NCBI GenBank assembly: GCA_023265135.1
Contig: JAHFUM010000001.1
Coordinates: 375,632 to 439,631, forward strand
Length of the DNA: 64,000 nucleotides
DNA from: Nitrosarchaeum sp.
Lineage (GTDB): Archaea > Thermoproteota > Nitrososphaeria > Nitrososphaerales > Nitrosopumilaceae
Direction of reading: 5' to 3'
Shown here: one piece after another, positions 1 through 64,000 of the stretch
Layout of the letters: each line of letters opens with the position of its first letter
How positions within the stretch are numbered: position 1 is the first letter of the stretch
Translations under genes and position numbers: made by a program
The notes under the pieces: generated by a model
The model's input: only the letters and a program-made list of their open reading frames with translations
Told to the model about the DNA's origin: nothing
The model's database searches: none

Positions 1-15
1 TTTCTGAATTCAAGG

Positions 16-303
16 CTAGTACCTCAAATTCATACTTTCAACAAGCCCCTGGAATCTTTTGAATTCCTGGAAAAATTGAAGCCCCTTTTCGGTGATCAGG
101 AAGACTCTATTCCTGTCATTTTTGACTGAATCTATCAAGCCTGCTTCTACCAGTTTCTCACATTTGTCTAGTACTGCATAGTGAGATAGGTTGGCTTTGC
201 GAGAGATCGCAGATACGATGACTCCAGAACGACCACCATCGGCAGTTACGTCTAAGATGTCACCCATTATGCCCATTTCGGACCTGTATTGTTGTTTTGT
301 CAT
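16..303 (-). CDS. ArnR1-like winged-helix transcriptional regulator
   Basis: This 95-residue protein is a compact winged helix-turn-helix of the type abundant in Thaumarchaeota (ArnR1-like). The helix-turn-helix lies at about residues 25-55 (ISRKANLSHYAVLDKCEKL) and the wing around 60-72 (NDRNRVFLITEKG). There is no ligand or metal domain, so it probably binds DNA as a dimer through its C-terminal helix. The ATG at 303 fits the family. Upstream lies a TATA-like element near 346-353 with two copies of a 9-base repeat directly behind it, which may be its own operator. The target is unknown. Confidence 0.75.
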   Translation of the reverse strand: MTKQQYRSEMGIMGDILDVTADGGRSGVIVSAISRKANLSHYAVLDKCEKLVEAGLIDSVKNDRNRVFLITEKGLQFFQEFKRFQGLVESMNLRY

Positions 304-345
304 GTCTTAGTATAGAACTAATTGCTTAATGAGGGACATTCTGAA

Positions 346-373
346 ACTTTAAAGCGGAACACATAGCGGAACA
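346..373 (-). promoter_or_regulatory. Promoter with tandem 9-bp repeat upstream of the winged-helix gene
   Basis: AGCGGAACA (plus strand) occurs at 353-361 and again at 365-373, a 12-base period, directly upstream of a TATA-like CTTTAAAG (346-353, minus strand). It sits 45-70 bases before the ATG of the regulator at 303, the usual position for an operator or activator site. Function is inferred from placement only. Confidence 0.35.
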
Positions 374-986
374 GGTATTTCATCTCTTAAAATTAATTAT
401 TTTATCAAAAATTCCTGAGGGGGAGAGAATATGCCAGATTTTTATATGCCTAAAATATTACTAAAAATTGAATTTTTTTAAAAGTTTAAGAAAAAATTAT
501 TTTTCAAACAATTTTTCATGATTTTAATGATGTTTAATTGATTTTTATATATAAAGAACAGATAGTGAAACATTATCTGATTCATCTAAATAAGATCCAT
601 TTCAAAAATATTTTTGTAAACATCCACTAAAGAGAATTATTGAAGTATTACAAAAATTTAGTCTGATTTGTGAAGGAACCAAATTCATACTAAAATTATA
701 GTTTTCATATGTAAAATGGTGTTTAATTATGAAGAAATTTGTTGCATATCACATTTTATAGAAATATGATGAAATGAAGGCTGTTATTTGATTAATTATA
801 GTCTAAAATGAACTAATTCAAGATGGTAACAAATAGGTTCAGATTGGACATCTACAGTAAATCAAAAAAATTTATAATTCTAATCTAGTAACATAATTTT
901 TAGTAGAATAGTCATTTTCATTTTGATGATCAAAAAATCAGTCACCAGGTCAGCTTTGAGATTCATAATAACTTTTTATTCCCATT
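374..986. other. AT-rich intergenic region, no gene seen
   Basis: About 600 bases without a credible ORF, tRNA or strong hairpin. A 16-codon frame begins at 432 behind a GAGGGGGAGAG run but is too short to support. The right end holds the promoter of the coiled-coil gene. Confidence 0.5.
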
Positions 987-1004
987 TTGAAAAGAGAACA
1001 TAAA

Positions 1005-1472
1005 ATGTTTGATAAGTTCAAAAAAGAAGGTGGAGAAATGACTGAAGAAAAAACTGCAGGTGACCATGTAGATATGAAATCTAGAGATGTTTCATCTGAT
1101 GAGAAAGTAGGTGAAATCGGAATTGTGGAATTGATGGATAAACGTGCCAAATTGGAAGAAGCGATTGATTATGTAGGTTTAATGATAAAAAATCTAAAAG
1201 ATAAAAGAACTGTTTTGGAAAAAGATATTGAGGAAGAATCTGTTGATATCAAAAATTTAAAAGAAAAATTAGAGAAAGTAAGTCAGTATATTGAGGAGGA
1301 GAATAAAGGAATTAAAGAATTGGCTCATAAGAGACAACAAGTTGAAAATGAGGCTGATGAGGTAGGCTTATTGATTAATAGTTTAAGAGACAGATTATCT
1401 GGAATTGATAGAATAATAGATAATGAAGGAAATAGAATTAAGAAAATTAAAGAATCCAGAGAGTCTCCATAA
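1005..1472 (+). CDS. Coiled-coil protein of unknown function
   Basis: Function is not recognised. From the ATG at 1005 the product is about 155 residues, highly charged, and from about residue 45 onward almost entirely heptad-like coiled coil with alternating acidic and basic stretches (KNLKDKRTVLEKDIEEE, KRQQVENEADEVGLL). There is no signal peptide, membrane segment or cysteine. An in-frame TTG at 987 is possible, but the ATG lies about 25-30 bases from an AT-rich TATA-like stretch. It converges on the ESCRT-III paralogue with 16 bases between the stops, so a structural or cell-division role is possible but only inferred. Confidence 0.6.
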   Translation: MFDKFKKEGGEMTEEKTAGDHVDMKSRDVSSDEKVGEIGIVELMDKRAKLEEAIDYVGLMIKNLKDKRTVLEKDIEEESVDIKNLKEKLEKVSQYIEEENKGIKELAHKRQQVENEADEVGLLINSLRDRLSGIDRIIDNEGNRIKKIKESRESP

Positions 1473-1488
1473 AGATGAGATTTTGATT

Positions 1489-2130
1489 TTAGAAAAATTT
1501 ACTTTTGGTTAAAGTTTTAGTGTTTGCAGGTATAGAGGGAAATCTATCTCCCACCGAACTTTCAGCTACAGCTGCTGCCTCATGTAGAATTTTCTCGGAT
1601 TCAGAGTTAGTTGTTTCATTCATTCCAAATGTAGAGTCATTAGAGAAACTATCAGTCATAAATTCACCTAACATTTGTGCCATCTGATTGATTTCTTGAT
1701 CAGCACTTGGCATGAATTTCACAAGAGATGATTTAAGATTCTTCATTAAACCTATTGTAGGTATGATAGTAACTATAGTATCTCCAAGATCATGATAAGT
1801 TGTTAATCTTAATTCAATTTGTTCTAATGCTATTCTTGTATTTCCTAAAATTTTTGTAGTTTTTCTTACCTCTACCAATTCTTTGGACAAGATTCTGCTT
1901 GTATTCATATCATGTAATTGAGTTGATTCAACTATTCTTTTGAAAAGTTTATTGTCTCTTTCGTTTAATTTTATAATCATTGAATCAAGTTTAGTAATTT
2001 GTGTTTGCAGTTTTTTAATTCCATTTTCGATTTTAGGTTTTAATGCTCCTTTTGGATTAAATGTGTCATTAATTTTATCGGTAATTCCTGATTTTTGTTG
2101 TTTATTCCACTTATTTTGTAAATCTGACAA
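1489..2130 (-). CDS. ESCRT-III/Snf7-family protein (CdvB paralogue)
   Basis: A 213-residue helical protein with the Snf7-like helical hairpin of archaeal CdvB proteins: a basic first helix pair (about 25-75), then the conserved core around 75-150 (LVEVRKTTKILGNTRIALEQIELRL). ESCRT-III proteins polymerise on membranes in archaeal cell division and vesicle budding. The C-terminal tail carries RFPSIP (about residue 196), which resembles a MIM2 motif recognised by the MIT domain of the Vps4-type ATPase CdvC. No wing-helix extension typical of the main division CdvB is seen, so this is probably one of the extra paralogues. cdvA and cdvC are not in the window. Confidence 0.8.
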   Translation of the reverse strand: MSDLQNKWNKQQKSGITDKINDTFNPKGALKPKIENGIKKLQTQITKLDSMIIKLNERDNKLFKRIVESTQLHDMNTSRILSKELVEVRKTTKILGNTRIALEQIELRLTTYHDLGDTIVTIIPTIGLMKNLKSSLVKFMPSADQEINQMAQMLGEFMTDSFSNDSTFGMNETTNSESEKILHEAAAVAESSVGDRFPSIPANTKTLTKSKFF

Positions 2131-2318
2131 TAAATTTTATTTTGTGATTTGTACTTAATTTAAGGTGTAAACATTGCTTAACAGTAAATAAAATATTACT
2201 AACTAGAATGCCAATTCTAAAGATTTAGTATTGATATTCTTTGTGGATGGATTTTTTGGATGTGATTTGGAATCACAGAAGTGTTATTTAGCGACTCTCC
2301 GCATAGGGGACATTTTAC

Positions 2319-2428
2319 CATTCTATGCTTGAGTGGTAAAAAAAATTGTATTTAAATATTTTTTTTAGGCCTAAATTCAGAAAATCTACCAAAGTTTGGA
2401 TCATTCAAATCTTTTTAAGCATAGAATG
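2319..2428 (+). promoter_or_regulatory. TFB promoter with a 12-bp inverted repeat
   Basis: CATTCTATGCTT at 2319-2330 is repeated as its exact reverse complement AAGCATAGAATG at 2417-2428. The second copy directly follows the TATA-like CTTTTTAAG (2411-2419), which lies about 30 bases before the TFB start codon at 2448. The second arm therefore covers the initiation zone. The arrangement suggests a repressor or looping site, possibly autoregulatory; this is inference. Confidence 0.4.
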
Positions 2429-2447
2429 AAGATGAATTTCTGAATTT

Positions 2448-3359
2448 ATGGCTCAAAGTACTAGCCCTACTGATAGATGTCCTCGTTGTAACAAAGGTAC
2501 AATGTTAACTGATTCTAATACGGGAGAGACGTTTTGCTCCAAATGCGGTTTTGTTGCTATAGATAGGGTTGAACAAGAAGGGCCTGAATGGCGGTCATTT
2601 TCCAAAGAAGATGGAGAAAATAGAACTAGAACAGGCACGCCAACTTCTTTGGCAATGCATGATATGGGTCTAGCCACAATAATTAACCCACAAAACAAGG
2701 ATGCTACTGGAAAACCACTTTCTGCATCAATGAAGAGTACAATTGAACGACTGAGAACATGGGATAATAGAAGCCAGGTTCATGAGCCTGTTGACAGAAA
2801 CTTTAGACAGGCATTTAGTGAATTGGATAGACTAAAGACAAAACTTGCATTATCTGATGCTGTTATTGAAAAGACGGCATATATTTACAGAAAAGCATTA
2901 GATAAGGGTCTTGTTAGAGGGCGTTCAATTCCAGGTCTTATAGCAGCGTCTCTTTATGCTGCATGTAGGAATACTGAAACGCCTAGAACATTAACCGATG
3001 TTGCAAATGGAATTAACATCAAAAGAAAAGATATTGCAAGATGCTACAGATTATTATTAAGAGAACTAGATCTGAAGATGCCAGTTGTTAATCCTATTAA
3101 ATGCATATCAAGAATATCCAGTATTGCAGAACTATCAGAGAAAACAAAAAGAAGGGCAGTGGAGATTTTAGATCAGGCCACCAAAATTGAACTTTCTGCT
3201 GGTAAAGATCCAATGGGATTAGCTGCTGCTGCATTATACTTATCTTGTGTAATAAATGGAGAAAATAAAACTCAAAAAGATATTGCAATTGCTGCTGGAG
3301 TAACAGAAGTAACTATCAGAAATAGATACAAGGGTCTGAAAGAATCTTTGAAATTATAA
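2448..3359 (+). CDS. tfb: Transcription initiation factor TFB (paralogue 1)
   Basis: TFB recruits RNA polymerase to TBP bound at the TATA box. The 303-residue protein has the usual parts in order: N-terminal zinc ribbon (CPRC at about 12-15, CSKC at 31-34), the B-reader/linker region ending with a conserved GLATIINPQNKDA stretch, and two cyclin-fold repeats (about 115-205 and 210-300); the last ends in a helix-turn-helix (TEVTIRNRYKGL). Length is normal. Nitrosopumilales carry many TFBs, thought to give promoter-class specificity. A 208-bp block (2653-2860) and an 84-bp block (3193-3276) are identical in DNA to the inverted TFB gene at 7539-8453, a sign of gene conversion. Confidence 0.97.
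   Translation: MAQSTSPTDRCPRCNKGTMLTDSNTGETFCSKCGFVAIDRVEQEGPEWRSFSKEDGENRTRTGTPTSLAMHDMGLATIINPQNKDATGKPLSASMKSTIERLRTWDNRSQVHEPVDRNFRQAFSELDRLKTKLALSDAVIEKTAYIYRKALDKGLVRGRSIPGLIAASLYAACRNTETPRTLTDVANGINIKRKDIARCYRLLLRELDLKMPVVNPIKCISRISSIAELSEKTKRRAVEILDQATKIELSAGKDPMGLAAAALYLSCVINGENKTQKDIAIAAGVTEVTIRNRYKGLKESLKL
2653..2860 (+). repeat. 208-bp perfect inverted repeat, copy 1 (within TFB)
   Basis: Every base of 2653-2860 matches the reverse complement of 8038-8245. It covers the linker and first part of the first cyclin repeat of two TFB genes in opposite orientation. A second tract, 3193-3276 (84 bp), is also identical to the other gene, with diverged sequence between. Confidence 0.95.
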
Positions 3360-3401
3360 TTAGAAAAATTATTTTTATAATAGAATTAATAATTCAACTT
3401 A

Positions 3402-3830
3402 ATGAATAAAAAAATAATTATCATTCCTTTGGTGTTAATAATAGTTGTAATGGTATTATCATTTAATCAAACGGATAAAAAGAATAGTAATGTGATTTTT
3501 CATGTTACTTTGGCAGATTCTGATTTATATAAAAATGGAATTTATTCTAATACATTTACTGTAAATAAAGGAGACTATCTTTTCAAATTTGTTCCTAATG
3601 GTGATAGTCCTCAACTTTTAAGTATTTCATTAAAAGGAGAAGACTATAATTTTTCAGAAAATTTCAAGTTGAATGGAACATTACATCAAATGGGAATATC
3701 AGAATATTATACTTGGGATTATGATGGAGAAAAAGTGATTTCAATTCCAGATAAACAACTGATATCCATTGAAATCAATCCAAATGGGAATGTATTAGGT
3801 CCAATATCAGTAGATGTTATTAAAAATTGA
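3402..3830 (+). CDS. Membrane-anchored exported protein of unknown function
   Basis: A 142-residue protein with a short basic N-terminus, one hydrophobic segment (about 5-22, IIIIPLVLIIVVMVLSF) that is a signal anchor or signal peptide, and a beta-rich exterior domain (VIFHVTLADSDLY, GDYLFKFVPNGDSPQ). The domain resembles small exported beta-sandwich proteins but no family can be named and no metal-site residues stand out. It lies 42 bases after the TFB stop. Its 3' end may be overlapped by the antisense end of the candidate RNA on the other strand. Confidence 0.55.
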   Translation: MNKKIIIIPLVLIIVVMVLSFNQTDKKNSNVIFHVTLADSDLYKNGIYSNTFTVNKGDYLFKFVPNGDSPQLLSISLKGEDYNFSENFKLNGTLHQMGISEYYTWDYDGEKVISIPDKQLISIEINPNGNVLGPISVDVIKN

Positions 3831-3833
3831 AAA

Positions 3834-3960
3834 GGCGTTTACCCCTTTACTGCAGAACTTTGAGAGATTTCCTCTCGTGGTCAAGTCGTTAAAACGCTTG
3901 ATTACCTTTTTCGTTCTGCGGGGTAACGCCACTTTAGTCGATAGGAATTATATCCTTCGG
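3834..3960 (-). ncRNA. Candidate structured non-coding RNA, family not recognised
   Basis: The segment folds into a branched structure visible by eye. An outer helix pairs 3834-3845 with 3920-3930 (11 pairs, one bulge), an inner helix pairs 3852-3858 with 3913-3919 (7 pairs), and inside are two hairpins, 3862-3866/3872-3876 and 3881-3889/3894-3901. A further hairpin (3939-3946/3953-3959) lies beside it. The minus strand is favoured because TATA-like elements (3963-3972, or near 3990) precede it and a T-rich tract follows it at 3821-3833. It is too short for RNase P or SRP RNA, has no tRNA T-loop and no C/D boxes. No protein coding is seen here. It could also be a structured 3' UTR of the plus-strand gene. 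Confidence 0.45.
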
Positions 3961-4302
3961 CATTATTTATTGTAGTTACTTCAACTATTTAACATTTAAT
4001 ATGAAAAATTATAAAATTTTATAGAATTTTATGAAAAATTTTATACTATGTAAATTTAAAAGTTCTAATCAAAATAATTAAAAAAATTTAATGTTAATAA
4101 TATGAAAGATGACAATCTTGGAAAATTTTGAAATGATGTATGATTTTGATATAAACTTGATAGAACTTATTCTAGAAAACAAATTAGATTTTGAATAATG
4201 ATTTGTAAAGATATGAAATGAAATAGCCATTTTCAAATTATAAGAATTTATTCTGAAAATATGAAAATACTCATTAAATTCACATATAGTTAGTTTAAAG
4301 AT

Positions 4303-4312
4303 CTATAAATTA
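4303..4312 (+). promoter_or_regulatory. TATA box of the SDR gene
   Basis: CTATAAATTA is centred about 23 bases before the ATG at 4330, predicting a leaderless transcript. The stretch between the candidate RNA and this box (about 3975-4300) is AT-rich and shows no gene. Confidence 0.5.
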
Positions 4313-4329
4313 GAAATTTATTAAATAAA

Positions 4330-5076
4330 ATGTTAAAGTTATCTGGAAAAGTTGCAATTGTAACAGGTGGAAGTAGAGGGATAGGATTTGCAACTGCAAA
4401 AATTTTTGCTGAAAATGGTGCAAATGTAGTCATAACATCAAAAGATCCAATGAGATTAGAAATTGCAGTGAGTCAGCTTTCAAATACGATAGGAATTGTA
4501 GCTGATATCAGAAATGAAAATGATGTTAAAAAAGTTGTAGAGCAAACTATTAAAAAATTTGGAAAATTAGATATTTTAGTAAATAATGCAGGAATTTTTC
4601 CAGAGATAAAACAATTACATGAAATTGATGAGCATGATTGGAATGATGTTTTAAATGTAAATCTTACAGGACAATTTAGATTTACAAAGGCAGCAATACC
4701 CCATTTACAAAAAACATCAGGATCAATAGTCAATATTTCATCAGATGCAGGATTAAAAGCATTTCAAGGATTTAATGCAGATGCATATTCTGCATCAAAA
4801 GCTGGATTAATTATTCTTACAAAATGTTGGGCATTAGAATATTCAAAAGACAGAATTCGGGTTAATTGTATTTGTCCTGGTGTTGTTGATACAGATATGA
4901 CAAAGCCATTTTTGAAAACAAAAAAAGACAGGGAATTTATGAATAATGAACATCCAATAGGGAGAATTGGCAGGCCAGAAGAAGTAGCTAAAGCAATTTT
5001 GTATTTTACTTCAGATGATGCTGCTTGGACGACAGGGGCAATACTTGCGGTTGATGGTGGAGAATCAATCAAGTAA
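4330..5076 (+). CDS. Short-chain dehydrogenase/reductase (SDR)
   Basis: A 248-residue classical SDR that oxidises or reduces an alcohol/carbonyl with NAD(P)H. The Rossmann glycine motif GGSRGIG is at about 13-19, the NNAG motif at 86-89, the catalytic serine in NISSDAG, and YSASK (Tyr and Lys) at about 155-159, so the active site is complete. The C-terminus GAILAVDGGES is typical of the glucose dehydrogenase/FabG-like branch. Archaea lack classical fatty-acid synthesis, so the substrate cannot be assigned. It is transcribed alone or with the small membrane protein downstream. Confidence 0.88.
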   Translation: MLKLSGKVAIVTGGSRGIGFATAKIFAENGANVVITSKDPMRLEIAVSQLSNTIGIVADIRNENDVKKVVEQTIKKFGKLDILVNNAGIFPEIKQLHEIDEHDWNDVLNVNLTGQFRFTKAAIPHLQKTSGSIVNISSDAGLKAFQGFNADAYSASKAGLIILTKCWALEYSKDRIRVNCICPGVVDTDMTKPFLKTKKDREFMNNEHPIGRIGRPEEVAKAILYFTSDDAAWTTGAILAVDGGESIK

Positions 5077-5114
5077 ATTCACATGGATTTAATACTGCTC
5101 AAAGAATACTGAAA

Positions 5115-5324
5115 ATGATGATAAATAGGAAGAAAAAGGCCAAATTGATTATTCTGTTAGGAATAATTTGGGTAGTTGTTACATTGCCATTACCTTGGAT
5201 AGTTAATAATCCTCAAGTATCAGAGACTCAATTTAATATCATTCTCGGAATTATAGGAATAATGTCAATTCCATTTATTGTCCTAGGGATCGTCTGGACG
5301 TTAAAACCAGAATTAACTACCTAA
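5115..5324 (+). CDS. Small two-TM membrane protein
   Basis: A 69-residue protein with two hydrophobic segments (about 11-30 and 43-63) separated by a short loop, and a basic N-terminus (INRKKKAK), which suggests a cytoplasmic N-terminus. No family is recognised. It lies 38 bases after the SDR and 11 bases before the CysQ-like gene, so it may be co-transcribed with them. Confidence 0.5.
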   Translation: MMINRKKKAKLIILLGIIWVVVTLPLPWIVNNPQVSETQFNIILGIIGIMSIPFIVLGIVWTLKPELTT

Positions 5325-5335
5325 GGTAATTTCTA

Positions 5336-6151
5336 TTGAATAATATTCCAATTGCTGAAAAATTGCCAGAATTAGATATGGCTATCAAGGCTGTTTATGA
5401 AGCAGGAAATTCGATTTTAGAGATATACAAAGGCAAATATGAAACATTTACTAAAAGTGATAATTCACCAATTACGGAAGCTGATCTAAGAAGTAATGAG
5501 ATCATTAAATCTATTTTATCAAAAACTAATCACAGTATTTTATCTGAAGAAGATAAAGATGATCAGAAGAGACTGTCCGAAGAAATCATTTGGATAGTTG
5601 ATCCTCTTGATGGAACTTCTGATTTTATAGATAAAACAGGTGAATTTACTGTAATGATTGCGTTGATAAAAAATAAAAAACCAATAATAGGGGTTATTGG
5701 ATGGCCTACAGAAAAAATTATTTTTGCAGCACAGAAAGGATGTGGTGCTTTCAGATTTTCAAAAGGAGAGTGGAAGAAGATATCAGTTACAAAAGTTTCA
5801 GAACTTTCAAAATGTAAAGTAGTTGGTTCAAGACATCATCTCTCAGAAAAAGAAAAAATGTTTATCAAAAAATTAGGAATTAAAGATTTTATCAGTATAG
5901 GTAGTTCATTAAAAGTAGGAAAAATTAGCTCAGGAGAAGCTGATGCATATATTACTACAACAACTAAGATGAAAGAATGGGATTCAGCTGCATCATATTG
6001 TTTAATTTCTGAAGCAGGTGGAAAAATGACCGATATGTTTGGTAATGATATTACATACAATAACAAATTAGTAAACCATCAAAATGGAATTTTAGTAACT
6101 AATGGATTAGTTCATGATAAAATAGTTAAAGAATTTAAAAAATTAGATTAG
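5336..6151 (+). CDS. cysQ: 3'(2'),5'-bisphosphate nucleotidase / inositol monophosphatase family (CysQ-like)
   Basis: A 271-residue Mg2+-dependent phosphatase of the FIG/IMPase superfamily. Metal-site motifs are intact: the EE pair after SILSEED (about 74-77), DPLDGTSDF (about 91-99) and EWDSAA (about 212-217). CysQ enzymes hydrolyse PAP, the by-product of sulfotransfer from PAPS, to AMP. The assignment to CysQ over inositol phosphatase is helped by the neighbouring convergent APS kinase gene, which would make PAPS; the two ORFs overlap by 9 bases at their 3' ends. The start is TTG at 5336, the only candidate keeping the full N-terminal helix. Confidence 0.82.
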   Translation: MNNIPIAEKLPELDMAIKAVYEAGNSILEIYKGKYETFTKSDNSPITEADLRSNEIIKSILSKTNHSILSEEDKDDQKRLSEEIIWIVDPLDGTSDFIDKTGEFTVMIALIKNKKPIIGVIGWPTEKIIFAAQKGCGAFRFSKGEWKKISVTKVSELSKCKVVGSRHHLSEKEKMFIKKLGIKDFISIGSSLKVGKISSGEADAYITTTTKMKEWDSAASYCLISEAGGKMTDMFGNDITYNNKLVNHQNGILVTNGLVHDKIVKEFKKLD

Positions 6152-6658
6152 GTTTCTTTTCTTGAGAAATTCCTTTACTTTTTTTGCACTGTCTGTCAGT
6201 GATTCGTGTTCCGTATCAATTAACAAATCTGGGTTCTGTGGAGTCTCATATGGATCATCAATTCCTGTGAATCCTTTGATCTCTCCTTTTCTTGCCTTGG
6301 CATACATTCCCTTGACATCTCTTTGTTCACATTTCTGAATTGAGCATTTAACGTAACATTCAGTAAACTGGTCGCCTGAATTAATGATCTCTCTTGCATT
6401 TTCTCTGTTTTCCTTGTATGGAGAAACAAGAGATACCGCAGATGGTACTCCATGTTTTAGCAACAATTTTGCGAGGTGAGCTACTCTTTTGTTGTGTTCG
6501 TCTCTTCCTGCCTTGGAAAAGTCTTTTGGTGAAAACCACTCTCTTAGCTCATCTCCATCAAGCATTGCTAGATTTGGTATATCTTTCTGAAGTTCTCTAA
6601 CAATTGTAGTCTTGCCTGAACATGGTAGACCAGTCATCCATAAAACAAAAGGTTTCAT
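6143..6658 (-). CDS. cysC: Adenylyl-sulfate (APS) kinase
   Basis: A 171-residue P-loop kinase that phosphorylates APS to PAPS. The Walker A motif GLPCSGKT is at about 10-17, the family motif LDGDELR at 34-40, and the lid region GMYAKARKGEIKGFTGIDDPYE at about 117-138 is characteristic of CysC. It is a stand-alone kinase without a fused sulfurylase. PAPS in this lineage is more likely used for sulfation of glycans or cofactors than for assimilation, since no reductase is seen nearby; the adjacent CysQ-like gene would recycle PAP. Confidence 0.92.
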   Translation of the reverse strand: MKPFVLWMTGLPCSGKTTIVRELQKDIPNLAMLDGDELREWFSPKDFSKAGRDEHNKRVAHLAKLLLKHGVPSAVSLVSPYKENRENAREIINSGDQFTECYVKCSIQKCEQRDVKGMYAKARKGEIKGFTGIDDPYETPQNPDLLIDTEHESLTDSAKKVKEFLKKRNLI

Positions 6659-6691
6659 TATTTGGAATTTTTCAAATAGGTCTTAAAGAGC

Positions 6692-7243
6692 TTACGTTAG
6701 AAACCAAGGACGTTGCTCAAGATACTCTATTTCTTTAATCATATTTTCCAACTTTGATGTAATTGCTATAACGGAGCGAAATTGCTCAAACATCTCCATC
6801 TCCTCTTCTTTTGATAACACTTCATTTTCTGCCTTTGCAAAGAATTCTTCCTCTTTTGACATGTGGTCTATAAGATAAATTGAATATGTCCTAAGGAATC
6901 TGGCTACAGGTTCTCTTGCATCTTCTCCTTTTTTCCAACGTATTAGATGTGTGGATATATTTTTAGCAATCCTTCTTGAAAACTCATGCTCTATCATCAA
7001 ACTTCTTATCTCTTTTTTAAGATGATCATAGCTTGCTACACATGGAAAATACGAGTCTTCCTCTCTTGAATAATGAATAGAATCTAGGAATTCAGCAATT
7101 ATCAGATTTATTTTTTCAATGTCATTAAATGGTATATCTTTTCCATCGTAGAGTTCCTTGTAGCACTTTATAATTATTTTTTCTAGACGTTTTATCTGCT
7201 TGTGATCTTCTCGTAAAGAGTTGGTTGCACTCAATAAAATCAA
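6692..7243 (-). CDS. Hemerythrin HHE-domain protein
   Basis: A 183-residue helical protein with spaced histidine and carboxylate residues of a di-iron hemerythrin fold: DHKQ (about 13-16), HYSREED (about 57-63), EHEF (about 84-87), and DHMSKEEEFF (about 127-136). Such proteins bind O2, NO or act as iron/redox sensors. An extra helical tail follows (to residue 183). The start appears to be TTG at 7243; no closer ATG keeps the first His. It is transcribed apart from cysC, 34 bases upstream of it on the same strand. Confidence 0.78.
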   Translation of the reverse strand: MILLSATNSLREDHKQIKRLEKIIIKCYKELYDGKDIPFNDIEKINLIIAEFLDSIHYSREEDSYFPCVASYDHLKKEIRSLMIEHEFSRRIAKNISTHLIRWKKGEDAREPVARFLRTYSIYLIDHMSKEEEFFAKAENEVLSKEEEMEMFEQFRSVIAITSKLENMIKEIEYLEQRPWFLT

Positions 7244-7351
7244 ATAGTTTATGATGATTTAATGTGTATCGAGTTTAAAATCACTCATTATATTTTACTT
7301 CCTTGTAGGCTTTATAATCCTGATAACGCACTACAATTTCACTGAAATACT

Positions 7352-7420
7352 ACAAATTTGTTCCTAAAAACTAATTTTTCTAAAAATAAAGGGGTTATAT
7401 TTTAAATTCTACAAATTTGT
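7352..7420. repeat. Repeated palindrome ACAAATTTGT
   Basis: The perfect 10-bp palindrome ACAAATTTGT occurs at 7352-7361 and 7411-7420 in the same 12-base context (CT before it), 59 bases apart. The second copy lies just downstream of a TATA-like TTATATTTTAAA (7395-7406). It may be a protein-binding site controlling the divergent hemerythrin gene or a tiny transcript towards 7434. Confidence 0.35.
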
Positions 7421-7433
7421 ATTAGATTATAGT

Positions 7434-7514
7434 ATGTGTAAGAGAAGAATGTTATCTGAGAAAAATAGAATTCGCGGCAGAATATCTCATGATGTAATAT
7501 ATCATAATTTATAA
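7434..7514 (+). CDS. Possible 26-residue micro-ORF
   Basis: An ATG frame of 26 codons with a basic composition (MCKRRMLSEKNRIRG) follows a TATA-like element at about 7395-7406 at leaderless distance (about 30 bases). Nothing else supports it; it may be chance, or the start of a small regulatory RNA. Confidence 0.2.
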   Translation: MCKRRMLSEKNRIRGRISHDVIYHNL

Positions 7515-7538
7515 TTAAAGAATATTAGAAAAATAAGA

Positions 7539-8453
7539 TTAAAGAATTATAGAGTCTTTGAGTCCTTTGTAACGGTTCCTTATTGTTACCTCAGTAACAT
7601 TAGCTGCTTCTGCAATATCTCTTTGAGTTTTATTTTCTCCATTTATTACACAAGATAAGTATAATGCAGCAGCAGCTAATCCCATTGGATCTTTACCAGC
7701 AGAAACTTCATTTTCTTGTGCTTGTTTAAGAACATTAACTGCATATCTTTTGGTTTTTTCTGCAATTCCTATTCTGCTAGCAATTCTTGCAACACATTGA
7801 ATTGAATCAGTTACTGGCATCTTTAGATCTAGTTCTTTGACTAATAATCTGTAGCATCTTGCAATATCTTTTCTTTTGATGTTAGCTGCCTGCTCCACAT
7901 CTTTGAGATTTCTTGGTGTTTCAGTATCACGACAAGCTGCATACAGAGCAGATGCCATTAAGGCTGAAATTGAACGCCCTCTAACAAGACCCTTATCTAA
8001 TGCTTTTCTGTAAATGTAGGCTGCCTTTTCAATAACTGCATCAGATAATGCAAGTTTTGTCTTTAGTCTATCCAATTCACTAAATGCCTGTCTAAAGTTT
8101 CTGTCAACAGGCTCATGAACCTGGCTTCTATTATCCCATGTTCTCAGTCGTTCAATTGTACTCTTCATTGATGCAGAAAGTGGTTTTCCAGTAGCATCCT
8201 TGTTTTGTGGGTTAATTATTGTGGCTAGACCCATATCATGCATTGTTAATGATGTTGGTGCACCAGCTCTTGCTCGATCACCATGTTCATCTTGTGTAAA
8301 AGATCTCCATTCTGGTCCAGATTCTTGTAGTTTTTCAGTAATTACAAAACCGCATTTTGAGCAAAACATCTCCCCTGATTCATTATCAGTAACAAGTTTT
8401 CCTTGTGCACAACGCGGACATAATTCTTTAGGGTTTTTTGTTTTATTTGCCAT
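7539..8453 (-). CDS. tfb: Transcription initiation factor TFB (paralogue 2)
   Basis: A 304-residue TFB with zinc ribbon (CPRC at about 12-15, CSKC at 31-34), B-reader/linker and two cyclin repeats; all elements are intact. The protein is nearly identical to the TFB at 2448 across the linker and first cyclin repeat but differs in the zinc ribbon, parts of both repeats (for example the TDSIQCVARIASRIG segment) and its upstream region. DNA identity is total over 8038-8245 and a second shorter tract in the last repeat, while intervening codons diverge, so the two copies exchange sequence. The different N-terminus suggests different polymerase or promoter contacts. Confidence 0.97.
   Translation of the reverse strand: MANKTKNPKELCPRCAQGKLVTDNESGEMFCSKCGFVITEKLQESGPEWRSFTQDEHGDRARAGAPTSLTMHDMGLATIINPQNKDATGKPLSASMKSTIERLRTWDNRSQVHEPVDRNFRQAFSELDRLKTKLALSDAVIEKAAYIYRKALDKGLVRGRSISALMASALYAACRDTETPRNLKDVEQAANIKRKDIARCYRLLVKELDLKMPVTDSIQCVARIASRIGIAEKTKRYAVNVLKQAQENEVSAGKDPMGLAAAALYLSCVINGENKTQRDIAEAANVTEVTIRNRYKGLKDSIIL
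8038..8245 (-). repeat. 208-bp perfect inverted repeat, copy 2 (within TFB)
   Basis: Partner of 2653-2860. Both ends break at synonymous or non-synonymous differences, so the tract is bounded within the coding region, not at the gene edges. Confidence 0.95.
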
Positions 8454-8581
8454 AACGGTTTCTAGGGTATTCAGCTTTTTCGTATTTATGAATCATCAGC
8501 TTTTCTGCAATTTTTTGACTGATAATGAGCCTATAATAACACAAAATAGCAATAATACAATAATAATTCTAGGTCAAAATC

Positions 8582-9538
8582 ATGAAATTAATCAAAATAA
8601 TATCTCTATATCTATTGGGAGTTTTTGTCTTGATTCCAAGTGTGTATGGAGATACAATAAATCAAAGTATGGAAGGAAGCATGGATATTCAGATAACACA
8701 TCCAAATGAATCTATAATTGGAAGAATAGTATCAATTTCGATATTAATAAAAAATAATGGATGGGAAGACAAACAAGATATTTCATTTGTCTTTACTAGC
8801 CAAGATAATGCACTAATTCCAGTTTCAGAAAACAGTATTACAATAAATAAATTATCTCAAGGTAGCTCATATGGAAGAAATATAGATTTTAAAATTTCAT
8901 CAGATAATACTCCTGGAATTCATTTTCTTAATATGAAATATTCGCAAGTTTTAGTAAGTAATAACAAAGAACAACAAGAACCAATTATTCACGATATTGC
9001 AATACCATTAATTCTAAAGGAAGAACCAAACATAGTTATTCATACTAATACCCCAGAAGCAATATTTGCAAATGCTGAATTTCCATTCATAGTAGAAATA
9101 ATTTCTAAAGATATAGAAATTACAAATGTTAATGTTGAGATAATTCCTCCAACTGATATTCAATTTAGAGGAGAAACATCTAATTCATTTTCAACAATAC
9201 AAAAAAATTCTCCAGTTATGATTACTTCGAGAATTATTTCTCCAACTGATGAAGTAAATACTGAACATAAATTACCATTTCAAATTATAGTTACATATAC
9301 TGATGATATGGGAAAAGAAAAAACAGAATCGCAGGTTGTTTCAACAGTATTACGACCTAGAACATTAATGGAATTAACAACAGATGGTGGAATTTGGATT
9401 GGTGGTTTCTTTATAGCGCCTTATGTTAGTATTGGAACAATAATAGGAATTCCAGCCGGTGCAATTGTTTCATTGTTAATTAGAAAAAGCCAAAAATCTA
9501 CAAAAAAGAGAATAAAAAAGAAAAAAGATGATAATTAA
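8582..9538 (+). CDS. Exported beta-sandwich protein with C-terminal membrane anchor
   Basis: A 318-residue protein with a signal peptide (about 1-24, cleaved after VYG), a long beta-rich exterior containing two sandwich-like repeats resembling CARDB/NEW3 domains (about 35-140 and 145-260; GRIVSISILIKNNGW is typical), a C-terminal membrane helix (about 275-300) and a strongly basic cytoplasmic tail (KSTKKRIKKKK). It probably sits on the outer face of the membrane or in the S-layer space. No enzymatic motif is seen. Its stop overlaps the stop of the convergent gene by 4 bases. Confidence 0.65.
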   Translation: MKLIKIISLYLLGVFVLIPSVYGDTINQSMEGSMDIQITHPNESIIGRIVSISILIKNNGWEDKQDISFVFTSQDNALIPVSENSITINKLSQGSSYGRNIDFKISSDNTPGIHFLNMKYSQVLVSNNKEQQEPIIHDIAIPLILKEEPNIVIHTNTPEAIFANAEFPFIVEIISKDIEITNVNVEIIPPTDIQFRGETSNSFSTIQKNSPVMITSRIISPTDEVNTEHKLPFQIIVTYTDDMGKEKTESQVVSTVLRPRTLMELTTDGGIWIGGFFIAPYVSIGTIIGIPAGAIVSLLIRKSQKSTKKRIKKKKDDN

Positions 9539-9846
9539 GATCGTAATTTTTCATTAATAGTTTGGATATATTTTTGATTATATTCAGTAAATAATCGAAT
9601 TTTGTCTTGAGCTAGAGCCATAGCTCCAGGTCTACTATTGATATGTTTATTCGCTATTTGTTGTTCTTTTAATAATTTTTTTAGGTCATCTTTAGTTTGT
9701 GATTTTAGTTCATTAATCAAATTTTGAAATTCATTTTCTAATAGTTTCTTTGTATCAGTTGCAGAGGGAATTGCTCCTATGATTTCTTTTGTAGTGATTT
9801 TTCCAAATACTTTTTTGTTTAGTTCAGTCAATAGTAAAAACTCCAA
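9535..9846 (-). CDS. Hypothetical helical protein
   Basis: A 103-residue, soluble, mainly helical protein with a lysine- and glutamate-rich coiled segment (about 35-70, NELKSQTKDDLKKLLKEQQ). No cysteines, no signal peptide and no family that I recognise. It is convergent with the exported protein before it and stands alone otherwise. Confidence 0.5.
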   Translation of the reverse strand: MEFLLLTELNKKVFGKITTKEIIGAIPSATDTKKLLENEFQNLINELKSQTKDDLKKLLKEQQIANKHINSRPGAMALAQDKIRLFTEYNQKYIQTINEKLRS

Positions 9847-10098
9847 TTAGTGGTATAAATTCAATTTGGTATTACATATAATATAATATTTTTTTATTGA
9901 TTTGATACATTAAATAGTATTTTATAAACTAATAAATAATAAGTATAGACACATTGTAATTAGTTTTTAGAATTTGATATTAGTGCTGATAATTTAATAG
10001 GAATATGTGATAGTAATCAAATAAAAATAAATCTGTTAGAAGTTCGTCCGTATAGTTGATGTAAAAATTATGTATGCATGTTATTGTAATATTTATAA

Positions 10099-10686
10099 TC
10101 AATAATCATGTTCACTAAAGTCAGAACCTAATGCTATTGTTGCAATTATAGTATTTTTGGTTGTTTGAAATTTGATATTTTTGTCTGGCATAAATTGATT
10201 AAAAATTTCTTTTAGTAATTGTTCAGTAAAAAATGACCAATTCAAACCTAATTCATGTTGAATAATAAAATGGTGTAGTTCTCCTTCAATTCTATGATCC
10301 GATTTCATTCCAGATGCTCGTATGTAATCTTCTAATGTTTCAATACATCGTTTCAAATCATATTTTCCTTTCATAAAAAGAACTGTATCTTTAATTACAG
10401 GTAAAACTGTTTTAATAATTTCATGAATGTCTTCTCCATTCATTTCGGCGCCAAGAGAATCTAAGACTCCTTTAGGAATTGGAATCATACCTATTTTATC
10501 GCCAAAACGATCCCATTTTACATATTTCTCAAGAATTTGTTTTACCAAAACATTTTGTGATATATTTTTGTGAATTGCTTCTATTTCTAATTCTTCTACA
10601 ATTTTGGATGGTAATCGATAAGTAATACTACGTGTTGTTTCTTTTTTTGGAGAAATAGATGGTCTATTAGTCGGAGCAGATTTCAA
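10099..10686 (-). CDS. Ribbon-helix-helix-like DNA-binding protein with C-terminal domain
   Basis: A 195-residue protein. After a basic leader (TNRPSISPKKE), residues about 19-57 look like a ribbon-helix-helix domain (SITYRLPSKIVEELEIEAIHK followed by SQNVLVKQILEKYV), a fold that binds operators as a dimer. The remaining 130 residues form an alpha/beta domain of unknown function. Multiple such proteins are usual in Nitrosopumilales. It stands alone, next to the decayed ammonium transporter gene; whether it controlled that gene is unknown. Confidence 0.55.
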   Translation of the reverse strand: MKSAPTNRPSISPKKETTRSITYRLPSKIVEELEIEAIHKNISQNVLVKQILEKYVKWDRFGDKIGMIPIPKGVLDSLGAEMNGEDIHEIIKTVLPVIKDTVLFMKGKYDLKRCIETLEDYIRASGMKSDHRIEGELHHFIIQHELGLNWSFFTEQLLKEIFNQFMPDKNIKFQTTKNTIIATIALGSDFSEHDY

Positions 10687-10787
10687 TGTATTTAACTTTA
10701 GTATTGAGTATATATGAGATTGTTTAAAAAATTTAAATTTTAAAATAATTGATAAAAATCGTTTTTATTGAAGAAAAACTCATCTTT

Positions 10788-11125
10788 TTATTCCAAGTTA
10801 TTTACACAAGTATCTATATCTAATTTGAATTCTTCATCAGCATAAGCTCATTCTGCAATTCACTAATATCCAATTCTGCATCTTCTACTTCTGCTGATAT
10901 TCTTACTCCAATTAAAAAGTCTAAAATTTTCATGATTATCCAGTACCCATATCCAATGAATCAGAGATAATAGTTCAAAATATCCAAAGCTGTGAATACG
11001 ATAAATGATCTAAATTTCATTCGTTCAGTAACAGTACCAGTTAGAAGTAAGTGGTAATTGCAGCAAACATAAGTAGAAATTTTACAAATAATTCTCCAGG
11101 AATTATGGGTGCATTGCAATCAAAG
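10788..11125 (-). pseudogene. Remnant of an ammonium transporter (Amt/MEP) gene
   Basis: Reading the minus strand in shifting frames recovers Amt signatures in the right order: IIPGELFVKFLLMFAAIT, then LLTGTVTERMKFRSFIVFTAL (the conserved transporter helix with ERMKF), IHWIW (PIAHWVWG equivalent), and then the Amt C-terminal tail, LIGVRISAEVEDAELDIS followed in another frame by AYADEEFKLDID. At least two stops and several frameshifts interrupt it, and the central helices between IHWIW and the tail, plus the N-terminus, are missing. It is a degraded copy of a roughly 400-codon gene cut down to about 340 bases. A functional Amt is expected elsewhere in the genome. Confidence 0.75.
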
Positions 11126-11330
11126 GTTTTATTTTTTATAAGTAATTTACTAATTAGTAAGTAATGAATCAAATGACATTACAGGTACAATATTTTATAA
11201 TATCGAAGGAATCTGTGAAGGAAAAATCTTTTAGTTACATAATAGTGGGGGCAGAAGTATAGGATGTTACAATTTTTCAATGATTTTATAAATAAATCAA
11301 AAAGTGAAAAAAGAAAACTTGAGGATTAAT

Positions 11331-11540
11331 ATGACATATTGTATTGGAGAATGTAGAAAATACAAAGCATCAAAGCCATCACAAATTGGAAGATATGCTG
11401 CAGGACAAAAAAGATGTAATTATTGTGAGGTATTTGTAGAGTATGAGGGAATAATATGTCCTTGTTGTAATAGACAATTGAGATGTTTGCCACGAAGCAG
11501 AAAAGGGAAAGAAAAGTATCTAGAGCAGACAGTTAGATAA
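11331..11540 (+). CDS. Small cysteine-rich (zinc-ribbon-like) protein
   Basis: From the ATG at 11331 the product is 69 residues, rich in cysteine: C4 and C8 (CIGEC), CNYC (about 27-30), CPCC (about 41-44) and a further Cys near 49. The pattern suggests one or two zinc sites. The tail is basic (RSRKGKEK), which would suit nucleic-acid binding. The ATG at 11331 has a GAGG Shine-Dalgarno-like sequence 6 bases before it, so it is preferred over an upstream GTG at 11304. Small proteins of this type recur in thaumarchaeal genomes; no function is known to me. Confidence 0.6.
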   Translation: MTYCIGECRKYKASKPSQIGRYAAGQKRCNYCEVFVEYEGIICPCCNRQLRCLPRSRKGKEKYLEQTVR

Positions 11541-11626
11541 TTCATATTTATCTGAAATTTGGTTAAAAAAACAACTAATTCGTACTTTATGATAAAACAT
11601 TATAAGAAATCAACTCAAGTAAAAGT

Positions 11627-11899
11627 ATGGCAATTCCAGATGATGTTCAAGAATATGTTGAAAAAAATATCAAATTAATGATTTCGCAGACTGAAACATA
11701 TCTCCCTTTTATCAAAATAGCATTTCCTTATTCACAGAATTTAGCAGATGGAGTTTACAATCTAATTATAGGTAATGCGTTATCTGTTTTCATAAATCAA
11801 TATGCAATGAGGATGAAATATCCAACATCTGAAGATTTTGCAGAGTTTGGAAAATTTATTTTTAAATACAGAGATCAGGTAGATAAATTCTTTAAATAA
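11627..11899 (+). CDS. Hypothetical helical protein
   Basis: A 90-residue soluble protein, mostly alpha-helical (IPDDVQEYVEKNIKLMI at the start, then a central hydrophobic stretch PYSQNLADGVYNLIIGNALSV). There is no signal peptide or cysteine. I recognise no family. It converges on the hsp20 gene with the stops adjacent. Confidence 0.5.
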   Translation: MAIPDDVQEYVEKNIKLMISQTETYLPFIKIAFPYSQNLADGVYNLIIGNALSVFINQYAMRMKYPTSEDFAEFGKFIFKYRDQVDKFFK

Positions 11900-12295
11900 T
11901 TATTTTACTTTTATTTTACGACTAAAAATTGTCTTTAGAATTGTTATTTTTAATCTACCTTTTTCAAATTTAGCAGAAATTTTTTTATTATCAATTTTTC
12001 CTGGAAGCATAAGAGTCTTTTTAAAATATTCAAATTTTGTTTTTTTGCCAAATTTTTCTTCAAAATATGATTCTTTTAATTTGGCCTCAATACTGATAAA
12101 ATTCTCATCAAATGTAATTTTAATATCTTTTTTATTTACTAAGGGAAGATCAAATTCGAGTAACCAATGTGTTCCATATTCTCTCAAACATGAAAGAGGA
12201 GAAAGAATTTGACGTTCAATGTCATCGTTGAATAATGAGCTTATTGATGATGGAGTAATTCTAATTTCAAATTCTTTATCATTGTTTTCATTCAT
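11900..12295 (-). CDS. hsp20: Small heat-shock protein Hsp20/alpha-crystallin family
   Basis: A 131-residue protein with a recognisable alpha-crystallin domain (about 38-131): WLLEFDLPLVNKKDIKI, ISIEAKLKES and FKKTLMLPGKIDNKKISAKFEKGRLKI, the last containing the conserved G-x-L position. It holds unfolding proteins in a soluble state without ATP. The N-terminal arm is short and the C-terminal I-x-I anchor is weak (RKIKVK). It is the last gene of an operon with the PAC2 gene (4 bases upstream) and the CBS/HPF-like gene. Confidence 0.82.
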   Translation of the reverse strand: MNENNDKEFEIRITPSSISSLFNDDIERQILSPLSCLREYGTHWLLEFDLPLVNKKDIKITFDENFISIEAKLKESYFEEKFGKKTKFEYFKKTLMLPGKIDNKKISAKFEKGRLKITILKTIFSRKIKVK

Positions 12296-12299
12296 GAGG

Positions 12300-13025
12300 T
12301 CATCGATATATCTGAGGAGCTCTGTTAGGTTGATTTTCTAGTTGTTGTTGCTGTAAAGCACGGATTGTTTCTTCCATTAGATTTCTATGTTGAATTCTTA
12401 GTCGTTCCATTTTCTTTTGAATATCAGTTGTATCTACTTTAATATTCAAAACTTGAGCTAAAGTAGTAATTGCTATAATGGAAGCTTCAGGGTCAGGAAA
12501 GAACGGATGACATTCAGTATACAAAATTAGTGTAGGAATTTTAGATTTTCTAAATATTGTTATCATTGCTGCATCTGTTCCAAAAATTGAACCTGTCAAA
12601 AATTTAGAAATTTGGTTTGTATATAGAACTTCTTCTAAAGATTGGTGTGTCACTAATCCATAGATTTTAGGTGCATTAAGATCTTTGTTGATTGTTTCCA
12701 TGCCACTTACAAGAATTATTTTTTGAATATCATTTTTCTTGGAGTATTCTAATATGGATTCCGCAAAATCGTATGCTGAATACGGATCAAGTGGAAGATC
12801 GGATATTATAACAAAAATATTATTTTTTTTATAGATTCTGATTGGTGGTAATATTTCTCCATCTTCGACAAATAGTGTAGGTGGAAGGTCAGGATGATCT
12901 ATTTCTCCAATATGTTTCATATCTAGATTATGAATTAAATAGGAAATTGTGAAGGTTCCTACAAGTCCATTACTTGGAAAACCAATTAGTAAGATATTTT
13001 CTGATGTTATTTTACTAATTTTCAT
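12300..13025 (-). CDS. Proteasome assembly chaperone family protein (PAC2/PbaB-like)
   Basis: A 241-residue PAC2-family protein (COG2047/COG1938). The N-terminal IGFPSNGLVGTFTISYLI and the acidic LPLDPYSAYDFAESI region match archaeal PbaA/PbaB, which help assemble 20S proteasome rings or act as alternative proteasome activators. The C-terminus is a helix rich in Gln (about 205-235) ending in Ile-Tyr-Arg, a hydrophobic-Tyr-any motif like the HbYX motif that docks into the proteasome alpha ring. It lies between the CBS/HPF-like gene (2-base gap) and hsp20 (4-base gap), in one operon. Confidence 0.85.
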   Translation of the reverse strand: MKISKITSENILLIGFPSNGLVGTFTISYLIHNLDMKHIGEIDHPDLPPTLFVEDGEILPPIRIYKKNNIFVIISDLPLDPYSAYDFAESILEYSKKNDIQKIILVSGMETINKDLNAPKIYGLVTHQSLEEVLYTNQISKFLTGSIFGTDAAMITIFRKSKIPTLILYTECHPFFPDPEASIIAITTLAQVLNIKVDTTDIQKKMERLRIQHRNLMEETIRALQQQQLENQPNRAPQIYR

Positions 13026-13027
13026 AA

Positions 13028-14194
13028 TTAGAATATAGGTAAACCGATCTTTCGGATACTATCTTTTGATCTATGTTTTGCTCGTTTAGATAATGTTCTT
13101 AATAATTTTTCACTTAGTTCTTCTAAAACTTCACTTAAATCAAATCCAATTGAACTGAAAATAAGAGGAGTATGATGAGGAGTAATAATCATAATAGATA
13201 CTTCATATTTTCCCTCTTTTTTGTTACCAGTTCTTTGTTGTTTTATTGAAACTCTAGCTTCATGAATTTCTGAATATACTTGTTGTAATCTTTTAAGAGT
13301 TTTTGCAAATTTTGAACTAATCAAATTTACGTTTTGCTGATCTTCTGGCATACCAACAATGTATAATGGAATTGGGGTTTCTAATTTAGATGCAAGTAAT
13401 CCAAGTATATCTCTAAAAGTGATAATACCTTGAAGATTATCTTGTAGATTAACTAAGCAGCATGATGTATCTGTTTTAAGCATTGAATTGATAACTTTGT
13501 TTAAATCATCATTAGCTGAGCATTGAGGAATTCTAGTACTACCTGTATTACCAATTTTAAGTTCTAATGCATGTTCAGTTCTTGAAATCATAGATTTGGA
13601 TCCTTGTTTTTCTGAAGGCATAATTGATTGCAGTATATGATATGATGTAAGGACCTGTTTAATTTTACCTTGATTCAATACTGGCAGATGATCAATTCGT
13701 TTAGTAGTCATAATTCGTCTTGCATTACTAATAGATTCATCAGCATGAACTGTAATTGGATTTTGGGTATAAATCAAATTTGCTTTAATCCATTTGTTGT
13801 CCTTTGAAGAAAGTAGTTTAACAATTCGTTTTGCTGTTACAACACCAATTATTTGGTTCTTCTCTACTACAGGAACTTCTCTTATTCTATAATGAGTAAT
13901 TATGTTTGCTACTTTCTGAACAGTATCATTTTGGGTTACATGTGGAATTGGATAAAGAAATGACTCAACTTTCATGTTATAGATATTTTTGGCGTTTAGT
14001 AGTGTTCTAATGTTTGTAGAAAGTACTTTTTTATCTTTAAGATAAAAAACATCATAGGAGTTATCCTTAGTAATTTTACTGATTACATGCGAAAGTGTAT
14101 CTGTTGGTTCTATAGTGGTTACTTTGGAAATTAGAGATTTTATTTTTGTAGATTGAATATCGTTCATATGAGAATGAATTGTATCAGTAATCAT
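13028..14194 (-). CDS. Multi-CBS protein with a C-terminal HPF/S30AE-like domain
   Basis: A 388-residue protein. Four CBS motifs can be traced (about 15-65, 75-130, 140-195 and 215-270; typical pieces are IREVPVVEKNQIIGVVTAKRIV and IDHLPVLNQGKIKQVLT). CBS pairs bind adenine nucleotides and sense energy state. The last 110 residues have the pattern of the S30AE fold of ribosome-hibernation factors (KFAKTLKRLQQVYSEI, YEVSIMIITP, VLEELSEKLLRTL). The combination suggests an energy-responsive ribosome-binding factor; the HPF resemblance is by eye. First gene of the operon with PAC2 and hsp20. Confidence 0.75.
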   Translation of the reverse strand: MITDTIHSHMNDIQSTKIKSLISKVTTIEPTDTLSHVISKITKDNSYDVFYLKDKKVLSTNIRTLLNAKNIYNMKVESFLYPIPHVTQNDTVQKVANIITHYRIREVPVVEKNQIIGVVTAKRIVKLLSSKDNKWIKANLIYTQNPITVHADESISNARRIMTTKRIDHLPVLNQGKIKQVLTSYHILQSIMPSEKQGSKSMISRTEHALELKIGNTGSTRIPQCSANDDLNKVINSMLKTDTSCCLVNLQDNLQGIITFRDILGLLASKLETPIPLYIVGMPEDQQNVNLISSKFAKTLKRLQQVYSEIHEARVSIKQQRTGNKKEGKYEVSIMIITPHHTPLIFSSIGFDLSEVLEELSEKLLRTLSKRAKHRSKDSIRKIGLPIF

Positions 14195-14281
14195 TTTGCT
14201 ATACTAATTGTAAAATCTCCCTATTTTAAATTAAAAGAAAACCTAGATTTTCACTATTGATTTTCATGAATGATATTTGAA

Positions 14282-14292
14282 TTGATATATTT
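14282..14292 (+). promoter_or_regulatory. TATA box of the four-CBS gene
   Basis: TTGATATATTTAAG is centred about 28 bases before the ATG at 14318, which makes that ATG the likely leaderless start and disfavours the earlier ATG at 14270 that would lie upstream of the box. Confidence 0.5.
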
Positions 14293-14317
14293 AAGCAATA
14301 AAATCAATTTTGTGTTA

Positions 14318-15181
14318 ATGTTGTTAAAAGATACAGATCTTAATAAAATCACAATTAAAAGGACCGTTACTATTAGTCCAAATTCTAGCTTATTAGATGC
14401 CAGGGAGGTTTTACTTAGACATAATTTAAAACGACTCGTAGTAACAGATTCAAAAAAACACCCAGTTGGGATAATTACAGAAAAAGACATTGCAAAAACA
14501 ATCTATGCATTAGGAGATAAACCAATCAGATCTGTCAAAGTCTCTGGTTTTATGTCTAAAAAATTAATAACAATAAAGAAAACGGATTCGGTTTATGATT
14601 GTGCTAAATTAATGAAAAAATATCACATAAGTTCAATAATCGTATTAGGTAACAATGGTATTTTGGAGGGTTTAGTTACAAAGACTGATCTTGCATCTAT
14701 TTTTTTGACACATGCAACATCTCCTCTAAAGATCTCAAAGATTATGACCAGAAATGTAATTACTGCTATGCCTGGAGATTCATTATTGTATGTAGAAAGT
14801 TTGTTAATTCACAATAGAATTGCAAGAATTGTAATTCAACGTAATAGGACACCAATAGGAATTATTACTTATGGGGATTTTGTTCCAGCAAAATTACCTT
14901 ATTGGTTAGCTCAATCAGCTGATCCGAAAGAGGTTGAAAATTATAAAATGCGAGGTAATCTTGATGAATTTCAAGTAAATCAAATGAATCACCTTTTGCA
15001 TTTCAAGGCTGTAGATATAATGTCATCAAATCCAATTACAATTGAAGCTGATGAGGATGTTGGAGTAGCAGTATTATTAATGATAAGAAATGGAATTAGT
15101 GGATTACCGGTTGTTAAAAAATCAAAACTGGTAGGAATTATTACCAAGACGGATATTATAAATGCAATTGCAGAAGCTTAG
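14318..15181 (+). CDS. Four-CBS-domain protein
   Basis: A 287-residue protein made almost entirely of four CBS motifs (about 10-65, 75-130, 140-190 and 225-285), with the recurring G-I-I-T-x-x-D ending: VGIITEKDIAKTI, EGLVTKTDLASIF, IGIITYGDFV, VGIITKTDIINAI. No catalytic domain is attached. It should form two Bateman modules binding AMP/ATP or S-adenosyl compounds and act on a partner. The divergent neighbour is the CBS/HPF-like gene and the convergent neighbour a UspA gene. Confidence 0.88.
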   Translation: MLLKDTDLNKITIKRTVTISPNSSLLDAREVLLRHNLKRLVVTDSKKHPVGIITEKDIAKTIYALGDKPIRSVKVSGFMSKKLITIKKTDSVYDCAKLMKKYHISSIIVLGNNGILEGLVTKTDLASIFLTHATSPLKISKIMTRNVITAMPGDSLLYVESLLIHNRIARIVIQRNRTPIGIITYGDFVPAKLPYWLAQSADPKEVENYKMRGNLDEFQVNQMNHLLHFKAVDIMSSNPITIEADEDVGVAVLLMIRNGISGLPVVKKSKLVGIITKTDIINAIAEA

Positions 15182-15182
15182 A

Positions 15183-15611
15183 TTATTTTATAATTAGAAT
15201 AGAACAAGGAGAATTATTTGCCAATTTATTTGAAACACTACCAAGTAAAAATCGTGCAGCTGTTCCAAGACCCTTATTGCCCACAATAATTAGATTACAT
15301 TTTTCATTTTTTGCAAGTTTAATTATTTCATTTACAATATTTCCTTCTTTTATTATTATTTTTGAATCAATACCTTTGTCGGTAGTTATTTTCTTCCCTT
15401 TCATCAAAACATTGTTTCCAAACTTTCGTAAAATTTCAAGATATTCTTTTCTATCCAACAAATTTATCGGTAAAGACTTCTCAACAACATAAAGTAGTAT
15501 CAAATTTGATTGATATTTTTTAGATATGTCACATGCGTGTAAGAGAGCTTTTTCTGAATATTTAGAACCATCCATAGGAACGAGGATTTTCATGTACAAT
15601 GATTTTCTCAT
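15183..15611 (-). CDS. Universal stress protein UspA family
   Basis: A 142-residue single UspA domain. The N-terminal strand KILVPMDGSKYSEKAL and the C-terminal nucleotide motif GNKGLGTAARFLLGS (G-x2-G-x9-GS) indicate an ATP-binding type. A TATA-like TTAAATAT about 25 bases upstream of 15611 supports the first ATG as a leaderless start, though MKILVP at 15590 matches the usual family N-terminus. About 30 bases around the DGS motif are identical in DNA to the UspA gene at 17501-17923. Confidence 0.9.
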   Translation of the reverse strand: MRKSLYMKILVPMDGSKYSEKALLHACDISKKYQSNLILLYVVEKSLPINLLDRKEYLEILRKFGNNVLMKGKKITTDKGIDSKIIIKEGNIVNEIIKLAKNEKCNLIIVGNKGLGTAARFLLGSVSNKLANNSPCSILIIK

Positions 15612-15839
15612 GAAAAATTTTATTGTTTATTAATATTTAACTGAATTCTTTAAAATGATTTTAAAATATTACTAAATACAAATTTACAAGTAAAATGTGT
15701 TAGTACAGGCACAAAATTTTACAGATATATTTTCTGAGATTAATTCAATATTTGTTATCAGATTGATTGTTATAGTTTGATTATTATGATTGATAATCTT
15801 AATTTGGTGTTAAATTATAAAAGCATAGGTAGATTGTAA

Positions 15840-16265
15840 ATGATTAGAAAAAACATAAAGAAAATCCTCGTTCCTATGGATGGTTCTAAGAATTCTATGA
15901 GAGGATTGGATGAAGCAATCTATCTTGCAAGACAATGTCATGCAACAATTACAGGTTTGTATGTAATTCCAATATATCCAAGAAGTTTTACTGATTCGAT
16001 AATACCTTATCAGATTCATCTTACTAAATCAGCTAAAAAATTCATGGAATCTGGAAAGACTACATGTGCCCAAAAAGGAATTTTATTTAAATCCAAAATA
16101 GTTTTTGGAAGTCCAACTATAGAAATTGACGAAATGGCTAAAAAAGGATTTGATATTATTGTAATAGGTTCAAGAGGTCAGAGTGGACTTAAAGAAATTT
16201 TTTTGGGTAGTGTTGCAAAAGCCATAGTTCATAAATCAAAAATTCCAGTGTTGGTCATAAAGTAG
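15840..16265 (+). CDS. Universal stress protein UspA family
   Basis: A 141-residue UspA with the ATP-binding motif GSRGQSGLKEIFLGS near the C-terminus. The first 126 bases after the start (15850-15975) are identical, inverted, to the UspA gene at 17501-17923, while the remainder differs freely, including the YPRSFTDSIIPYQ loop. Its stop overlaps the start of the next UspA gene by a base, so the two are co-transcribed. A TATA-like AAATTATAAAAG about 22 bases before the ATG suggests a leaderless transcript. Confidence 0.92.
   Translation: MIRKNIKKILVPMDGSKNSMRGLDEAIYLARQCHATITGLYVIPIYPRSFTDSIIPYQIHLTKSAKKFMESGKTTCAQKGILFKSKIVFGSPTIEIDEMAKKGFDIIVIGSRGQSGLKEIFLGSVAKAIVHKSKIPVLVIK
15850..15975 (+). 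repeat. 126-bp perfect inverted repeat, copy 1 (within UspA)
   Basis: Every base of 15850-15975 matches the reverse complement of 17794-17919 by direct comparison. The repeat covers the N-terminal coding part of two UspA genes and stops abruptly inside both, with divergent codons beyond. It marks gene conversion or a recent partial duplication and could mediate inversion of the 1.8 kb between. Confidence 0.95.
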
Positions 16266-16741
16266 TGATTATGATGTTTTCAAAAATGTTAACTAGGATT
16301 CTTGTTCCCTATGATGGCTCTAAATATTCAATAAAGGCATTATCTAGAGCTATGGATCTTTCACATAATCTTGATTCAGAGATTTTTTTATTTTCAGTTG
16401 TTTATGTAGATTATATTTCACCGCCTGGAATGTTGGGACTGATCAGGACAAAATCTGAAAAAGAGACTATAAAAAAATGGACTGAGTCAGTTAGATCTGA
16501 TGCAGAAAAAATGTTAAAATTAGCTGTTAAAAGATGTGATGAAAAGGGAATTTCTGCGTCATATAATATTGTACAAGGCAATGTTGCAAATGAAATTTTG
16601 AGCTTTGCAAAAAAGAAAAAAATATCATTGATAGTAATTGGCAGTCAAGGTCTACATGGAATTGAAAAACTAAAGACTTTAGGCAGTGTAAGTAGAAGGA
16701 TTTCTGAACAAGCTAAATGTCCTGTATTGTTAGTTAGATGA
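16265..16741 (+). CDS. Universal stress protein UspA family
   Basis: A 158-residue UspA, longer than its neighbours because of an insertion around residues 50-75 (YVDYISPPGMLGLIRTKSEKETIKK region). The nucleotide motif GSQGLHGIEKLKTLGS near the C-terminus is intact apart from spacing one residue longer than usual (x10), and the tail CPVLLVR is typical. The real start could be ATG 16271, 16274 or 16286 (MLTRILVPYDGS), as the family normally begins just before the first strand. It overlaps the preceding UspA stop. Confidence 0.88.
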   Translation: MIMMFSKMLTRILVPYDGSKYSIKALSRAMDLSHNLDSEIFLFSVVYVDYISPPGMLGLIRTKSEKETIKKWTESVRSDAEKMLKLAVKRCDEKGISASYNIVQGNVANEILSFAKKKKISLIVIGSQGLHGIEKLKTLGSVSRRISEQAKCPVLLVR

Positions 16742-16744
16742 TAT

Positions 16745-16975
16745 TTAGACCAATTCGCCAAGGAAGTGAACAATATTATTTACAACAATTACTGTTCTGT
16801 CCTTAGGAATATGAAATAGTTTTTCTGAATTATCTGATGATTCTATTATTAACTTGGAATAAGGATCCTTGAGAGATTTGTATAAAATTCCTTTATCTCC
16901 TGCAGATTGAGACCAATGTGTGCCTTGTAAAAAGGAGATAGTTTCAAATTTAATGACGTGATAAGAAAAAACCAT
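16745..16975 (-). CDS. Hypothetical small protein
   Basis: A 76-residue protein without cysteines, signal peptide or known motif, mixed alpha/beta in character (KDRTVIVVNNIVHFLGELV at the C-terminus). It sits 9 bases downstream of the CBS gene on the same strand and is likely co-transcribed with it. It may be a partner of the CBS protein; nothing more can be said. Confidence 0.45.
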   Translation of the reverse strand: MVFSYHVIKFETISFLQGTHWSQSAGDKGILYKSLKDPYSKLIIESSDNSEKLFHIPKDRTVIVVNNIVHFLGELV

Positions 16976-16984
16976 GATTGTAAT

Positions 16985-17422
16985 TCACTCATTTTTCATT
17001 CTAGTAATTATTTGATCACAAATCCTTCTCATTTCAGAATCAGAACCAATACTGCAAATTTTTACTAAATCTGTAGTTGTCACTATTCCAATTACTTGAT
17101 TGTCTTTTTTAACAGGTAGTTTGTGAATGTTATTTATTTTCATAAGTTGTGCTGCTTCCCAAACTGTCTCATTTGGATCTATTTCAATTAAAGGTGTAGA
17201 CATAACTTCCTCTAGAGAAGCAGTTAATGGTTTTTCTTTGGCAGCTATTCGTTTAACAAAATCTCTTTCTGTTATGATACCTATAGGCAATTGATTTTTA
17301 GTTACAATGATACAGCCAACATTCTTTTTATCCATCAATTTTGCAGCATCTCTAATTGAAGTAGATACATCTAATGTAGCCAAATCACTAATCATCACGT
17401 CTTTTACGAACGTATGTGGCAT
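16985..17422 (-). CDS. CBS-pair (Bateman module) protein
   Basis: A 145-residue protein comprising two CBS motifs and little else (about 8-62 and 70-125). The adenosine-binding signatures PIGIITERDFVKRI and VIGIVTTTDLVKI are intact. It is closely similar in layout to the CBS gene at 18037. Such stand-alone modules bind AMP, ADP or ATP and regulate partner proteins. Its neighbours are UspA genes on both sides, a recurring association in this window. Confidence 0.9.
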   Translation of the reverse strand: MPHTFVKDVMISDLATLDVSTSIRDAAKLMDKKNVGCIIVTKNQLPIGIITERDFVKRIAAKEKPLTASLEEVMSTPLIEIDPNETVWEAAQLMKINNIHKLPVKKDNQVIGIVTTTDLVKICSIGSDSEMRRICDQIITRMKNE

Positions 17423-17500
17423 ATTATTATCATAGATTTTCTTCTAATAAATAAGATCCTTATTTCCATACAAAGAAATTATCAAATGTAAAAAAATTAG

Positions 17501-17923
17501 CTATTTTACTATCAAAACAGGAATTTTTGATTTATGTAAAACATAATTTGAAGTGCTTCCAAGAAAGGTCTCTTTAATAGAACCCATTCCTCTTGAGCCT
17601 ATTACAATGATATCGTACAACTTGTTATTTGCATAGTTTATGATCTTTGGTCCTTCATCTCCATAAGTTATATCGTCATCAAAGAGAATAGCGTTTTGTG
17701 CTGCATGTATTTTTGCCTTTGACATAAACTTGGAGGCATTATTAAGTAGATATTTTTCAAGGTAAGAAATTTGTGAATCTGTAATAGGTTTAGATATTGG
17801 AATTACATACAAACCTGTAATTGTTGCATGACATTGTCTTGCAAGATAGATTGCTTCATCCAATCCTCTCATAGAATTCTTAGAACCATCCATAGGAACG
17901 AGGATTTTCTTTATGTTTTGCAT
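17501..17923 (-). CDS. Universal stress protein UspA family
   Basis: A 140-residue UspA with ATP motif GSRGMGSIKETFLGS. Bases 17794-17919 (its first 42 codons or so) are an exact inverted copy of 15850-15975 in the UspA gene at 15840, whereas the rest of the protein is clearly diverged, indicating local sequence exchange. A TATA-like ATCTTAAAT element about 27 bases upstream of 17923 predicts a leaderless start. Confidence 0.92.
   Translation of the reverse strand: MQNIKKILVPMDGSKNSMRGLDEAIYLARQCHATITGLYVIPISKPITDSQISYLEKYLLNNASKFMSKAKIHAAQNAILFDDDITYGDEGPKIINYANNKLYDIIVIGSRGMGSIKETFLGSTSNYVLHKSKIPVLIVK
17794..17919 (-). repeat. 126-bp perfect inverted repeat, copy 2 (within UspA)
   Basis: Partner of 15850-15975. 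See that entry for the comparison; the boundaries are one base before the first mismatch on either side. Confidence 0.95.
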
Positions 17924-18036
17924 GATTAACTCATAAAAGAACTGAATTTAAGATATACGACATTCTCGGATTTGGTTTTCAATGATGAGATTATGCTAAA
18001 TCACTAATATATAGAAAATTTATTAATTAATTGGAA

Positions 18037-18498
18037 ATGACAGATGCAACTAAAATTACAGTTAGAGATATTATGACAAAATCAGTAATTGCAGTAGATT
18101 CATCAATTACTGTAAATGAAGCAGCAAAAATGATGGAAGATGTGAAAGTTGGGGCAGTAATTGTTATGGAAAAAAATATGCCGATGGGAATAATTACTGA
18201 TAGGGATTTTGCAGTAAAGATTGTAGCTCATGCTTATCAAATTACAACTCCAGTAAAGCAGATTATGTCAACTCCTCTAATTGCAATCAGTCCGGATGAA
18301 TCAGTATGGATGGTTGCTGATTTAATGTACACTAGAGGTATTAGAAAATTACCAGTCATTGAGGATGATCAAGTGGTAGGAATTGTTACTGCTACTGATC
18401 TTGTAAATCAACTTGCAATATCGACAGATGAAGATATTAGGAAAATGTATCATGAATCAGTAATCAAGGTATACAAACAATATAGCCCCTACAGTTGA
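18037..18498 (+). CDS. CBS-pair (Bateman module) protein
   Basis: About 153 residues with two CBS motifs (about 12-65 and 75-130): MPMGIITDRDFAVKI and VVGIVTATDLVNQL carry the ribose/phosphate-binding Thr-Asp signature. The ATG at 18037 is preferred over TTG at 18031 because AATATATAG lies about 27 bases before it. It abuts the crcB gene at its 3' end in a convergent arrangement, with no gap between stops. Its role is probably nucleotide sensing alongside the nearby UspA proteins. Confidence 0.9.
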   Translation: MTDATKITVRDIMTKSVIAVDSSITVNEAAKMMEDVKVGAVIVMEKNMPMGIITDRDFAVKIVAHAYQITTPVKQIMSTPLIAISPDESVWMVADLMYTRGIRKLPVIEDDQVVGIVTATDLVNQLAISTDEDIRKMYHESVIKVYKQYSPYS

Positions 18499-18879
18499 TT
18501 AATTATTTATTATAGCGGCCATTAGCGATTTTCCACCAATTAGTGCACCAATAGACAGTCCTACATTTGCTATGAGATTAACAGCTAAAGTAGCATAATG
18601 ATGATTATCTAAGAGATTGCTAGAATCAAGTGCAAATGATGACATTGTAGTGAGTGAACCGCAAAAACCGACTGCAGTTAAGAGGGAATATCTACCATCA
18701 AGATTCCATTGTTCGGATAATATGACAAACATTCCTAGAATAAATGCTCCAAGAACATTAACAATCAAAACATTGAGAGATAAAGTATTGAATAATAATG
18801 GAAATTCTGTTATTTTGTATCTTAGAAAAGCTCCAAGTACAGAGCCTACTGCTAAAAATACAAATTCCAAACCTTTCAA
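18499..18879 (-). CDS. crcB: Fluoride ion channel CrcB/Fluc
   Basis: A 126-residue membrane protein with four hydrophobic segments and the family motifs G-S-V-L-G-A-F-L-R-Y (about 12-21), N-V-L-G-A-F-I-L-G (about 41-49) and GFCGSLTTMSSF (about 71-82), including the central Phe/Thr track. Fluc channels are dual-topology dimers that let fluoride leave the cell. A single gene suggests a homodimer. The start is TTG at 18879. No fluoride riboswitch signature is visible upstream. Confidence 0.92.
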   Translation of the reverse strand: MKGLEFVFLAVGSVLGAFLRYKITEFPLLFNTLSLNVLIVNVLGAFILGMFVILSEQWNLDGRYSLLTAVGFCGSLTTMSSFALDSSNLLDNHHYATLAVNLIANVGLSIGALIGGKSLMAAIINN

Positions 18880-19032
18880 TGCTTATCACAAATCATTGTA
18901 TTATAAGATATAATTAGTATGATTTAGCATGATTTTTGTTTATATTAAGATTAAAATTGGTTATTGAATTCAAAATTTATGATTTTTATAGGTTCAATAA
19001 TCATCGCATAAATAGTGACTCTTAAACTATGA

Positions 19033-19206
19033 TGTCAAGATTATGGATTTGAGTATGATTTTATTTTAGAAGGAGAAAAGAATATTGCACTACTCGAAAA
19101 ACTAAGAAAGCATTTTGAAGAACATGGAATTGATTACACACGCGAGGTAATAACTCAGATGATTGTTAATCGCGGTCACTCTTTGGAATCTATTCGAAAA
19201 GAATAG
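19033..19206 (+). pseudogene. Small conserved-looking ORF with a probable frameshift near its start
   Basis: An open frame of about 57 codons ends at 19206 and reads as a compact alpha-helical protein (GEKNIALLEKLRKHFEEHG, then REVITQMIVNRGHSLESI). It has no ATG, GTG or TTG of its own before the core. An ATG at 19043, well placed after a TATA-like CATAAATA near 19005, is in another frame; one extra T in ATGGATTT would join it to give Met-Asp-Phe-Glu-Tyr-Asp. Either this is a recent one-base deletion, a sequencing error, or a non-standard start is used. It fills the gap between crcB and TFB 3. Confidence 0.45.
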
Positions 19207-19392
19207 TTTACTTTTTAATTTTATTTAACAAATTTTATTTTTAACACTTATTACAATGTAGTTTCTATATCAAATAGAAATTATTCTTAACAAAGTTAGA
19301 GGAATTTTTTGTAATCGAATTCTAGTTTTAGTTACAAAATTACCTGTTTCAAACTATTTTTATTGTATTAATGACATATTCAACCGTTAGTA

Positions 19393-20313
19393 GTGTTAGA
19401 AAATTATTCAAATGAATATGATGTAAAGTGTCAACTGGATACTTGCAAAACCTATCCCATAATTACAGATTCAGAGAGAGGGGAAATATTTTGTGGGGGA
19501 TGCGGTCTTGTTTTAGTGCAAAACATATCTGATATTTCACATGAAAGTAATGGCTACAGTCAGGAAGATTTTATGAAGTTAGCAAGAACGGGTCCTGCAA
19601 CGTCATTAACAATGTATGATAAAGGATTATCAACTGTGATTGGTGCAGATAGAGACTCATCAGGTAATGCTTTATCAAGTAAAACAAAATATGAATTTAA
19701 TAGACTTCGAACATGGGATCAGAGAAGTAAGTCGAGATCAATTGTAACGTTAAGTAAAGCTTTTACTTTGTTAAATGGAATGAAAACAAAATTAGGAATA
19801 CCAGATAATACAGTTGAGAAAGCAGCTTATATTTACAGAAAAACAGTAAGCGCTAAACTTACAAGAGGCAGAACTATGGCTTCTTTAGTTTCTGCATCAT
19901 TGTATGCTGCATGTAGAGAGAATAACATACCTAGAACATTAGATGATATTGCTAATGCAGGAAATGTTGAAAGAAGAATTCTATCAAGAGATTTGAGAAC
20001 AATTATTAAAAAACTTGGATTAAAGCTGAATCAGTATGATATTTCATCGTTTATTTCCAAGATTTCAAATAATATGAATTTGAAAGAAAAGACAAAACGA
20101 GATGCATTTAATATTCTAAAACGTTGTGAATCTGAGGAAATTACTGCAGGTAAACATCCTGTAGCGCAGGCAGCTGCTTCTTTGTATATTGCATGTATAA
20201 TTAATGGTGAGAAAATAAGTCAAAAGAAGTTTTCAAAGGAATCTGGAGTGAGTGACGTCACCATTAGAAATAGAGTTGTATTAATTAAAAAAACACTCAA
20301 AATTATAGAATAA
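19393..20313 (+). CDS. tfb: Transcription initiation factor TFB (paralogue 3, divergent)
   Basis: A 306-residue TFB with zinc-ribbon cysteines (C14, C19, C35, C38; the first pair is widened to CQLDTC instead of CxxC), the linker (SLTMYDKGLSTVIG) and two cyclin repeats (about 118-208 and 213-303), the second ending in VSDVTIRNRVVLIKK. It is much more diverged than the other two TFBs and shows no identical DNA tracts with them. The altered first zinc knuckle may change contact with the polymerase dock. The start is GTG at 19393. Confidence 0.94.
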   Translation: MLENYSNEYDVKCQLDTCKTYPIITDSERGEIFCGGCGLVLVQNISDISHESNGYSQEDFMKLARTGPATSLTMYDKGLSTVIGADRDSSGNALSSKTKYEFNRLRTWDQRSKSRSIVTLSKAFTLLNGMKTKLGIPDNTVEKAAYIYRKTVSAKLTRGRTMASLVSASLYAACRENNIPRTLDDIANAGNVERRILSRDLRTIIKKLGLKLNQYDISSFISKISNNMNLKEKTKRDAFNILKRCESEEITAGKHPVAQAAASLYIACIINGEKISQKKFSKESGVSDVTIRNRVVLIKKTLKIIE

Positions 20314-20439
20314 TAAAATAAGTGTAAAATTAATTCATTGTGAGTATGAGATGTAATCATAATACTGATTTAGATGCATAAAAAGAGAATGCCAGTGTTG
20401 TTATAATTTTCATATTCGATCTGGCTAGTAGATTAGCAT

Positions 20440-20841
20440 TTAGAAGTTAGTTATTTGAGAATATTTATCAAACATAACCATCTTAAGTTTAGATACTAAA
20501 TTCATAATTACTTTAATTTGTTCCATAATTATTTCATGCAGATTTTTTATTAAATTGTTTAATTCAGTAATTTGTATTTCTAAATTAGAATTTTCTTTTA
20601 GTTTACTATTTTCTTCAGTAAGCAGCTTTATTTTTTCAGATTCAGTCTCTTCAGGAAATGGTGCAGGTATTGGTTCTGATTTAGGTGATTTTATTGGATC
20701 TGGTTGAGGGGACGGTTCAGGCATTTGAGGAGGTTCTGGTTCTTGTTTAATTTCTTGAGCCAAAATAGGTTGAACATAAAGTAATAAGAACAAAGATATC
20801 CCACAAAAAATGAAATTCTTTTTCATTTTATAATATAACAT
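20440..20841 (-). CDS. Exported protein with proline-rich linker and coiled coil
   Basis: A 133-residue protein with a signal peptide (about 6-28, FIFCGISLFLLLYVQPILA), a linker of repeating Pro, Glu and Ser (about 30-68, EPEPPQMPEPSPQPDP), and a C-terminal coiled coil (about 70-125). The true start may be the ATG at 20826, which gives a better signal peptide. It may span the space between membrane and S-layer. It is 75 bases downstream of the CxxC small-protein gene on the same strand. Confidence 0.6.
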   Translation of the reverse strand: MLYYKMKKNFIFCGISLFLLLYVQPILAQEIKQEPEPPQMPEPSPQPDPIKSPKSEPIPAPFPEETESEKIKLLTEENSKLKENSNLEIQITELNNLIKNLHEIIMEQIKVIMNLVSKLKMVMFDKYSQITNF

Positions 20842-20915
20842 TATTGTATTGATTTGATTTTTTGTATATGAATATCGGTTTCTAAGAGTGATAATTAAGA
20901 AAATTGGAAATAAAA

Positions 20916-21134
20916 TTATTTAAAGAAATCAAACTCTTGATCTCTTTTTTGTTTAGGTAGATCCTCCATAATAGCTTGTACTACTTCATTATGATTATAT
21001 GTAAGATGTCGAAGGAATTTTGCAGATTCGTCAGCCCTTTTCTTTGCGTCTGCAAATAACATTTCAGGACTACTTAGTTCATTCATCATGGTGTTGCATT
21101 CTTTGCATGGCTCAAAATCAAGATATAGTTTCAT
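20916..21134 (-). CDS. Small CxxC protein downstream of cdc48
   Basis: A 72-residue soluble protein with one CKEC pair (about 10-13) and a helical acidic/basic body (FADAKKRADESAKFLRHLTYNHNEVV). It starts 30 bases after the cdc48 stop on the same strand and is probably the third gene of that operon. It could be an adaptor of the ATPase; family not recognised. Confidence 0.55.
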   Translation of the reverse strand: MKLYLDFEPCKECNTMMNELSSPEMLFADAKKRADESAKFLRHLTYNHNEVVQAIMEDLPKQKRDQEFDFFK

Positions 21135-21164
21135 AATTTGTGGTCCTCCTTCTTAGTATTTAGA

Positions 21165-23312
21165 CTATTTTATGGATTGAGTCATGGGTGCCTCTTTTTT
21201 TCTAGGCTTCACCTTATCAATGGAGTTGACTAGATCTTCCTGTGTTATTTTAATGGCTTTGATATTTTCTGATTTTGCACTTACATGTCTTTTCAAAGCA
21301 AGAATTGCGGCTCTATTTGTTATAGCAGCCATCTCGGCACCGCTGAATCCATTTGTTAATTCAACGATTTTTGATATGTTGACATCATTTGCTAGTGGCT
21401 TCTTTTTAGTGTGAATTCTAAATATTTGTTCTCTGCCTTTAGAATCTGGATTTGGAACTTCGATAATTCTGTCAAATCTACCAGGTCTAAGCAATGCCTC
21501 ATCAACAATATCAAGTCTGTTTGTAGCACCAATTATCAAGACATTGTGTAGTTCTTCTAGTCCATCAATTTCGGTGAGAATTTGAGATACAACATTTTCT
21601 GTTACATGTGATCCTGAATCGCCACTACCTCTTCTTGGTACAAGTGCGTCTATTTCGTCAAGGAATATTATACATGGAGCAGCCTGGCGAGCCTTTCTGA
21701 AAATTTCTCTTACTCCTTTTTCAGATTCACCTACCCATTTTGAGAGTAACTCTGGACCTTTAATGCTGATAAAGTTAGAATCAGTCATTGTTGCCAATGC
21801 TTTTGCAATCATTGTCTTTCCTGTTCCTGGTGGACCGTAAAGTAAGATTCCTTTTGGTGCCTCCACATCAACATACTCAAAAGCTTCTTTGTGTTTAATT
21901 GGCCACTCCACAGCTTCACGTAACTCTTCTTTTAATTCATCAAGACCTCCTACATCATTCCAGTTAACATTGGGAATTTGTACTTGCACTTCTCGTAATG
22001 CACTTGGTTTTACTTCTTTTAGTGCATCTCTAAAGTCATCACTCATAATCTTAATTTTTTGAAGAATTTCTGTAGAAACTTTTTCTTCACTAAGATTAAT
22101 TTCAGGTAAAATTCTTCGTAGAGATCTCATAGCTGCTTCTTTGGATAATATTTCAAGATCAGCTCCTACAAATCCATGTGTTACTTTTGCAATTTGTTTA
22201 AGATCTACTTTTTCATCAATTGGCATTCCGCGTGTATGAATTGAAAGAATTTCATGTCTTCCCTCATCATCGGGAATTCCAATTTCAATTTCTCTATCAA
22301 ATCTACCAGGTCTTCTAAGAGCAGGATCAATTGAGTCTGGTCTATTAGTAGCTGCAATTACTACAACTTTACCTCTACTTTTCATACCATCCATTAATGT
22401 CAAAAGTTGAGAGACAATTCTTTTTTCAACTTCTCCAGAAACTTCATCTCGTTTTGGGGCAATTGAATCAATTTCATCAATGAATACAATACTTGGGGAG
22501 TTTTCTTCTGCTTGTTTGAAAATATCTCTAATTCTTTCCTCACTTTCTCCATAATACTTTCCCATAATTTCAGGTCCACTGAGTGAGATAAAATGAGCAC
22601 TAGTCTCGCCAGCAACTGCTTTTGCCAATAGAGTTTTGCCAGTTCCTGGTGGACCGTATAATAATACGCCTTTTGGTGCCTCCACGCCTATTTTTTCAAA
22701 CAATTCAGGATGTTTCATGGGTAGTTCCACCATCTCACGAATTTTTTGAACTTCATTTTTCAAACCTCCTAATTCATCATATGTAATTCTTGGAATAGTT
22801 GAATTAACTGCTTTTGTCATAGGACCAAGCTTGAAGATTGTTCCCTCAGTTACAATTACTGGTTTTGATGGTTTTGTGCTGGTAACGATGAATTGTATTT
22901 TTCCACCCATCTGGGTTGATAGTTGAATTGAATCATGAACAGTAAAAACATGATTTTGGAAATTTGTAATCATGACATCATGTAATTGTTCTTCATCAAT
23001 AGCTAATTTTTCAGTTGGAGATAAAGTAATTTGTTCAGCATCAGTAGCTTCTACAGATTTTATAGAAATTTTATCACCAATTCCAGCTCCAATATTTTGT
23101 CTAGTCATTCCATCAATTTTGATAATACCTGTACCATATTCTTCGGGAGATCCAGGCCAAAGTTTCACATGAGTTTTTTTGTTGTGTGTTAATTCTAAAA
23201 TTTGTCCAGGCTTCCATTTAGCATCTTCAATTATTTTAGGATCAACTATGGCTCTTCCTCTTCCCACATGTTGTTGTGGAATTTCAACAACTTTTAAAAT
23301 AATTTCATTCAT
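21165..23312 (-). CDS. cdc48: AAA+ ATPase CDC48/VCP (VAT) family
   Basis: A protein of about 715 residues with an N-terminal substrate-binding domain (about 1-175: double-psi barrel and beta-clam) and two AAA modules, D1 with Walker A GPPGTGKT at about 224-231 and Walker B FIDEID, and D2 with Walker A near 497 and Walker B FLDEID; both have arginine-finger regions. It unfolds proteins, probably feeding the 20S proteasome. The C-terminus (MTQSIK) lacks an HbYX motif. The ATG at 23312 is chosen over 23324 because GGAG lies 7 bases before it. It follows hsp20 by a short gap. Confidence 0.96.
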
Positions 23313-23339
23313 TTTTTTCTCCATAAAAATTAGTGGGGT

Positions 23340-23837
23340 TTATTCAACCTCCACCTTTTTACCTTTTGGTTTCTCATCTTCAATTAACTTGAAGATTAGT
23401 TCAAGAATTCCATTTTTGTAAGAAGCTTTTGCAGAGTTTTCATCAACTTTTTGTTTGATTGGAACTGTTACATGATATTTCTTTATACCGTGTTCCGCAG
23501 AGATATCTACAGATTTGTCTTGTACAAGAATTTTCACGTCAGTTTTTTCAACTCCTGGCATCTCAGCTACAAGTTTTACTAGTTTTTCTTTTTCATCTAC
23601 AATTGCATCTACAATTGGTTCTCTAGTATCAGCTGATGGAAGTAATCCTGGTTTTACATTTCCATATTCTTTTACAACAGGTTTTCCATTAGGACCGACA
23701 GTCATGGTATATCCATAATAAAATGGACCAAGATTGGAGCCATTTTCCTTAAATTCTTCAAATATGTCATCTATATCAAAAAAAGAACCTGACATTCTTT
23801 TGAAGATTCTATCAAACTCATCATTAAATATTGTCAT
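23340..23837 (-). CDS. hsp20: Hsp20-family chaperone upstream of cdc48
   Basis: A 165-residue small heat-shock protein. An N-terminal acidic/aromatic arm (FFDIDDIFEEFKENG) precedes the alpha-crystallin domain (about 75-160: KLVKLVAEMPGVEKTDVKI, DISAEHGIKKYHVTVPI, ASYKNGILELIFKL). The region before the domain (GYTMTVGPNGKPVVKEYGN) is shared by the archaeal Hsp20 subgroup encoded beside CDC48. The pairing links substrate holding to unfolding. It is the first gene of the operon; a palindromic promoter region precedes it. Confidence 0.9.
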   Translation of the reverse strand: MTIFNDEFDRIFKRMSGSFFDIDDIFEEFKENGSNLGPFYYGYTMTVGPNGKPVVKEYGNVKPGLLPSADTREPIVDAIVDEKEKLVKLVAEMPGVEKTDVKILVQDKSVDISAEHGIKKYHVTVPIKQKVDENSAKASYKNGILELIFKLIEDEKPKGKKVEVE

Positions 23838-23867
23838 ACTTATCTGTCTGTTGTAATAGATATTACA

Positions 23868-23896
23868 TTATATAAATATTATGGATATTTATATAA
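23868..23896. promoter_or_regulatory. Palindromic divergent promoter of the hsp20-cdc48 operon
   Basis: TTATATAAATAT (23868-23879) and its exact reverse complement ATATTTATATAA (23885-23896) flank a 5-base spacer. Each arm contains a TATA box, one facing hsp20 (centre about 35 bases before 23837) and one facing the ACT-domain gene at 23943. It may serve simply as back-to-back TATA boxes or also as a heat-shock repressor site. Confidence 0.6.
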
Positions 23897-23942
23897 TTTC
23901 TTACATAATACTATTATAATTGACACTGTATAGTTATGATTA

Positions 23943-24611
23943 ATGAGGATTACTAATATGTCTATTCCTGAAATAGTCAGAGAAATTGTCACAAGAAATC
24001 GTTCAATTTATGATTGTATGAAGATGGATTTGATGAACTATACAGCATTGGCAGTAAAGATTCAGCCAGAAATTGAAAAGGTTTTGGGTTGTTCTGTGAA
24101 TCTCAATACTATTGTAGTCGCTATAAAACGATATGCAGATTCATTTGAAATAAAACAAGATATCAAAGAAGAATCTGTTTTGAAAAATGCAAGACTTGTA
24201 CTAACCGATGGAATGATGGATATTAAATTTTCATTAAAAGATTCTGCAGATATGGATCCTATATCAATTTTGGATAAATTTTCAAAAATTACCAGCAATT
24301 ATGAATTTTTTAGATTATCTGACTCGTTTAGATTTCTTACAGAAGATATGGAAAGTATTAGACAAATATTTGAAGATATGCCAAATAGAGAAAATATGTT
24401 TAGTACAGGTCTTGCAAAGATTAGAATTTCAATTCCATCAAATCAAAATCAATCGGATGTAGTATCTTATGTTGCAGAGATTTTACATGGTAATGGTATA
24501 GAACTTGTAAACGCGTTTTTCAGTCAAGATAGTATAATTGTAATTCTAAATGAAAGAGACGCTGCAAGAGCATATGGAATACTGCATTCAGATATAGTTA
24601 GAATTGGATAA
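23943..24611 (+). CDS. ACT-domain-containing regulatory protein
   Basis: A 222-residue soluble protein. The N-terminal 70 residues are helical (SIPEIVREIVTRNRSIYDCMKMDL), resembling a small HTH-like module, followed by two ACT-like alpha/beta repeats (about 78-140 and 148-220; ISIPSNQNQSDVVSYVAEIL, IELVNAFFSQDSIIVIL). ACT domains bind amino acids or other small ligands. No kinase or dehydrogenase domain is attached. It is divergent from hsp20. A second ATG at 23958 is possible. Confidence 0.65.
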   Translation: MRITNMSIPEIVREIVTRNRSIYDCMKMDLMNYTALAVKIQPEIEKVLGCSVNLNTIVVAIKRYADSFEIKQDIKEESVLKNARLVLTDGMMDIKFSLKDSADMDPISILDKFSKITSNYEFFRLSDSFRFLTEDMESIRQIFEDMPNRENMFSTGLAKIRISIPSNQNQSDVVSYVAEILHGNGIELVNAFFSQDSIIVILNERDAARAYGILHSDIVRIG

Positions 24612-24687
24612 AGTTTGAATTTATTTGAGATTTATTGAGAAATTGATCTCATAGGATATATTCAGTAATTTTATGGGTATAGTGTAA

Positions 24688-26046
24688 TTGGCCAGAAATA
24701 AGAAGAAAATAGTCATTTTAGGAGGTGGATTTGCTGGAGTAGAATGCGCCAGACAATTAGAGTCATATTTTGGAAATAATTCTGAGATTGAATTGGTAAT
24801 GATAAGTGAAGATAATTTTCTATTATTCACTCCAATGCTACCTCAGGTGGCATCAGGCATGATTGAAACAAGGCATATTGTAATGCCTATTAGAGCAATA
24901 TGTAAAAAGACAAAATTTTATGAAGGCAGAATTAAAAATGTGGATCCATTTGGAAAAATTGTAACGTTATGGGGTACTGGTGAAAAAAGAGGTGTTTCAA
25001 TTCATTATGATTATTTGGTAGTTGCATTAGGTAGTGAAACTAACTTTTTCGGAATGGCAGATGTTGAAAAAAATGCTTACACTATGAAGACTCTCAATGA
25101 TGCAGTAATGTTAAGAAATAGAGTAATAGATATGCTTGAACAAGCTGATAATGAAACAGATCCTATTCTTCGAAATAGTTTTTTGACATTCGTCGTAGTA
25201 GGAGGTGGATTTGCTGGAATTGAAACTGCTGGAGAATTGATGGATCTTCTGCTAGATGCAAGAAAATATTATCCTACAATTCAGAAAGGTGATATTCGGG
25301 TAATAGTTTTAGAGGCTCTTCCAATGATTCTTCCTGGTTTTAATGAAAAGTTAGCAGAATTTTCAAAAGAGAAAATGATAGAACGTGGTATCGATATTAG
25401 ACTTAGAACTGCTGTCACAAGTTTTGATGGAATAGAAGTTACTGTAAAATCATTAGATGAAAATCCAAAAGATGCTATGAATGAATCAAAAATAGATGCA
25501 ATCAGAACTAAGACGTTAATTTGGACTGCGGGTGTTACGCCAGTTAATACAATTAAAAGATCAATGTTCAAAACAGATAAAGGTAAAGTAATTGTAAGTG
25601 ATTTTCTAGAAGTTCCAGAATTTTCTGGAGTTTTTGCAATTGGTGATTGTGCATTGTTTATGGATCCTCAAACAAATAGACCATTTGCACCTACTGCACA
25701 ACTTGCAGAAGCACAAGCTAAAATTGCAGCTCACAATCTAAATGCCTCAATTAAAAATTTAGAGAAGAAAAAATTTGAATATCATTCTAAGGGACAAATG
25801 GCAATTATTGGGAAAAGAACAGGCATAGCGACATTTTTGGGAATGAATATTTCTGGATTCTTAGCTTGGATTATCTGGAGAAATGTTTACCTTTCAAAAA
25901 TTACATTGCCTGATAAAAAAGTTAGAGTTTTCTTAGATTGGACAATTGATTTATTATTTGATAGAGATATTTCAAGACTGAAACTCATAAAACGTGAGAC
26001 AGAGAAAGAATACAAAGTTCTTGATGAAGTAGATGATGTTTGGTAA
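24688..26046 (+). CDS. Type II NADH dehydrogenase-like FAD oxidoreductase (NDH-2)
   Basis: A 452-residue membrane-associated flavoprotein. The FAD-binding GGGFAGVECAR is at about 11-21, the NAD-binding GGGFAGIETAGEL near 172-184, the FAD C-terminal motif FAIGDCALF at about 318, and the quinone-site region FAPTAQLAEAQAKIAAHNL follows. A C-terminal amphipathic/hydrophobic segment (ISGFLAWIIWRNVYLSK) is the usual membrane attachment of NDH-2. It would oxidise NADH and reduce quinone without pumping protons. The start is TTG at 24688; no ATG exists near the Rossmann strand. Confidence 0.88.
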   Translation: MARNKKKIVILGGGFAGVECARQLESYFGNNSEIELVMISEDNFLLFTPMLPQVASGMIETRHIVMPIRAICKKTKFYEGRIKNVDPFGKIVTLWGTGEKRGVSIHYDYLVVALGSETNFFGMADVEKNAYTMKTLNDAVMLRNRVIDMLEQADNETDPILRNSFLTFVVVGGGFAGIETAGELMDLLLDARKYYPTIQKGDIRVIVLEALPMILPGFNEKLAEFSKEKMIERGIDIRLRTAVTSFDGIEVTVKSLDENPKDAMNESKIDAIRTKTLIWTAGVTPVNTIKRSMFKTDKGKVIVSDFLEVPEFSGVFAIGDCALFMDPQTNRPFAPTAQLAEAQAKIAAHNLNASIKNLEKKKFEYHSKGQMAIIGKRTGIATFLGMNISGFLAWIIWRNVYLSKITLPDKKVRVFLDWTIDLLFDRDISRLKLIKRETEKEYKVLDEVDDVW

Positions 26047-27576
26047 TTATTTTCTTAGTCTGTAAATTATTATAGTTGGTGCAATAAAATACATTCCAAT
26101 GTTCAAGGCAATTACAGAAAGTCCTAGACCTAATATTTTAGCTTCAGAACCATCTTCAGCTAATGTCATAATTGAAAGAGTTGAAAGCATTGGAGTTATT
26201 GCAATCTTAATGGTTTCTTTAAATGCCGGATTTTCTCTTTCCCAATCTGCTATCGTAGGACTAAATGAATAATAGAATTGATTGAATCCAGTCATAAATG
26301 AAGTACCTAAGGATGTCTGCATTAGAGAATTATCTCTTAGTTCTCGTAATTGTTGTACTTGTGGAGCAAGTTCAGAACCAAATGTGGCAGTAGCAATTAA
26401 ACAGCCACCACCTTTTTTTTCTGTTTCTACTGAAGCAACTGCAGATTTTGTTTCTTTAACTGGTTCGAATGTAATTTTAAAAGAATTAATAGATTCATCA
26501 AATCTAGAAATTTGATCACTAAAATTATCTACGCCATTGCTGTATGAAAAAATATAAAATTTTTCAGGAGTTGAAATGATTACTTCCCTGAATTGTACAT
26601 TGTATGATGTTCCATTACTTTGGAAAATACCTTTTGCATTAGTAACATATGCTTGTTTTCCATTAATTGTTGATTTTTCCTGAGAGATTATTTCCAAGTT
26701 ACCTGATTTAAGGGCATTTTTTAGAAATTCAGCTTTTTCTTTAATGAGATCATCTAGACTTCTACCTGTGCTATTAGTAATGGTCAAAGCAAAAACTGGA
26801 TTAATAGGTCCAACTTTTGGTCCTACAGCAACTACATCAGGAGAATTCTCATTAACTTTTTTTGGTTCTTGTAATAACCACCCTTCTGGTACATTAAATG
26901 CAATATCCAATGCTTTATTTTCATAAGGCTGACTGCCTGTAGAATTAACAATTGGGATAGTAATTCTGTCAGGAGATGATAGTTCAAGTAAATTAGATAC
27001 CTCAGAACGATTTACAACTTCAGCTTTGGTGATTTTTACTTGTTCAGTATCAACTGGAATGTCTTTTTCTCCAGTTTTCACAGAAGCAATTTTATCAAGT
27101 GTTTCAAAACTTTCTTCTGTTACAATTCTTCCAAATACTGTATATTGTTGATCAAGAAAGTTTGAATCTTTATGTACAATAAAAAATTGAGAACCTGCAC
27201 TGTTTGGATCTGTAGATCTTGCCATTGATACAATCCCACGATTATGTTTTATTGTATTAAATTCGGCATTCACGGAATAACCTGGTCCTCCAGTACCCCA
27301 AGTGCTTCTATCTCCATCTTTTGTATTTGGATCTCCTCCTTGAATCATAAATCCAGGGATTATTCTATGGAATATGGTACCGTCATAAAATCCATTTTCA
27401 GTTAATTTAACGAAGTTAGCAACGTGATTAGGTGCATCAGTTGGGAAAAATTCAATCACGATTTTTCCAAGGTTAGTATGTAAAATTACTAATTTTTCAT
27501 CAGATTGTGCAAATGATTGATTTCCTAAATTAATTAAAAGTAATGAAAGAAAGACTATAATGAGAATTTTTTTCAA
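26047..27576 (-). CDS. Exported cyclophilin-type PPIase with PsbP-like and CFI-box domains
   Basis: A 509-residue exported protein: signal peptide (about 1-23), cyclophilin domain (about 27-190; FHRIIPGFMIQGGDP and SQFFIVHKD carry active-site residues) that isomerises X-Pro bonds, a PsbP-like domain (about 215-375), then the CFI-box C-terminal region (from about 393, GGGCLIATATFGSELA, later YYSFSP) typical of thaumarchaeal secreted proteins, and a final membrane helix (about 480-502). It probably folds or anchors proteins on the outer membrane face. The fusion is larger than a normal archaeal PPIase (about 160-250 residues). Confidence 0.9.
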   Translation of the reverse strand: MKKILIIVFLSLLLINLGNQSFAQSDEKLVILHTNLGKIVIEFFPTDAPNHVANFVKLTENGFYDGTIFHRIIPGFMIQGGDPNTKDGDRSTWGTGGPGYSVNAEFNTIKHNRGIVSMARSTDPNSAGSQFFIVHKDSNFLDQQYTVFGRIVTEESFETLDKIASVKTGEKDIPVDTEQVKITKAEVVNRSEVSNLLELSSPDRITIPIVNSTGSQPYENKALDIAFNVPEGWLLQEPKKVNENSPDVVAVGPKVGPINPVFALTITNSTGRSLDDLIKEKAEFLKNALKSGNLEIISQEKSTINGKQAYVTNAKGIFQSNGTSYNVQFREVIISTPEKFYIFSYSNGVDNFSDQISRFDESINSFKITFEPVKETKSAVASVETEKKGGGCLIATATFGSELAPQVQQLRELRDNSLMQTSLGTSFMTGFNQFYYSFSPTIADWERENPAFKETIKIAITPMLSTLSIMTLAEDGSEAKILGLGLSVIALNIGMYFIAPTIIIYRLRK

Positions 27577-27648
27577 TAAATTTTCTCATAATATCCTACT
27601 TAAAAGCTAATTGTATTAGTTTTTAACAAGTTAGAACAATAAATCATT

Positions 27649-28140
27649 ATGCAATCTGATGAAAAAATTCAAGCCCATTTGGTTTCAGTATGGAGAGAAC
27701 CAAAAAAATTCTTTTCAATAGGTGGAAAAGAAGGAATGTTAATTTTGACTGATAAGCATTTGATGTTTATTCATAAAACTGAGGCTAAAATGAAATGGTG
27801 GCAAGCTATTAGACAAAGACAGGTTATTAATTTCTTAAAATCAAAAAATACAATGATTCGTCATGATGGTTATGAAGAAAGTAATTTGATGGAAGATTTA
27901 GAAAATAAAAAAAACATACAATTATCATTTGACGATATTTTAAATATTATACATGAAGAAAAGGAATGGGGTAGTATCCTAATATTAGAATATAATAAAG
28001 ATGGAAAACGACAAAAATATCAGTATTCAGTTGCACAGGATTGGGTAAAGTATCCAGTTAAAGAACCCACAAAATACATGAAAGTAGATTGGGAACCTTT
28101 TGTGCAATATATTAAAGACCGACAAAAAATTACAAAGTAA
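27649..28140 (+). CDS. PH/GRAM-like domain protein, function unknown
   Basis: A 163-residue soluble protein. The start, REPKKFFSIGGKEGMLILTDKHLMFIHK, has the strand pattern of PH- or GRAM-like domains, and the SVAQDWVKYPVKEP region is aromatic-rich. It has no signal peptide. It lies directly before the cbiE-like gene with one base between stop and start, so it may be co-transcribed and translationally coupled to it. Confidence 0.5.
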   Translation: MQSDEKIQAHLVSVWREPKKFFSIGGKEGMLILTDKHLMFIHKTEAKMKWWQAIRQRQVINFLKSKNTMIRHDGYEESNLMEDLENKKNIQLSFDDILNIIHEEKEWGSILILEYNKDGKRQKYQYSVAQDWVKYPVKEPTKYMKVDWEPFVQYIKDRQKITK

Positions 28141-28141
28141 A

Positions 28142-28858
28142 TTGGGAAAAATTTATGCTGTAGGTGTAGGTCCAGGATCTCCAAAATATGTTACTGAAAT
28201 TGTAAGAGAAATCATACAGAATTGTGATGTGGTGATTGGTTACAAATACACATTAAAAACAATTGAAGATTTGATTTTAGGTAAGGAAATTTATGAGATT
28301 ACTATGAATATTCAGGAGGAATTATATCAAAAAATTCTTCCAGAATTGGGTAATCGTTCTCTAGTTATTCCATTTACAGGAGATGTCAATTTTTCAGAAT
28401 CTGAAGTTGTAGATAGGTTACTTGAGATTTTTGGTGAAGTAGAAATAATTCCAGGGATAAGTTCTATTCAGGTTGCTGCATCAAAAGCAAGAGTCCCACT
28501 TGATAAATCTAAAGTAATTACTATGCATGTAACAACTTCAATTGAAGAAAAGAAATTAGAATTACAAAAAGCGTTAATTGATGGGTATAGTGTAATTTTA
28601 GTTCCAAGACCATGGCCCAAACAACCTGATAAGCATTTTATGCCATCAGAAATTGCAATATATCTTAAAAAGAATGGTTTCGATACAGGAAAAATGAAGA
28701 TTCATGTTTTTGAAGCATTAACCACTGAGAATGAAACTAGTTTTGTTGGCACTGTAAAAGATTTGGAAGGAAAAGAATTTTCTGATTTATCTGTAATAGT
28801 TTTCAATCAATCTGTTTTGGATTCTTATATTAATTACAAATGGCAGTGGAAAAACTAG
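28142..28858 (+). CDS. cbiE: Cobalt-precorrin-7 C5-methyltransferase (CbiE-like)
   Basis: A tetrapyrrole methylase of about 238 residues. The N-terminal GKIYAVGVGPGSPKYVT motif binds S-adenosylmethionine, DVVIGYKYTL and PFTGDVNFSES (in place of the usual GDP) and IIPGISSIQVAASKA follow, as in CbiE. It would methylate C5 of the corrin ring in cobalamin synthesis, a pathway active in Thaumarchaeota. The TTG at 28142 is chosen because the earlier ATG (28100) lies inside the upstream gene and adds a non-homologous tail. Other cbi genes are not nearby. Confidence 0.82.
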   Translation: MGKIYAVGVGPGSPKYVTEIVREIIQNCDVVIGYKYTLKTIEDLILGKEIYEITMNIQEELYQKILPELGNRSLVIPFTGDVNFSESEVVDRLLEIFGEVEIIPGISSIQVAASKARVPLDKSKVITMHVTTSIEEKKLELQKALIDGYSVILVPRPWPKQPDKHFMPSEIAIYLKKNGFDTGKMKIHVFEALTTENETSFVGTVKDLEGKEFSDLSVIVFNQSVLDSYINYKWQWKN

Positions 28859-29790
28859 TTACCAAGATTTTGGCCGCCATTTCCAAGAATCACATTACCT
28901 TCAATGTTTGGAAATACATAGGCTACTATTTTCATCCATTGATAATTCGGATCATATAATCTATAAAATCCAGCTTTATCAAATGTAATAGTAATTGATT
29001 TACCTGGCAATATTTCTCCAGTTGAAATTCTGCCGTCGGCAGTAAATTGGTTATAACGATCATTGGAGTTTTCTGTTCCACTAAGGACACTATGTGACAC
29101 TATATCATCATTTACAATAGTGATTGTAGTTCCAGGTTCAAGTGAAATTCTATCTTGGGAAAAATATCTAAATCTTAAATAATCTGTGGAACTTTGAGTT
29201 TTTGTTACATTTTGTTTAAGTGTTCCAAGATCAATATATGTACCTAAACCTTGGTTTGATGAACCTCTTTGAATATGGATTGTAAGTTTTTCATTTGTTT
29301 TAGATTCTGTTGATAGGACATTAATTTTTGAGAGTTCAGAGAGTTTTGTTGTGTAAATTACTTTGTAATCATTGTCATTAATTGTTATTCTTCCTGTAAA
29401 TCCATAAACTGATGCATTTTTACTTTCTTCAATCAGTTTGCCGAAAAATCTGATTGATGCTTGGTCACCATTATCACTTTTAACTATTCCATTAATTCTA
29501 ATATATTGCCCTTCACGAAGTATTGTCGCATCTAATTTAGTAACTTTAAAATTTTTATCGTCTAGAGTAATTATTCCATCTTCAATTGAAGATTTAACAC
29601 TGCCTCCAGTTTGGTTTTGAGTAGATAATGATGTATCAATTTCAGAAATTTTTATTATGTCTTTTGTTATTGCATATCCAGATCCTTCTAAAGTAAAAGC
29701 ACTATGTGGAGATATCATTGCAAAAGAATCAATAAAAATAAATCCTGAGAGACCAAGTAATACTAAGAATACTGTAATAGTTATTTTCAT
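28855..29790 (-). CDS. Exported cupredoxin-fold protein lacking copper ligands
   Basis: A 311-residue exported protein with a signal peptide (about 1-24), a central beta-rich domain (about 60-190), and a C-terminal plastocyanin-like domain (about 215-300): EPGTTITIVNDD, SHSVLSG, LPGKSITITFDKAGFYRLYDPNYQWMK. In copper proteins the last motif carries Cys and His (C-x-x-HPWM); here these are Leu/Tyr and Asn, leaving only the first His and Met, so type 1 copper binding is unlikely. It overlaps the 3' end of the cbiE gene by 4 bases. Confidence 0.75.
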   Translation of the reverse strand: MKITITVFLVLLGLSGFIFIDSFAMISPHSAFTLEGSGYAITKDIIKISEIDTSLSTQNQTGGSVKSSIEDGIITLDDKNFKVTKLDATILREGQYIRINGIVKSDNGDQASIRFFGKLIEESKNASVYGFTGRITINDNDYKVIYTTKLSELSKINVLSTESKTNEKLTIHIQRGSSNQGLGTYIDLGTLKQNVTKTQSSTDYLRFRYFSQDRISLEPGTTITIVNDDIVSHSVLSGTENSNDRYNQFTADGRISTGEILPGKSITITFDKAGFYRLYDPNYQWMKIVAYVFPNIEGNVILGNGGQNLGN

Positions 29791-29876
29791 ACAATATTTT
29801 GTACTTAATTCAGTTTATAATTTACTACTAAACTATTTTAGACTGATTAGGCAAATCCATGGGTTCTTTCTTTGAA

Positions 29877-30434
29877 TTAAAAATTAGGTAGGCTAATGTT
29901 TTTTTCTTGAACCATTTTCATCATATAATCTTCCAAATATCCTCCTGCTAAGAGGAGTCCTATCACTATACTAATTTCAATAAAAGTTGGTTTTAAAAAT
30001 GGAATAAGGTTAGTTTTTTTATATATTGCTTTAATTAAAATAAAACTTCTAGAAGTTGCTATAGAATATGCAGTAAGTTCCATAATTCCAAATGGAGAAA
30101 GAAAGAGGATTGTCAGAGGTGGAATTTTTGCTAATTCTGGTGTAATTGAAACTATTGCTGAAAAAGCAAATCCAGTAGACCAAGCTGAAAATAATCCCCA
30201 TGCAACTCCGAATCCCGGAATAAACATAGGTAATGATACGGATGAATTATGAAGGAAAATGCCAATAGCGCCAATATCTGTAACTAATTTTTTAAATTCA
30301 TCCATGAAAGTTTTTGCTTCATCGTCACTAACTTTGGACATCGACCCAATTTGATAAGTTGCTGCAAATAACCCCATAAATATGAAAAATGTAATTATCC
30401 TAACCTTAGACATGTAATCTTTTATTAGAAACAA
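29877..30434 (-). CDS. SpoIIM-family (stage II sporulation protein M-like) membrane protein
   Basis: A 185-residue integral membrane protein with about four to five hydrophobic segments. The conserved elements are FLHNSSVSL (about 59-67, the F-x-x-N motif), GFGVAWGLFSAWSTG, and SPFGIMELTAYSIATSRS (about 108-125, the H/P-x-G-x-x-E-L motif). Archaeal SpoIIM/DUF95 proteins are widespread membrane proteins whose function outside sporulation is unknown. It stands alone, convergent with nothing, divergent from the PolD small subunit. Confidence 0.75.
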   Translation of the reverse strand: MFLIKDYMSKVRIITFFIFMGLFAATYQIGSMSKVSDDEAKTFMDEFKKLVTDIGAIGIFLHNSSVSLPMFIPGFGVAWGLFSAWSTGFAFSAIVSITPELAKIPPLTILFLSPFGIMELTAYSIATSRSFILIKAIYKKTNLIPFLKPTFIEISIVIGLLLAGGYLEDYMMKMVQEKNISLPNF

Positions 30435-30487
30435 TATTTGAGGGTTGGTATAGGCGCAGATTTAATTAAACCAAAAAATATTCTTTG

Positions 30488-31939
30488 ATGATGAAAAAGG
30501 AACTTACTATTGTTTTGAATTATGCTTTGAACAAAGGATTTCAAATTCATCCTGATGCATTCAGATTTTTAGAGAATATTGATGTAAAAAAACTTGAAAA
30601 AATAATTAAAGAAATTATTCATGAGAAGACAAAACAAAAATTATTTCAAATTAATCAAGATGATTTGGAAGTTTATTTAGGAATTAAGGAGGATATGACT
30701 TTACAAAATAATCATAAAATAATTTTTGACCCAACTTTAAAAATTACTACTGGTGAGGGAGTAAAAGGGTATAATGCTCTTTTTTCAAGTCGTTTTAATA
30801 AACTAAAACGAATAATCTCAGATAGACCTGAATCAAGAATGTTAAAGTCTATTGCTTCTGTCAAGAATATTAAATCTGATGATGACATGTATGTTTGTGG
30901 TCTTGTTACTACTAGAAGTACTGAGAGAAATATAACAAAAATAGTTTTAGAAGATCCTTCAGGTTCATTTGAAGGGATTGTTTTTGATGCAGAATTGCAA
31001 AAAATAGCTGGTTCTTTGCTTAGCGATCAATTTATTATGGCACGGATAGGTTTTGGGAAAAATGCTGGGTTTATCATAAAAGATTTGATTTCGCCTGATA
31101 TTCCTGATCAAGCCTCAAATAGATCTGAAACTGAAACTTATGCTGCTTTTCTTTCTGATCTACATATTGGTAGTAAATACTTCATGGAAGAAGAATTTAC
31201 TGAATTTGTTTCGTGGTTATCCAGTCCAGATTCAATTGCAAGAAAAATTCGTTTTGTGTTAATTTGTGGGGATTTAGTAGATGGTGTAGGAATTTATCCA
31301 AATCAGGATAAAGAATTAGTTTGTCAAACTATCGAAGAACAATTAAAAAAGGTTGAAGGACTCCTTAGTAAAATTCCTAATTATATCAAAATATTCATTA
31401 TGCCAGGAAATCATGATCCCGGACGTAGAGCATTGCCACAGCCAGCTATTCCAAAAAAATACAATTCTGAATTATGGGAAAAAGAAAATGTGTTTATGGT
31501 AGGAAATCCAGCTGTTATTTCTTTAAATGGTGTAAAGGTGATGATGTTTCATGGGCAGAGTATTGATGATATTGTTAAAACTACACCAGGTTTAAGTTAT
31601 GATAAGCCTACAAATGTAATGAAACATCTTCTTAGAGCAAGACATCTTAGCCCAATTTATGGTAGTCAAACTCCAATTGCACCTGAAATAGAAGATTTGA
31701 TGGTAATTGATGAGATCCCTGATATTTTTCATGTTGGCCATGTACATAGAGCAGAATTAGATATGTACAAAGGAGTTCTTTTATTAAATTCTGGTTCTTG
31801 GCAAAAACAAACTCCGTTTCAAGCTAGTGTTGGAATGACTCCCAATCCAGGAATTGCACTTCTGGTAAATTTGAAGACTTTCAAAGTTTATCATGAAAAT
31901 TATAATTCTAATAAATCAAACAATATCCTGCAAAGTTAG
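30488..31939 (+). CDS. dp1: DNA polymerase D small subunit DP1
   Basis: A protein of about 483 residues that is the proofreading exonuclease subunit of the archaeal replicative polymerase PolD. N-terminal helical region (1-80), OB fold (about 130-210), and the calcineurin-like phosphoesterase domain with motifs SDLHIGS (about 223-229), CGDLVDG, PGNHDPGR, FHGQS and GHVHRAEL, all intact, so it should retain Mre11-like 3'-5' exonuclease activity. Its 3' end overlaps the convergent orc1/cdc6 gene by 24 bases. ATG 30488 is chosen over TTG 30485. Confidence 0.95.
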   Translation: MMKKELTIVLNYALNKGFQIHPDAFRFLENIDVKKLEKIIKEIIHEKTKQKLFQINQDDLEVYLGIKEDMTLQNNHKIIFDPTLKITTGEGVKGYNALFSSRFNKLKRIISDRPESRMLKSIASVKNIKSDDDMYVCGLVTTRSTERNITKIVLEDPSGSFEGIVFDAELQKIAGSLLSDQFIMARIGFGKNAGFIIKDLISPDIPDQASNRSETETYAAFLSDLHIGSKYFMEEEFTEFVSWLSSPDSIARKIRFVLICGDLVDGVGIYPNQDKELVCQTIEEQLKKVEGLLSKIPNYIKIFIMPGNHDPGRRALPQPAIPKKYNSELWEKENVFMVGNPAVISLNGVKVMMFHGQSIDDIVKTTPGLSYDKPTNVMKHLLRARHLSPIYGSQTPIAPEIEDLMVIDEIPDIFHVGHVHRAELDMYKGVLLLNSGSWQKQTPFQASVGMTPNPGIALLVNLKTFKVYHENYNSNKSNNILQS

Positions 31940-33118
31940 ATCGTCTTTAAATGCATTTTTTATTGTTTCAGTTGCAATCTCTAGAGTGAATTTTTTTGTA
32001 CTACCATGAGAACCTTGACTGATTATTTTTCCTGTGATTATTCCTGAAACGTCAATTTCACTAAGCATTTGTTTAACTCTTCTATTTGTTAATTCATCAC
32101 GTCCAACTAATTTACAGAGATTTTTGTATGAAGAATATATTTCACCAGTAGACGAACCTTTTGATCTCATTATTGCAAGAATAACTAATTTTTTATGAAG
32201 AGGGAATGCTTCAAGAGTAGATTTTACTAATTGTTCCTCCATTTTTTGAGATGCTTCACTTACATGTTGGTCAGTTACTTTATCTGATTGTTGTCGTTCT
32301 GCGATTTCTCCTGCCTTGAGAATCAAATCAAGTGCTCTACGTGCATCACCATGTTCTCCTCCAGCAAGAGCCGCACATCGGTTAATTGCACCTATTTCTA
32401 CAGAATTCTCTAAAAAAGCATCATTAATTCTTTCTTCAAGTATTTTTTTTATTTGTTCAACATTATAATTTCTAAAGACAATCTCCTCTTCACCAAGGCT
32501 ACTGATTACTCTAGGATCTAAATTTTCTTTAAATGTTAGATCATTTGAAACTCCCACTAAACTCAAAGAACCTTGTTTTAATCGTTCATTTGCCCTAGTA
32601 AGCTGGTAAAGAATATCTTTGCCTGTTTTTTGTACTAATTTAGCGAGATAATCTATTTCATCAATGACAAATATTACATTTAATTTTTCATTATCAATTT
32701 TTTTAAGAAGTCTGTTAAATACCTCGCTAATTGCTAATCCATTCCCAGGTAATTCGGCTTCATTAAGATCTATTTGTCTTCCAAGACTAACTAATAATCC
32801 ATAAATTGCTGTTTCATCTTTTGAATTAGTATATACTAGTTTTATTGGAAAGTTTGATTTTTCAACTCTTTTTTGAATTTTTCTAAGTACTGTTCTAATA
32901 ACTAATGTTTTTCCTGTTCCAGGCTCTCCATATACTAAAAGATTAGAAGGTCTATGTTGTTTTAAGATAGGTAAAAGAGCTTGTGTAACCTGTTCTTGTT
33001 CTGTTTTTCTATGTTGAATTTTTTCAGGAATGTATGTAAAATGAAGTATATCACGATTTTTAATGATTGATTTTCCAGATTCAGCTGCATCAAGTAGATC
33101 ATCTATTGGGTCAGACAT
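31916..33118 (-). CDS. cdc6: Orc1/Cdc6-type origin-binding ATPase
   Basis: An initiator protein of about 400 residues. Walker A GEPGTGKT is at about 63-70, Walker B FVIDEID near 150, sensor 1 and the AAA+ lid (GEHGDARRALDLILKA, about 253-268) follow, and the C-terminal winged helix (about 310-400; TNRRVKQMLSEIDVSGII) binds origin boxes. It recognises the ORBs upstream and loads MCM. ATG 33118 is used; an in-frame GTG at 33124 lies inside the first predicted ORB. It is encoded directly beside the predicted origin, as is usual in archaea. Confidence 0.95.
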   Translation of the reverse strand: MSDPIDDLLDAAESGKSIIKNRDILHFTYIPEKIQHRKTEQEQVTQALLPILKQHRPSNLLVYGEPGTGKTLVIRTVLRKIQKRVEKSNFPIKLVYTNSKDETAIYGLLVSLGRQIDLNEAELPGNGLAISEVFNRLLKKIDNEKLNVIFVIDEIDYLAKLVQKTGKDILYQLTRANERLKQGSLSLVGVSNDLTFKENLDPRVISSLGEEEIVFRNYNVEQIKKILEERINDAFLENSVEIGAINRCAALAGGEHGDARRALDLILKAGEIAERQQSDKVTDQHVSEASQKMEEQLVKSTLEAFPLHKKLVILAIMRSKGSSTGEIYSSYKNLCKLVGRDELTNRRVKQMLSEIDVSGIITGKIISQGSHGSTKKFTLEIATETIKNAFKDDLTLQDIV

Positions 33119-33120
33119 AC

Positions 33121-33143
33121 TCACACACCTTTGTTTCCATTAA
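33121..33143 (-). promoter_or_regulatory. Origin recognition box A
   Basis: On the minus strand this reads TGGAAACAAAGGTGTGTGA, matching the archaeal ORB core (TGGAAACAAAGGGG) closely. It touches the start of the cdc6 gene, so initiator binding could repress its own gene. Confidence 0.75.
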
Positions 33144-33145
33144 TA

Positions 33146-33266
33146 ATATCATAATCATATCTAAATAAAGAGAGTATAGAATAGAATGGTAATTGTATCT
33201 TAGTTTGTAATTAATTATTTTTAATTAGTTATAGATTTTCTATTAAAAAAATTAAAGAAAAATATA
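33146..33266. promoter_or_regulatory. AT-rich putative duplex-unwinding element
   Basis: A segment of about 120 bases that is overwhelmingly A and T with runs such as TAATTAATTATTTTTAATTAG, bounded on each side by boxes A and B pointing in opposite directions. This is the geometry of characterised archaeal origins. Confidence 0.6.
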
Positions 33267-33290
33267 GAGTGGAAATGTAGGTGTGTGAGT
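33267..33290 (+). promoter_or_regulatory. Origin recognition box B
   Basis: GAGTGGAAATGTAGGTGTG shares the GTGGAAA core and the GGTGTGTGAGT end with box A but lies in the opposite orientation, across the AT-rich stretch. Confidence 0.65.
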
Positions 33291-33364
33291 TTAATCCTAA
33301 TTTAGGTATGAGTTAACATAATTGTTAATTTAATGTTAAGAGATATCTAAAAAAGCCTATTTTG

Positions 33365-33388
33365 ACCCCCTAATTTCCACTCCAGGCG
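33365..33388 (-). promoter_or_regulatory. Origin recognition box C
   Basis: Minus strand CCTGGAGTGGAAATTAGGGG has the GGAGTGGAAA core and the following G-run of ORBs. Confidence 0.65.
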
Positions 33389-33425
33389 TTAAGATGGCTG
33401 TTAACACTGTGAATATCTCAAAACT

Positions 33426-33451
33426 AACACCTTTGTTTCCACTCCAGGCAT
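33426..33451 (-). promoter_or_regulatory. Origin recognition box D
   Basis: Minus strand CTGGAGTGGAAACAAAGGTG is the best match to the archaeal ORB consensus in the window. A half-site (TTTAGGGGGTTAAGG) follows at 33465-33479 in the opposite orientation. Confidence 0.75.
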
Positions 33452-33609
33452 AAAAATATCTAAATTTAGGGGGTTAAGGTAATAGTGGTTGTTAATAACA
33501 AAAAATACTCTAGGCATGGCTTAGGCAGTCAATGTTAACAAACCTCCTAGTTAACAAATATTCTGGGATCAATTCAACTGTTAACACTAGATCCTCATAG
33601 ATCTCAAAG

Positions 33610-34011
33610 ATGGCTAAAAAACGCATTAGAATTGATATGGAAGATACAGACGGAGCACGATATGACATCAAATTAGAGGGTAATGTTACTCGTGAAAAGG
33701 TCTTAAAAATATTCGAAATGATGGACTTGATGAATATTGAAGAAGAGCAAGAAACCACCAATATGGATTCTATAGGCTCAAAAATATGGCATATTGTAGA
33801 TAAATTCTTCCCAATGGGCAAATTTACATCTACAAATATTCTAGAAAAGTATGAAGATGAATACAATGAGCCTGTTAAATTAAGTATAATTTCTACATAT
33901 TTATCTAGATTCTCTACAAAAGGCAAAATCGATAGAATTAGAACTGGTCGTGAATGGACATATCAAACCATAAAACTTAGTCAAAAACAACAACAAACTA
34001 AGAAATTGTAA
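33610..34011 (+). CDS. Origin-adjacent winged-helix-like protein, function unknown
   Basis: A 133-residue protein. The N-terminal part (KKRIRIDMEDTDGARYDIKLEG, then a helix to about 40) forms a small beta-alpha unit; residues about 55-120 look like a winged helix (KIWHIVDKFF, FTSTNILEKYED, STYLSRFSTKGKIDRIRTGREWTY). The tail is Gln/Lys-rich. It begins directly after the origin, so a role in origin use or replication control is attractive but inferred. Its last 14 bases overlap the 3' end of the AbrB-like gene. Confidence 0.6.
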   Translation: MAKKRIRIDMEDTDGARYDIKLEGNVTREKVLKIFEMMDLMNIEEEQETTNMDSIGSKIWHIVDKFFPMGKFTSTNILEKYEDEYNEPVKLSIISTYLSRFSTKGKIDRIRTGREWTYQTIKLSQKQQQTKKL

Positions 34012-34159
34012 TTTTTCGTACTATGAGACGATCTTTACCCAAAATTACTTTGACATATTCTCCCTTTTGAATATCCATATACTTTCTAAACTGTTTTGGA
34101 ATAGAAATCGTTCCTGCAGATGTAATTTTTACTAGTACCTCGTTTTCTTGGACTGACAT
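33998..34159 (-). CDS. AbrB/SpoVT-type DNA-binding protein (53 residues)
   Basis: A 53-residue frame that reads as a swapped-hairpin AbrB domain: VLVKITSAGTISIPKQFRKY, then GEYVKVILGKDRLIVRKI. The S-x-x-G-x-x-x-I-P-K-x-x-R pattern is the AbrB/MazE signature. Such domains bind DNA as dimers and act as transition-state regulators or antitoxins; no toxin partner lies next to it. ATG at 34159 is preceded by a run of AT-rich sequence. The gene overlaps the convergent winged-helix gene by 14 bases. Confidence 0.75.
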   Translation of the reverse strand: MSVQENEVLVKITSAGTISIPKQFRKYMDIQKGEYVKVILGKDRLIVRKITIS

Positions 34160-34292
34160 AATATCATTATAATTTAATAATATATATAATTTAATATTTT
34201 TATATTTTAATAAATAATAATAAAAAACACCAATTCTAACCTATTTTACAATAAAAATAAACTAAAAATAATCTTAAAAAACTAATACCTTG

Positions 34293-34904
34293 TTATGCAA
34301 TTATGGAATTGGATTGTAATGCCCCTATCTTTTCTTTTCCTTTTTCTGTAATTGAATAAGTATATGGTTTTGTATTTGTATTTCTTTTAACATATCCATC
34401 TTCAAATAATTTTTTCATTAACCTTGAGGTGTGCTCTCTACTTCGCTTTAATGTGATTTGTATATCACGTGATGTCATAGCTTTATCTGTGATTAGATGC
34501 AACACATAGTCTGTTGCATTATTATGATCTAAATTAGGCATACGATGAATAGAAACAGGCTCCTCTTTACTCATAATTTCTGTTTTTATTGAAGGTTCTG
34601 CAGACTTTACTACAACCTGTTGGTTTTTAGCTAATCCCTCTAGGAACTGCTTTAATTCTAGATTAGGATCCTCAGGTTTTTGCTCAAAACCTTGCATTTC
34701 CATAGTATCTAGGCGTATTTTTATATCAATCATCTCTCTTTCATAATATTCTAAACGCTCTAATTGTGATGAATCTACCAATTCACTTTTAGTTTTGATG
34801 AATGTATGTATTTTATAATAACTAAACAAGCCTACTAAACCTATAATAAAAGAAATTATCACAACTAAAATTACTTCTGGCTCAGGAATTTCTATTAACA
34901 TCAC
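34293..34904 (-). CDS. Membrane-anchored winged-helix regulator
   Basis: A 203-residue protein: one N-terminal membrane helix (about 9-28, VILVVIISFIIGLVGLFSYY), a coiled coil (about 35-70), a linker, and a C-terminal MarR-like winged helix (about 128-195; SRDIQITLKRSREHTSRLMKKLFEDGYV and a wing TKPYTYSITEKG). It would bind DNA while tethered to the membrane, either as a one-component sensor or as a chromosome anchor. It lies about 700 bases from the predicted origin. Confidence 0.7.
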   Translation of the reverse strand: MMLIEIPEPEVILVVIISFIIGLVGLFSYYKIHTFIKTKSELVDSSQLERLEYYEREMIDIKIRLDTMEMQGFEQKPEDPNLELKQFLEGLAKNQQVVVKSAEPSIKTEIMSKEEPVSIHRMPNLDHNNATDYVLHLITDKAMTSRDIQITLKRSREHTSRLMKKLFEDGYVKRNTNTKPYTYSITEKGKEKIGALQSNSIIA

Positions 34905-35024
34905 AAATTATTCATGTGTTGTGATTTATCGTGATTGAACAATATTATTTCACACTTTAGATGAACATAGACACACTTAACATCACAAAAAATTTAATCC
35001 TATCATACAATTCTAAACAATATA

Positions 35025-35387
35025 TCACATATTACATGCCTGACGTATCAACTTATCAATCACATTAATGATCTCATCTTCTCTTTCAAGGAACACATCA
35101 CTCTCATTTATCACACGTATCTGCTCAGAAAGTTTTGATATCACATCAATATCATCAGGTAAAAGTATGCCTAATCCACGTAAAAGTATGATTGAATAGA
35201 ATAAAGCTACTAATTTGTCTCTAGATTGACCAACTTGCCTATAATACGCACCTTTACTAATAGTAAATTTCGAGTTTAGAAGATCTTTCTGATTTAAAAT
35301 AATTTCAATTTGTCGTTCAGTAAATAATGATTTTTTGATAATTTGACGAATAATATTATTAAAATTAGATTGTTCAAACTCTGCCAT
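35025..35387 (-). CDS. Hypothetical helical protein
   Basis: A 120-residue soluble protein with a central helical region (FTERQIEIILNQKDLL, YYRQVGQSRDKLVALFYSIILLRGLG). The pattern TERQIEIILNQ resembles the first helices of sigma-like HTH domains but is not enough for a call. Short, divergent from the GGGP synthase gene. Confidence 0.5.
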   Translation of the reverse strand: MAEFEQSNFNNIIRQIIKKSLFTERQIEIILNQKDLLNSKFTISKGAYYRQVGQSRDKLVALFYSIILLRGLGILLPDDIDVISKLSEQIRVINESDVFLEREDEIINVIDKLIRQACNM

Positions 35388-35451
35388 AGCTATACAAATC
35401 TGTATACCATACTACAATTAAACTTTAAAGAGTCATCTACAAATCCTTGAT

Positions 35452-36204
35452 ATGATTGAAAATAAGGTTGAGTTATTCCTAAAATCTGAACAAAAAAAGA
35501 AAAGTGTATTATTATTTGTATTAATCGATTCTGAAGTCTCAAAATTAGAATCTTCACAGAAGCTTGCTCAAGATGTTGAAAAGATAGGCGTATCTGCAAT
35601 TCTAATAGGTGGTTCATCCGCAACAGATCAAATTGAAATGGCTCATGTGGTTAAAGGCATTAAAAAGGGAATTAAAATTCCAATTATACTCTTTCCTGGA
35701 AATGTAACTGGAGTAGTGCCTGATGCAGACGCAATTCTTTTTAGCTCATTAATGAATTCAGAAAATCCATATTTTATCACACAGGCACAAGCTTTGGGGG
35801 CACCGAATGTTCTCAAATTTGGGTTAGAGCCACTACCAACAGCATATTTGGTTATTGGTGATGGAACTTCTGCATGGTTTGTAGGTTCTGCTAGAGGAAT
35901 ACCATTTGAAAAACCAAAGATTGCTGCAGCATATGCACTTGCAGCACAATTTCTTGGAATGCGATTTGTATACTTAGAAGCAGGTTCAGGAGCAAAATCC
36001 AGTGTTAGCCCAGAAATGGTTAAAACAGTAAGAAAGGTCTTTAATGGATTTCTAATAGTTGGTGGTGGAATTAGAGATATCAAAACTGCGACAAAGTTGG
36101 CTAAAGCTGGAGCTGATGCTCTAGTAATTGGAACCTTTTTAGAAAAAGGCGGAAGTGTTAAAAAACTAGCAGAAATAGCAAAAGCAATTCAAAGAAGCAA
36201 GTAA
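35452..36204 (+). CDS. Geranylgeranylglyceryl phosphate synthase (GGGPS)
   Basis: A 250-residue TIM-barrel prenyltransferase that joins geranylgeranyl diphosphate to sn-glycerol-1-phosphate, the first committed step of archaeal ether lipids. Motifs seen: VLIDSEVSK (about 22-30), IGGSSATD (about 52-59), PGNVTGVVPDADAILF (about 82-97), YLEAGSGA (about 168-175), VGGGIRD (about 200-206) and ADALVIGT. Length is normal for the group II archaeal enzyme. It lies 12 bases before the PolD large subunit gene, so they probably form one transcript. Confidence 0.94.
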   Translation: MIENKVELFLKSEQKKKSVLLFVLIDSEVSKLESSQKLAQDVEKIGVSAILIGGSSATDQIEMAHVVKGIKKGIKIPIILFPGNVTGVVPDADAILFSSLMNSENPYFITQAQALGAPNVLKFGLEPLPTAYLVIGDGTSAWFVGSARGIPFEKPKIAAAYALAAQFLGMRFVYLEAGSGAKSSVSPEMVKTVRKVFNGFLIVGGGIRDIKTATKLAKAGADALVIGTFLEKGGSVKKLAEIAKAIQRSK

Positions 36205-36216
36205 TAAGATTGTATT

Positions 36217-39200
36217 ATGTCCGAAAATGACGCTATTTCGCGAATTAGGGGTATTAAAATGCCAGATTATTACCTTGATTATTATTCAAACCTTTCAAAA
36301 GATACCTATACTATTTTTGAGCATGCAGCTTTAGCAAAATCCAGTCTAGTTGACTCTTCAGGTATAATTGAACCTAAAATTGCATTTGATTTAGCAGATC
36401 GAGTTGCAAAAATGCATGATATAGATATTGCTGATCCATTACGAGAATTATTAAAAATTAATGGGAAAGAATTATCTGCATTAATTTTATCAAAAGAAAT
36501 CGCATTAGGGAAATATTCACCTTCTGATGCTACTTTAGAACAAAAACTAGATTTGGCAGTTAGAGTAGGTCTAGCTATAGTTACAGAAGGAGTTACAATT
36601 GCTCCATTACAAGGAATTAGTGAAGTCAAGATAAAAAAAAATAAAGATGGCAGTGAATATCTTTCTGTATCTATTGCTGGACCAATGCGTTCAGCTGGTG
36701 GGACTGAATCAGCAGTAACAATTTTAATTGCTGATCATGTACGAAAGACAGTAGGCCTATCAAAATATCAGGCTGATTGTTTTGATGATGAAACTGGACG
36801 ATTCATTGAAGAACTTAGAATCTATGAAAGAGAAGCAAGTAGTTTCCAATTTCATATATTAGATGAAGATATTATACATGTTATATCGAATCTACCTGTA
36901 GAATTAGACGGTGTAGATACAGATCCATTTGAAGTTGTCAATCATAAAGGAATGATACGTATTAAGACTAATAGAGTCCGCGGTGGAGCATTAAGAGTTC
37001 TAAATGATGGATTAATTGGAAGATCTAAAAAACTCCTAAAAAGAATTGAATTATACAAATTAGATGGATGGGAATGGCTTGGAGAACTAAAAGGAGCAGT
37101 TCAAACAGGAGATAATCAGGAAGATGCAGCGGCTAAGAGAATGAGAGAAGTCATTACAGGAAGATCTGTTTTATCCATGCCTAACAAATTAGGGGGATTT
37201 CGTTTAAGATATGGTAGAGCTTGTAACACTGGATTTGCAGCTGTAGGTATAAACCCTGTAATTGCTGAAATTTTAGATCATACAATTGCTGTTGGTACTC
37301 AAGTCAAAATTGACATTCCAGGTAAAGGTGCAACTATTGCTTTTGTAGATTCTATCGACACGCCTGTTGTTCGATTAAAAAATGGTGATGTTGTAAAAAT
37401 AAAGGATGTAAAACATGGAATTGAAATTAAAAATGATATTGAAAAAATTCTTCATTTAGGTGATATTTTAATTTCATTTGGAGATTTTTTAGAAAATAAT
37501 GCTCAACTTGTACCTACTGGATATGTAGAAGAATTTTGGATAGAAGAATTAAAAGAAAAATTGGAAAGATATACTCCAAACGATGAATTTCTAATCCAAT
37601 TTCTCATAAGGATTCCTACTTTAGATGAAGCATTGAAACTATCATTAGATTTTCAAATACCATTACATCCCCACTACTTGTATTATTGGGATCAAATATC
37701 ACATCCAGAATTAACAAAAATCCTACATCCAATCAAAATTAATGATAACTCTATAGAATATTCCATAGAAGTAAAAAATATTCTTGAAAAACTTGGTGTT
37801 CCACATAAAATGAATCAGAATCAAATAATTCTTGAAAAAGAAGAAGCTAGAATTTTCTATAATCTCCTTTTTAGACAAGAACCACAAATTAACAATTCTT
37901 CAGTACCTAAAATTATCTCACAATCATCTGGAATTCAAATTAAAAATAAATTCTCAACATCAATCGGAGTTAGAATAGGAAGACCTGAAAAAGCAGCTCC
38001 TAGACAAATGAAACCACCAACACATGTCTTATTTCCAATTAATGATAAAGGAGGTCCAACTAGAGATCTTCTAAAAGCATCAAAACAAGTTAATTTCTTT
38101 ACCAATATTTTCAACAGATATTGTAATGAATGTAATGAACCATCCATAGGAATAAAATGCTCAAAATGTGGCACTAAGACATCTATAATTTACCAATGTA
38201 GTAATTGTCGAGATAAACTTGATAACCCATACTGTGAAAAATGTAAACGAAAAGCATCATCTCACTCTTATCAAGCGTTTCCATTAAAAACAAAATTACT
38301 GATAGCACAAGAAAAAATAGGTTTACGTGCACAAGAACCATTCAAAGGAGTAAAGGAATTAATCAATCAAGATAGAATTGCAGAACCACTCGAAAAAGGC
38401 TTAGTTCGTCAAAATTTTGGCCTCACAGTATTCAAAGATGGAACTGTCCGATTTGATGCAACAAACTCTCCTCTTACACAATTCAAACCATCGTGGATTG
38501 GAACATCAGTTAAAAAACTAAACAGTCTTGGTTATACTCATGATATTGACGGAAAACCACTAACAAACCCAGATCAAATAGTTGAACTTCGAGTGCAAGA
38601 TATTATTATTCCAAATGAGAGTGCAAGATATCTTGTATCTACTTGTAAATACATTGATATCATCTTAGAAAAATTTTATGAAAAATCAATTTTTTACAAT
38701 GTTAAAAATACAGATGAATTAGTTGGTCATCTAATTATTGGTTTAGCACCTCACACATCTGTAGGTATTGTTGGAAGAATAATTGGTTATACTGAAACAC
38801 ATGTTTGTTTTGCTACACCTAATTGGCACTCTGCTAAAAGAAGAGATGCAGATGGAGATGCTGACTCTATCATGCTCTTAATGGATAGTCTTCTAAATTT
38901 TTCAAGACAATTCCTTTCTGACAGAATTGGAGGTCTAATGGATGCACCGTTATTGATTCAACCACTTGTATTGCCACATGAATCACAACCACAAGCTCAC
39001 AATCTTGAAGTGGTTAAATTTCTACCACTTGAATTTTTTAAATCAACAATTGAACAAAATAAAGCCTCAGATGTAACCTGTGTTGATATTATCAAATCCC
39101 GCTTAGAAACAGAAAAACAATTCTTTGGATATTACTTTACACACACTACAACTTCTCTTACTACATCAAAATCACGTAGTGCGTATTCTACACTTGGTTC

Positions 39201-39594
39201 TATGCTTGATAAATTTGATATGCAAATTAGAAATGCAGAACTAATTGATGCAGTAAATACAACCGAAATTGTTTCAAATGTTTTATCCACACATCTAGTT
39301 CCTGATATTATGGGAAACCTTCGTGCATATGCTAGACAAAACTTCAGGTGCACTGGCTGTGGAAAATCATATCGTAGGATGCCATTGATCCAAACTTGCA
39401 TTTGTGGTCATATCCTGATTCCGACTATAACCAGAGGCTCTGTTGAAAAATATCTTAAACTTGCTAAGAGATTAGTTGAAAAATATGATGTTGGCGTATA
39501 CCAAAGAGGACGAATTCATGCACTTTCTGATGAAATTGATTTAGTTTTTGGAAAAAATATAGACGATCAATCACTATTAACTGATTACACTTAG
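36217..39594 (+). CDS. dp2: DNA polymerase D large subunit DP2
   Basis: The 1125-residue catalytic subunit of the archaeal replicative polymerase. The two-barrel active site includes the RDADGDAD acidic motif (about 886-893). Zinc-binding clusters are seen at about 634-680 (CNEC, CSKC, CSNC, CEKC) and near the C-terminus (CTGC, CICG). The final residues, QSLLTDYT, fit a PCNA-interacting peptide (Q-x-x-L-x-x-Y). No intein is present, though DP2 often carries one. Length is normal. It follows GGGPS and lies 4 kb from the predicted origin and DP1/Cdc6. Confidence 0.97.
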   Translation: MSENDAISRIRGIKMPDYYLDYYSNLSKDTYTIFEHAALAKSSLVDSSGIIEPKIAFDLADRVAKMHDIDIADPLRELLKINGKELSALILSKEIALGKYSPSDATLEQKLDLAVRVGLAIVTEGVTIAPLQGISEVKIKKNKDGSEYLSVSIAGPMRSAGGTESAVTILIADHVRKTVGLSKYQADCFDDETGRFIEELRIYEREASSFQFHILDEDIIHVISNLPVELDGVDTDPFEVVNHKGMIRIKTNRVRGGALRVLNDGLIGRSKKLLKRIELYKLDGWEWLGELKGAVQTGDNQEDAAAKRMREVITGRSVLSMPNKLGGFRLRYGRACNTGFAAVGINPVIAEILDHTIAVGTQVKIDIPGKGATIAFVDSIDTPVVRLKNGDVVKIKDVKHGIEIKNDIEKILHLGDILISFGDFLENNAQLVPTGYVEEFWIEELKEKLERYTPNDEFLIQFLIRIPTLDEALKLSLDFQIPLHPHYLYYWDQISHPELTKILHPIKINDNSIEYSIEVKNILEKLGVPHKMNQNQIILEKEEARIFYNLLFRQEPQINNSSVPKIISQSSGIQIKNKFSTSIGVRIGRPEKAAPRQMKPPTHVLFPINDKGGPTRDLLKASKQVNFFTNIFNRYCNECNEPSIGIKCSKCGTKTSIIYQCSNCRDKLDNPYCEKCKRKASSHSYQAFPLKTKLLIAQEKIGLRAQEPFKGVKELINQDRIAEPLEKGLVRQNFGLTVFKDGTVRFDATNSPLTQFKPSWIGTSVKKLNSLGYTHDIDGKPLTNPDQIVELRVQDIIIPNESARYLVSTCKYIDIILEKFYEKSIFYNVKNTDELVGHLIIGLAPHTSVGIVGRIIGYTETHVCFATPNWHSAKRRDADGDADSIMLLMDSLLNFSRQFLSDRIGGLMDAPLLIQPLVLPHESQPQAHNLEVVKFLPLEFFKSTIEQNKASDVTCVDIIKSRLETEKQFFGYYFTHTTTSLTTSKSRSAYSTLGSMLDKFDMQIRNAELIDAVNTTEIVSNVLSTHLVPDIMGNLRAYARQNFRCTGCGKSYRRMPLIQTCICGHILIPTITRGSVEKYLKLAKRLVEKYDVGVYQRGRIHALSDEIDLVFGKNIDDQSLLTDYT

Positions 39595-39598
39595 AATT

Positions 39599-40921
39599 TT
39601 ATCTTAATTTGACGTATTCATATGCCCCAAGTTTATTATCGAAACAATAATGAATTTTTTGATAATTTTTTCTGAAAACTTTTACCTTTGAAAGAATTTT
39701 CTTAGGATCCTTTTTCTCAATTACTACCTCTTTGATATATGACGCAATCTCTTTCATCTCATTTTGTCTCATACCTAACCTTGTAATTTCAGAAACTCCT
39801 AATCTTATTCCTCCTGGATGAAAATAATTACGACCAGCTTTAATATCGCCTGGAATTAATTGCCTATTTACAATAATATTGGCTTTTTCCAAATCAGCCT
39901 CAACTTTTCCACCATCAGAATAATCTAAAACATTTACAGCTACTTGATGCGATTCGGTGAATCCTCTGCTTTCCCCTAATACTTTGAAACCAGCTTCATT
40001 AAGAGCCTCAGCAAACACTTTTGCATTTTTTATAATTTGACTAGCATAATCTTTACCAAATTCTAACGCTTCTGCAAAAGCAACCGCTTTTCCTGCCATA
40101 TGATGAATATGATGACTGCTTGTTAATCCAGGAAAAATTGCTTTCTTTATTACATCTTCATGTTTTTCAGAACCCAAAACAAGACCGCCCTGAGGTCCAA
40201 ACAGAGTTTTATGAGTACTCATAGTCATAGTATCTGCACCTTCACGCAATGGATCCTGAAATTTTCCACCAGCAATTAATCCAGCTACATGCGCTGCATC
40301 ATAATTGATATGCATATCAAAACTCTTTAGAAAAGCTGCTAGCTCTTTGACAGGATGTGGAAACAAAAACAAAGATCCACCAAACATTGCCATCTTTGGT
40401 AAACGGCCTATCTTCTTTAACTCCTCCACTTTTTGTTTAGTCTTATCAACATCAATTGTCATCTCCTCAGCATCAAATGGGTAAAATTCAATTTCTAATC
40501 CATGAACTAATCCTGCAGTTCCTGAATGTTCCTTTTTACCATGAGAAATATGTCCACCTGCAGGAATTGAAGGTGCTAACATTACATCTCCTGGATTTGT
40601 AAAAGCAGAATAGACTGCAAGATTTGCCACTACACCAGAAATAGGTCTCACATCTGCAAATTTAGCTTTATACAACTTCTTTGCAAGTTTCATACATTCA
40701 AATTCTACATCATCAATGAATACACATCCAGCATAGACTCGCTCACCTGGCCATCCCTCAGCGTATCTGTTTCCAAAATCTGATATTATTGCCTCTCTTA
40801 CCGCTGGACTAGGTATGTTTTCACTCGCAATTAGAGGGATAGAATTTTCAAACCATTTATGATGTTCTTTTAACTTTGAGAAAATTTTATTGTAAGCCTC
40901 TTTATTCATTGACTTGACCAT
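39599..40921 (-). CDS. glyA: Serine hydroxymethyltransferase
   Basis: A PLP enzyme of about 440 residues that interconverts serine and glycine, loading a one-carbon unit on a pterin carrier. The PLP lysine is in STHKTLFGPQGG (about 230-240), the cofactor-contact motif is DAAHVAGLIAGG, and substrate residues AEGWPGERVYAG lie near residue 55-66. The archaeal form probably uses tetrahydromethanopterin-like carriers. ATG 40921 is favoured since a TATA-like TTTTTAAATT is centred about 27 bases upstream; 40909 is also possible. Confidence 0.95.
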   Translation of the reverse strand: MVKSMNKEAYNKIFSKLKEHHKWFENSIPLIASENIPSPAVREAIISDFGNRYAEGWPGERVYAGCVFIDDVEFECMKLAKKLYKAKFADVRPISGVVANLAVYSAFTNPGDVMLAPSIPAGGHISHGKKEHSGTAGLVHGLEIEFYPFDAEEMTIDVDKTKQKVEELKKIGRLPKMAMFGGSLFLFPHPVKELAAFLKSFDMHINYDAAHVAGLIAGGKFQDPLREGADTMTMSTHKTLFGPQGGLVLGSEKHEDVIKKAIFPGLTSSHHIHHMAGKAVAFAEALEFGKDYASQIIKNAKVFAEALNEAGFKVLGESRGFTESHQVAVNVLDYSDGGKVEADLEKANIIVNRQLIPGDIKAGRNYFHPGGIRLGVSEITRLGMRQNEMKEIASYIKEVVIEKKDPKKILSKVKVFRKNYQKIHYCFDNKLGAYEYVKLR

Positions 40922-40995
40922 GTTTTGCAAATTGATTTTCCCAATTTAAAAACACCGATTTTAGACTATTTGATTTACGAAATTATGATCTGCAA

Positions 40996-41006
40996 CGTAT
41001 AAAAGG
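40996..41006 (+). promoter_or_regulatory. TATA box of the thermosome gene
   Basis: CGTATAAAAGG is centred about 27 bases before the ATG at 41029. This is a strong box for a heat-shock and housekeeping chaperonin with a leaderless transcript. Confidence 0.6.
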
Positions 41007-41028
41007 GGAATCAAAGATTTTTTCATCT

Positions 41029-42732
41029 ATGGGTATGCAAGCAACTTCTAAAGGTACTATGCCGGTTGTACTTCTAAAGGAAGGCGGCTCTGAAACTAAA
41101 GGTCGAGATGCACAAAAAAATAACATTGCAGCAGCTAAAATAATAGCTGAAATTGTTCATTCTAGCCTTGGTCCAAGAGGTATGGATAAAATGTTAGTTG
41201 ATTCCTTAGGCGATGTAACTATTACTAACGATGGTGCAACCATTCTTAAAGAAATTGATGTACAACATCCAGCAGCAAAAATGCTTGTTGAAATTTCTAA
41301 GACCACTGATAATGAAGTAGGCGATGGTACCACATCTGCTGTTATTTTAGCTGGATCTCTTCTGGAAAATGCTGAATTACTTTTAGATCAAGATGTTCAC
41401 CCAACAATTATAGTTGATGGATATAGAAAAGCCGCTAAAAAAGCAAAACAATTCCTTCAAGAAATTGCAGAAACTGTAACAGCAAATGACAAAACAATTC
41501 TTAATAAAATTGCAAAAACATCGATGCAAACAAAACTAGTAAGAAAAGATTCCGATCAATTAGCAGATATTGTTGTAAAAGCAGTTTTACAAGTTGCTGA
41601 AAAAGAAGGCGAAAGATATGTTGTAGACATTGATGATATTAAAGTAGAAAAGAAAGCCGGTGGATCGATTAAAGATTCTGTAATTATCCAAGGTATAGTA
41701 CTTGATAAAGAAATTGTTCATGGTGGAATGCCAAGAAAAATTTTAAATGCAAAGATCGCCTTAATTAACAAAGCCCTTGAAATCAGTAAAACTGAAACGG
41801 ATGCTAAAATAAATATCTCAAACCCACAACAATTGAAATCATTCCTTGATGAGGAAAATAGAATGTTAAAGAATATGGTTGATAAAGTAATTGGTTCTGG
41901 AGCAAATGTAGTATTATGTCAAAAAGGAATTGATGACATGGCTCAACATTATCTTGCAAAAGCAGGAATTATTGCAGTTAGAAGAATTAAAGAAAGTGAT
42001 CTTACAAAACTTGCAAAAGCAACAGGTGCTAGAATTGTAAATAATTTAGATGATATATTTGAAAAAGATTTAGGTGATGCTCAATTAGTAGAAGAAAGAA
42101 AAATTGAAGAAGATAAATGGGTATTCATTGAAGGTTGTAAACATCCAAAATCTGTCACATTGCTTCTTCGTGGAGGATCTCAACGAGTAGTTGATGAAGT
42201 TGAACGTTCAGTCCATGACTCACTTATGGTAGTAAAAGATGTAATTGAAAAACCACAAATTGTTGCAGGTGGTGGTGCACCTGAAACCTATGCTGCAACC
42301 AAAATAAGAAGTTGGGCAAAATCACTAGAAGGCAGAGAACAACTAGCTGCTGAAAAATTTGCAGATTCTTTAGAATCAATTCCGTTAACACTTTCAGAAA
42401 ACGCTGGAATGGATCCAATTGACACACTTACTGTTCTTCGTTCTAGACAAATGAAAGGGGAAAAATGGACTGGAATTGATGTTATGAAAGGGAAAATTGG
42501 AAACATGAAGTCAAGTGATATTATTGAACCATTGGCAGTCAAAATACAAATTGTTTCTGCTGCTGCAGAGGCAGCTTGCATGATTCTTAGAATTGATGAT
42601 GTTATTGCTACCCAAAAATCTGCAGGACCACCACCTGGAGGAGAAGGTGGCATGCCTGGAATGGGCGGAATGGGTGGCATGCCTGGAATGGGCGGAATGG
42701 GTGGCATGCCTGATATGGGCGGAATGATGTAA
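41029..42732 (+). CDS. Thermosome (group II chaperonin) subunit
   Basis: A 567-residue ATP-dependent folding chamber subunit. The equatorial domain contains the nucleotide motifs [13 protein letters not shown] (about 45-57), NDGATIL (about 66-72) and [12 protein letters not shown] (about 100-111), with [12 protein letters not shown] near 410. The C-terminus is a repetitive Gly-Met tail (PGMGGMGG repeated, ending DMGGMM), like group II chaperonins and GroEL, which projects into the cavity. Its antisense frames produce false ORFs. Confidence 0.96.
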
Positions 42733-42792
42733 ATTATTTTGATACTCGTTATTTTTCAAAAGTTTATTTGATAACCTCATTTACAAATTACA

Positions 42793-43071
42793 TTGAATAA
42801 AATTTCCTTTAAACTGCTTTCGGGATTCAAGTATATCTATCTGATAGTATTTTTTGCGCTACTTTCAGGATTTTTCCATCCACTAATCACTAACACAAGT
42901 TTTGATAGTGTTGTAATTGGAGTTATAGTATTATTCATTGGTCTAATAGGCGGTATTTTACTTTACAAATCTGCAATATCTGAGAAAAGACGTGAAATAT
43001 TTCTAGGCGGAGGTTTTGCTTTAATAGCCATATCATTATTCTATATCTTTCAGATTACTGGAAGATCTTAG
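42793..43071 (+). CDS. Small membrane protein, three TM segments
   Basis: A 92-residue protein with three hydrophobic segments (about 12-32, 40-60 and 70-88) and short charged loops (SEKRREIF). No family known to me. The start is TTG at 42793 since no ATG is available. It converges on glnA with 4 bases of overlap. Confidence 0.55.
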   Translation: MNKISFKLLSGFKYIYLIVFFALLSGFFHPLITNTSFDSVVIGVIVLFIGLIGGILLYKSAISEKRREIFLGGGFALIAISLFYIFQITGRS

Positions 43072-44528
43072 ATATCAAAATATAAGTAAAACTCATGTGG
43101 ATGAGGTCTAATTGAAATTTCACGCTGATCTCTTTTACCTAACTCTATAATTTTGTCAATCACATCATTTGTATAAATTGGACTGAGGAATTTTCTATCA
43201 CTTTCTAATTCATCTAATGCTTCACCAAGACTCTTTGGCAAAACTCCTATTCCTCTTTTAGCTCTATCTGATTTTGTCATTTTAAAAATATCATCACGAA
43301 CTTGATCGCCCGGATCTATTTTCTTTTTAACTCCATCCATTCCAGCTGCAGTAACTGCAGCAAATACAAGATATGGATTGGATGAAGGATCAGGAGCTCT
43401 AAATTCAAGTCTTTTAAGACTAGCATAGTTTTTTCCTTTCATATGTTGTGGCACTCTTACTATTGCAGATCTATTACCTGCGCTCCATGCTATATAAGCA
43501 GGTGCTTCATAACCCGGAACAAGTCTATGATATGAATTAGTAGTAGGATTACAAATTGCAGATAATGCTTTTGCATGATTGATAATTCCACCACAAAAAT
43601 ACCTTGCAGTTTGACTCAACTCATCTACATTATCAGGATCATAAAACGCATTTTCCTTCCCTTTCCATAAACTCACATTAACATGCATGCCAGATCCTGC
43701 ATCCATTGCAATAGGTTTTGGCATCATAGTTGCAACTTTTCCATATTTTTGTGCTACATTTTTTATTACGTATTTGTAAGATTGCGCAGCATCTGCGGCA
43801 TTTGTCATATAATCATATTTGATATCAATCTCACACTGTCCAGCGGTAGCTACTTCATGATGATGATTATCACATAATATACCAAAATCATTATTTAATA
43901 TGTTTACACATTCATTTCTAAATGGAGTCAGGGTATCAGAAGGAGTACTTGGATAATATCCCTCTTGAAGACCCATAGGATATCCTGTTCCTTCATTACT
44001 CCAAGGAGCTTCTTTTGATTCAATTGAATAGGACTGACCTTTGTATGGAGTTAAAACATCCCAATGTACTTTATCGAAAACAAAAAATTCTACTTCTGGA
44101 CCCCAAGCACTGTAATCAAATCCTTGGGTTTTAACATATTCTTCTGCTTTTTGTGATATTCCTCTAGGATCTCTAGATAATCTTCCTCTATCCCCACCCC
44201 AATAGATATCACATAGTAATCTAGCAGTCTTATTTTCAGTCATCCATGGAATAATGGCAAAAGTATTAGGATCTGGTTTTAAAATAAGATCTGAATCCTC
44301 CACACTAGCAAAACCAACAATAGATGAACCATCTAACTTTGGTAATCCATCTCTCATTTGTTCGGGTGTAAAAGTGATTGCAGAAATTGTAGTGTGATGA
44401 AAACGTCCAGTAAGACCAGTAAATTGTAGATCTATAAACTGAATTCCTTCATGCTGAATTCTGGCAAAAACTTCATCTGGCGAATATGTTATTTGGATTG
44501 CTTTTCCATGACTAACTTTATAGGGCAA
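43068..44528 (-). CDS. glnA: Glutamine synthetase type I
   Basis: A 486-residue enzyme that makes glutamine from glutamate, ammonia and ATP, central to nitrogen assimilation in an ammonia oxidiser. Motifs: beta-grasp DLQFTGLTGRFHHT near the start, the D-F-S-like latch FDYSAWGPEVEFFVFD (about 136-151; metal Glu), HHEVATAGQCEIDIKY, the ATP-binding GSGMHVNVSLWKG, and NPTTNSYHRLVPGYEAP plus NRSAIVRVP. The N-terminus is about 15 residues longer than usual bacterial GS. No adenylylation Tyr context is visible. Regulation by a PII protein such as 61023-61349 is possible. Confidence 0.96.
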   Translation of the reverse strand: MPYKVSHGKAIQITYSPDEVFARIQHEGIQFIDLQFTGLTGRFHHTTISAITFTPEQMRDGLPKLDGSSIVGFASVEDSDLILKPDPNTFAIIPWMTENKTARLLCDIYWGGDRGRLSRDPRGISQKAEEYVKTQGFDYSAWGPEVEFFVFDKVHWDVLTPYKGQSYSIESKEAPWSNEGTGYPMGLQEGYYPSTPSDTLTPFRNECVNILNNDFGILCDNHHHEVATAGQCEIDIKYDYMTNAADAAQSYKYVIKNVAQKYGKVATMMPKPIAMDAGSGMHVNVSLWKGKENAFYDPDNVDELSQTARYFCGGIINHAKALSAICNPTTNSYHRLVPGYEAPAYIAWSAGNRSAIVRVPQHMKGKNYASLKRLEFRAPDPSSNPYLVFAAVTAAGMDGVKKKIDPGDQVRDDIFKMTKSDRAKRGIGVLPKSLGEALDELESDRKFLSPIYTNDVIDKIIELGKRDQREISIRPHPHEFYLYFDI

Positions 44529-44582
44529 TTTCGTGCTTCAATCAAACACAAATACATCCGAGATTTAAGGATTAGGTAAGAA

Positions 44583-45140
44583 ATGTCAGAAACAAACGAA
44601 ATTGATCTTAACAAATTACATCATGTAGTCCTACGAGAAACTGAAAGTGATTCAATTCAAGAGATTAACCCAGATTTCTATAGAAATCTTTCAAACTTTA
44701 TTGGTGACTTGAAAAAACAAGAATTTGATGGAATCGAAAATAAAATCAAAGAAGTCATAATTGACACAGCTACAGAACTAACATCACTTTTAATCAACAT
44801 CAGACTTGATAAAATTTCCAAATCAGATAATATGGACTTCAAAAATCTTTTAGACGAAGAAAAATTTATCCTTGATGCAGAAGAGGAACAGCGAGAAAGA
44901 ACCGAAATGATTCTATCTGCAACAATTAATGGAAAATCAAAATTCCTCGAATCTATTTCTAAAAATCATAAAACCAAAACTGTTGTTGTTAGATTTCTTC
45001 AAGAAATAGATGAAATTATAGGTGCTGATTTGGAAAAATATGGACCCTTCAAAACAGAAGATATTGCGACAATACCATATGAAAATGCTCAGGCACTAAT
45101 TGCTAAAAATGTTGCAACTAAGATTCGTTGGGAAGATTAG
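44583..45140 (+). CDS. GINS complex subunit Gins51
   Basis: A 185-residue archaeal GINS protein of the Gins15/51 type: an N-terminal helical A domain (about 1-115, with DEEKFILDAEEEQRERTEM) and a C-terminal B domain (about 133-185; VVRFLQEIDEIIGADLEKYGPF, DIATIPYENAQALI). It joins MCM and Cdc45/RecJ in the CMG helicase. The A-B order supports Gins51 rather than Gins23. Being near PolD, Cdc6 and the origin supports the call. Confidence 0.87.
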   Translation: MSETNEIDLNKLHHVVLRETESDSIQEINPDFYRNLSNFIGDLKKQEFDGIENKIKEVIIDTATELTSLLINIRLDKISKSDNMDFKNLLDEEKFILDAEEEQRERTEMILSATINGKSKFLESISKNHKTKTVVVRFLQEIDEIIGADLEKYGPFKTEDIATIPYENAQALIAKNVATKIRWED

Positions 45141-45170
45141 ATAGAAATTACACCATAATTATTTTCAATT

Positions 45171-45455
45171 ATGACACATACAGGAGTTGATGTAATTGAC
45201 TTTCTCTTTTATACAATTTATCCAGTGATTGGTATCTTTGTAGTGGAAATAATTAGTAAAATCATTAAATCTCCAAAATGGATTAAACTCTGGTCACAAG
45301 CTGCCGTGTCAATAGGATTTGGAATTTATTACTGGTTTATTTTACAAGCCCCTCAAAATTTTCCTTTAACAGGAATGGTGATGTTTGCACTTGCTTTAGC
45401 ATTAATTTATCAAGGAAGACGTGCAAAAATATCTCCCAATAAAAGTTACTACTAG
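45171..45455 (+). CDS. Small membrane protein, three TM segments
   Basis: A 94-residue protein with three hydrophobic segments (about 8-27, 38-56 and 62-80) and a basic C-terminal tail (GRRAKISPNKS). It follows the Gins51 gene by 30 bases. No family recognised. Confidence 0.55.
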   Translation: MTHTGVDVIDFLFYTIYPVIGIFVVEIISKIIKSPKWIKLWSQAAVSIGFGIYYWFILQAPQNFPLTGMVMFALALALIYQGRRAKISPNKSYY

Positions 45456-45463
45456 ATTCTTAG

Positions 45464-45691
45464 CTATTCTTTGAACCTTCTAAACATTCGTTTGAATATG
45501 TTTTGTTTATTTGATCCTCCATCTCTAATTACTTTTTTCTCCCCAAATCTACGAGCTCTTATTTGAGTTAACTTCACACATCTGTGCTCTTCTGGAAGTC
45601 TATGTTCAGCACAAAATGGATCCTTGCAATAATTACACTGAAAAGGCATATCTGCCATATCTCCACAATAAGCACACTTTTCTGGTTTCAC
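45464..45691 (-). CDS. AN1-type zinc-finger protein
   Basis: A 75-residue protein consisting of one AN1 zinc finger (about 6-43): C6, C9, C19, C22, C27, H30, H36, C38, with the PFQCNYCKDPFCAEHRLPEEHRC pattern. The rest is a basic tail (NIFKRMFRRFKE). AN1 fingers occur in stress and ubiquitin-related proteins in eukaryotes; in archaea the role is unknown. It overlaps nothing and converges on the membrane protein before it. Confidence 0.88.
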   Translation of the reverse strand: MKPEKCAYCGDMADMPFQCNYCKDPFCAEHRLPEEHRCVKLTQIRARRFGEKKVIRDGGSNKQNIFKRMFRRFKE

Positions 45692-45812
45692 AATTATTCA
45701 ATAATTTTTCTTCTAATAAACTTGCTAGTATTCCACTTAAAATTTAATTTTTTAAAAAAATTCAAGTAACGTTTTTACGATGTTAAAATTAAAAACAATT
45801 AAGTGAATTTTA

Positions 45813-46553
45813 TTGATTAAAAACAAGATAGCAATAATTACTGGAGCAAGTAGCGGAATTGGTTTTGCTACAGCATTAGCACTTTCAAAAGCAGGAGCAA
45901 AGGTGGCAATAGGTGCACGACGAACTAATATGCTTTCTGAATTAGAAAAAATAATTAAAGAAAATGGTGGAGAAGTTTATTCTCAAAGATTAGATGTTAC
46001 CAAGAGAAATGAATGTATTTCATTTGTTGATAATGTTTTAAAAAAATGGGGTACAGTAGACATTCTAGTAAATAACGCTGGATTGATGCCTCTAAGTTTT
46101 TTCAAAAATTTGAAAGTTGATGAATGGGATCAAATGATAGATGTTAACATTAAAGGAGTACTATATTGTACTGGAGCAGTAATCACACATATGCTTGAAA
46201 ACAAATCAGGTCACATAATTAATATCTCATCAGTCGCTGGAAGAATTGTTTTTCCTTCAGGTAGTGTCTATTGTGCAACAAAACATGCAATTACTGCCTT
46301 TAGTGAAGGATTAAGACAAGAACTTAGTGTAAGAAAAAATATTCGTGTGACATGTATTGAGCCAGGAGTAGTTGCTACAGAACTAACAAATACAATTACC
46401 GATGAATCATTACAAGGATTTGTTGAAAATACCAAGAAAATGGAATCATTACAAGCTGAAGATATTGCAAATGCTATTGTTTACGCTGTAGAATCACCAA
46501 ATCATATTAATGTGAATGAAATTCTAATTAGACCGACAACACAAGATCGTTGA
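45813..46553 (+). CDS. Short-chain dehydrogenase/reductase (SDR)
   Basis: A 246-residue classical SDR. TGASSGIG (about 9-16), NNAG (about 87-90), the catalytic Ser in INISSVAG (about 137-144) and YCATK (about 154-158) are all intact. The C-terminal region is like the YdfG/serine 3-dehydrogenase branch, with CIEPGVVATEL. It is coupled to the next gene: its stop (46553) is one base from the start of the SQR-like gene (46555), and both begin with TTG. Confidence 0.88.
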   Translation: MIKNKIAIITGASSGIGFATALALSKAGAKVAIGARRTNMLSELEKIIKENGGEVYSQRLDVTKRNECISFVDNVLKKWGTVDILVNNAGLMPLSFFKNLKVDEWDQMIDVNIKGVLYCTGAVITHMLENKSGHIINISSVAGRIVFPSGSVYCATKHAITAFSEGLRQELSVRKNIRVTCIEPGVVATELTNTITDESLQGFVENTKKMESLQAEDIANAIVYAVESPNHINVNEILIRPTTQDR

Positions 46554-46554
46554 T

Positions 46555-47703
46555 TTGTCTGATATTCCTCATGTGTTAATTCTCGGTGGGGGTTTTGGAG
46601 GACTATCTGCCGCCAATGAAATCAGAAATAATCTTTCATCAATGCAAGTTAAGATTACAGTTATTGACAAAAAAGACTGGTTTATGGTAGGTTTTGTCAA
46701 ACTTTGGATTATCAAAGGAACACGAACATTTGAAAATTCGATAGGCTCATTAAATGAACTTAGAAAAAAAGAAATCAATTTTTTAAAAGAAGAAATTCTA
46801 AAAATTGATCTTCAAAATAAAAACATTAAAACTACAACTAGGACTTTGTCATATGACTTTCTAATCATTGCAATGGGCGCATCGTTAACGCCTGAAAAAA
46901 TTCCAGGACTATCGGAAAATGGAATGAATCTTTATGATCATAATCAACTAACTGAAATTCATAATCAACTAAAAAAAATGAAATCCGGTAATATCGCTAT
47001 ATCTATTATGGGAATGCCTTACAAATGTCCTCCTGCACCATTTGAGGCTAGTCTATTGATTGATTCTATGTTAAGAGAAACAGGAGTTAGAGATTCTGTA
47101 CAAATTCATTTCTATAGTCCAGCACCAATTACATTACCTGCAGCAGGTCCAGAAATTAGCCAACAGATCCTTAATTTGATAAACTCTGAGAACATTTTTT
47201 TCCATGATTCATGTAAAATAAAATCAGTCGAAAAAAATAAACTAATTTTTGAACATGGAGAAGCTAACTTTGATTTACTTCTTGCCATACCTCCACACGT
47301 TGCACCTAAAGTAATTTATGAATCAGGATTAGCAAAAGAAGATGGATTTATTCCAATCAGCAGAGATTGTAAAACACCATTTGAAAATGTATATGCTGTA
47401 GGTGACGTAACTACTTTGACAGTTACTGGTACATTAACCGTTCCAAAAGCAGGAGTATTTGCAGAAGGAGAAGCTGTAACAGTAGCACAAAACATAATAT
47501 TAAAAATACATTCTAAAAAAGAATCTTCATTATTTGATGGAAAAGGTGGATGTTTTATTGAATCGGGAAGAGATACTGCATCTCTAATTGAAATAGATAT
47601 GTTTTCAGAATCTAAACCATTAACAAAACTAACTGAATCTACAACTAAACATCTTGATGAAAAGATACAATTTGAAAAAGAACGACTCTCAAAATGGTTA
47701 TGA
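46555..47703 (+). CDS. SQR-like FAD/NAD(P) oxidoreductase
   Basis: A 382-residue flavoprotein related to sulfide:quinone reductase and flavocytochrome c sulfide dehydrogenase. FAD motif GGGFGGLSAANEI (about 11-23), the central Cys-containing MPYKCPPAPFE (about 157-167, the position of the SQR catalytic Cys) and VYAVGDVTTL (about 281-290). Only this one redox Cys is obvious; SQR uses two or three. Quinone reduction with sulfide or another donor is possible. The start is TTG; it is coupled to the SDR. Confidence 0.82.
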   Translation: MSDIPHVLILGGGFGGLSAANEIRNNLSSMQVKITVIDKKDWFMVGFVKLWIIKGTRTFENSIGSLNELRKKEINFLKEEILKIDLQNKNIKTTTRTLSYDFLIIAMGASLTPEKIPGLSENGMNLYDHNQLTEIHNQLKKMKSGNIAISIMGMPYKCPPAPFEASLLIDSMLRETGVRDSVQIHFYSPAPITLPAAGPEISQQILNLINSENIFFHDSCKIKSVEKNKLIFEHGEANFDLLLAIPPHVAPKVIYESGLAKEDGFIPISRDCKTPFENVYAVGDVTTLTVTGTLTVPKAGVFAEGEAVTVAQNIILKIHSKKESSLFDGKGGCFIESGRDTASLIEIDMFSESKPLTKLTESTTKHLDEKIQFEKERLSKWL

Positions 47704-47913
47704 TAAATCATCTTTTTTATTTTCTTTGGTAAGATGTTCTAAAATAGCTCTTACCTCAACGCCCAAATTTTGAGAATCTTTTGCCAACTCTAATTTTTCG
47801 GGAATACTTCGTTTAAAACCTTCATCTTCAAATTCTATTCTTATTTTTTGTATACAATCAAGATGATCTTCATCAGTTGCTGAAATCCTGTGGCAAATGG
47901 TACAAATTTTCAT
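47698..47913 (-). CDS. Small CxxC protein, function unknown
   Basis: A 71-residue soluble protein with CTIC at about 4-7, H and another Cys (DHLDC, about 16-20), which could bind one zinc (C, C, H/C). The remainder is charged and helical. It overlaps the 3' end of the SQR-like gene by 6 bases. Confidence 0.5.
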   Translation of the reverse strand: MKICTICHRISATDEDHLDCIQKIRIEFEDEGFKRSIPEKLELAKDSQNLGVEVRAILEHLTKENKKDDLS

Positions 47914-47969
47914 TAATTATAGTTACTAACCCGACGATTTAATAATTTCATTTGAAGCCTCTCACATGA

Positions 47970-48043
47970 GGGGTCGTAGTCTAGCTTGGTATGATACTAG
48001 TCTGGGGGACTAGTGGTCGCAGGTTCAATTCCTGCCGGCCCCA
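47970..48043 (+). tRNA. tRNA-Pro (GGG anticodon)
   Basis: A 74-base cloverleaf is readable: acceptor GGGGTCG with CGGCCCC (one G-T pair) and discriminator A at 48043; anticodon stem CTAGT/ACTAG with loop CTGGGGG, giving GGG; and T arm GCAGG/CCTGC around TTCAATT. No intron and no encoded CCA. Its last base touches the stop of the convergent protein kinase gene. CCA must be added by the nucleotidyltransferase encoded just beyond. Confidence 0.95.
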
Positions 48044-48805
48044 TTACAATTTTAGTATTTTTAAAACATCATCAAAACTTCTTTGTGTCTGTTCTTGCTT
48101 GTATATTCTTAAAAAATCAATAATTTTTTGTTTTGGGGGAACTTTGTAAATTCTTTGAACTTTTTTGGCAATACCTGAACCGATAAAAATAGCCTGAGTA
48201 ACTGACGTTACATTTGATACTCTTCTGTTAACACTTGAACTTTCGAAATCAATTAGAGTTGATCTTGATTTTCCAACAATAACATGTTTTGAAATACTGC
48301 TTAATTCACCATGATCAAATCCAATCTGATCTAATCTATAACAATCTTCTAAAATGGCTCTAACAACGGATTTTAGTTTTTTTGAACTTCCTACACCTTT
48401 GAGAGAATGTATCCAGTTTTCAATTTTATCACCCTCTAAATATTCCATTACTAAAAAATTTTTACTTACATCATATAGTTTTGGTCCCACATTCACTGTA
48501 TTTGCTAATCTAAGTAATTTTGCCTCACTTTGCATTTCACTTCTTTGAGAATCCAATCTCCTAATCTTCAAGGCAACAATATCGTTTTTCTTTTTTGCTA
48601 ATACTACTACTCCAACATAACCCTTTCCTAAAATTTGTAAAATACCAATTGTAGTTTGTCCAGCAAATAACACTGATTTTATTTTTAATTTTTCTAATTC
48701 AGAAATTCTTGATTTAAGTTGACGTGAATTAGCTTTTGGATATCCAAGAATTTTTGAATATGGTTCATTTATGAATTTTTTAATTGAAACGAAAGATTGT
48801 TCCAT
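48044..48805 (-). CDS. Archaeal Ser/Thr protein kinase-like protein
   Basis: A 253-residue kinase-fold protein (COG2112-like). The glycine loop GKGYVGVVVLAKK (about 61-73), VALK with the ATP-site lysine (about 78-81), FLVMEYLEGDKIENWI hinge (about 116-131), and HGELSSISKHVIV with TLIDFESS (about 165-190). The catalytic HGD-x-x-x-x-N is here HGELxxxxxH and DFG is DFE, as in RIO/ABC1-like atypical kinases. It overlaps the CCA enzyme gene by 26 bases, suggesting an RNA-linked role; this is inference. Confidence 0.75.
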   Translation of the reverse strand: MEQSFVSIKKFINEPYSKILGYPKANSRQLKSRISELEKLKIKSVLFAGQTTIGILQILGKGYVGVVVLAKKKNDIVALKIRRLDSQRSEMQSEAKLLRLANTVNVGPKLYDVSKNFLVMEYLEGDKIENWIHSLKGVGSSKKLKSVVRAILEDCYRLDQIGFDHGELSSISKHVIVGKSRSTLIDFESSSVNRRVSNVTSVTQAIFIGSGIAKKVQRIYKVPPKQKIIDFLRIYKQEQTQRSFDDVLKILKL

Positions 48806-50111
48806 CAGTTGAAATCAGATCTGAAACTGCCTCTTTAATTGATTTGCTTAAATTTTTGCTTCCAACTGAAACTCTAAATCCTTTCTTAAAATCACCTTGT
48901 AATCCTTTTGGTATGCCTGTTTGAAGATTGTTTTTTAGTAATTCTGTCATAAATTTTACTGCTTCATTATGTTTTCTCTTTTCAAGTGAAATAATTTTCT
49001 TATTATCACTGATCCACATCAATTCAGTTTTTACGATGTTTTTTGAAATAAAACTATTGCAATCATCTTCTCTAAAAAATTCAGGACCGCTTTTTGAATA
49101 ATTTTTTGGAATTTTAGTTGATTCTAAAAGGAAAAAAAGATAGGCCTTACTTTGTTCATCTGAATATGATTTACTGCGTAAAACATTGAAGCCTCCTAAT
49201 TCTAACTGAGTTGTAAGTGAAGTAGTTGCACTTTTAATTTGTCCCCAAATAATATCTGGACTTCTCATCATGAAATTGAATTTTACCACTAGAACATTTT
49301 CCCAATTATTTTTTGATGAACCCAATCTTTTAAATTTAAAGAATTGTAGTGTTGGATTTTTCAAAAAAGTTCTACAAGCTAAAATAAACTTCCCTATATT
49401 CTCATTAGAAATTGCAGCTGCTAAATTTCTATTACCATCGATAGGATCTATAATTACAATTGATGTTTCAAATACTTTTGATGTATTTCCAATTATTTGA
49501 TTCTGTTGAAATTTTGCAATTGATTTTATTACATTCTCAAAACTACCAAAATTTATAATTAAAACTTCTGATACATAGCCGCTGAAACCTTGTTTTGCAA
49601 TTTCTGCTCCATAAATTTTAGTTAACTTTAGAAATGTTTTGAGAATTCGTACTTCATTTTTCATTTTTGGAGTAAGGGCATTTTGCATGAACTTCGTATG
49701 AAACGGTGTTCTATCAGCGGAACTTTTCCATTCTCCTAAATTTACATCGTAACATGGAACTACATTGATTTTAGTTTTCTTAATTCTAGCCTCAACATAA
49801 GGATGTTCAGAATATCTAATATAGGGATTATATTTTTTTAAAGATTTAAAACCAATTTTTTTTGAAATTTCAACAAATTTTTCATCTGAAATTGATTTTT
49901 TAAATTTGATAAAAATATCAATATCAGCTTCTTTTGATAACCAAGTGTCTTTAGCATAGGATCCACCAAATTCTAATCCTACTATTTCAGGATAATTTCT
50001 AATTTCATTTTCAACTAAACCAAAAGCTTCATCAGCAATTTGTTTTTTTAATTTTTTTATGTTATTTGGCGGCGTTACCAATTTTTCAATTTTAGAAATT
50101 ATTTGTTTCAT
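48780..50111 (-). CDS. cca: CCA-adding enzyme (archaeal class I tRNA nucleotidyltransferase)
   Basis: A 443-residue template-independent polymerase that adds CCA to tRNA 3' ends. The catalytic motif GGSYAKDTWLSKEADIDIFI (about 49-68) has the GS and DxD of class I nucleotidyltransferases, a third carboxylate follows near NVVPCYDV, then HTKFMQNAL and the helical/tail domains (about 150-440) match archaeal Cca. Length is normal. It overlaps thpR (ATGA-type, 4 bases) upstream and the kinase downstream, so the three are one operon. The tRNA-Pro nearby lacks encoded CCA and would need it. Confidence 0.94.
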   Translation of the reverse strand: MKQIISKIEKLVTPPNNIKKLKKQIADEAFGLVENEIRNYPEIVGLEFGGSYAKDTWLSKEADIDIFIKFKKSISDEKFVEISKKIGFKSLKKYNPYIRYSEHPYVEARIKKTKINVVPCYDVNLGEWKSSADRTPFHTKFMQNALTPKMKNEVRILKTFLKLTKIYGAEIAKQGFSGYVSEVLIINFGSFENVIKSIAKFQQNQIIGNTSKVFETSIVIIDPIDGNRNLAAAISNENIGKFILACRTFLKNPTLQFFKFKRLGSSKNNWENVLVVKFNFMMRSPDIIWGQIKSATTSLTTQLELGGFNVLRSKSYSDEQSKAYLFFLLESTKIPKNYSKSGPEFFREDDCNSFISKNIVKTELMWISDNKKIISLEKRKHNEAVKFMTELLKNNLQTGIPKGLQGDFKKGFRVSVGSKNLSKSIKEAVSDLISTDGTIFRFN

Positions 50112-50650
50112 GATTCAGCTTTTATCTCCATTAAATCAAAATAGATTGGACTCTTTGCACTAAGAACACTTTGTTTGAGTTTGAAACATGTAATCTCCTG
50201 TGTTCCAAAATCAATTGATTTGAATTTCTCCAATTTTTTATTAATATCTTCAATCTTATCTTTAATTCTAAACACTGTGATATGAGGTTTAAACGGTTTA
50301 TCTATAGAAAAACCTAATGGAGTTAATGCATTCTCTACTTTCTTTGCTAATTCTATTAATGAATTTCCAGATCTCTCATCAGTTCCAATCCAAATAATCC
50401 TTGGAGATTTTAATTTGGGAAAAACACCAATATCTTTGAAATTTACCACAAATCTTGAAAATTTAACCGTATTTAATGACATCATTACTTTCTCTATAAT
50501 TTCTTGTGAAATCTCACCTAAAAATTGTAATGTAAAATGAAGGTTATGTGGCTCTATAGATTTAGCGCTTATATTAATTTCAGACTGAAATTTAGAAATC
50601 GAATTTATTATTTTATCCGATGTAATTTCAATTGCCACAAAAGCTCGCAT
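50108..50650 (-). CDS. thpR: RNA 2',3'-cyclic phosphodiesterase (2H family, ThpR/LigT)
   Basis: A 180-residue 2H phosphoesterase with both H-x-T/S-x motifs: HFTL (about 42-45) and HITV (about 126-129). MRAFVAIEI at the start is typical. ThpR hydrolyses 2',3'-cyclic phosphate RNA ends and can ligate tRNA halves through 2',5' bonds in vitro. It is the first gene of the thpR-cca-kinase operon, consistent with tRNA repair or processing. Confidence 0.93.
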   Translation of the reverse strand: MRAFVAIEITSDKIINSISKFQSEINISAKSIEPHNLHFTLQFLGEISQEIIEKVMMSLNTVKFSRFVVNFKDIGVFPKLKSPRIIWIGTDERSGNSLIELAKKVENALTPLGFSIDKPFKPHITVFRIKDKIEDINKKLEKFKSIDFGTQEITCFKLKQSVLSAKSPIYFDLMEIKAES

Positions 50651-50721
50651 AATGATTTTCTTTTAATTATGTTTTATAATAATCTCCGGTAGCTTCATAG
50701 ATTAGCCACATTTTCATTCTA

Positions 50722-51273
50722 TTGTTGACAAAACTAATCGTATGTTTAACTGGCATGCCTGGAGCAGGTAAATCAACAATAGCTGATGGTTTGAAATCTA
50801 AAGATTATGATATTATCAACATGGGAAATGCAGTGAGAATAGAAGCTAAGAATAGAAATCTTGAACCAACTGGGTATAATCTTGGTAAATTGATGCTTGA
50901 ATTGCGAGAAAAAAATGGTCAGGGCGCAGTTGCAGAATTAGTTACACCACAAATTGAAAACTCAAAATCAAAAGTAATAATTATTGATGGAATAAGATCT
51001 AATGCAGAAATAGAAGTTTTACGTAAATATGGAACAGTTAAGCTTCTTGCTATACATGCATCTACTAATACACGATTTGGATTTCTAAAACAAAGAGGAA
51101 GATCAGATGATCCACAAACGAAAGAAAATTTTGAAGAAAGAGACAACCGAGAAATAGGTGTTGGCATCAGTAATTCAATTGCTTTATCTGACGAAACAAT
51201 TTCTAACAATAATTTAACAAAAAATGAATTAATTGAACATGCCTTCAAAATCATTGAAAGTTGGGTAGAATGA
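50722..51273 (+). CDS. UPF0200-family P-loop kinase-like protein
   Basis: A 183-residue nucleotide kinase-like protein. Walker A GMPGAGKS is at about 11-18, followed by INMGNAVRIEA, IIDGIRSNAEIEVL (Walker B-like) and a lid with RGRSDDPQTKENFEERDNREI. It resembles dephospho-CoA kinase or adenylate kinase but the archaeal UPF0200 family has no firmly established substrate. It starts with TTG (50722 or 50725) and overlaps the UPF0201 gene by ATGA, a pairing common in archaea. Confidence 0.85.
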   Translation: MLTKLIVCLTGMPGAGKSTIADGLKSKDYDIINMGNAVRIEAKNRNLEPTGYNLGKLMLELREKNGQGAVAELVTPQIENSKSKVIIIDGIRSNAEIEVLRKYGTVKLLAIHASTNTRFGFLKQRGRSDDPQTKENFEERDNREIGVGISNSIALSDETISNNNLTKNELIEHAFKIIESWVE

Positions 51274-51668
51274 GATCTCCAAATATCAGTTGTAAAATAG
51301 AAGTACTCTCTTTAATTAATCCGTCTGAAGATCCAAAAAAAATTGAAACGGCAATTTTGAATATATTTCTAAATGCTAAACTTAAAACTGATAATATTTC
51401 TATTACCTCAAACTCTAAAGATTTACATTTATTAGAAAAAATTCATAACGTAATTCATTCTAACCAATCACAAAAAATCTATCAACGACAACTTGAAAAA
51501 AATTTGGAAGATGATTCTACTTGGTTTTATCTTAACAAACAAGCAGCTTTTGTCGGAATAGTAGCTATCTGCGAAGAAGGAGAAGAATCTCCCTTAGGAC
51601 CAATCAAAGTGATCTTAACTTCTTCTAATATTGATAAAATCATAGATTGGTTGAGCCTTGAAAATTAA
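51270..51668 (+). CDS. UPF0201-family protein (predicted RNA-associated)
   Basis: A 132-residue protein of the COG1325/UPF0201 family, described in genome surveys as a possible exosome-associated factor because of gene context; no biochemical role is established. IEVLSLINPSEDPKKIETAI at the start, LLEKIHNVIHSNQ, and YLNKQAAFVGIVAICEE, then SPLGPIKV are typical. ATG 51270 overlaps the stop of the UPF0200 gene, implying coupled translation. Confidence 0.82.
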   Translation: MRSPNISCKIEVLSLINPSEDPKKIETAILNIFLNAKLKTDNISITSNSKDLHLLEKIHNVIHSNQSQKIYQRQLEKNLEDDSTWFYLNKQAAFVGIVAICEEGEESPLGPIKVILTSSNIDKIIDWLSLEN

Positions 51669-51799
51669 TCAAATTAGATAAAAATTATAGGTTCTCAGTT
51701 TTTGTAAATTAAGCGAATCCAAATTATCAGATAAGATTTTGAATGGCACTGTTGTTTTCTCTTTAAAATCCAAAAACTTTTCTAATTGTAATTTAGATT

Positions 51800-52516
51800 T
51801 TATTTAAAAACTGAAACAAATTCTGGAAGTGCTATCACACTAGTTTTTCTTATTGACAGATCCATCTCTGATGACATTATTGTTTTTTCTGGATTTATTT
51901 CTATTAAGATTGCTCCATTCTGTTTAGCATAAACTGGTAAAGTATTTGCAGGTGATACTACCAAAGATGTACCTACAACTATCATCACATCACAATTCCT
52001 TGCATGAATGATTGCTTGTTGCCAAATATCTTGAGGAAGAGATTCTCCAAACCATACTACATCAGGTCTTAGAATATTTCCACACTTACATAAAGGTGGA
52101 ATGTCTATAAATTCAGTTACAATCTCACTTTTAAAATTACAAATAGCACATTTTATTTTTACAATACTTCCATGTAACTCTAATACTTCTGTACTTCCTG
52201 CTCTTTGATGAAGTCCATCAATATTTTGAGTTAATACAACAACTTTAACAAATTTTTCTAATTCAACTATTGCCTTATGTCCTAAATTAGGTTCTGCAGA
52301 AAAAACATTTCTTCTTCTTTCATTATACCATTCCCAAACCAATTTTGGATTATCATAAAATGAATCTATTGTAGCCAACTTCATTGCATTATAATTTCTC
52401 CATAAACCATCTTTTCCTCTAAAAGTAGGAATACCACTTTCTTGAGAAATTCCTGCACCTGTAACAAATACAATTTTTTTAGCATCTTCTAGCTTTTTTA
52501 TGACTATTTCAAACAT
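51800..52516 (-). CDS. Sir2-family NAD-dependent protein deacylase
   Basis: A 238-residue sirtuin. GAGISQESGIPTFRG (about 20-34), TQNIDGLHQRAG (about 95-106), the catalytic His in LHGS (about 113-116), zinc Cys pairs CAIC and CKCG (about 121-124 and 142-145), and VVGTSLVVSPANTLP. It removes acyl groups from lysines using NAD, for example from Alba or metabolic enzymes. Short N- and C-termini show the bare catalytic core. It is the last gene of an operon with RNase Z, Trm-G10 and Prs, with 6 bases to rnz. Confidence 0.94.
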   Translation of the reverse strand: MFEIVIKKLEDAKKIVFVTGAGISQESGIPTFRGKDGLWRNYNAMKLATIDSFYDNPKLVWEWYNERRRNVFSAEPNLGHKAIVELEKFVKVVVLTQNIDGLHQRAGSTEVLELHGSIVKIKCAICNFKSEIVTEFIDIPPLCKCGNILRPDVVWFGESLPQDIWQQAIIHARNCDVMIVVGTSLVVSPANTLPVYAKQNGAILIEINPEKTIMSSEMDLSIRKTSVIALPEFVSVFK

Positions 52517-52522
52517 TTTTAT

Positions 52523-53422
52523 CTATTTTATCTCAATTTCTAAAAAATCTTTTGCTGTGATTACTGAATTATGAATTTGTTTTGCTTCTTCTAAATGTCT
52601 AGTTTCATCTTTATATCTAGCTGAAAAATGTGTTAAAATTAGATTTTTTACTTTTGCATTTTTTCCCAATAAGGCGGCCTGTTTTGCTGTTGAATGACGT
52701 GTTTCTTCTGCTTTTTCTATAGTTTCATCTAAAAATGTCGAATCAAACACAAGATAATCACAATCTTCAAAGAATTTTTCTAATTCTTTAGTTGGTATTG
52801 TATCTCCAGAAATCCCAATTTTTTTACCAGGCCTTTTTTCTCCCAATACTTGTTCTGGAACAATAATTCTTCCTCCAATTTTAATTTCTATCCCATTTTG
52901 TAATTGATTCCACAATTTACCTTCTGGAATTTCTAAATCCTTAGCTTTGTCTAAATTGAATCTACCAGGTTTATCTTTTTCTTCAAAAAGATAAGAGTAT
53001 GTAATAACCGAATGATTAGCTTTACAAGCGTACACTGAATAAATTTTTGAGTCAAATATTTTTCCTTCCTTTACTATTGTAATCATAACTGGAAACGATA
53101 ATCCAAAGTTTAGTACTTTGATATTTGCACCTATGAATTCTTCAATTCCATCTGGCCCGTAAATTTCTAAAGGTTCAGTTCTATGTTGCATCGTCATTGT
53201 TTGAAGCAAACCTAATAATCCTATACAATGATCCCCATGAAGATGTGTAACAAAAATCTTCATCTTTTTATTCCAACCTAAACCTGATTTCAAATATGAA
53301 ATCTGTGCTGCTTCTCCTGCATCAAACATGAGAATTTCACCATCTCTTTCTAGACAAACACATGATAATCCCCGATTTTCAGTAGGTTGAGCCGCTGAAG
53401 TTCCTAAAAATATTAATTTCAT
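52523..53422 (-). CDS. rnz: Ribonuclease Z
   Basis: A 299-residue metallo-beta-lactamase-fold endonuclease that trims the 3' trailer of tRNA precursors. Motifs: [10 protein letters not shown] at the start, the metal site [15 protein letters not shown] (about 60-74), DSTF (about 228-231), ETRHST (about 241-246) and LTHFSARY (about 264-271). Length matches the short RNase Z class (ElaC-like). Its ATG (53422) overlaps the stop of the Trm-G10 gene by 4 bases. Confidence 0.95.
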
Positions 53423-54366
53423 TTTATCAAAATTGTCCTTGTCAAGCTTTTATGCCTATAAATTTCATATTTTTTTATTGGATTAATATTCAATTTTTTT
53501 TCAAATCCTTTTTTGCACATAATTGCTATCTTCTTACGTTTAGGTAAGATTGATACAAATTTTTTCATCAACTCTTCAGGATTTTCTGATGATTTAGATG
53601 CAATTCCATAAGGTAAATCTGTAACAATTCCTTCAAATTCATCTATCATATTTGTCAATTGGCTGAAATCTGCCTTGATTATTTTTGATTTATACCCATT
53701 TACATCTAAATTTTCTTTTGAAATATTATACATTTTTTCATCAAAATCTAACCCAATTGCATGAATTCCCATTGATTCAGCTTCTAACAAAGTAGTTCCA
53801 GTACCACAAAATGGATCACACACCGTTTCTCCCTCTTTTAATCCGATTAAATTTATCATTACTCGTGTAAGTTTCCAGTCTAATTCATGTGGGTATTTTT
53901 TAATCTTCTTTGGTCTATTTTCCACTTCAAATCTTTTTGAAAAACCAAAAAAATTCTCCTTGTCAGTAAAAATCAAATATATGGTAATATCTGGATTTTT
54001 AAGAGATACTTGAGCTTTAGAAAATTTAATTATCATATCACCCATCGCTTTTTCTAATTCAGGTATGTTGAATTGATTTGATGATAAATTAACTATTCTA
54101 CAAACAAAAGTTTTAGCATTTTTTAAAATTTCAAAATTCTCTTCATCTAAAAACAATCCTGACATTTTACGTAATATTTGACCAGAAACTTTCACAAAAG
54201 TTGCACGTTTAGTAATCCATTCCCAACTAATTTTTGATTGAATTATTACTAAATTTGATGAAACTTTTACTTTTGCAAATCTATCATATATTTTTGCAAT
54301 TGAAATAATTTCATCAATTGCAATTTCTAGATTATCTTTAGATAAAACAAAAAAACTTTCTGGCAT
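53419..54366 (-). CDS. tRNA (guanine10-N2)-methyltransferase (Trm11/Trm-G10 family)
   Basis: A 315-residue enzyme with an N-terminal THUMP-type RNA-binding region (about 5-140) and a C-terminal Rossmann methyltransferase domain: [15 protein letters not shown] (about 185-199, SAM site) and the DLPYG catalytic motif (DPPY-type, about 252-256). It would modify G10 of tRNA to m2G/m22G. It sits between prs and rnz, with overlapping or adjacent starts and stops, a tRNA-maturation operon. Confidence 0.9.
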
Positions 54367-55244
54367 TATATTATTGCCTTTGCAATTGTCCCTGAAATAT
54401 CAACTAAAGATGTTTTTCCAGGAATTGTATTTGTACTAATTATCCTTGTAACTCCTGCTCTTTTAATTTTCTTTTCAGCATCATTTCTAAGTAAAGCGTG
54501 AGTACAAGCAACAAACACTCGGTTACATTTTTGTCTTTTAAGGAATTCTGTAGCCTTAATGATACTTCCACCAGTACTAATCATATCATCTACTAAAATT
54601 AAATCTCTACCTATTATCTCCTTAAAACTTGTAGATTTAATTTTTACTTTTCCAGTTTTACGATCACGTTGTTTTTCAAGAGATATATATTCAGTATTCA
54701 AAAATTTGGCAAATTGTTTTGCTCTTTCTTTTCCACCTTGATCTGGAGAAATAATCAAAGGATTTTTTAATTTTAATTTTGAAAAATATTTTGCTAGATC
54801 TGGTATTGCAGTTACGTTCTTTGTTTTTATATTAAAATATTTTAAACCCAACATACTATGAATATCTACGACAATGATTCTAGATGTTCCTACGCTTTTG
54901 AACAAATTGGCAATGACTTTCATTGTTATTACTTCGCCTGCCAAGAACTCTCTATCTTGACGGGCATAACCCATGTATGGTATTACTGCAATTACTTCAG
55001 TTCCATATTCTTTTGCTTTTGAAATTATTGATAATGTTTGAATAAAATTTTCGTCTACTGGTGGATATGTTGACTGAATTACAATGATTTTATTTTTTTG
55101 AGGTTTTCCTTTGATTGTAATTTTACTTTCACCATCTGGAAAAATCCTTAACTGTGATTTTAATAAATTCGCACCTAATCTTTTTGCCAATTTTTTTGCT
55201 AGATCTTCAGATGAACTTCCAGATATAACTGTAAATTTTGTCAA
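54366..55244 (-). CDS. prs: Ribose-phosphate diphosphokinase (PRPP synthetase)
   Basis: A 292-residue enzyme making PRPP from ribose 5-phosphate and ATP for nucleotide, His and Trp synthesis. FPDGESKITI (about 34-43), YMGYARQDREFLAGE (about 100-114), HSMLGLKYF (about 130-138), SPDQGG (about 161-166), and the PRPP-binding LVDDMISTGGSI (about 216-227). The archaeal class is shorter than bacterial Prs. Its stop overlaps the start of the methyltransferase gene by one base. Confidence 0.95.
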   Translation of the reverse strand: MTKFTVISGSSSEDLAKKLAKRLGANLLKSQLRIFPDGESKITIKGKPQKNKIIVIQSTYPPVDENFIQTLSIISKAKEYGTEVIAVIPYMGYARQDREFLAGEVITMKVIANLFKSVGTSRIIVVDIHSMLGLKYFNIKTKNVTAIPDLAKYFSKLKLKNPLIISPDQGGKERAKQFAKFLNTEYISLEKQRDRKTGKVKIKSTSFKEIIGRDLILVDDMISTGGSIIKATEFLKRQKCNRVFVACTHALLRNDAEKKIKRAGVTRIISTNTIPGKTSLVDISGTIAKAII

Positions 55245-55498
55245 TAGTTCAACGACAAAGATGGGGTTCTTAAATTTTGAGGGTATTATAGATCACAATT
55301 TTTGTATCCTTCATTCCTATTCTTATAAAAGCAATACAAGAATTCATAATTAAAGAATCATTTCCTACACTATCAACTCTAGTATTCATTGATCAAAAAC
55401 ATTACAAAATGCGCTATGTATTACATTAAATCAATTAATTGATGGAAATACTAACAATGCCTAATAAATCTAATTTACTCTATCAAACATGTTTTATT

Positions 55499-56350
55499 TC
55501 AATACAATTCTTTATACTTTGACTTTAATTCTTCATGAGATGCTACAATAGAAAAAGCCTTTACAACATCAGTTTTACTCACAATTCCAATCAAATTACG
55601 CTTTGAATCTACTACTGGAATTCCTCCAACCTTATTTTTTATCATTTTACTTGCTGCTAATGCAAGATCACCTCCTTCATTAATTGTTAATAGTTCATCA
55701 GTTATCAAATCACCAACTGTTAGTTTGTCACCACCTATTGGAAGTAAATAATCTCTAGATCGTGTATTACCTTTAGTAAAGTAATCACTATGTGTCAGTA
55801 ATGTATTCGTACTAATAATACCAAGTGGATAACCATTTTCATCAGTTACAACTAACCTTGAAACCTGATTTTTATTCATTAAACTTAATGCAAATTTGAG
55901 AGAATCAGATCTTCTACAAGTAACTACTTTTTTATTCATAAAATTTTTTACCAAATATTTTCCACCAAAATCACTTGCATAAGATTTTGTTAAATCTGTT
56001 CTTGAAATAACACCTATCAATTCACCATTATCATTAACAAGAACCACTGAACCAATTTTGAAAGTTTCCATTCTAGTAGCACATTGATTAAATTGTTCTT
56101 CCATACCATCAGTTATTGTAATTACATTTTTTTGCATTACATGTTTAATTGGAATCTCATCCATTACATGTGCAGTTTTATCTTCTCCAAGAAATCTATT
56201 GATATCTCTTTCAGTAACAATTCCAAGTGGCATGTTTTTATCGGTAATTACTATATGTTTAACAAAATTTGTTTGCATTTGTAATAATGCATCAAAAATC
56301 GATGATTCTGGTTTAACAGTAATTACAGGAGATGAATATTTTTTTTCCAT
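55499..56350 (-). CDS. Four-CBS-domain protein
   Basis: A 283-residue protein of four CBS motifs (about 8-62, 72-130, 138-190 and 215-270) with the signatures PLGIVTERDINRF, LIGVISRTDLTKS, PLGIISTNTLL (which has lost the Asp) and LIGIVSKTDVVKA. The third motif is probably weak in ribose binding. Stand-alone nucleotide sensor; the neighbouring genes are another winged-helix regulator and a damaged CBS gene. Confidence 0.88.
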   Translation of the reverse strand: MEKKYSSPVITVKPESSIFDALLQMQTNFVKHIVITDKNMPLGIVTERDINRFLGEDKTAHVMDEIPIKHVMQKNVITITDGMEEQFNQCATRMETFKIGSVVLVNDNGELIGVISRTDLTKSYASDFGGKYLVKNFMNKKVVTCRRSDSLKFALSLMNKNQVSRLVVTDENGYPLGIISTNTLLTHSDYFTKGNTRSRDYLLPIGGDKLTVGDLITDELLTINEGGDLALAASKMIKNKVGGIPVVDSKRNLIGIVSKTDVVKAFSIVASHEELKSKYKELY

Positions 56351-56432
56351 ATTTATCTAATTTATTTTTTGATTTAAAATATGATTTTAGATTATCAAAC
56401 ATGATTTTAATAAAATGTTAGGAAGCTAATAC

Positions 56433-56765
56433 TTAACAAGTATTTGGAACAATTTCAACTTGTATATTGCTTCCATTGAATGATGTAGATATGGCCTTAA
56501 TTCTACTCTTGTATAGGAAGTACTTCTTACCATCATCACTAATGGAGCCAGAAATTCCTAATAGTTTGTTGTCATGTAAAGTTTGCAGTCTCCTATAAAC
56601 TGTACTTATTGGAATTTTAGTTTCAGCACTTATTTCCATTGCAGATTTTGGTTTTTCCATCGAGTTTTCTAAAATTGCTCGACAATACTTGTCAGAAATA
56701 ACTTCAAGAATTGCATCTTTTCTTGAGTCATCATCTATTCTTATTCCTGAAATTAATGCTTGCAT
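56433..56765 (-). CDS. ArsR-like winged-helix transcriptional regulator
   Basis: A 110-residue protein with a winged helix-turn-helix at about 18-85: DKYCRAILENSMEKPKSAMEI, TKIPISTVYRRLQTLHDNKLL (recognition helix) and a wing. The C-terminal 25 residues form a strand-rich tail (FNGSNIQVEIVPNTC). No metal-binding CxC pattern. It lies between two CBS genes and may regulate them. This type is common in Thaumarchaeota. Confidence 0.78.
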   Translation of the reverse strand: MQALISGIRIDDDSRKDAILEVISDKYCRAILENSMEKPKSAMEISAETKIPISTVYRRLQTLHDNKLLGISGSISDDGKKYFLYKSRIKAISTSFNGSNIQVEIVPNTC

Positions 56766-56910
56766 GGTAAATGTATGTCAATTTTTTATATAACTGATAT
56801 GACTTCATTGCAATGCACTGCATTCATTATAGGAATAAATTCAAGTTTAGAAAATATAATATGGGATTTAAATTATATATTTTGTTATCTCATAATTTGT
56901 TATGTTGCAA

Positions 56911-57213
56911 TTATAAAATAGAAGATATGAGACTAAAATGATTTCTATAATAGGTAGTGGTAGAAGTTTCTTCAACATATATGATTGGTTTCATTATTTT
57001 GTTGATCATTATATCATCTAACCCTTGCTTGCTAGTTTCAGAAAAGAGAAACATCCCAACATCTTTTTCAGTTATAATCCCTATGGGTTTCCCACTTTCT
57101 ATGACAATTAATCTACTTATATTATTTTCAAGCAATTTTTTAATTGCATTAGATATTGTTGAATTATTTAGAATAGAAATTGGTTTTTTACAGATATCAG
57201 AAACAAACATCAT
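56911..57213 (-). pseudogene. Truncated CBS-domain protein
   Basis: A 100-residue frame with one good CBS motif (about 10-58, ending KPIGIITEKDVGMFL) and the beginning of a second (DIMINKIMKPIIYVEETST), where similarity stops and a low-complexity run (TTTYYRNHF) leads to the stop. Complete CBS pairs in this window are about 140-150 residues, so the second half of the Bateman module is missing. A CBS module normally needs both halves, so this is probably a decayed gene. Confidence 0.6.
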
Positions 57214-57354
57214 TATTCATAAAAATTATTTCTATAAAAACAAATGATATAATTTTCATTAATGAATGTAAAATGAAAAATTTCATCATTTATTGGTAGT
57301 CTCATCTGTGGAAATCATGCTATTTTTTATATTTGATGCACTCAATTGAAATAT

Positions 57355-57777
57355 ATGGCAAAATTCAACAAAATCCTTGTTCCTTTAGACGGTTCTAATA
57401 ACTCCATTAGAGGATTAGATCGAGCAATTGAAATTGCAAAAGGTAGTGGTGCTGAAATTACTGGATTTTACGTATTTCATTTACCGCTAGCTGCAGGAAT
57501 AAAATATACACAAAAAATGAAAGATGATGCACAAGCAAAAGCTATCAAAGCAATCGGACCCGCAATGAAACGAGCTCAAAAAGCAAGTGCATTATTCAAA
57601 TATAAGACTGGAGGTGGTCACACCGGCTCTGAAATTGTCAAATTTGCACAGAAAGGAAAGTATGATATGATTGTTATTGGTGCAAGAGGTATGGGAGGTG
57701 CTAAAGAAGCATTTCTAGGAAGTACATCAAATTATGTTATGCATAAAGTAAAGATTCCTGTTTTAGTGGTAAAATAA
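57355..57777 (+). CDS. Universal stress protein UspA family
   Basis: A UspA of 140 residues. KILVPLDGSNNSIRGLDRAIEIAKG at the start and the nucleotide motif GARGMGGAKEAFLGS (about 108-122) indicate ATP binding. It is of the same subgroup as the UspA genes at 15840 and 17501 (shared NNS/KNSxRGLDxAI pattern). ATG 57355 is chosen over TTG 57346 because TTTTTTATATTT lies about 25 bases upstream. Confidence 0.92.
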   Translation: MAKFNKILVPLDGSNNSIRGLDRAIEIAKGSGAEITGFYVFHLPLAAGIKYTQKMKDDAQAKAIKAIGPAMKRAQKASALFKYKTGGGHTGSEIVKFAQKGKYDMIVIGARGMGGAKEAFLGSTSNYVMHKVKIPVLVVK

Positions 57778-57924
57778 TTAACCCGAACCTTACCACTTTT
57801 TTTAAAGTCTGATTTTCATTTTAGATGTTTCATTTTTACTAGAAATCGTAGCATCCTTGATATTTTGTATGTGATAAACTAAAAGTATAGGAAAAATGAA
57901 AAGAATTACCAAAAACTGAGAGAA

Positions 57925-59070
57925 ATGGTGGAAAGTAACTATGACATATTAGGAATAATTGAAGGCTCTACTGAGAAAGACATTCGTAATGCATTTAGAC
58001 GATTAGCACTTCGATACCACTCTGATAAAGGGGGGGAAAATGATCAATTCATTAAAATCAAACAAGCCTATGAAGATCTCAAAATAGGTAAAAAATATCC
58101 CGAAACAGATTTAGAAAAAATTAGAAATTCAAGAGTTTATTCGGGTGATTCAGAAGAGAACATTCGAAGAAAAAATCAAATTTTAGGCCAAGAATTATCC
58201 AAAGAAATGAAAATAGCTGAAGAGTGGGCAGCAGATCTAATTAGAACAAATTCAACTGCAACCAGACTATTTGGTTCAAAAACTCTTGGAGAAATTGAAC
58301 TTGAAAGGAAAGCTAACGGTGTACTTTCAATTAAAGGAAATTTTATGGCAGGTAATCTAACTTATGATGGCCCTATTATTATGCAAGGAAATATCACAAG
58401 TCCATCATGGACTGAAGAATTTAAAACAAATATTCATCTCATAAAAGGTGATTTTAAATTTATTAATCCTCTTGAAAATAAATATAAAATTGAGAATGGA
58501 GCCAAAATAATTGTAGATAGTGGTAATGTTGTAGTTGGAAACGTTTTTGGTAGAAAATACAAAATTGAAGATCCAGAAGGAAGAGTTGGAATTTACCAAA
58601 CTCGAGAACAACGAACCCTCATATCAGCACCAAAAGGAAAAATTATTGCTGAAAATATAATTAATACAGTTTCTCTTGATGCTGACTCTATAATAGTTCT
58701 TAATTTGGAAAATGATGTTCAAATTAATGCACGAGAAATTTTATTATATGGAAGTAAAATCACATATGATGTAATAATTAAATTAAAAAAAGATGGTTTT
58801 ATAAGATTTTTTGAAAATTTTTCAATTCAAAGTCTTAGTAACGATGCAATTATCAAACTTGAGAATGGAAAAGAAATTAGATTGTTTGATATAAAAACCA
58901 AAAAAATTAAAGATTTAGCAGATGAATTTGTGGCTAACAAGAATGAATATGATAAAGATGTTACAATGGTAGGTAATGGATTTACAATAACATATGAAAT
59001 GTTAAATAATTTATCAAAAAAACCTATAAAAAACCAAAATTCAGGATGGTCTTCGAAATTTAGATTCTAG
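57925..59070 (+). CDS. J-domain protein with altered HPD motif and beta-rich C-terminal domain
   Basis: A 381-residue protein. Residues about 5-53 form a J domain (NYDILGIIEGSTEKDIRNAFRRLALRYHSDKGGEND and AYEDLK), but the invariant HPD triad that stimulates Hsp70 is HSD. Helical linker to about 110, then about 220 residues of repeated short beta strands (GVLSIKGNF, NLTYDGPIIMQGNI, GAKIIVDSGNVVVGNVFG) suggestive of a beta-solenoid or bactofilin-like polymer, and a C-terminal helix. No zinc CxxCxGxG module is present, so it is not DnaJ itself. Function unknown. Confidence 0.75.
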   Translation: MVESNYDILGIIEGSTEKDIRNAFRRLALRYHSDKGGENDQFIKIKQAYEDLKIGKKYPETDLEKIRNSRVYSGDSEENIRRKNQILGQELSKEMKIAEEWAADLIRTNSTATRLFGSKTLGEIELERKANGVLSIKGNFMAGNLTYDGPIIMQGNITSPSWTEEFKTNIHLIKGDFKFINPLENKYKIENGAKIIVDSGNVVVGNVFGRKYKIEDPEGRVGIYQTREQRTLISAPKGKIIAENIINTVSLDADSIIVLNLENDVQINAREILLYGSKITYDVIIKLKKDGFIRFFENFSIQSLSNDAIIKLENGKEIRLFDIKTKKIKDLADEFVANKNEYDKDVTMVGNGFTITYEMLNNLSKKPIKNQNSGWSSKFRF

Positions 59071-59195
59071 GATTGAATTGAAAACTTTTCTAAATTAATT
59101 ATTAAACACAAATCAATTTCTTTATAATGAATAATTTTCTTAATTTAATATGATTACCTGATTTCCCCTTCATAAAACAGGTATTATATTTGAAA

Positions 59196-61004
59196 ATGCT
59201 AGAAGAATTGATATTCATATTAAATTTAGAAAGAACAATGCAAATTTCATTTAGTATAGATAAAAAATTAATACTTATAGTGATTATAGTATCTACAGTT
59301 ACACTTCTAGTTACCGCCTACTTGAGTTTTAGCTATGCTGAACAAATTCTAATAGAAAGAGCCAACAATCTTCTACTTGGTGAATCTGCAGCACGTGGTA
59401 ATACTCTAAGACTTCTTTTTGAATCGCGAATTGAACAAAATAAAATTTTAGCAAATGATCCAATGATAAAAATTCTTGTTACTAAATTAAGTGAAACACC
59501 TGAAGATGAGTTTGATAAAGTTAGAGAGAGTAAACGTAGAGACTTTCTTACTCAAATTCAGGCATTTCAAACGCTAGTTGGATTTTCAATTGGTTTTGAA
59601 GACGTAAAAATTATTGGAACAAACGGAAAAGTTTTCTTTTCACTTGGCAAACTAACTGATAATAATTTTCTCCATGATCCATTATTTCAAAAAGGTCTAA
59701 AAAAATCAATAATTGATTTTGAGCCATCTCCTACAGGAAAGAAAATGATCGTAGTTTCTCCAATTTTTGCACAAGATAGTAAAAAAAATGATGATCCAAT
59801 AGGAGTAATTATTTCAAGAATGAGAACCGAATCATTAGATAATATCTTACTTGATAGAAGTGGATTAGGTAAAACTGGAGAAGTTTACATTGTAAATGAT
59901 GGATTTTTAATGTTATCTGAATCTCGATTCATGAACAATACTATTTTCAAACAAAAAGTTGATAGTATTCCTGTTCAGAAATGTTTCAGAACAGGAGAAG
60001 AATTTACAGGATTTTATCCTGATTATAGAAAAATCAACATTTATGGTTCTTCTTATTGTGCTAGTGATTTAGGATTTGTTTTGCTAGCAGAAATTGGAGA
60101 AAAAGAAACAATTCAACCAATTTTAATACTTCAAAACAGAATTTTTCAAACTGGTCTAATAATTACAACTGTAATGATCATTGCCGCATTTATAATTTCA
60201 AAATCTATGTCACGACCTCTGATAAAATTAAAAAATGCAGCAAACCAAGTTGCAAGTGGGGATTTTCATGTTCGAACAAATATTACAACAAGAGATGAAA
60301 TTGGCGAGTTATCTCATGCGTTTGATTTAATGACTGAAAAACTTCAAAAATCATTAATTGAAATTAAAGAAAAAGAAGATGTCATAAAACAACAAGAAGA
60401 TATTTTGTTACAATTTTCTGATTATAGTGAAAAATACTGTGTATGTATGGTTGATATTATGAATTCAACCAAAATTACTTCTAAATTATCTGAATCAGAA
60501 ACTAGTGAATTTTATAAAATTTTTCTTAATTCTATTGCTGTAACTGTAAGAAATTTTGGAGGTATTGTAGTAAAGAATATTGGAGATGCATTATTATTTT
60601 ATTTTCCAGTTATATACTCAGAGGAGGAATTTACCTTAAAAAAATGTCTTGATTGCTGCTTGACTTTGGGTGAATTACATGACGATATAATCAATAAACT
60701 AGAAAAACAAAACCTCCCTATTTTTGATTATAGAATTAGTTCTACCTATGGCATTGTTAGAATAGCAAAAACATCAACATCTTCTGTTAATGACATTTTT
60801 GGAAATACTGTAAATCGTTGTGCAAAGATAAATAGAATTGCACCTGCAAATAGACTAATTATTGGTGACGAATTCTATGACAGCGCCAAAATTTTTAATG
60901 ATTATATATTTAAAAAAATTGATAGTGACATAACAACACAAGAATCTGGTTATTCAGGATATCTTGTTTCAAGAAAAAACATACTTGATAATATTAAAAA
61001 TTAA
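59196..61004 (+). CDS. Membrane sensor with HAMP and class III nucleotide cyclase domain
   Basis: A protein of about 600 residues: a first membrane helix (about 26-48), an extracellular Cache-like sensor (about 50-320), a second membrane helix (about 327-347), HAMP (about 347-400; SRPLIKLKNAANQVASGDF), a short coiled coil, and a class III cyclase domain (about 415-595). Metal Asp residues lie in MVDIMNST and NIGDALL; the transition-state Asn is in NTVNRCAKI, where the usual Arg is Lys. It would make cAMP or cGMP on an extracellular cue. The start may be the ATG at 59238. Confidence 0.85.
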   Translation: MLEELIFILNLERTMQISFSIDKKLILIVIIVSTVTLLVTAYLSFSYAEQILIERANNLLLGESAARGNTLRLLFESRIEQNKILANDPMIKILVTKLSETPEDEFDKVRESKRRDFLTQIQAFQTLVGFSIGFEDVKIIGTNGKVFFSLGKLTDNNFLHDPLFQKGLKKSIIDFEPSPTGKKMIVVSPIFAQDSKKNDDPIGVIISRMRTESLDNILLDRSGLGKTGEVYIVNDGFLMLSESRFMNNTIFKQKVDSIPVQKCFRTGEEFTGFYPDYRKINIYGSSYCASDLGFVLLAEIGEKETIQPILILQNRIFQTGLIITTVMIIAAFIISKSMSRPLIKLKNAANQVASGDFHVRTNITTRDEIGELSHAFDLMTEKLQKSLIEIKEKEDVIKQQEDILLQFSDYSEKYCVCMVDIMNSTKITSKLSESETSEFYKIFLNSIAVTVRNFGGIVVKNIGDALLFYFPVIYSEEEFTLKKCLDCCLTLGELHDDIINKLEKQNLPIFDYRISSTYGIVRIAKTSTSSVNDIFGNTVNRCAKINRIAPANRLIIGDEFYDSAKIFNDYIFKKIDSDITTQESGYSGYLVSRKNILDNIKN

Positions 61005-61022
61005 ATATATAACAAAAACAAA

Positions 61023-61349
61023 TTAAATTAATTCAGTTGATTTTTCTTTGGTACTTATATCATATGATTCTTCCACATTTGTTACAAAAATTTTTCCATC
61101 ACCTTTTTGTCCTGTATGTGCAGCATCTATAATAGCTGAAACCACAGAACTAACCATGGAATCCTGAATTATTGTAACTATCACATCTGTAGAATTAAAT
61201 TCAATTTGATGTCCTCCAATTTCAGGTCGTTCACCTGTTCCTTGTCCCAAAGATTGAATCAATGTAACTCCACCAACACCTGTCTTTCTAATTGCTCTTA
61301 CAACTCGTTTTGAAACTTCACTTTGGACAATTGCTTCTATTCGTTTCAT
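61023..61349 (-). CDS. PII-family nitrogen/energy regulator (GlnK/GlnB-like)
   Basis: A 108-residue PII protein. MKRIEAIV at the start, a T-loop with GQGTGERPEIGG (no Tyr51, so no uridylylation as in proteobacteria), and the B-loop TGQKGDGKIFV (about 79-89) are present. The C-loop is unusual (STKEKST). PII trimers bind ATP/ADP and 2-oxoglutarate and regulate ammonium transport or glutamine synthetase. It is monocistronic in this window. Confidence 0.9.
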   Translation of the reverse strand: MKRIEAIVQSEVSKRVVRAIRKTGVGGVTLIQSLGQGTGERPEIGGHQIEFNSTDVIVTIIQDSMVSSVVSAIIDAAHTGQKGDGKIFVTNVEESYDISTKEKSTELI

Positions 61350-61581
61350 AAGACAACATTTTATCTGGCACCTTAAAAATATACTTTAGATTATCACGCA
61401 ATTTTAATTAAAAATGAAACATAGTTACCAAATTTGATAATTGAATTCTAAAGAGTTAAAATTTTTACAAACATTGACTTTTCAAAAAGTATATTCTAAT
61501 CTTTTTATAACTGAACAATAATAAATTTGGCACATAATTAAAATCAAAATAATAAAAAGAAATTAAAAATGATGACCTAAT

Positions 61582-61881
61582 CTAATCGATTAATTCGGTC
61601 CAACCTTTGATGAAGACTGAGTTCTTGTAGAGTGGAACTGGTTGTCCAACTGTAAAATCCATAGGTCTCATCCAAAAAATTGCCTTTGTTGGGCAAACAC
61701 CGATGCATGCTCCATCTGAGATACATCTTTCTGGGTAGAAGACAAATGCCTTACCTCTCTTCCAGCCTTCAACTGGTTTTACTCTAAGTACATCTGGTCC
61801 TAATGTTGTACAGATTTCTACACATAGTGCACATCCAATACACATTTGTTCGCTGATGTCTGGAATAATTCCTACTGGCAT
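61582..61881 (-). CDS. Ferredoxin with one 4Fe-4S and one Asp-containing cluster motif
   Basis: A 99-residue electron carrier. The first motif is CIGCALCVEIC (about 14-24); the second is CISDGACIGVCP (about 53-64), in which Asp occupies the second Cys position, as in the 7Fe ferredoxins of Sulfolobus and in Pyrococcus ferredoxin. The second cluster is therefore probably 3Fe-4S or Asp-ligated 4Fe-4S. The long inserted loop (TTLGPDVLRVKPVEG) and extended tail are typical of thaumarchaeal ferredoxins. The AT-rich 232 bases between it and the PII gene show no further gene. Confidence 0.9.
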   Translation of the reverse strand: MPVGIIPDISEQMCIGCALCVEICTTLGPDVLRVKPVEGWKRGKAFVFYPERCISDGACIGVCPTKAIFWMRPMDFTVGQPVPLYKNSVFIKGWTELID

Positions 61882-61986
61882 AACGAAATTTTCTTATCTT
61901 TTGATCTTAATATAATTTGCCCAAAAAATAGGAATTATAACGGCGTTTCATATTTTATAACACCGTTTAAAATTTTGATCGCTTTT

Positions 61987-62658
61987 TTAAAATACTTTAG
62001 AATCAAAATAATTAATTTTGAATATTTTTTTTGTATTTCCGACTTGATTTAATGAATTTAGCATCAAACTATCATCCGTTCTTTTAAGATGATACATTGC
62101 AGATCTTTTTGAATCTATAATATGTCTACCTCCTGGAGAAAGAATCCATTCACCATAGTCATTTTTTCTAACAATACCCGTTATTATCACTGAAGAACCA
62201 CACTCACTTCCAATAGACGAAAGTAACATTAATGATGCATTAACAAATCTCCCAGATTCTTTTTCATCAAATAGGCTGTAAAAGCCATTAAACGAATCAA
62301 TTATCACCAAAAATTTTCCAGCCGATATTTTTTTTGCTACTTCAGATACAATTTTTTCCCAGTTTGTCTTACTTGGACAATGAACCTCAACTTTGTCATT
62401 TTTTTCAATCATTTCTGAAATGATATAACCACTATAAAGTAAGTCAAAATCTAAAAAAATTACTGGATAGTTTATGGAATCAATTAATTCATTTAAAAAT
62501 TCAGCTTTAAGAAAAGGTTCAGAACATAAAATTATGTTTGGATTTTTATTTGAAAATTCTTCTTTTACATATATTAAATCATCATCTAAAATCTGTTCAG
62601 GATTTTTATCCAACAATCTCTTAGCATCTAACAGATATAATAATGAATTTGACTTCAA
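61987..62658 (-). CDS. RecA-superfamily-like protein lacking a P-loop
   Basis: A 223-residue protein with the strand order of a RecA/KaiC-like core: NPNIILCSEPFLKAEFLNEL at about 34-53 where Walker A should be (no GxxxxGKT), Walker B-like KFLVIIDSFNGF (about 115-126), and a sensor/strand SSVIITGIVRKND (about 154-166), then a beta hairpin SPGGRHIIDSKRSAMYHL. It probably does not bind ATP in the usual way, as in some RadB-like accessory proteins. Its start overlaps the divergent aminotransferase start by 16 bases. Confidence 0.55.
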   Translation of the reverse strand: MKSNSLLYLLDAKRLLDKNPEQILDDDLIYVKEEFSNKNPNIILCSEPFLKAEFLNELIDSINYPVIFLDFDLLYSGYIISEMIEKNDKVEVHCPSKTNWEKIVSEVAKKISAGKFLVIIDSFNGFYSLFDEKESGRFVNASLMLLSSIGSECGSSVIITGIVRKNDYGEWILSPGGRHIIDSKRSAMYHLKRTDDSLMLNSLNQVGNTKKIFKINYFDSKVF

Positions 62659-63793
62659 AAGATATATCGGAAGATTTTCCTAACTCCGGTAAAATTTATC
62701 TGAATAACGCTTCTGTTTCTTTGATGCCTTTACAAAGCATTGAAGCAATGAAAGATTTTCTAATTTCCTATAATTCTAGAGGACCTGATTCAATAAATTC
62801 TGACCTGTTTGTTACTGAAAAATTATGGAATACTAGAAAAATTATTGCAAAAATTATCAATTATAATCCAGAAGAAGTTATCTTGACTCAAAGTACTACT
62901 GATGGAATTAACATAGTGGCAAACGGTCTATCTTTTAAACAAAATTCTAATATTATAATTCGAGGATTATCACATGAACATCATGCAAATTTTTATCCTT
63001 GGCTTCGATTACAAAATAAAACTAAAATCAAAAATTTATCTATAGATAAAAATGGGTTTTTTGATTTTAACGAACTTAAAACATTTCTTGATAATAATAC
63101 AAAACTAATATCTATTAGTCATGCATTGTACAATACTGGTTCCATATTACCAGTAGAAAAAATTGGTAACATGCTTGAAAATTTTACTTCATTTTTCATA
63201 GATAGTGCACAGACTGTTGGATGTATAGGTAATTTTGATGTGACAAAGATTAAATGTAATTTTATGTCTTTTAACGGATCTAAGTGGTTATGCGGACCTA
63301 TGGGAACAGGATTATTTTATTGTAACAACAAATCACAGGAATTACTAGAACCTATGACCATTGGTGGAGAATCAGCAATGATCTATGATAATACCAATCT
63401 AGCATTCAAAAATATTCCCGATAAATTTCAAACAGGATTTCGTAATTATGTTGGAATGGTAGGTTTAGAATCATCAGTAAATTATCTTCTTAAGTTTGGT
63501 ATGGAAAATATCCGTAAAAAAATCTTTATCTTTCAACTCTTTTAAGAGATGAATTATCTAAAATTAAAAATATTATTCTATATGGTTCGGAGATCCCTGA
63601 GGAAAGAACTAGTATAATTTCTTTCAATATTGAAGGTCATGATCCAGAAGCAATAGTAGAAAAATTGGAAAAACAAAACATCATATTGGCTGTTAGAGAA
63701 ATTTTAGAAAAAAAGATCGTACGAGCATCTCCTCATTTTTTTAATACTGAATCTGAAATACTTCAAGTTATTGATGCAATAAAAAACCTATAG
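62643..63793 (+). pseudogene. Class V aminotransferase (cysteine desulfurase-like) with a frameshift
   Basis: A fold-type I PLP protein of about 383 residues, split by a frameshift in a 7-A run at 63516-63522. The first frame (to stop 63545) has SHALYNTGSILPVEKI, IDSAQTVG (PLP Asp) and the PLP lysine in SFNGSKWLCGPMG; after the run, the next frame continues with LLRDELSKI to the stop at 63793 with the small C-terminal domain (VRASPHFFNTESEI). One more or two fewer A would restore the reading. It may be a sequencing error, a phase-variable or slippage site, or a recent mutation. Substrate unknown (desulfurase, kynureninase or epimerase branch). Confidence 0.7.
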
Positions 63794-64000
63794 ATTTTCT
63801 TGTTCTTCTATTACCATCATTGTTAAAGTTGATTGTATTTTACCAATTTTTCTAACTTTGTTTGTGATAATTGTACGCAATTTTTCAGCGTCTTTAGATG
63901 ATAATTTTAAGACTATATCATATACTCCATAAACACCTTGAACCTCATAATCCACTTCCTCATTTGAAAGAATGCGTTTAACATCAGCTATTATTGATTC
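63788..64000 (-). CDS. Lrp/AsnC-type ligand-binding domain protein (partial)
   Basis: The last 70 codons of a gene that continues past the window edge. The sequence (EEVDYEVQGVYGVYDIVLKL, then a helix KLRTIITNKVRKI and a strand STLTMMVIEE) is the RAM domain of Lrp/AsnC proteins, an amino-acid sensing alpha/beta dimerisation fold. Whether a helix-turn-helix precedes it cannot be seen; stand-alone RAM domain proteins are frequent in archaea. The 3' end overlaps the aminotransferase by 6 bases. Confidence 0.82.
   Translation of the reverse strand, partial: ESIIADVKRILSNEEVDYEVQGVYGVYDIVLKLSSKDAEKLRTIITNKVRKIGKIQSTLTMMVIEEQENL

Follow-up and report, generated by a model that had tools for sequence, protein, structure and literature searches.

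The stretch of DNA between an exported-protein gene and an SDR gene in a Nitrosarchaeum genome raises the question of whether it holds an RNA gene and, if so, of what kind. It lies in a window of 64,000 nucleotides (the whole stretch of DNA that was analysed, to which all positions refer unless a contig or locus is named), and the initial annotation proposed that it encodes a small RNA on the minus strand. GC-rich small RNAs of archaea stand out by their GC content in AT-rich genomes, and the high GC noted at this place is evident, with a fraction of 0.44 at 3850-3949 vs. 0.09-0.31 nearby. The two stacked helices with two enclosed hairpins were found exactly where they had been placed, i.e., P2a pairs GGCGTTTACCCC (3834-3845) with GGGGTAACGCC (3920-3930), P2b pairs GCAGAAC (3852-3858) with GTTCTGC (3913-3919), and hairpins P3 and P4 are enclosed by both (Table 1). 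The further hairpin described next to them, P1, is also present, but rather than only adjoining the structure it sits inside a conserved frame of nine codons (hereafter the mini-frame). Similarly, the extent of 3834-3960 needed a small revision, as the minus-strand RNA, about 130 nt long, runs from approximately 3964 down to 3827 and passes the end first given by a few bases. Read 5' to 3' the order is P1, P2a, a one-sided internal loop, P2b, a junction with P3 and P4, and a T run; the P4 loop is G-N-R-W-U in most copies. A 151-nt stretch folds with -47.4 kcal/mol on the minus strand (z -5.48) and with -56.1 kcal/mol on the plus strand (z -6.46), and in both cases none of 200 shuffled sequences folded as well.

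Table 1. Coordinates of the RNA gene, its elements and its paralogs (positions in the window, or genome:contig:positions for paralogs B and C).
Feature	Position	Strand	Evidence
RNA gene, paralog A (5' mini-frame, closing helix, three-way junction, T-rich end)	3827-3964	-	R1 match of 161.9 bits, homologs and covariation
TATA box TTAAATA	3986-3992	-	First T 29 nt before A of start codon
Leaderless 9-codon frame ATGCCGAAGGATATAATTCCTATCGACTAA (MPKDIIPID, stop)	3934-3963	-	Start, length and stop kept in 89/91 distinct copies
Hairpin P1, within mini-frame	3938-3960	-	78.8% of cells paired; both-side changes in 7/7 pairs
P2a 5' strand, starts 3 nt past stop codon	3920-3930	-	95.6% of cells paired; both-side changes in 9/10 pairs
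P2b 5' strand	3913-3919	-	96.5% paired; both-side changes in 7/7 pairs
Hairpin P3, sequence variable	3881-3901	-	92.5% paired; both-side changes in 7/7 pairs
Hairpin P4 GAGAG-GAAAU-CUCUC, sequence nearly invariant	3862-3876	-	97.3% paired
P2b 3' strand	3852-3858	-	Pairing and covariation
P2a 3' strand	3834-3845	-	Pairing and covariation
T-rich 3' end TTTTCAATTTTT, likely termination region	3822-3833	-	TTTT near 3' end in 75/91 copies
Paralog B	G000:C14:46105-46237	+	Window's own genome
Paralog C	G000:C16:104458-104583	-	Window's own genome

The fold is held together by compensatory changes. The initial annotation had suggested looking for these in relatives, where they turned out to be abundant and the spacer itself is kept. 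In an alignment of 83 sequences made with the covariance model R1, 92.1% of the cells are standard pairs and both sides have changed in 33 of 36 pairs, figures that are to be read with the alignment being fitted to the structure, and thereby favouring it, and with kinship among the sequences inflating the counts. The covariation score was 0.334 compared with 0.160 ± 0.005 for shuffled alignments, none of which (0/500) scored as high, and it was at most 0.078 when the pairing partners were slid. The outcome was the same in a 63-row alignment of the stronger matches only, and an independent sequence alignment gave the same base exchanges as the model alignment. Subfamily C follows the same plan with P3 and P4 sequences of its own, although P1 is not formed in the same way there.

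Several observations bear on which strand is read. The TATA-like element and the T-rich end that had been pointed out on the minus strand are both there (Table 1). TTAAATA occurs within 50 nt upstream in 82 of the 91 distinct copies, starting at -28 or -27 in 75 of them, and was seen in the same slot in only 2 of 1820 random windows; an A-rich block lies 5' of it. The SRP RNA gene of the same genome has the TATA-like sequence AAATATAA at -30 to -23 relative to the 5' end modelled for it, and as this distance is close to that between the TATA box and the AUG of the mini-frame, transcription would be expected to start with the AUG or with the base preceding it. With its TATA box at a fixed distance in most copies and a 3' end of its own, the RNA has the promoter and end expected of an independent small RNA gene. 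Read on the minus strand there are 180 G-U cells vs. 59 A-C or C-A cells, and this excess together with the conserved promoter favours the minus strand. At its T-rich 3' end the RNA overlaps the final codons of the convergent exported-protein gene, the stop codon of which ends at 3830. It could be argued that the element is instead the 3' UTR or terminator of that gene, as it lies directly behind it and the plus-strand fold is somewhat better. This is very improbable, because the TATA box and the start-to-stop frame are conserved on the minus strand, the G-U excess is found on that same strand, and the paralogs lie behind unrelated genes. Structure, strand and promoter are thus supported by comparison of the copies.

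The RNA is confined to one family among the genomes searched, which supports the proposed lineage specificity at the family level. Of the 300 genomes of the order searched with model R1, 126 have the RNA, and all of these are among the 132 sampled Nitrosopumilaceae, whereas no match came from the 168 genomes that belong to other families; a weak match (24 bits, locus L107 in genome G027), which is without a start codon, was left out of these counts. When 61 genomes were searched at the DNA level, 24 had the element, every one of them from the window's own family, and the window's genome had it twice. With the broader model R2, each of 27 well-assembled genomes from the family proved to have between one and four copies, and 24 genomes from other families, searched with milder filters, had none. 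The exact core motif occurs in database records that bear the names of Nitrosopumilus, Nitrosarchaeum and other thaumarchaea. Full-length copies were also seen in records labelled Hyphomicrobiales and Chitinophagaceae (L172:5926-6063 and L175:53-190), and these "bacterial" records are probably archaeal contigs misbinned with bacterial genomes. Phage records and viral contigs held no match to the RNA. One genome (G267) carries two copies in tandem, at 1501-1625 and 1810-1933 of locus L077, about 185 nt apart.

The window's genome has three paralogs, A, B and C, at unrelated loci. In most genera copy A lies between a divergent SDR gene and the convergent exported-protein gene. Copy B occupies other intergenic stretches, and copy C lies between an aroA-like and an aroC-like gene, on the opposite strand (genes were named by eye from the sequence). 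The downstream gene is convergent at A (the exported protein), at C (aroA-like) and at most B loci, so that most copies have no codirectional gene behind them, and no type of gene is common to all copies. A subfamily C copy in the latter arrangement, which is found in many genomes, is that at L090:2959-3084 on the minus strand. The gene beside copy A (3402-3830, plus strand) encodes an exported protein of 142 aa without a Pfam match, and relatives of it (family F0) adjoin copy A across several genera. Two similar TFB (TFIIB-like) genes also face each other about 4 kb apart in the window, at 2448-3359 (plus strand) and 7539-8453 (minus strand), the former being the one covered by the Pfam scan. 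Several copies at different places in a genome could also be expected of a short non-autonomous mobile element with palindromic ends, but we consider this hardly credible, as the copies are diverged paralogs with promoters of their own and compensatory changes, the main paralogs keep their neighbours across genera, and no sign typical of recent movement was seen. Since paralogs with the same promoter and layout occur at unrelated loci with no shared type of neighbour, we infer that the RNA acts in trans.

None of the known RNA classes compared accounts for the element, as the initial annotation had surmised from its layout. At the gathering cut-offs of Rfam 15 there were no matches over the RNA of the window and 20 loci with diverse members, and a relaxed Rfam search over the element stayed at chance level (best 14.4 bits vs. 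a cut-off of 75). RNase P RNA and SRP RNA were both found elsewhere in the genome, above cut-off, and with ARAGORN the only tRNA or tmRNA in the window is a tRNA-Pro at 47970-48043. By inspection, an H/ACA guide does not fit, since the 3' end consists of GCC and a T run where an ACA-type box would be expected, and the one large internal loop is one-sided, unlike a bipartite guide loop, nor does a C/D guide, the box pair C (RUGAUGA) and D (CUGA) being absent from the conserved columns and Rfam giving no C/D match. Complementarity of the three RNAs to the available rRNA stretch, contig C13 covering only a portion of the operon, does not exceed 10 nt, which is about what is expected by chance. 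In subfamilies A and B, P4 almost always contains GAGG, and the 16S end is GGATCACCTCCT; a role of P4 as a Shine-Dalgarno mimic may be a lead, the match being partial and made mostly of bases that are themselves paired. No description of the RNA was found in the open-licence papers searched.

Since a leaderless frame of about nine codons apparently stands at its 5' end, it would be only partly right to call the RNA non-coding. The start codon is ATG in 83 and GTG in 6 of the 91 distinct copies, and begins at the second base of the RNA in nearly all. Counting the start codon, the frame has nine codons and then a stop in 81 copies, eight in 7 and ten in 1. Two copies (L074 and L089) are without a start codon but keep the remainder. 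At the A locus of genome G193 lies a decayed, AT-rich copy (L184:1535-1662), outside the 91, that has lost the full mini-frame. All of TAA, TAG and TGA are used as stops, with at least 19 switches on a tree made from the rest of the RNA, and no copy with a start has a premature stop. The frame is also kept in all 17 members that differ at 10 or more of its 30 positions, whereas in the other two frames of these members stops are scattered. P2 follows the A of the start codon by 33-34 nt in most copies (76 of 89) and by 30 nt in 7 others; the stop codon lies 3-4 nt before P2a, and copies with eight codons keep about 3 nt. These comparisons support that start, stop and length of the mini-frame are under selection, and the simplest reading would be that a ribosome must reach the stop at a fixed place against P2.

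The peptide seems to be another matter. Synonymous changes numbered 41 vs. 42.7 ± 5.1 expected by chance, i.e., they are no commoner than chance (a comparison of low power over 24 bases), which indicates that length and stop position are kept and not the peptide. A messenger for a micro-protein, in which a peptide of 8-9 residues is the product and the folded part a 3' UTR, would explain the conserved start, length and stop as well as the occurrence of exactly MPKDIIPID in many copies of subfamily A and of a K3/N6 pattern in subfamily C. It is nevertheless rather unlikely, as the 58 distinct frames specify very different peptides without any synonymous excess and the three paralogs of the window's genome encode three different ones. 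The identical peptides of subfamily A moreover accompany near-identical DNA, as P1 would require; because P1 overlaps the frame, some of the constraint in it is structural. That overlap, the covariation of P1 and the two copies with no start might on the other hand suggest a purely non-coding structured RNA, the frame being a by-product of constraints on promoter and hairpin. This too is unlikely, since subfamily C keeps the start, stop and length with a P1 that forms differently, all three stop codons are exchanged for each other with no premature stop in copies that have a start, and P2 shifts along with the stop in the 8-codon copies. The family is very probably, as judged from its sequences, one of structured RNAs with a selected and translated mini-frame.

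How the mini-frame may serve the RNA can be set out as follows. A free-standing gene on the minus strand would give a transcript of about 130 nt with its 5' end at, or one base upstream of, the AUG. A ribosome would initiate on the leaderless AUG, read about eight further codons and meet the stop 3-4 nt before P2a. On terminating, the ribosome would cover some 12 nt beyond the stop codon, and its mRNA channel would then open most of the P2a 5' strand, so that translation could act as a switch on the fold, the stability or the accessibility of the junction made up of P2b, P3 and P4. The junction would subsequently act in trans, and P4 would be its likely site of contact with a protein or the ribosome. 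Folding without the P2a 5' strand kept P2b, P3 and P4 in subfamilies A and B and gave no common second structure, and the alternative folds available with a ribosome bound at the stop differ between subfamilies. That the RNA is transcribed and translated, that P2a is opened and that the junction works in trans is what we infer from these patterns. An alternative is an attenuator or cis-antisense device, in which the ribosome spoils the closing helix and T run and thereby permits antisense read-through into the convergent gene. The T run directly behind P2a and the convergent genes downstream of A, C and most B copies would suit it, but the neighbours differ between paralogs, a codirectional gene follows at L074, L087 and L093, and one type of target would be expected of so conserved a sensor, which makes this explanation quite improbable. 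The best explanation overall, which we give an even chance of being correct, is a free-standing RNA acting in trans, the fold or fate of which is set by a ribosome on the mini-frame; the ribosome switch taken by itself comes close to an even chance at best.

Marine archaea include few groups as abundant as the Nitrosopumilaceae, which are difficult to manipulate, and to our knowledge little is known of their regulatory RNAs. A structured RNA that is family-wide, multi-copy and outside Rfam is a ready target for annotation. It is unusual for a mini-frame to be kept in start, stop and length and not in peptide, and this signature points to the ribosome as partner; with the peptide free to change, it suggests that the work of the RNA depends on being read by a ribosome. 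As leaderless messages are common in archaea, such an RNA offers a direct way to ask how they are started and monitored. It is tempting to speculate, although we hold this tentatively and somewhat short of even, that the family represents a regulatory RNA class of its own and a new one, whose leaderless mini-frame, fixed in length and free in peptide, parks one ribosome against a conserved helix, so that translation (leaderless initiation or termination) is sensed and the output is delivered in trans by the junction.

The RNA can be compared with a number of known systems. HgcC is likewise GC-rich, present in several copies per genome and of unknown function. The copies described for T. kodakarensis overlap protein genes or have their starts inside them (PMC4247193); the RNA described here differs in having no Rfam match, a fixed TATA promoter in most copies and a start-to-stop mini-frame. 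Tan1, an RNA of 229 nt from marine group II Euryarchaeota, is also reported as a lineage-specific structured RNA of marine archaea without known function, but it belongs to another phylum and the accessible part of its description, by which the two are set apart, mentions no mini-frame (PMC5069720). With tmRNA the present RNA shares a single short frame and a folded body, although it is without a tRNA-like domain or CCA end and its frame has its own AUG. Leader-peptide attenuators such as trpL and the erm leaders have a short translated frame followed by a helix and a T-rich terminator. Here, too, a short frame stands directly before a helix and T-rich end, and the position of the ribosome would be the likely signal; unlike in those leaders, no same-strand gene to be regulated lies downstream in the window or at most loci, where the next gene is convergent, the frame is leaderless and there is no repeated regulatory codon. 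Dual-function small RNAs such as SgrS/SgrT carry a short frame the protein of which matters, whereas in the present RNA nothing but length and stop position is visibly conserved, purifying selection on the protein not being apparent in the low-powered synonymous comparison above. The RNA thus resembles attenuator leaders that have no downstream gene, and small RNAs that carry a frame with no conserved product.

Follow-up and report, generated by a model that had tools for sequence, protein, structure and literature searches.

A J-domain gene and its neighbours

The window, a stretch of 64,000 nucleotides from a 1.8-Mb Nitrosarchaeum sp. genome in 25 contigs, carries an open reading frame that starts with the ATG at 57925 and ends with the last stop base at 59070 (Table 1). 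The initial annotation had placed here a J domain with HSD in place of the HPD motif. This description is borne out, as evident by the H32-S33-D34 that is read at the motif position and by a Pfam DnaJ match that lies above the cut-off for the family (41.9 versus 27.8 bits). Given this score and its E value of 1.1e-10, the resemblance to a J domain does not arise by chance. No further Pfam domain was found in the product, hereafter the HSD protein, at E up to 10. The J-domain protein models of NCBIfam match the same N-terminal part partially, none of them near its own cut-off, and a BapA domain model of that collection gives a weak 16-residue match at residues 305-320 (E 0.013).

Table 1. The gene for the HSD protein and its parts, in positions of the window.
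Feature	Position	Strand	Basis
Entire gene (381 aa), coding for the J domain, a helical linker and the predicted beta-helix body	57925..59070	+	ORF list
J domain, residues 6-53	57940..58083	+	Pfam PF00226, E 1.1e-10; AlphaFold2 helices 5-9, 17-31 and 40-53
HSD (residues 32-34) in the place of HPD, followed by KGG	58018..58026	+	157 distinct orthologous ORFs
Long linker helix, residues 77-107, with nearly invariant Trp101	58153..58245	+	AlphaFold2; conservation over 85 orthologous ORFs
Body, predicted as a beta-helix (beta-solenoid), with strands between residues 112 and 319	58258..58881	+	AlphaFold2, whole protein and body alone; structural comparison
C-terminal cap and tail, residues 320-381, final 12 residues of low confidence	58882..59067	+	AlphaFold2

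The surroundings of the gene were surveyed by clustering stop-to-stop ORFs from 57 loci, the window included, each of which spans at least 6 kb, with some contigs represented twice. When antisense ORFs inside the J gene are set aside, the commonest neighbours are two downstream, reverse-strand clusters, each represented in 31 of the 57 loci: one is that of the window's ferredoxin at 61582-61881, and the other is that of a further ORF. Upstream, no same-strand cluster occurs in more than 13 of the 57 loci. No conserved operon partner was found among the 57 loci, and therefore no client can be named by association.

Several genes near the locus in the window deserve mention in their own right. 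Directly downstream, 59190-61004 (+) encodes a 604-aa protein that combines a HAMP domain with a class III nucleotide cyclase domain and a Cache-like sensor region, the last scoring under the Pfam cut-off, and ORFs that cluster with it are found in 14 of the 57 loci. A nitrogen regulatory P-II protein (PF00543) is encoded at 61023-61349 (-), near the ferredoxin, which is of the 4Fe-4S type. On the other side, the 100-aa ORF at 56911-57213 (-) looks CBS-like by eye, with a C-terminal part that may be shortened, and 55499-56350 encodes a complete protein that has four CBS stretches.

Motif conservation and codon history

A full-length search (E up to 1e-20) finds the protein in 179 of 250 Nitrosopumilaceae genomes, including 104 of the 131 that are of good quality, and in 15 of 22 genera, mostly with one copy per genome. 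A profile of the body only has matches in 165 of 400 genomes of a class sample and in 52 of 397 genomes of a phylum sample, mostly in ORFs of whole-protein length and in a few partial ones (e.g. G143 and G156); none of the matches listed for these two samples lies outside the Nitrosopumilaceae. In the class sample, good-quality genomes of the genera g5, g6, g9 and g14 of this family are listed without a match. The named relatives, at 49-94% identity, belong mostly to Nitrosarchaeum and Nitrosopumilus, with Nitrosotenuis also represented, and others are named to order or phylum only, with one bin labelled Nitrososphaeraceae; these names place the window in the Nitrosopumilaceae, a family of ammonia-oxidising archaea. 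One ortholog (G117:C3:69594-70733) carries a single in-frame TGA over the matched stretch. In the open-licence literature, most of it judged from search listings, we found no paper on an archaeal J protein with HSD or HAD.

A viral or plasmid origin was considered and rejected. Full-length or profile queries match one IMG/VR locus (residues 6-49) and one Bacillus phage, with two records (residues 1-50), so that the viral matches are confined to the J domain. A plasmid search with the J domain only (60 aa) returned 132 records, all of them under 60% identity.

The state of the motif is constant across the family. Among 157 distinct orthologous ORFs, some of the 179 matching genomes having contributed no sequence, 138 read HSD, 19 read HAD and none reads HPD; with the residues that follow, the motif is HSDRGG in 126, HSDKGG in 12 and HADRGG in 19. 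A first, smaller set of 85 distinct ORFs had given HSD 75 times and HAD 10 times, and the two sets together rule out an isolated change or a sequencing error. The initial annotation had proposed to look for the serine in relatives, and it proves not to be an isolated change, with proline in 0 of 157. Arg25, Leu29, His32, Asp34, Gly36 and Gly37 are invariant in 157 of 157, position 35 is R or K in all of them, and R21 and F42 are each kept in 150. Position 26 is not strictly basic, its five commonest residues being R (115 of 157), K (15), N (14), Q (5) and S (3).

Control J domains were taken from nine genomes, that of the window and those of eight relatives (n=35, comprising five J domains of the former and 30 of 35 further matches; the five matches without a locus that were left out are one non-family protein and four family members). 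All 33 that lie outside the family of the HSD protein have HPD, and the two members have HSD. Three outside J domains, of plasmid, phage and viral-contig origin, have the same short loop and read HPDxGG, and for this reason the loss of the proline is most simply taken as a derived state.

Every serine at this position (138 of 138) is encoded by a TCN codon and every alanine (19 of 19) by GCN. Therefore, a proline codon (CCN) lies one base away from every sequence, and from the TCN serines it would be reached by a single transition. Changes were reconstructed by parsimony on a maximum-likelihood tree (FastTree) that comprises 155 of the 157 sequences, two ORFs under 330 residues being left out. 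At the first codon base, Ser to Ala (T>G) occurs eight times and T>C never, whereas the third base of the same codon underwent 29 changes, of which 4-6 are T>C and one is T>G (4:1 versus 0:8, Fisher p 0.007). A tree made without the J domain yields identical first-base counts. Because serine was replaced by alanine eight times and never by proline, although proline is one base away, this reconstructed history, small as its numbers are, points to selection against proline and not to indifference.

Median dN/dS values, computed over 395 non-independent pairs at 86-97% identity, are 0.040 for the J domain, 0.10 for the linker and 0.084 for the body. Constraint is strongest on the J domain, which is under strong purifying selection and is not decaying. 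A non-HPD motif alone may signal a degenerating copy or a sequencing error, but the recurrence of HSD or HAD in all 157 distinct ORFs, which come from many assemblies, along with this constraint, leaves such a decaying or artefactual J domain a negligible prospect.

The predicted fold of the body

When the window protein was modelled whole by AlphaFold2 together with 21 orthologs, from 25 loci, the mean pLDDT was 83.7 and the pTM 0.71; the body alone, with 23 orthologs from 25 loci, reached a pLDDT of 86.8 and a pTM of 0.84. As the initial annotation had surmised, the body is predicted to be a beta-solenoid. A normal DnaJ C-terminal domain is ruled out by the models and by the Pfam scan, in which PF00226 stands alone at E up to 10, and the structural comparison below agrees. 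The earlier estimate gave about 220 residues for the body, where the strands span 208, and left unmentioned the long helix in front of them (residues 77-107); the description of the body as repetitive holds for the coils of the predicted solenoid, that is, in the structural sense only. Indels are seen among the orthologs in the C-terminal cap and tail. Relatives with HPD, or a fold like the DnaJ C-terminal domain, had been set beforehand as grounds for refuting the original observation; neither is seen, and the observation is thereby strengthened.

We read the body as a right-handed beta-helix on the basis of structural comparison of the predicted model. Foldseek gives no match in the PDB at E up to 0.001, the best (E 0.022) being truncated haemolysin A, a beta-helix, and no significant match among viral models (best E 0.058). 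In a structural second look, which re-compared Foldseek's own PDB matches and judged their identities from titles, beta-helix proteins appear by title, headed by the C-terminal domain of a possible adhesin from Caldicellulosiruptor (4wa0, Z 11.9 over 159 residues, rmsd 3.2). They include two-partner secretion domains of HxuA (4i84, Z 11.6) and HMW1 (2odl, Z 10.9), as well as the tapirin C-terminal domain (6n2b, Z 11.2). Scattered among these matches are left-handed hexapeptide enzymes, at a much larger rmsd of 11-12.

Sequence profiles place the body in no known family with confidence. We scanned 33 single bodies, taken from 32 of the 85 distinct orthologous ORFs and from the window, against Pfam at E up to 1, and the matches are weak and sparse. 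Those with most members are PaaA-like_N (5 of 33, best E 0.014) and T4_y05I_N (4 of 33, 0.0083), and those with the best E values are FapA (5.2e-4), DUF2345 (1.9e-3) and DUF4097 (3.6e-3), each in 2 of 33; the last of these is presumably a beta-solenoid. Membership of a beta-solenoid family by way of FapA or MinC_C, which are beta-solenoids, was rejected as resting on too few and too weak matches, MinC_C being hit by one body of 33 at E 0.74. The two-partner-secretion beta-helix family, with which the body shows a fold match at a Z of about 11 (best Foldseek E 0.022), is absent among the Pfam matches of the body.

Bactofilins are beta-solenoid proteins that polymerise without the help of nucleotides, and the initial annotation had likened the body to a bactofilin unit. 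This likeness is not supported: the bactofilin profile, which we take to be PF04519, matches neither the window protein (E up to 10) nor any of the 33 bodies (E up to 1), a result with which a very distant kinship is still compatible, and the structural matches are modest and mixed, some being right-handed beta-helices from secreted proteins and others left-handed hexapeptide enzymes. The absence of bactofilins from the second-look listing excludes nothing. The same annotation suggested that the J domain may have become the scaffold of a polymer, which would make it a part freed of Hsp70 and built into a self-assembling beta-solenoid filament. Such a mechanism would fit the absence of HPD from 157 of 157 ORFs and a predicted fold of a class that polymerises in bactofilins. 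However, the invariance of His, Asp and R25 and the low dN/dS of the J domain would be odd for a domain without a partner, though a new partner could impose the same, and the lack of a bactofilin match also speaks against a filament. We consider the filament distinctly improbable and the polymer-scaffold mechanism possible but unsupported.

Proposed docking on DnaK and known J proteins

Alignment with E. coli DnaJ pairs Y25 with F24, K26 with R25, R27 with R26, H33 with H32, D35 with D34, R36 with K35 and F47 with F42 of the HSD protein, whose J domain thus retains most of its docking face. The one Hsp70 found in the window's genome, a DnaK, retains the E. coli DnaK residues R167, N170, T199, E206, E217, L391, L392 and D393; T215 is replaced by Val, and the pairwise alignment has gaps at the four positions 208-211. 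The view that the J domain has ceased to be an Hsp70 docking module runs against the invariant His, Asp and helix-II R25 and against the constraint on the J domain as the most conserved segment.

In one study, Asp35 of DnaJ contacts R167 and His33 contacts the linker, and in a simulated P34A variant helix II runs on into the motif so that His and Asp lose their fixed orientation (PMC13012618). A 2026 review states that changes of H or D in HPD abolish stimulation (PMC13254874). The initial assertion that HSD abolishes Hsp70 stimulation is carried over from such H and D mutants and from the simulated P-to-A change of other J domains, and not from a protein with HSD (PMC13254874, PMC13012618).

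The reading that we prefer, with a probability of roughly 0.4, is that the J domain docks on DnaK and provides weak or conditional stimulation, so that DnaK is tethered at the site to which the beta-helix binds. Docking would proceed through the basic helix II, His32, Asp34 and Phe42. Because the proline kink is absent, His and Asp would not be held in the geometry that triggers the ATPase, so that stimulation would be weak, slow or conditional. The beta-helix may bind a client or a cell structure, and DnaK would thereby mainly be tethered, held or tuned rather than driven through rapid folding cycles. Counting against this reading are the often non-basic position 26, the AlphaFold2 helix II that ends at residue 31, ahead of HSD, like in a normal J domain, the Val and the gaps in DnaK, and the precedent of the H and D mutants; docking may even be lost altogether.

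A fully working co-chaperone is an unlikely alternative. Ser or Ala would then be tolerated in the shortened HxDRGG loop, DnaK would be stimulated normally, and the beta-helix would be a client-binding domain. His, Asp and most basic residues are indeed kept under strong constraint, DnaK keeps most receiving residues, and AAA in place of HPD reportedly does not fully abolish stimulation in some systems (PMC13012618). A designed J analogue without HPD that, according to the review, stimulates Hsc70 implies that the motif is not strictly required (PMC13254874). However, if proline were equivalent it might have reappeared, lying one transition off, yet serine went only to alanine, and the 33 other J domains of the nine genomes all keep it.

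A regulator of the Pam16 kind, an HPD-less J domain that restrains one of the cell's normal J domains by pairing with it, has a precedent in Pam16/Pam18 (PMC13254874), and the window's genome does encode four J proteins with HPD (DnaJ, DnaJ-Fer, a membrane J protein and a fourth). We nevertheless give this regulator little credence: Pam16 has altered H and D as well (DKE/DKS) in the review's account (PMC13254874), whereas both are invariant here, and no linked J gene recurs among the neighbours.

Beyond the preferred reading of a weakly or conditionally stimulating tether, a more specific proposal is that the J domain is uncoupled from the ATPase, with the docking face kept and only the proline of the trigger geometry excluded, and that it acts as a tether or brake for DnaK, borne by a beta-helix body which may itself form assemblies in the cell. 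We regard this as unlikely. If true, an ATPase-uncoupled J domain would be widespread in one archaeal lineage. This lineage is among the most abundant archaea.

In the words of the 2026 review it 'remains enigmatic' whether motifs other than HPD arose by accident or through selection, and the review also asks whether HPD-less proteins act as competitors for Hsp70 or do no more than recruit it (PMC13254874). The HSD protein bears on this question, since a single change, that of the proline, is present in all 157 orthologous ORFs while His and Asp are untouched, and its codon history argues for selection against proline. Because only the proline is changed, its role can be tested by comparing Ser, Ala and Pro versions on the protein's own DnaK, which makes the HSD protein a good natural test of what the HPD proline does.

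Among known systems, E. coli DnaJ and the canonical DnaJ that the window's genome encodes (L110) share helices I-III and most docking residues with the HSD protein; unlike them, it has a loop four residues shorter and a replaced helix IV region, and neither a Cys-rich nor a C-terminal domain was found, the latter including the substrate-binding domain by which class A and B DnaJ proteins are recognized. DnaJ-Fer, described as a J fusion type of Thaumarchaeota (PMC3564930), is likewise a lineage-specific J fusion protein. Its apparent representative here (L113; G000:C13:7695-7844 and around) looks like a J-ferredoxin fusion with HPD intact and a ferredoxin-like cysteine region, and the two bodies are unrelated. 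Bactofilins also have a beta-solenoid body, that of the HSD protein being predicted and the fold being common to many unrelated families, but the HSD protein lacks their profile match and carries a J domain and a long helix in front. The right-handed beta-helices 4wa0, 6n2b, 4i84 and 2odl resemble the body in fold (Z 10.9-11.9 over 152-194 residues, rmsd 3.0-4.3), but they are cell-surface or secreted proteins at 9-17% identity, with no sequence link found.

The closest relation is to the HPD-less J proteins termed type IV, which the 2026 review characterizes by a recognizable J domain with HPD non-conservatively replaced, as in DnaJB13 (HPL), Pam16 (DKE/DKS) and Plasmodium type IV proteins (PMC13254874). 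The HSD protein shares this trait, as evident by a J domain that scores above the Pfam cut-off and lacks the HPD motif, although here proline alone is replaced. It differs from the type IV examples in that His and Asp are invariant and only proline is excluded, in the constancy of this state across 157 of 157 orthologous ORFs, in its archaeal origin and in its fusion to a predicted beta-helix. The HSD protein thus belongs to the known type IV J proteins as an archaeal variant in which H-[S/A]-D is conserved and the body is predicted to be a beta-helix.
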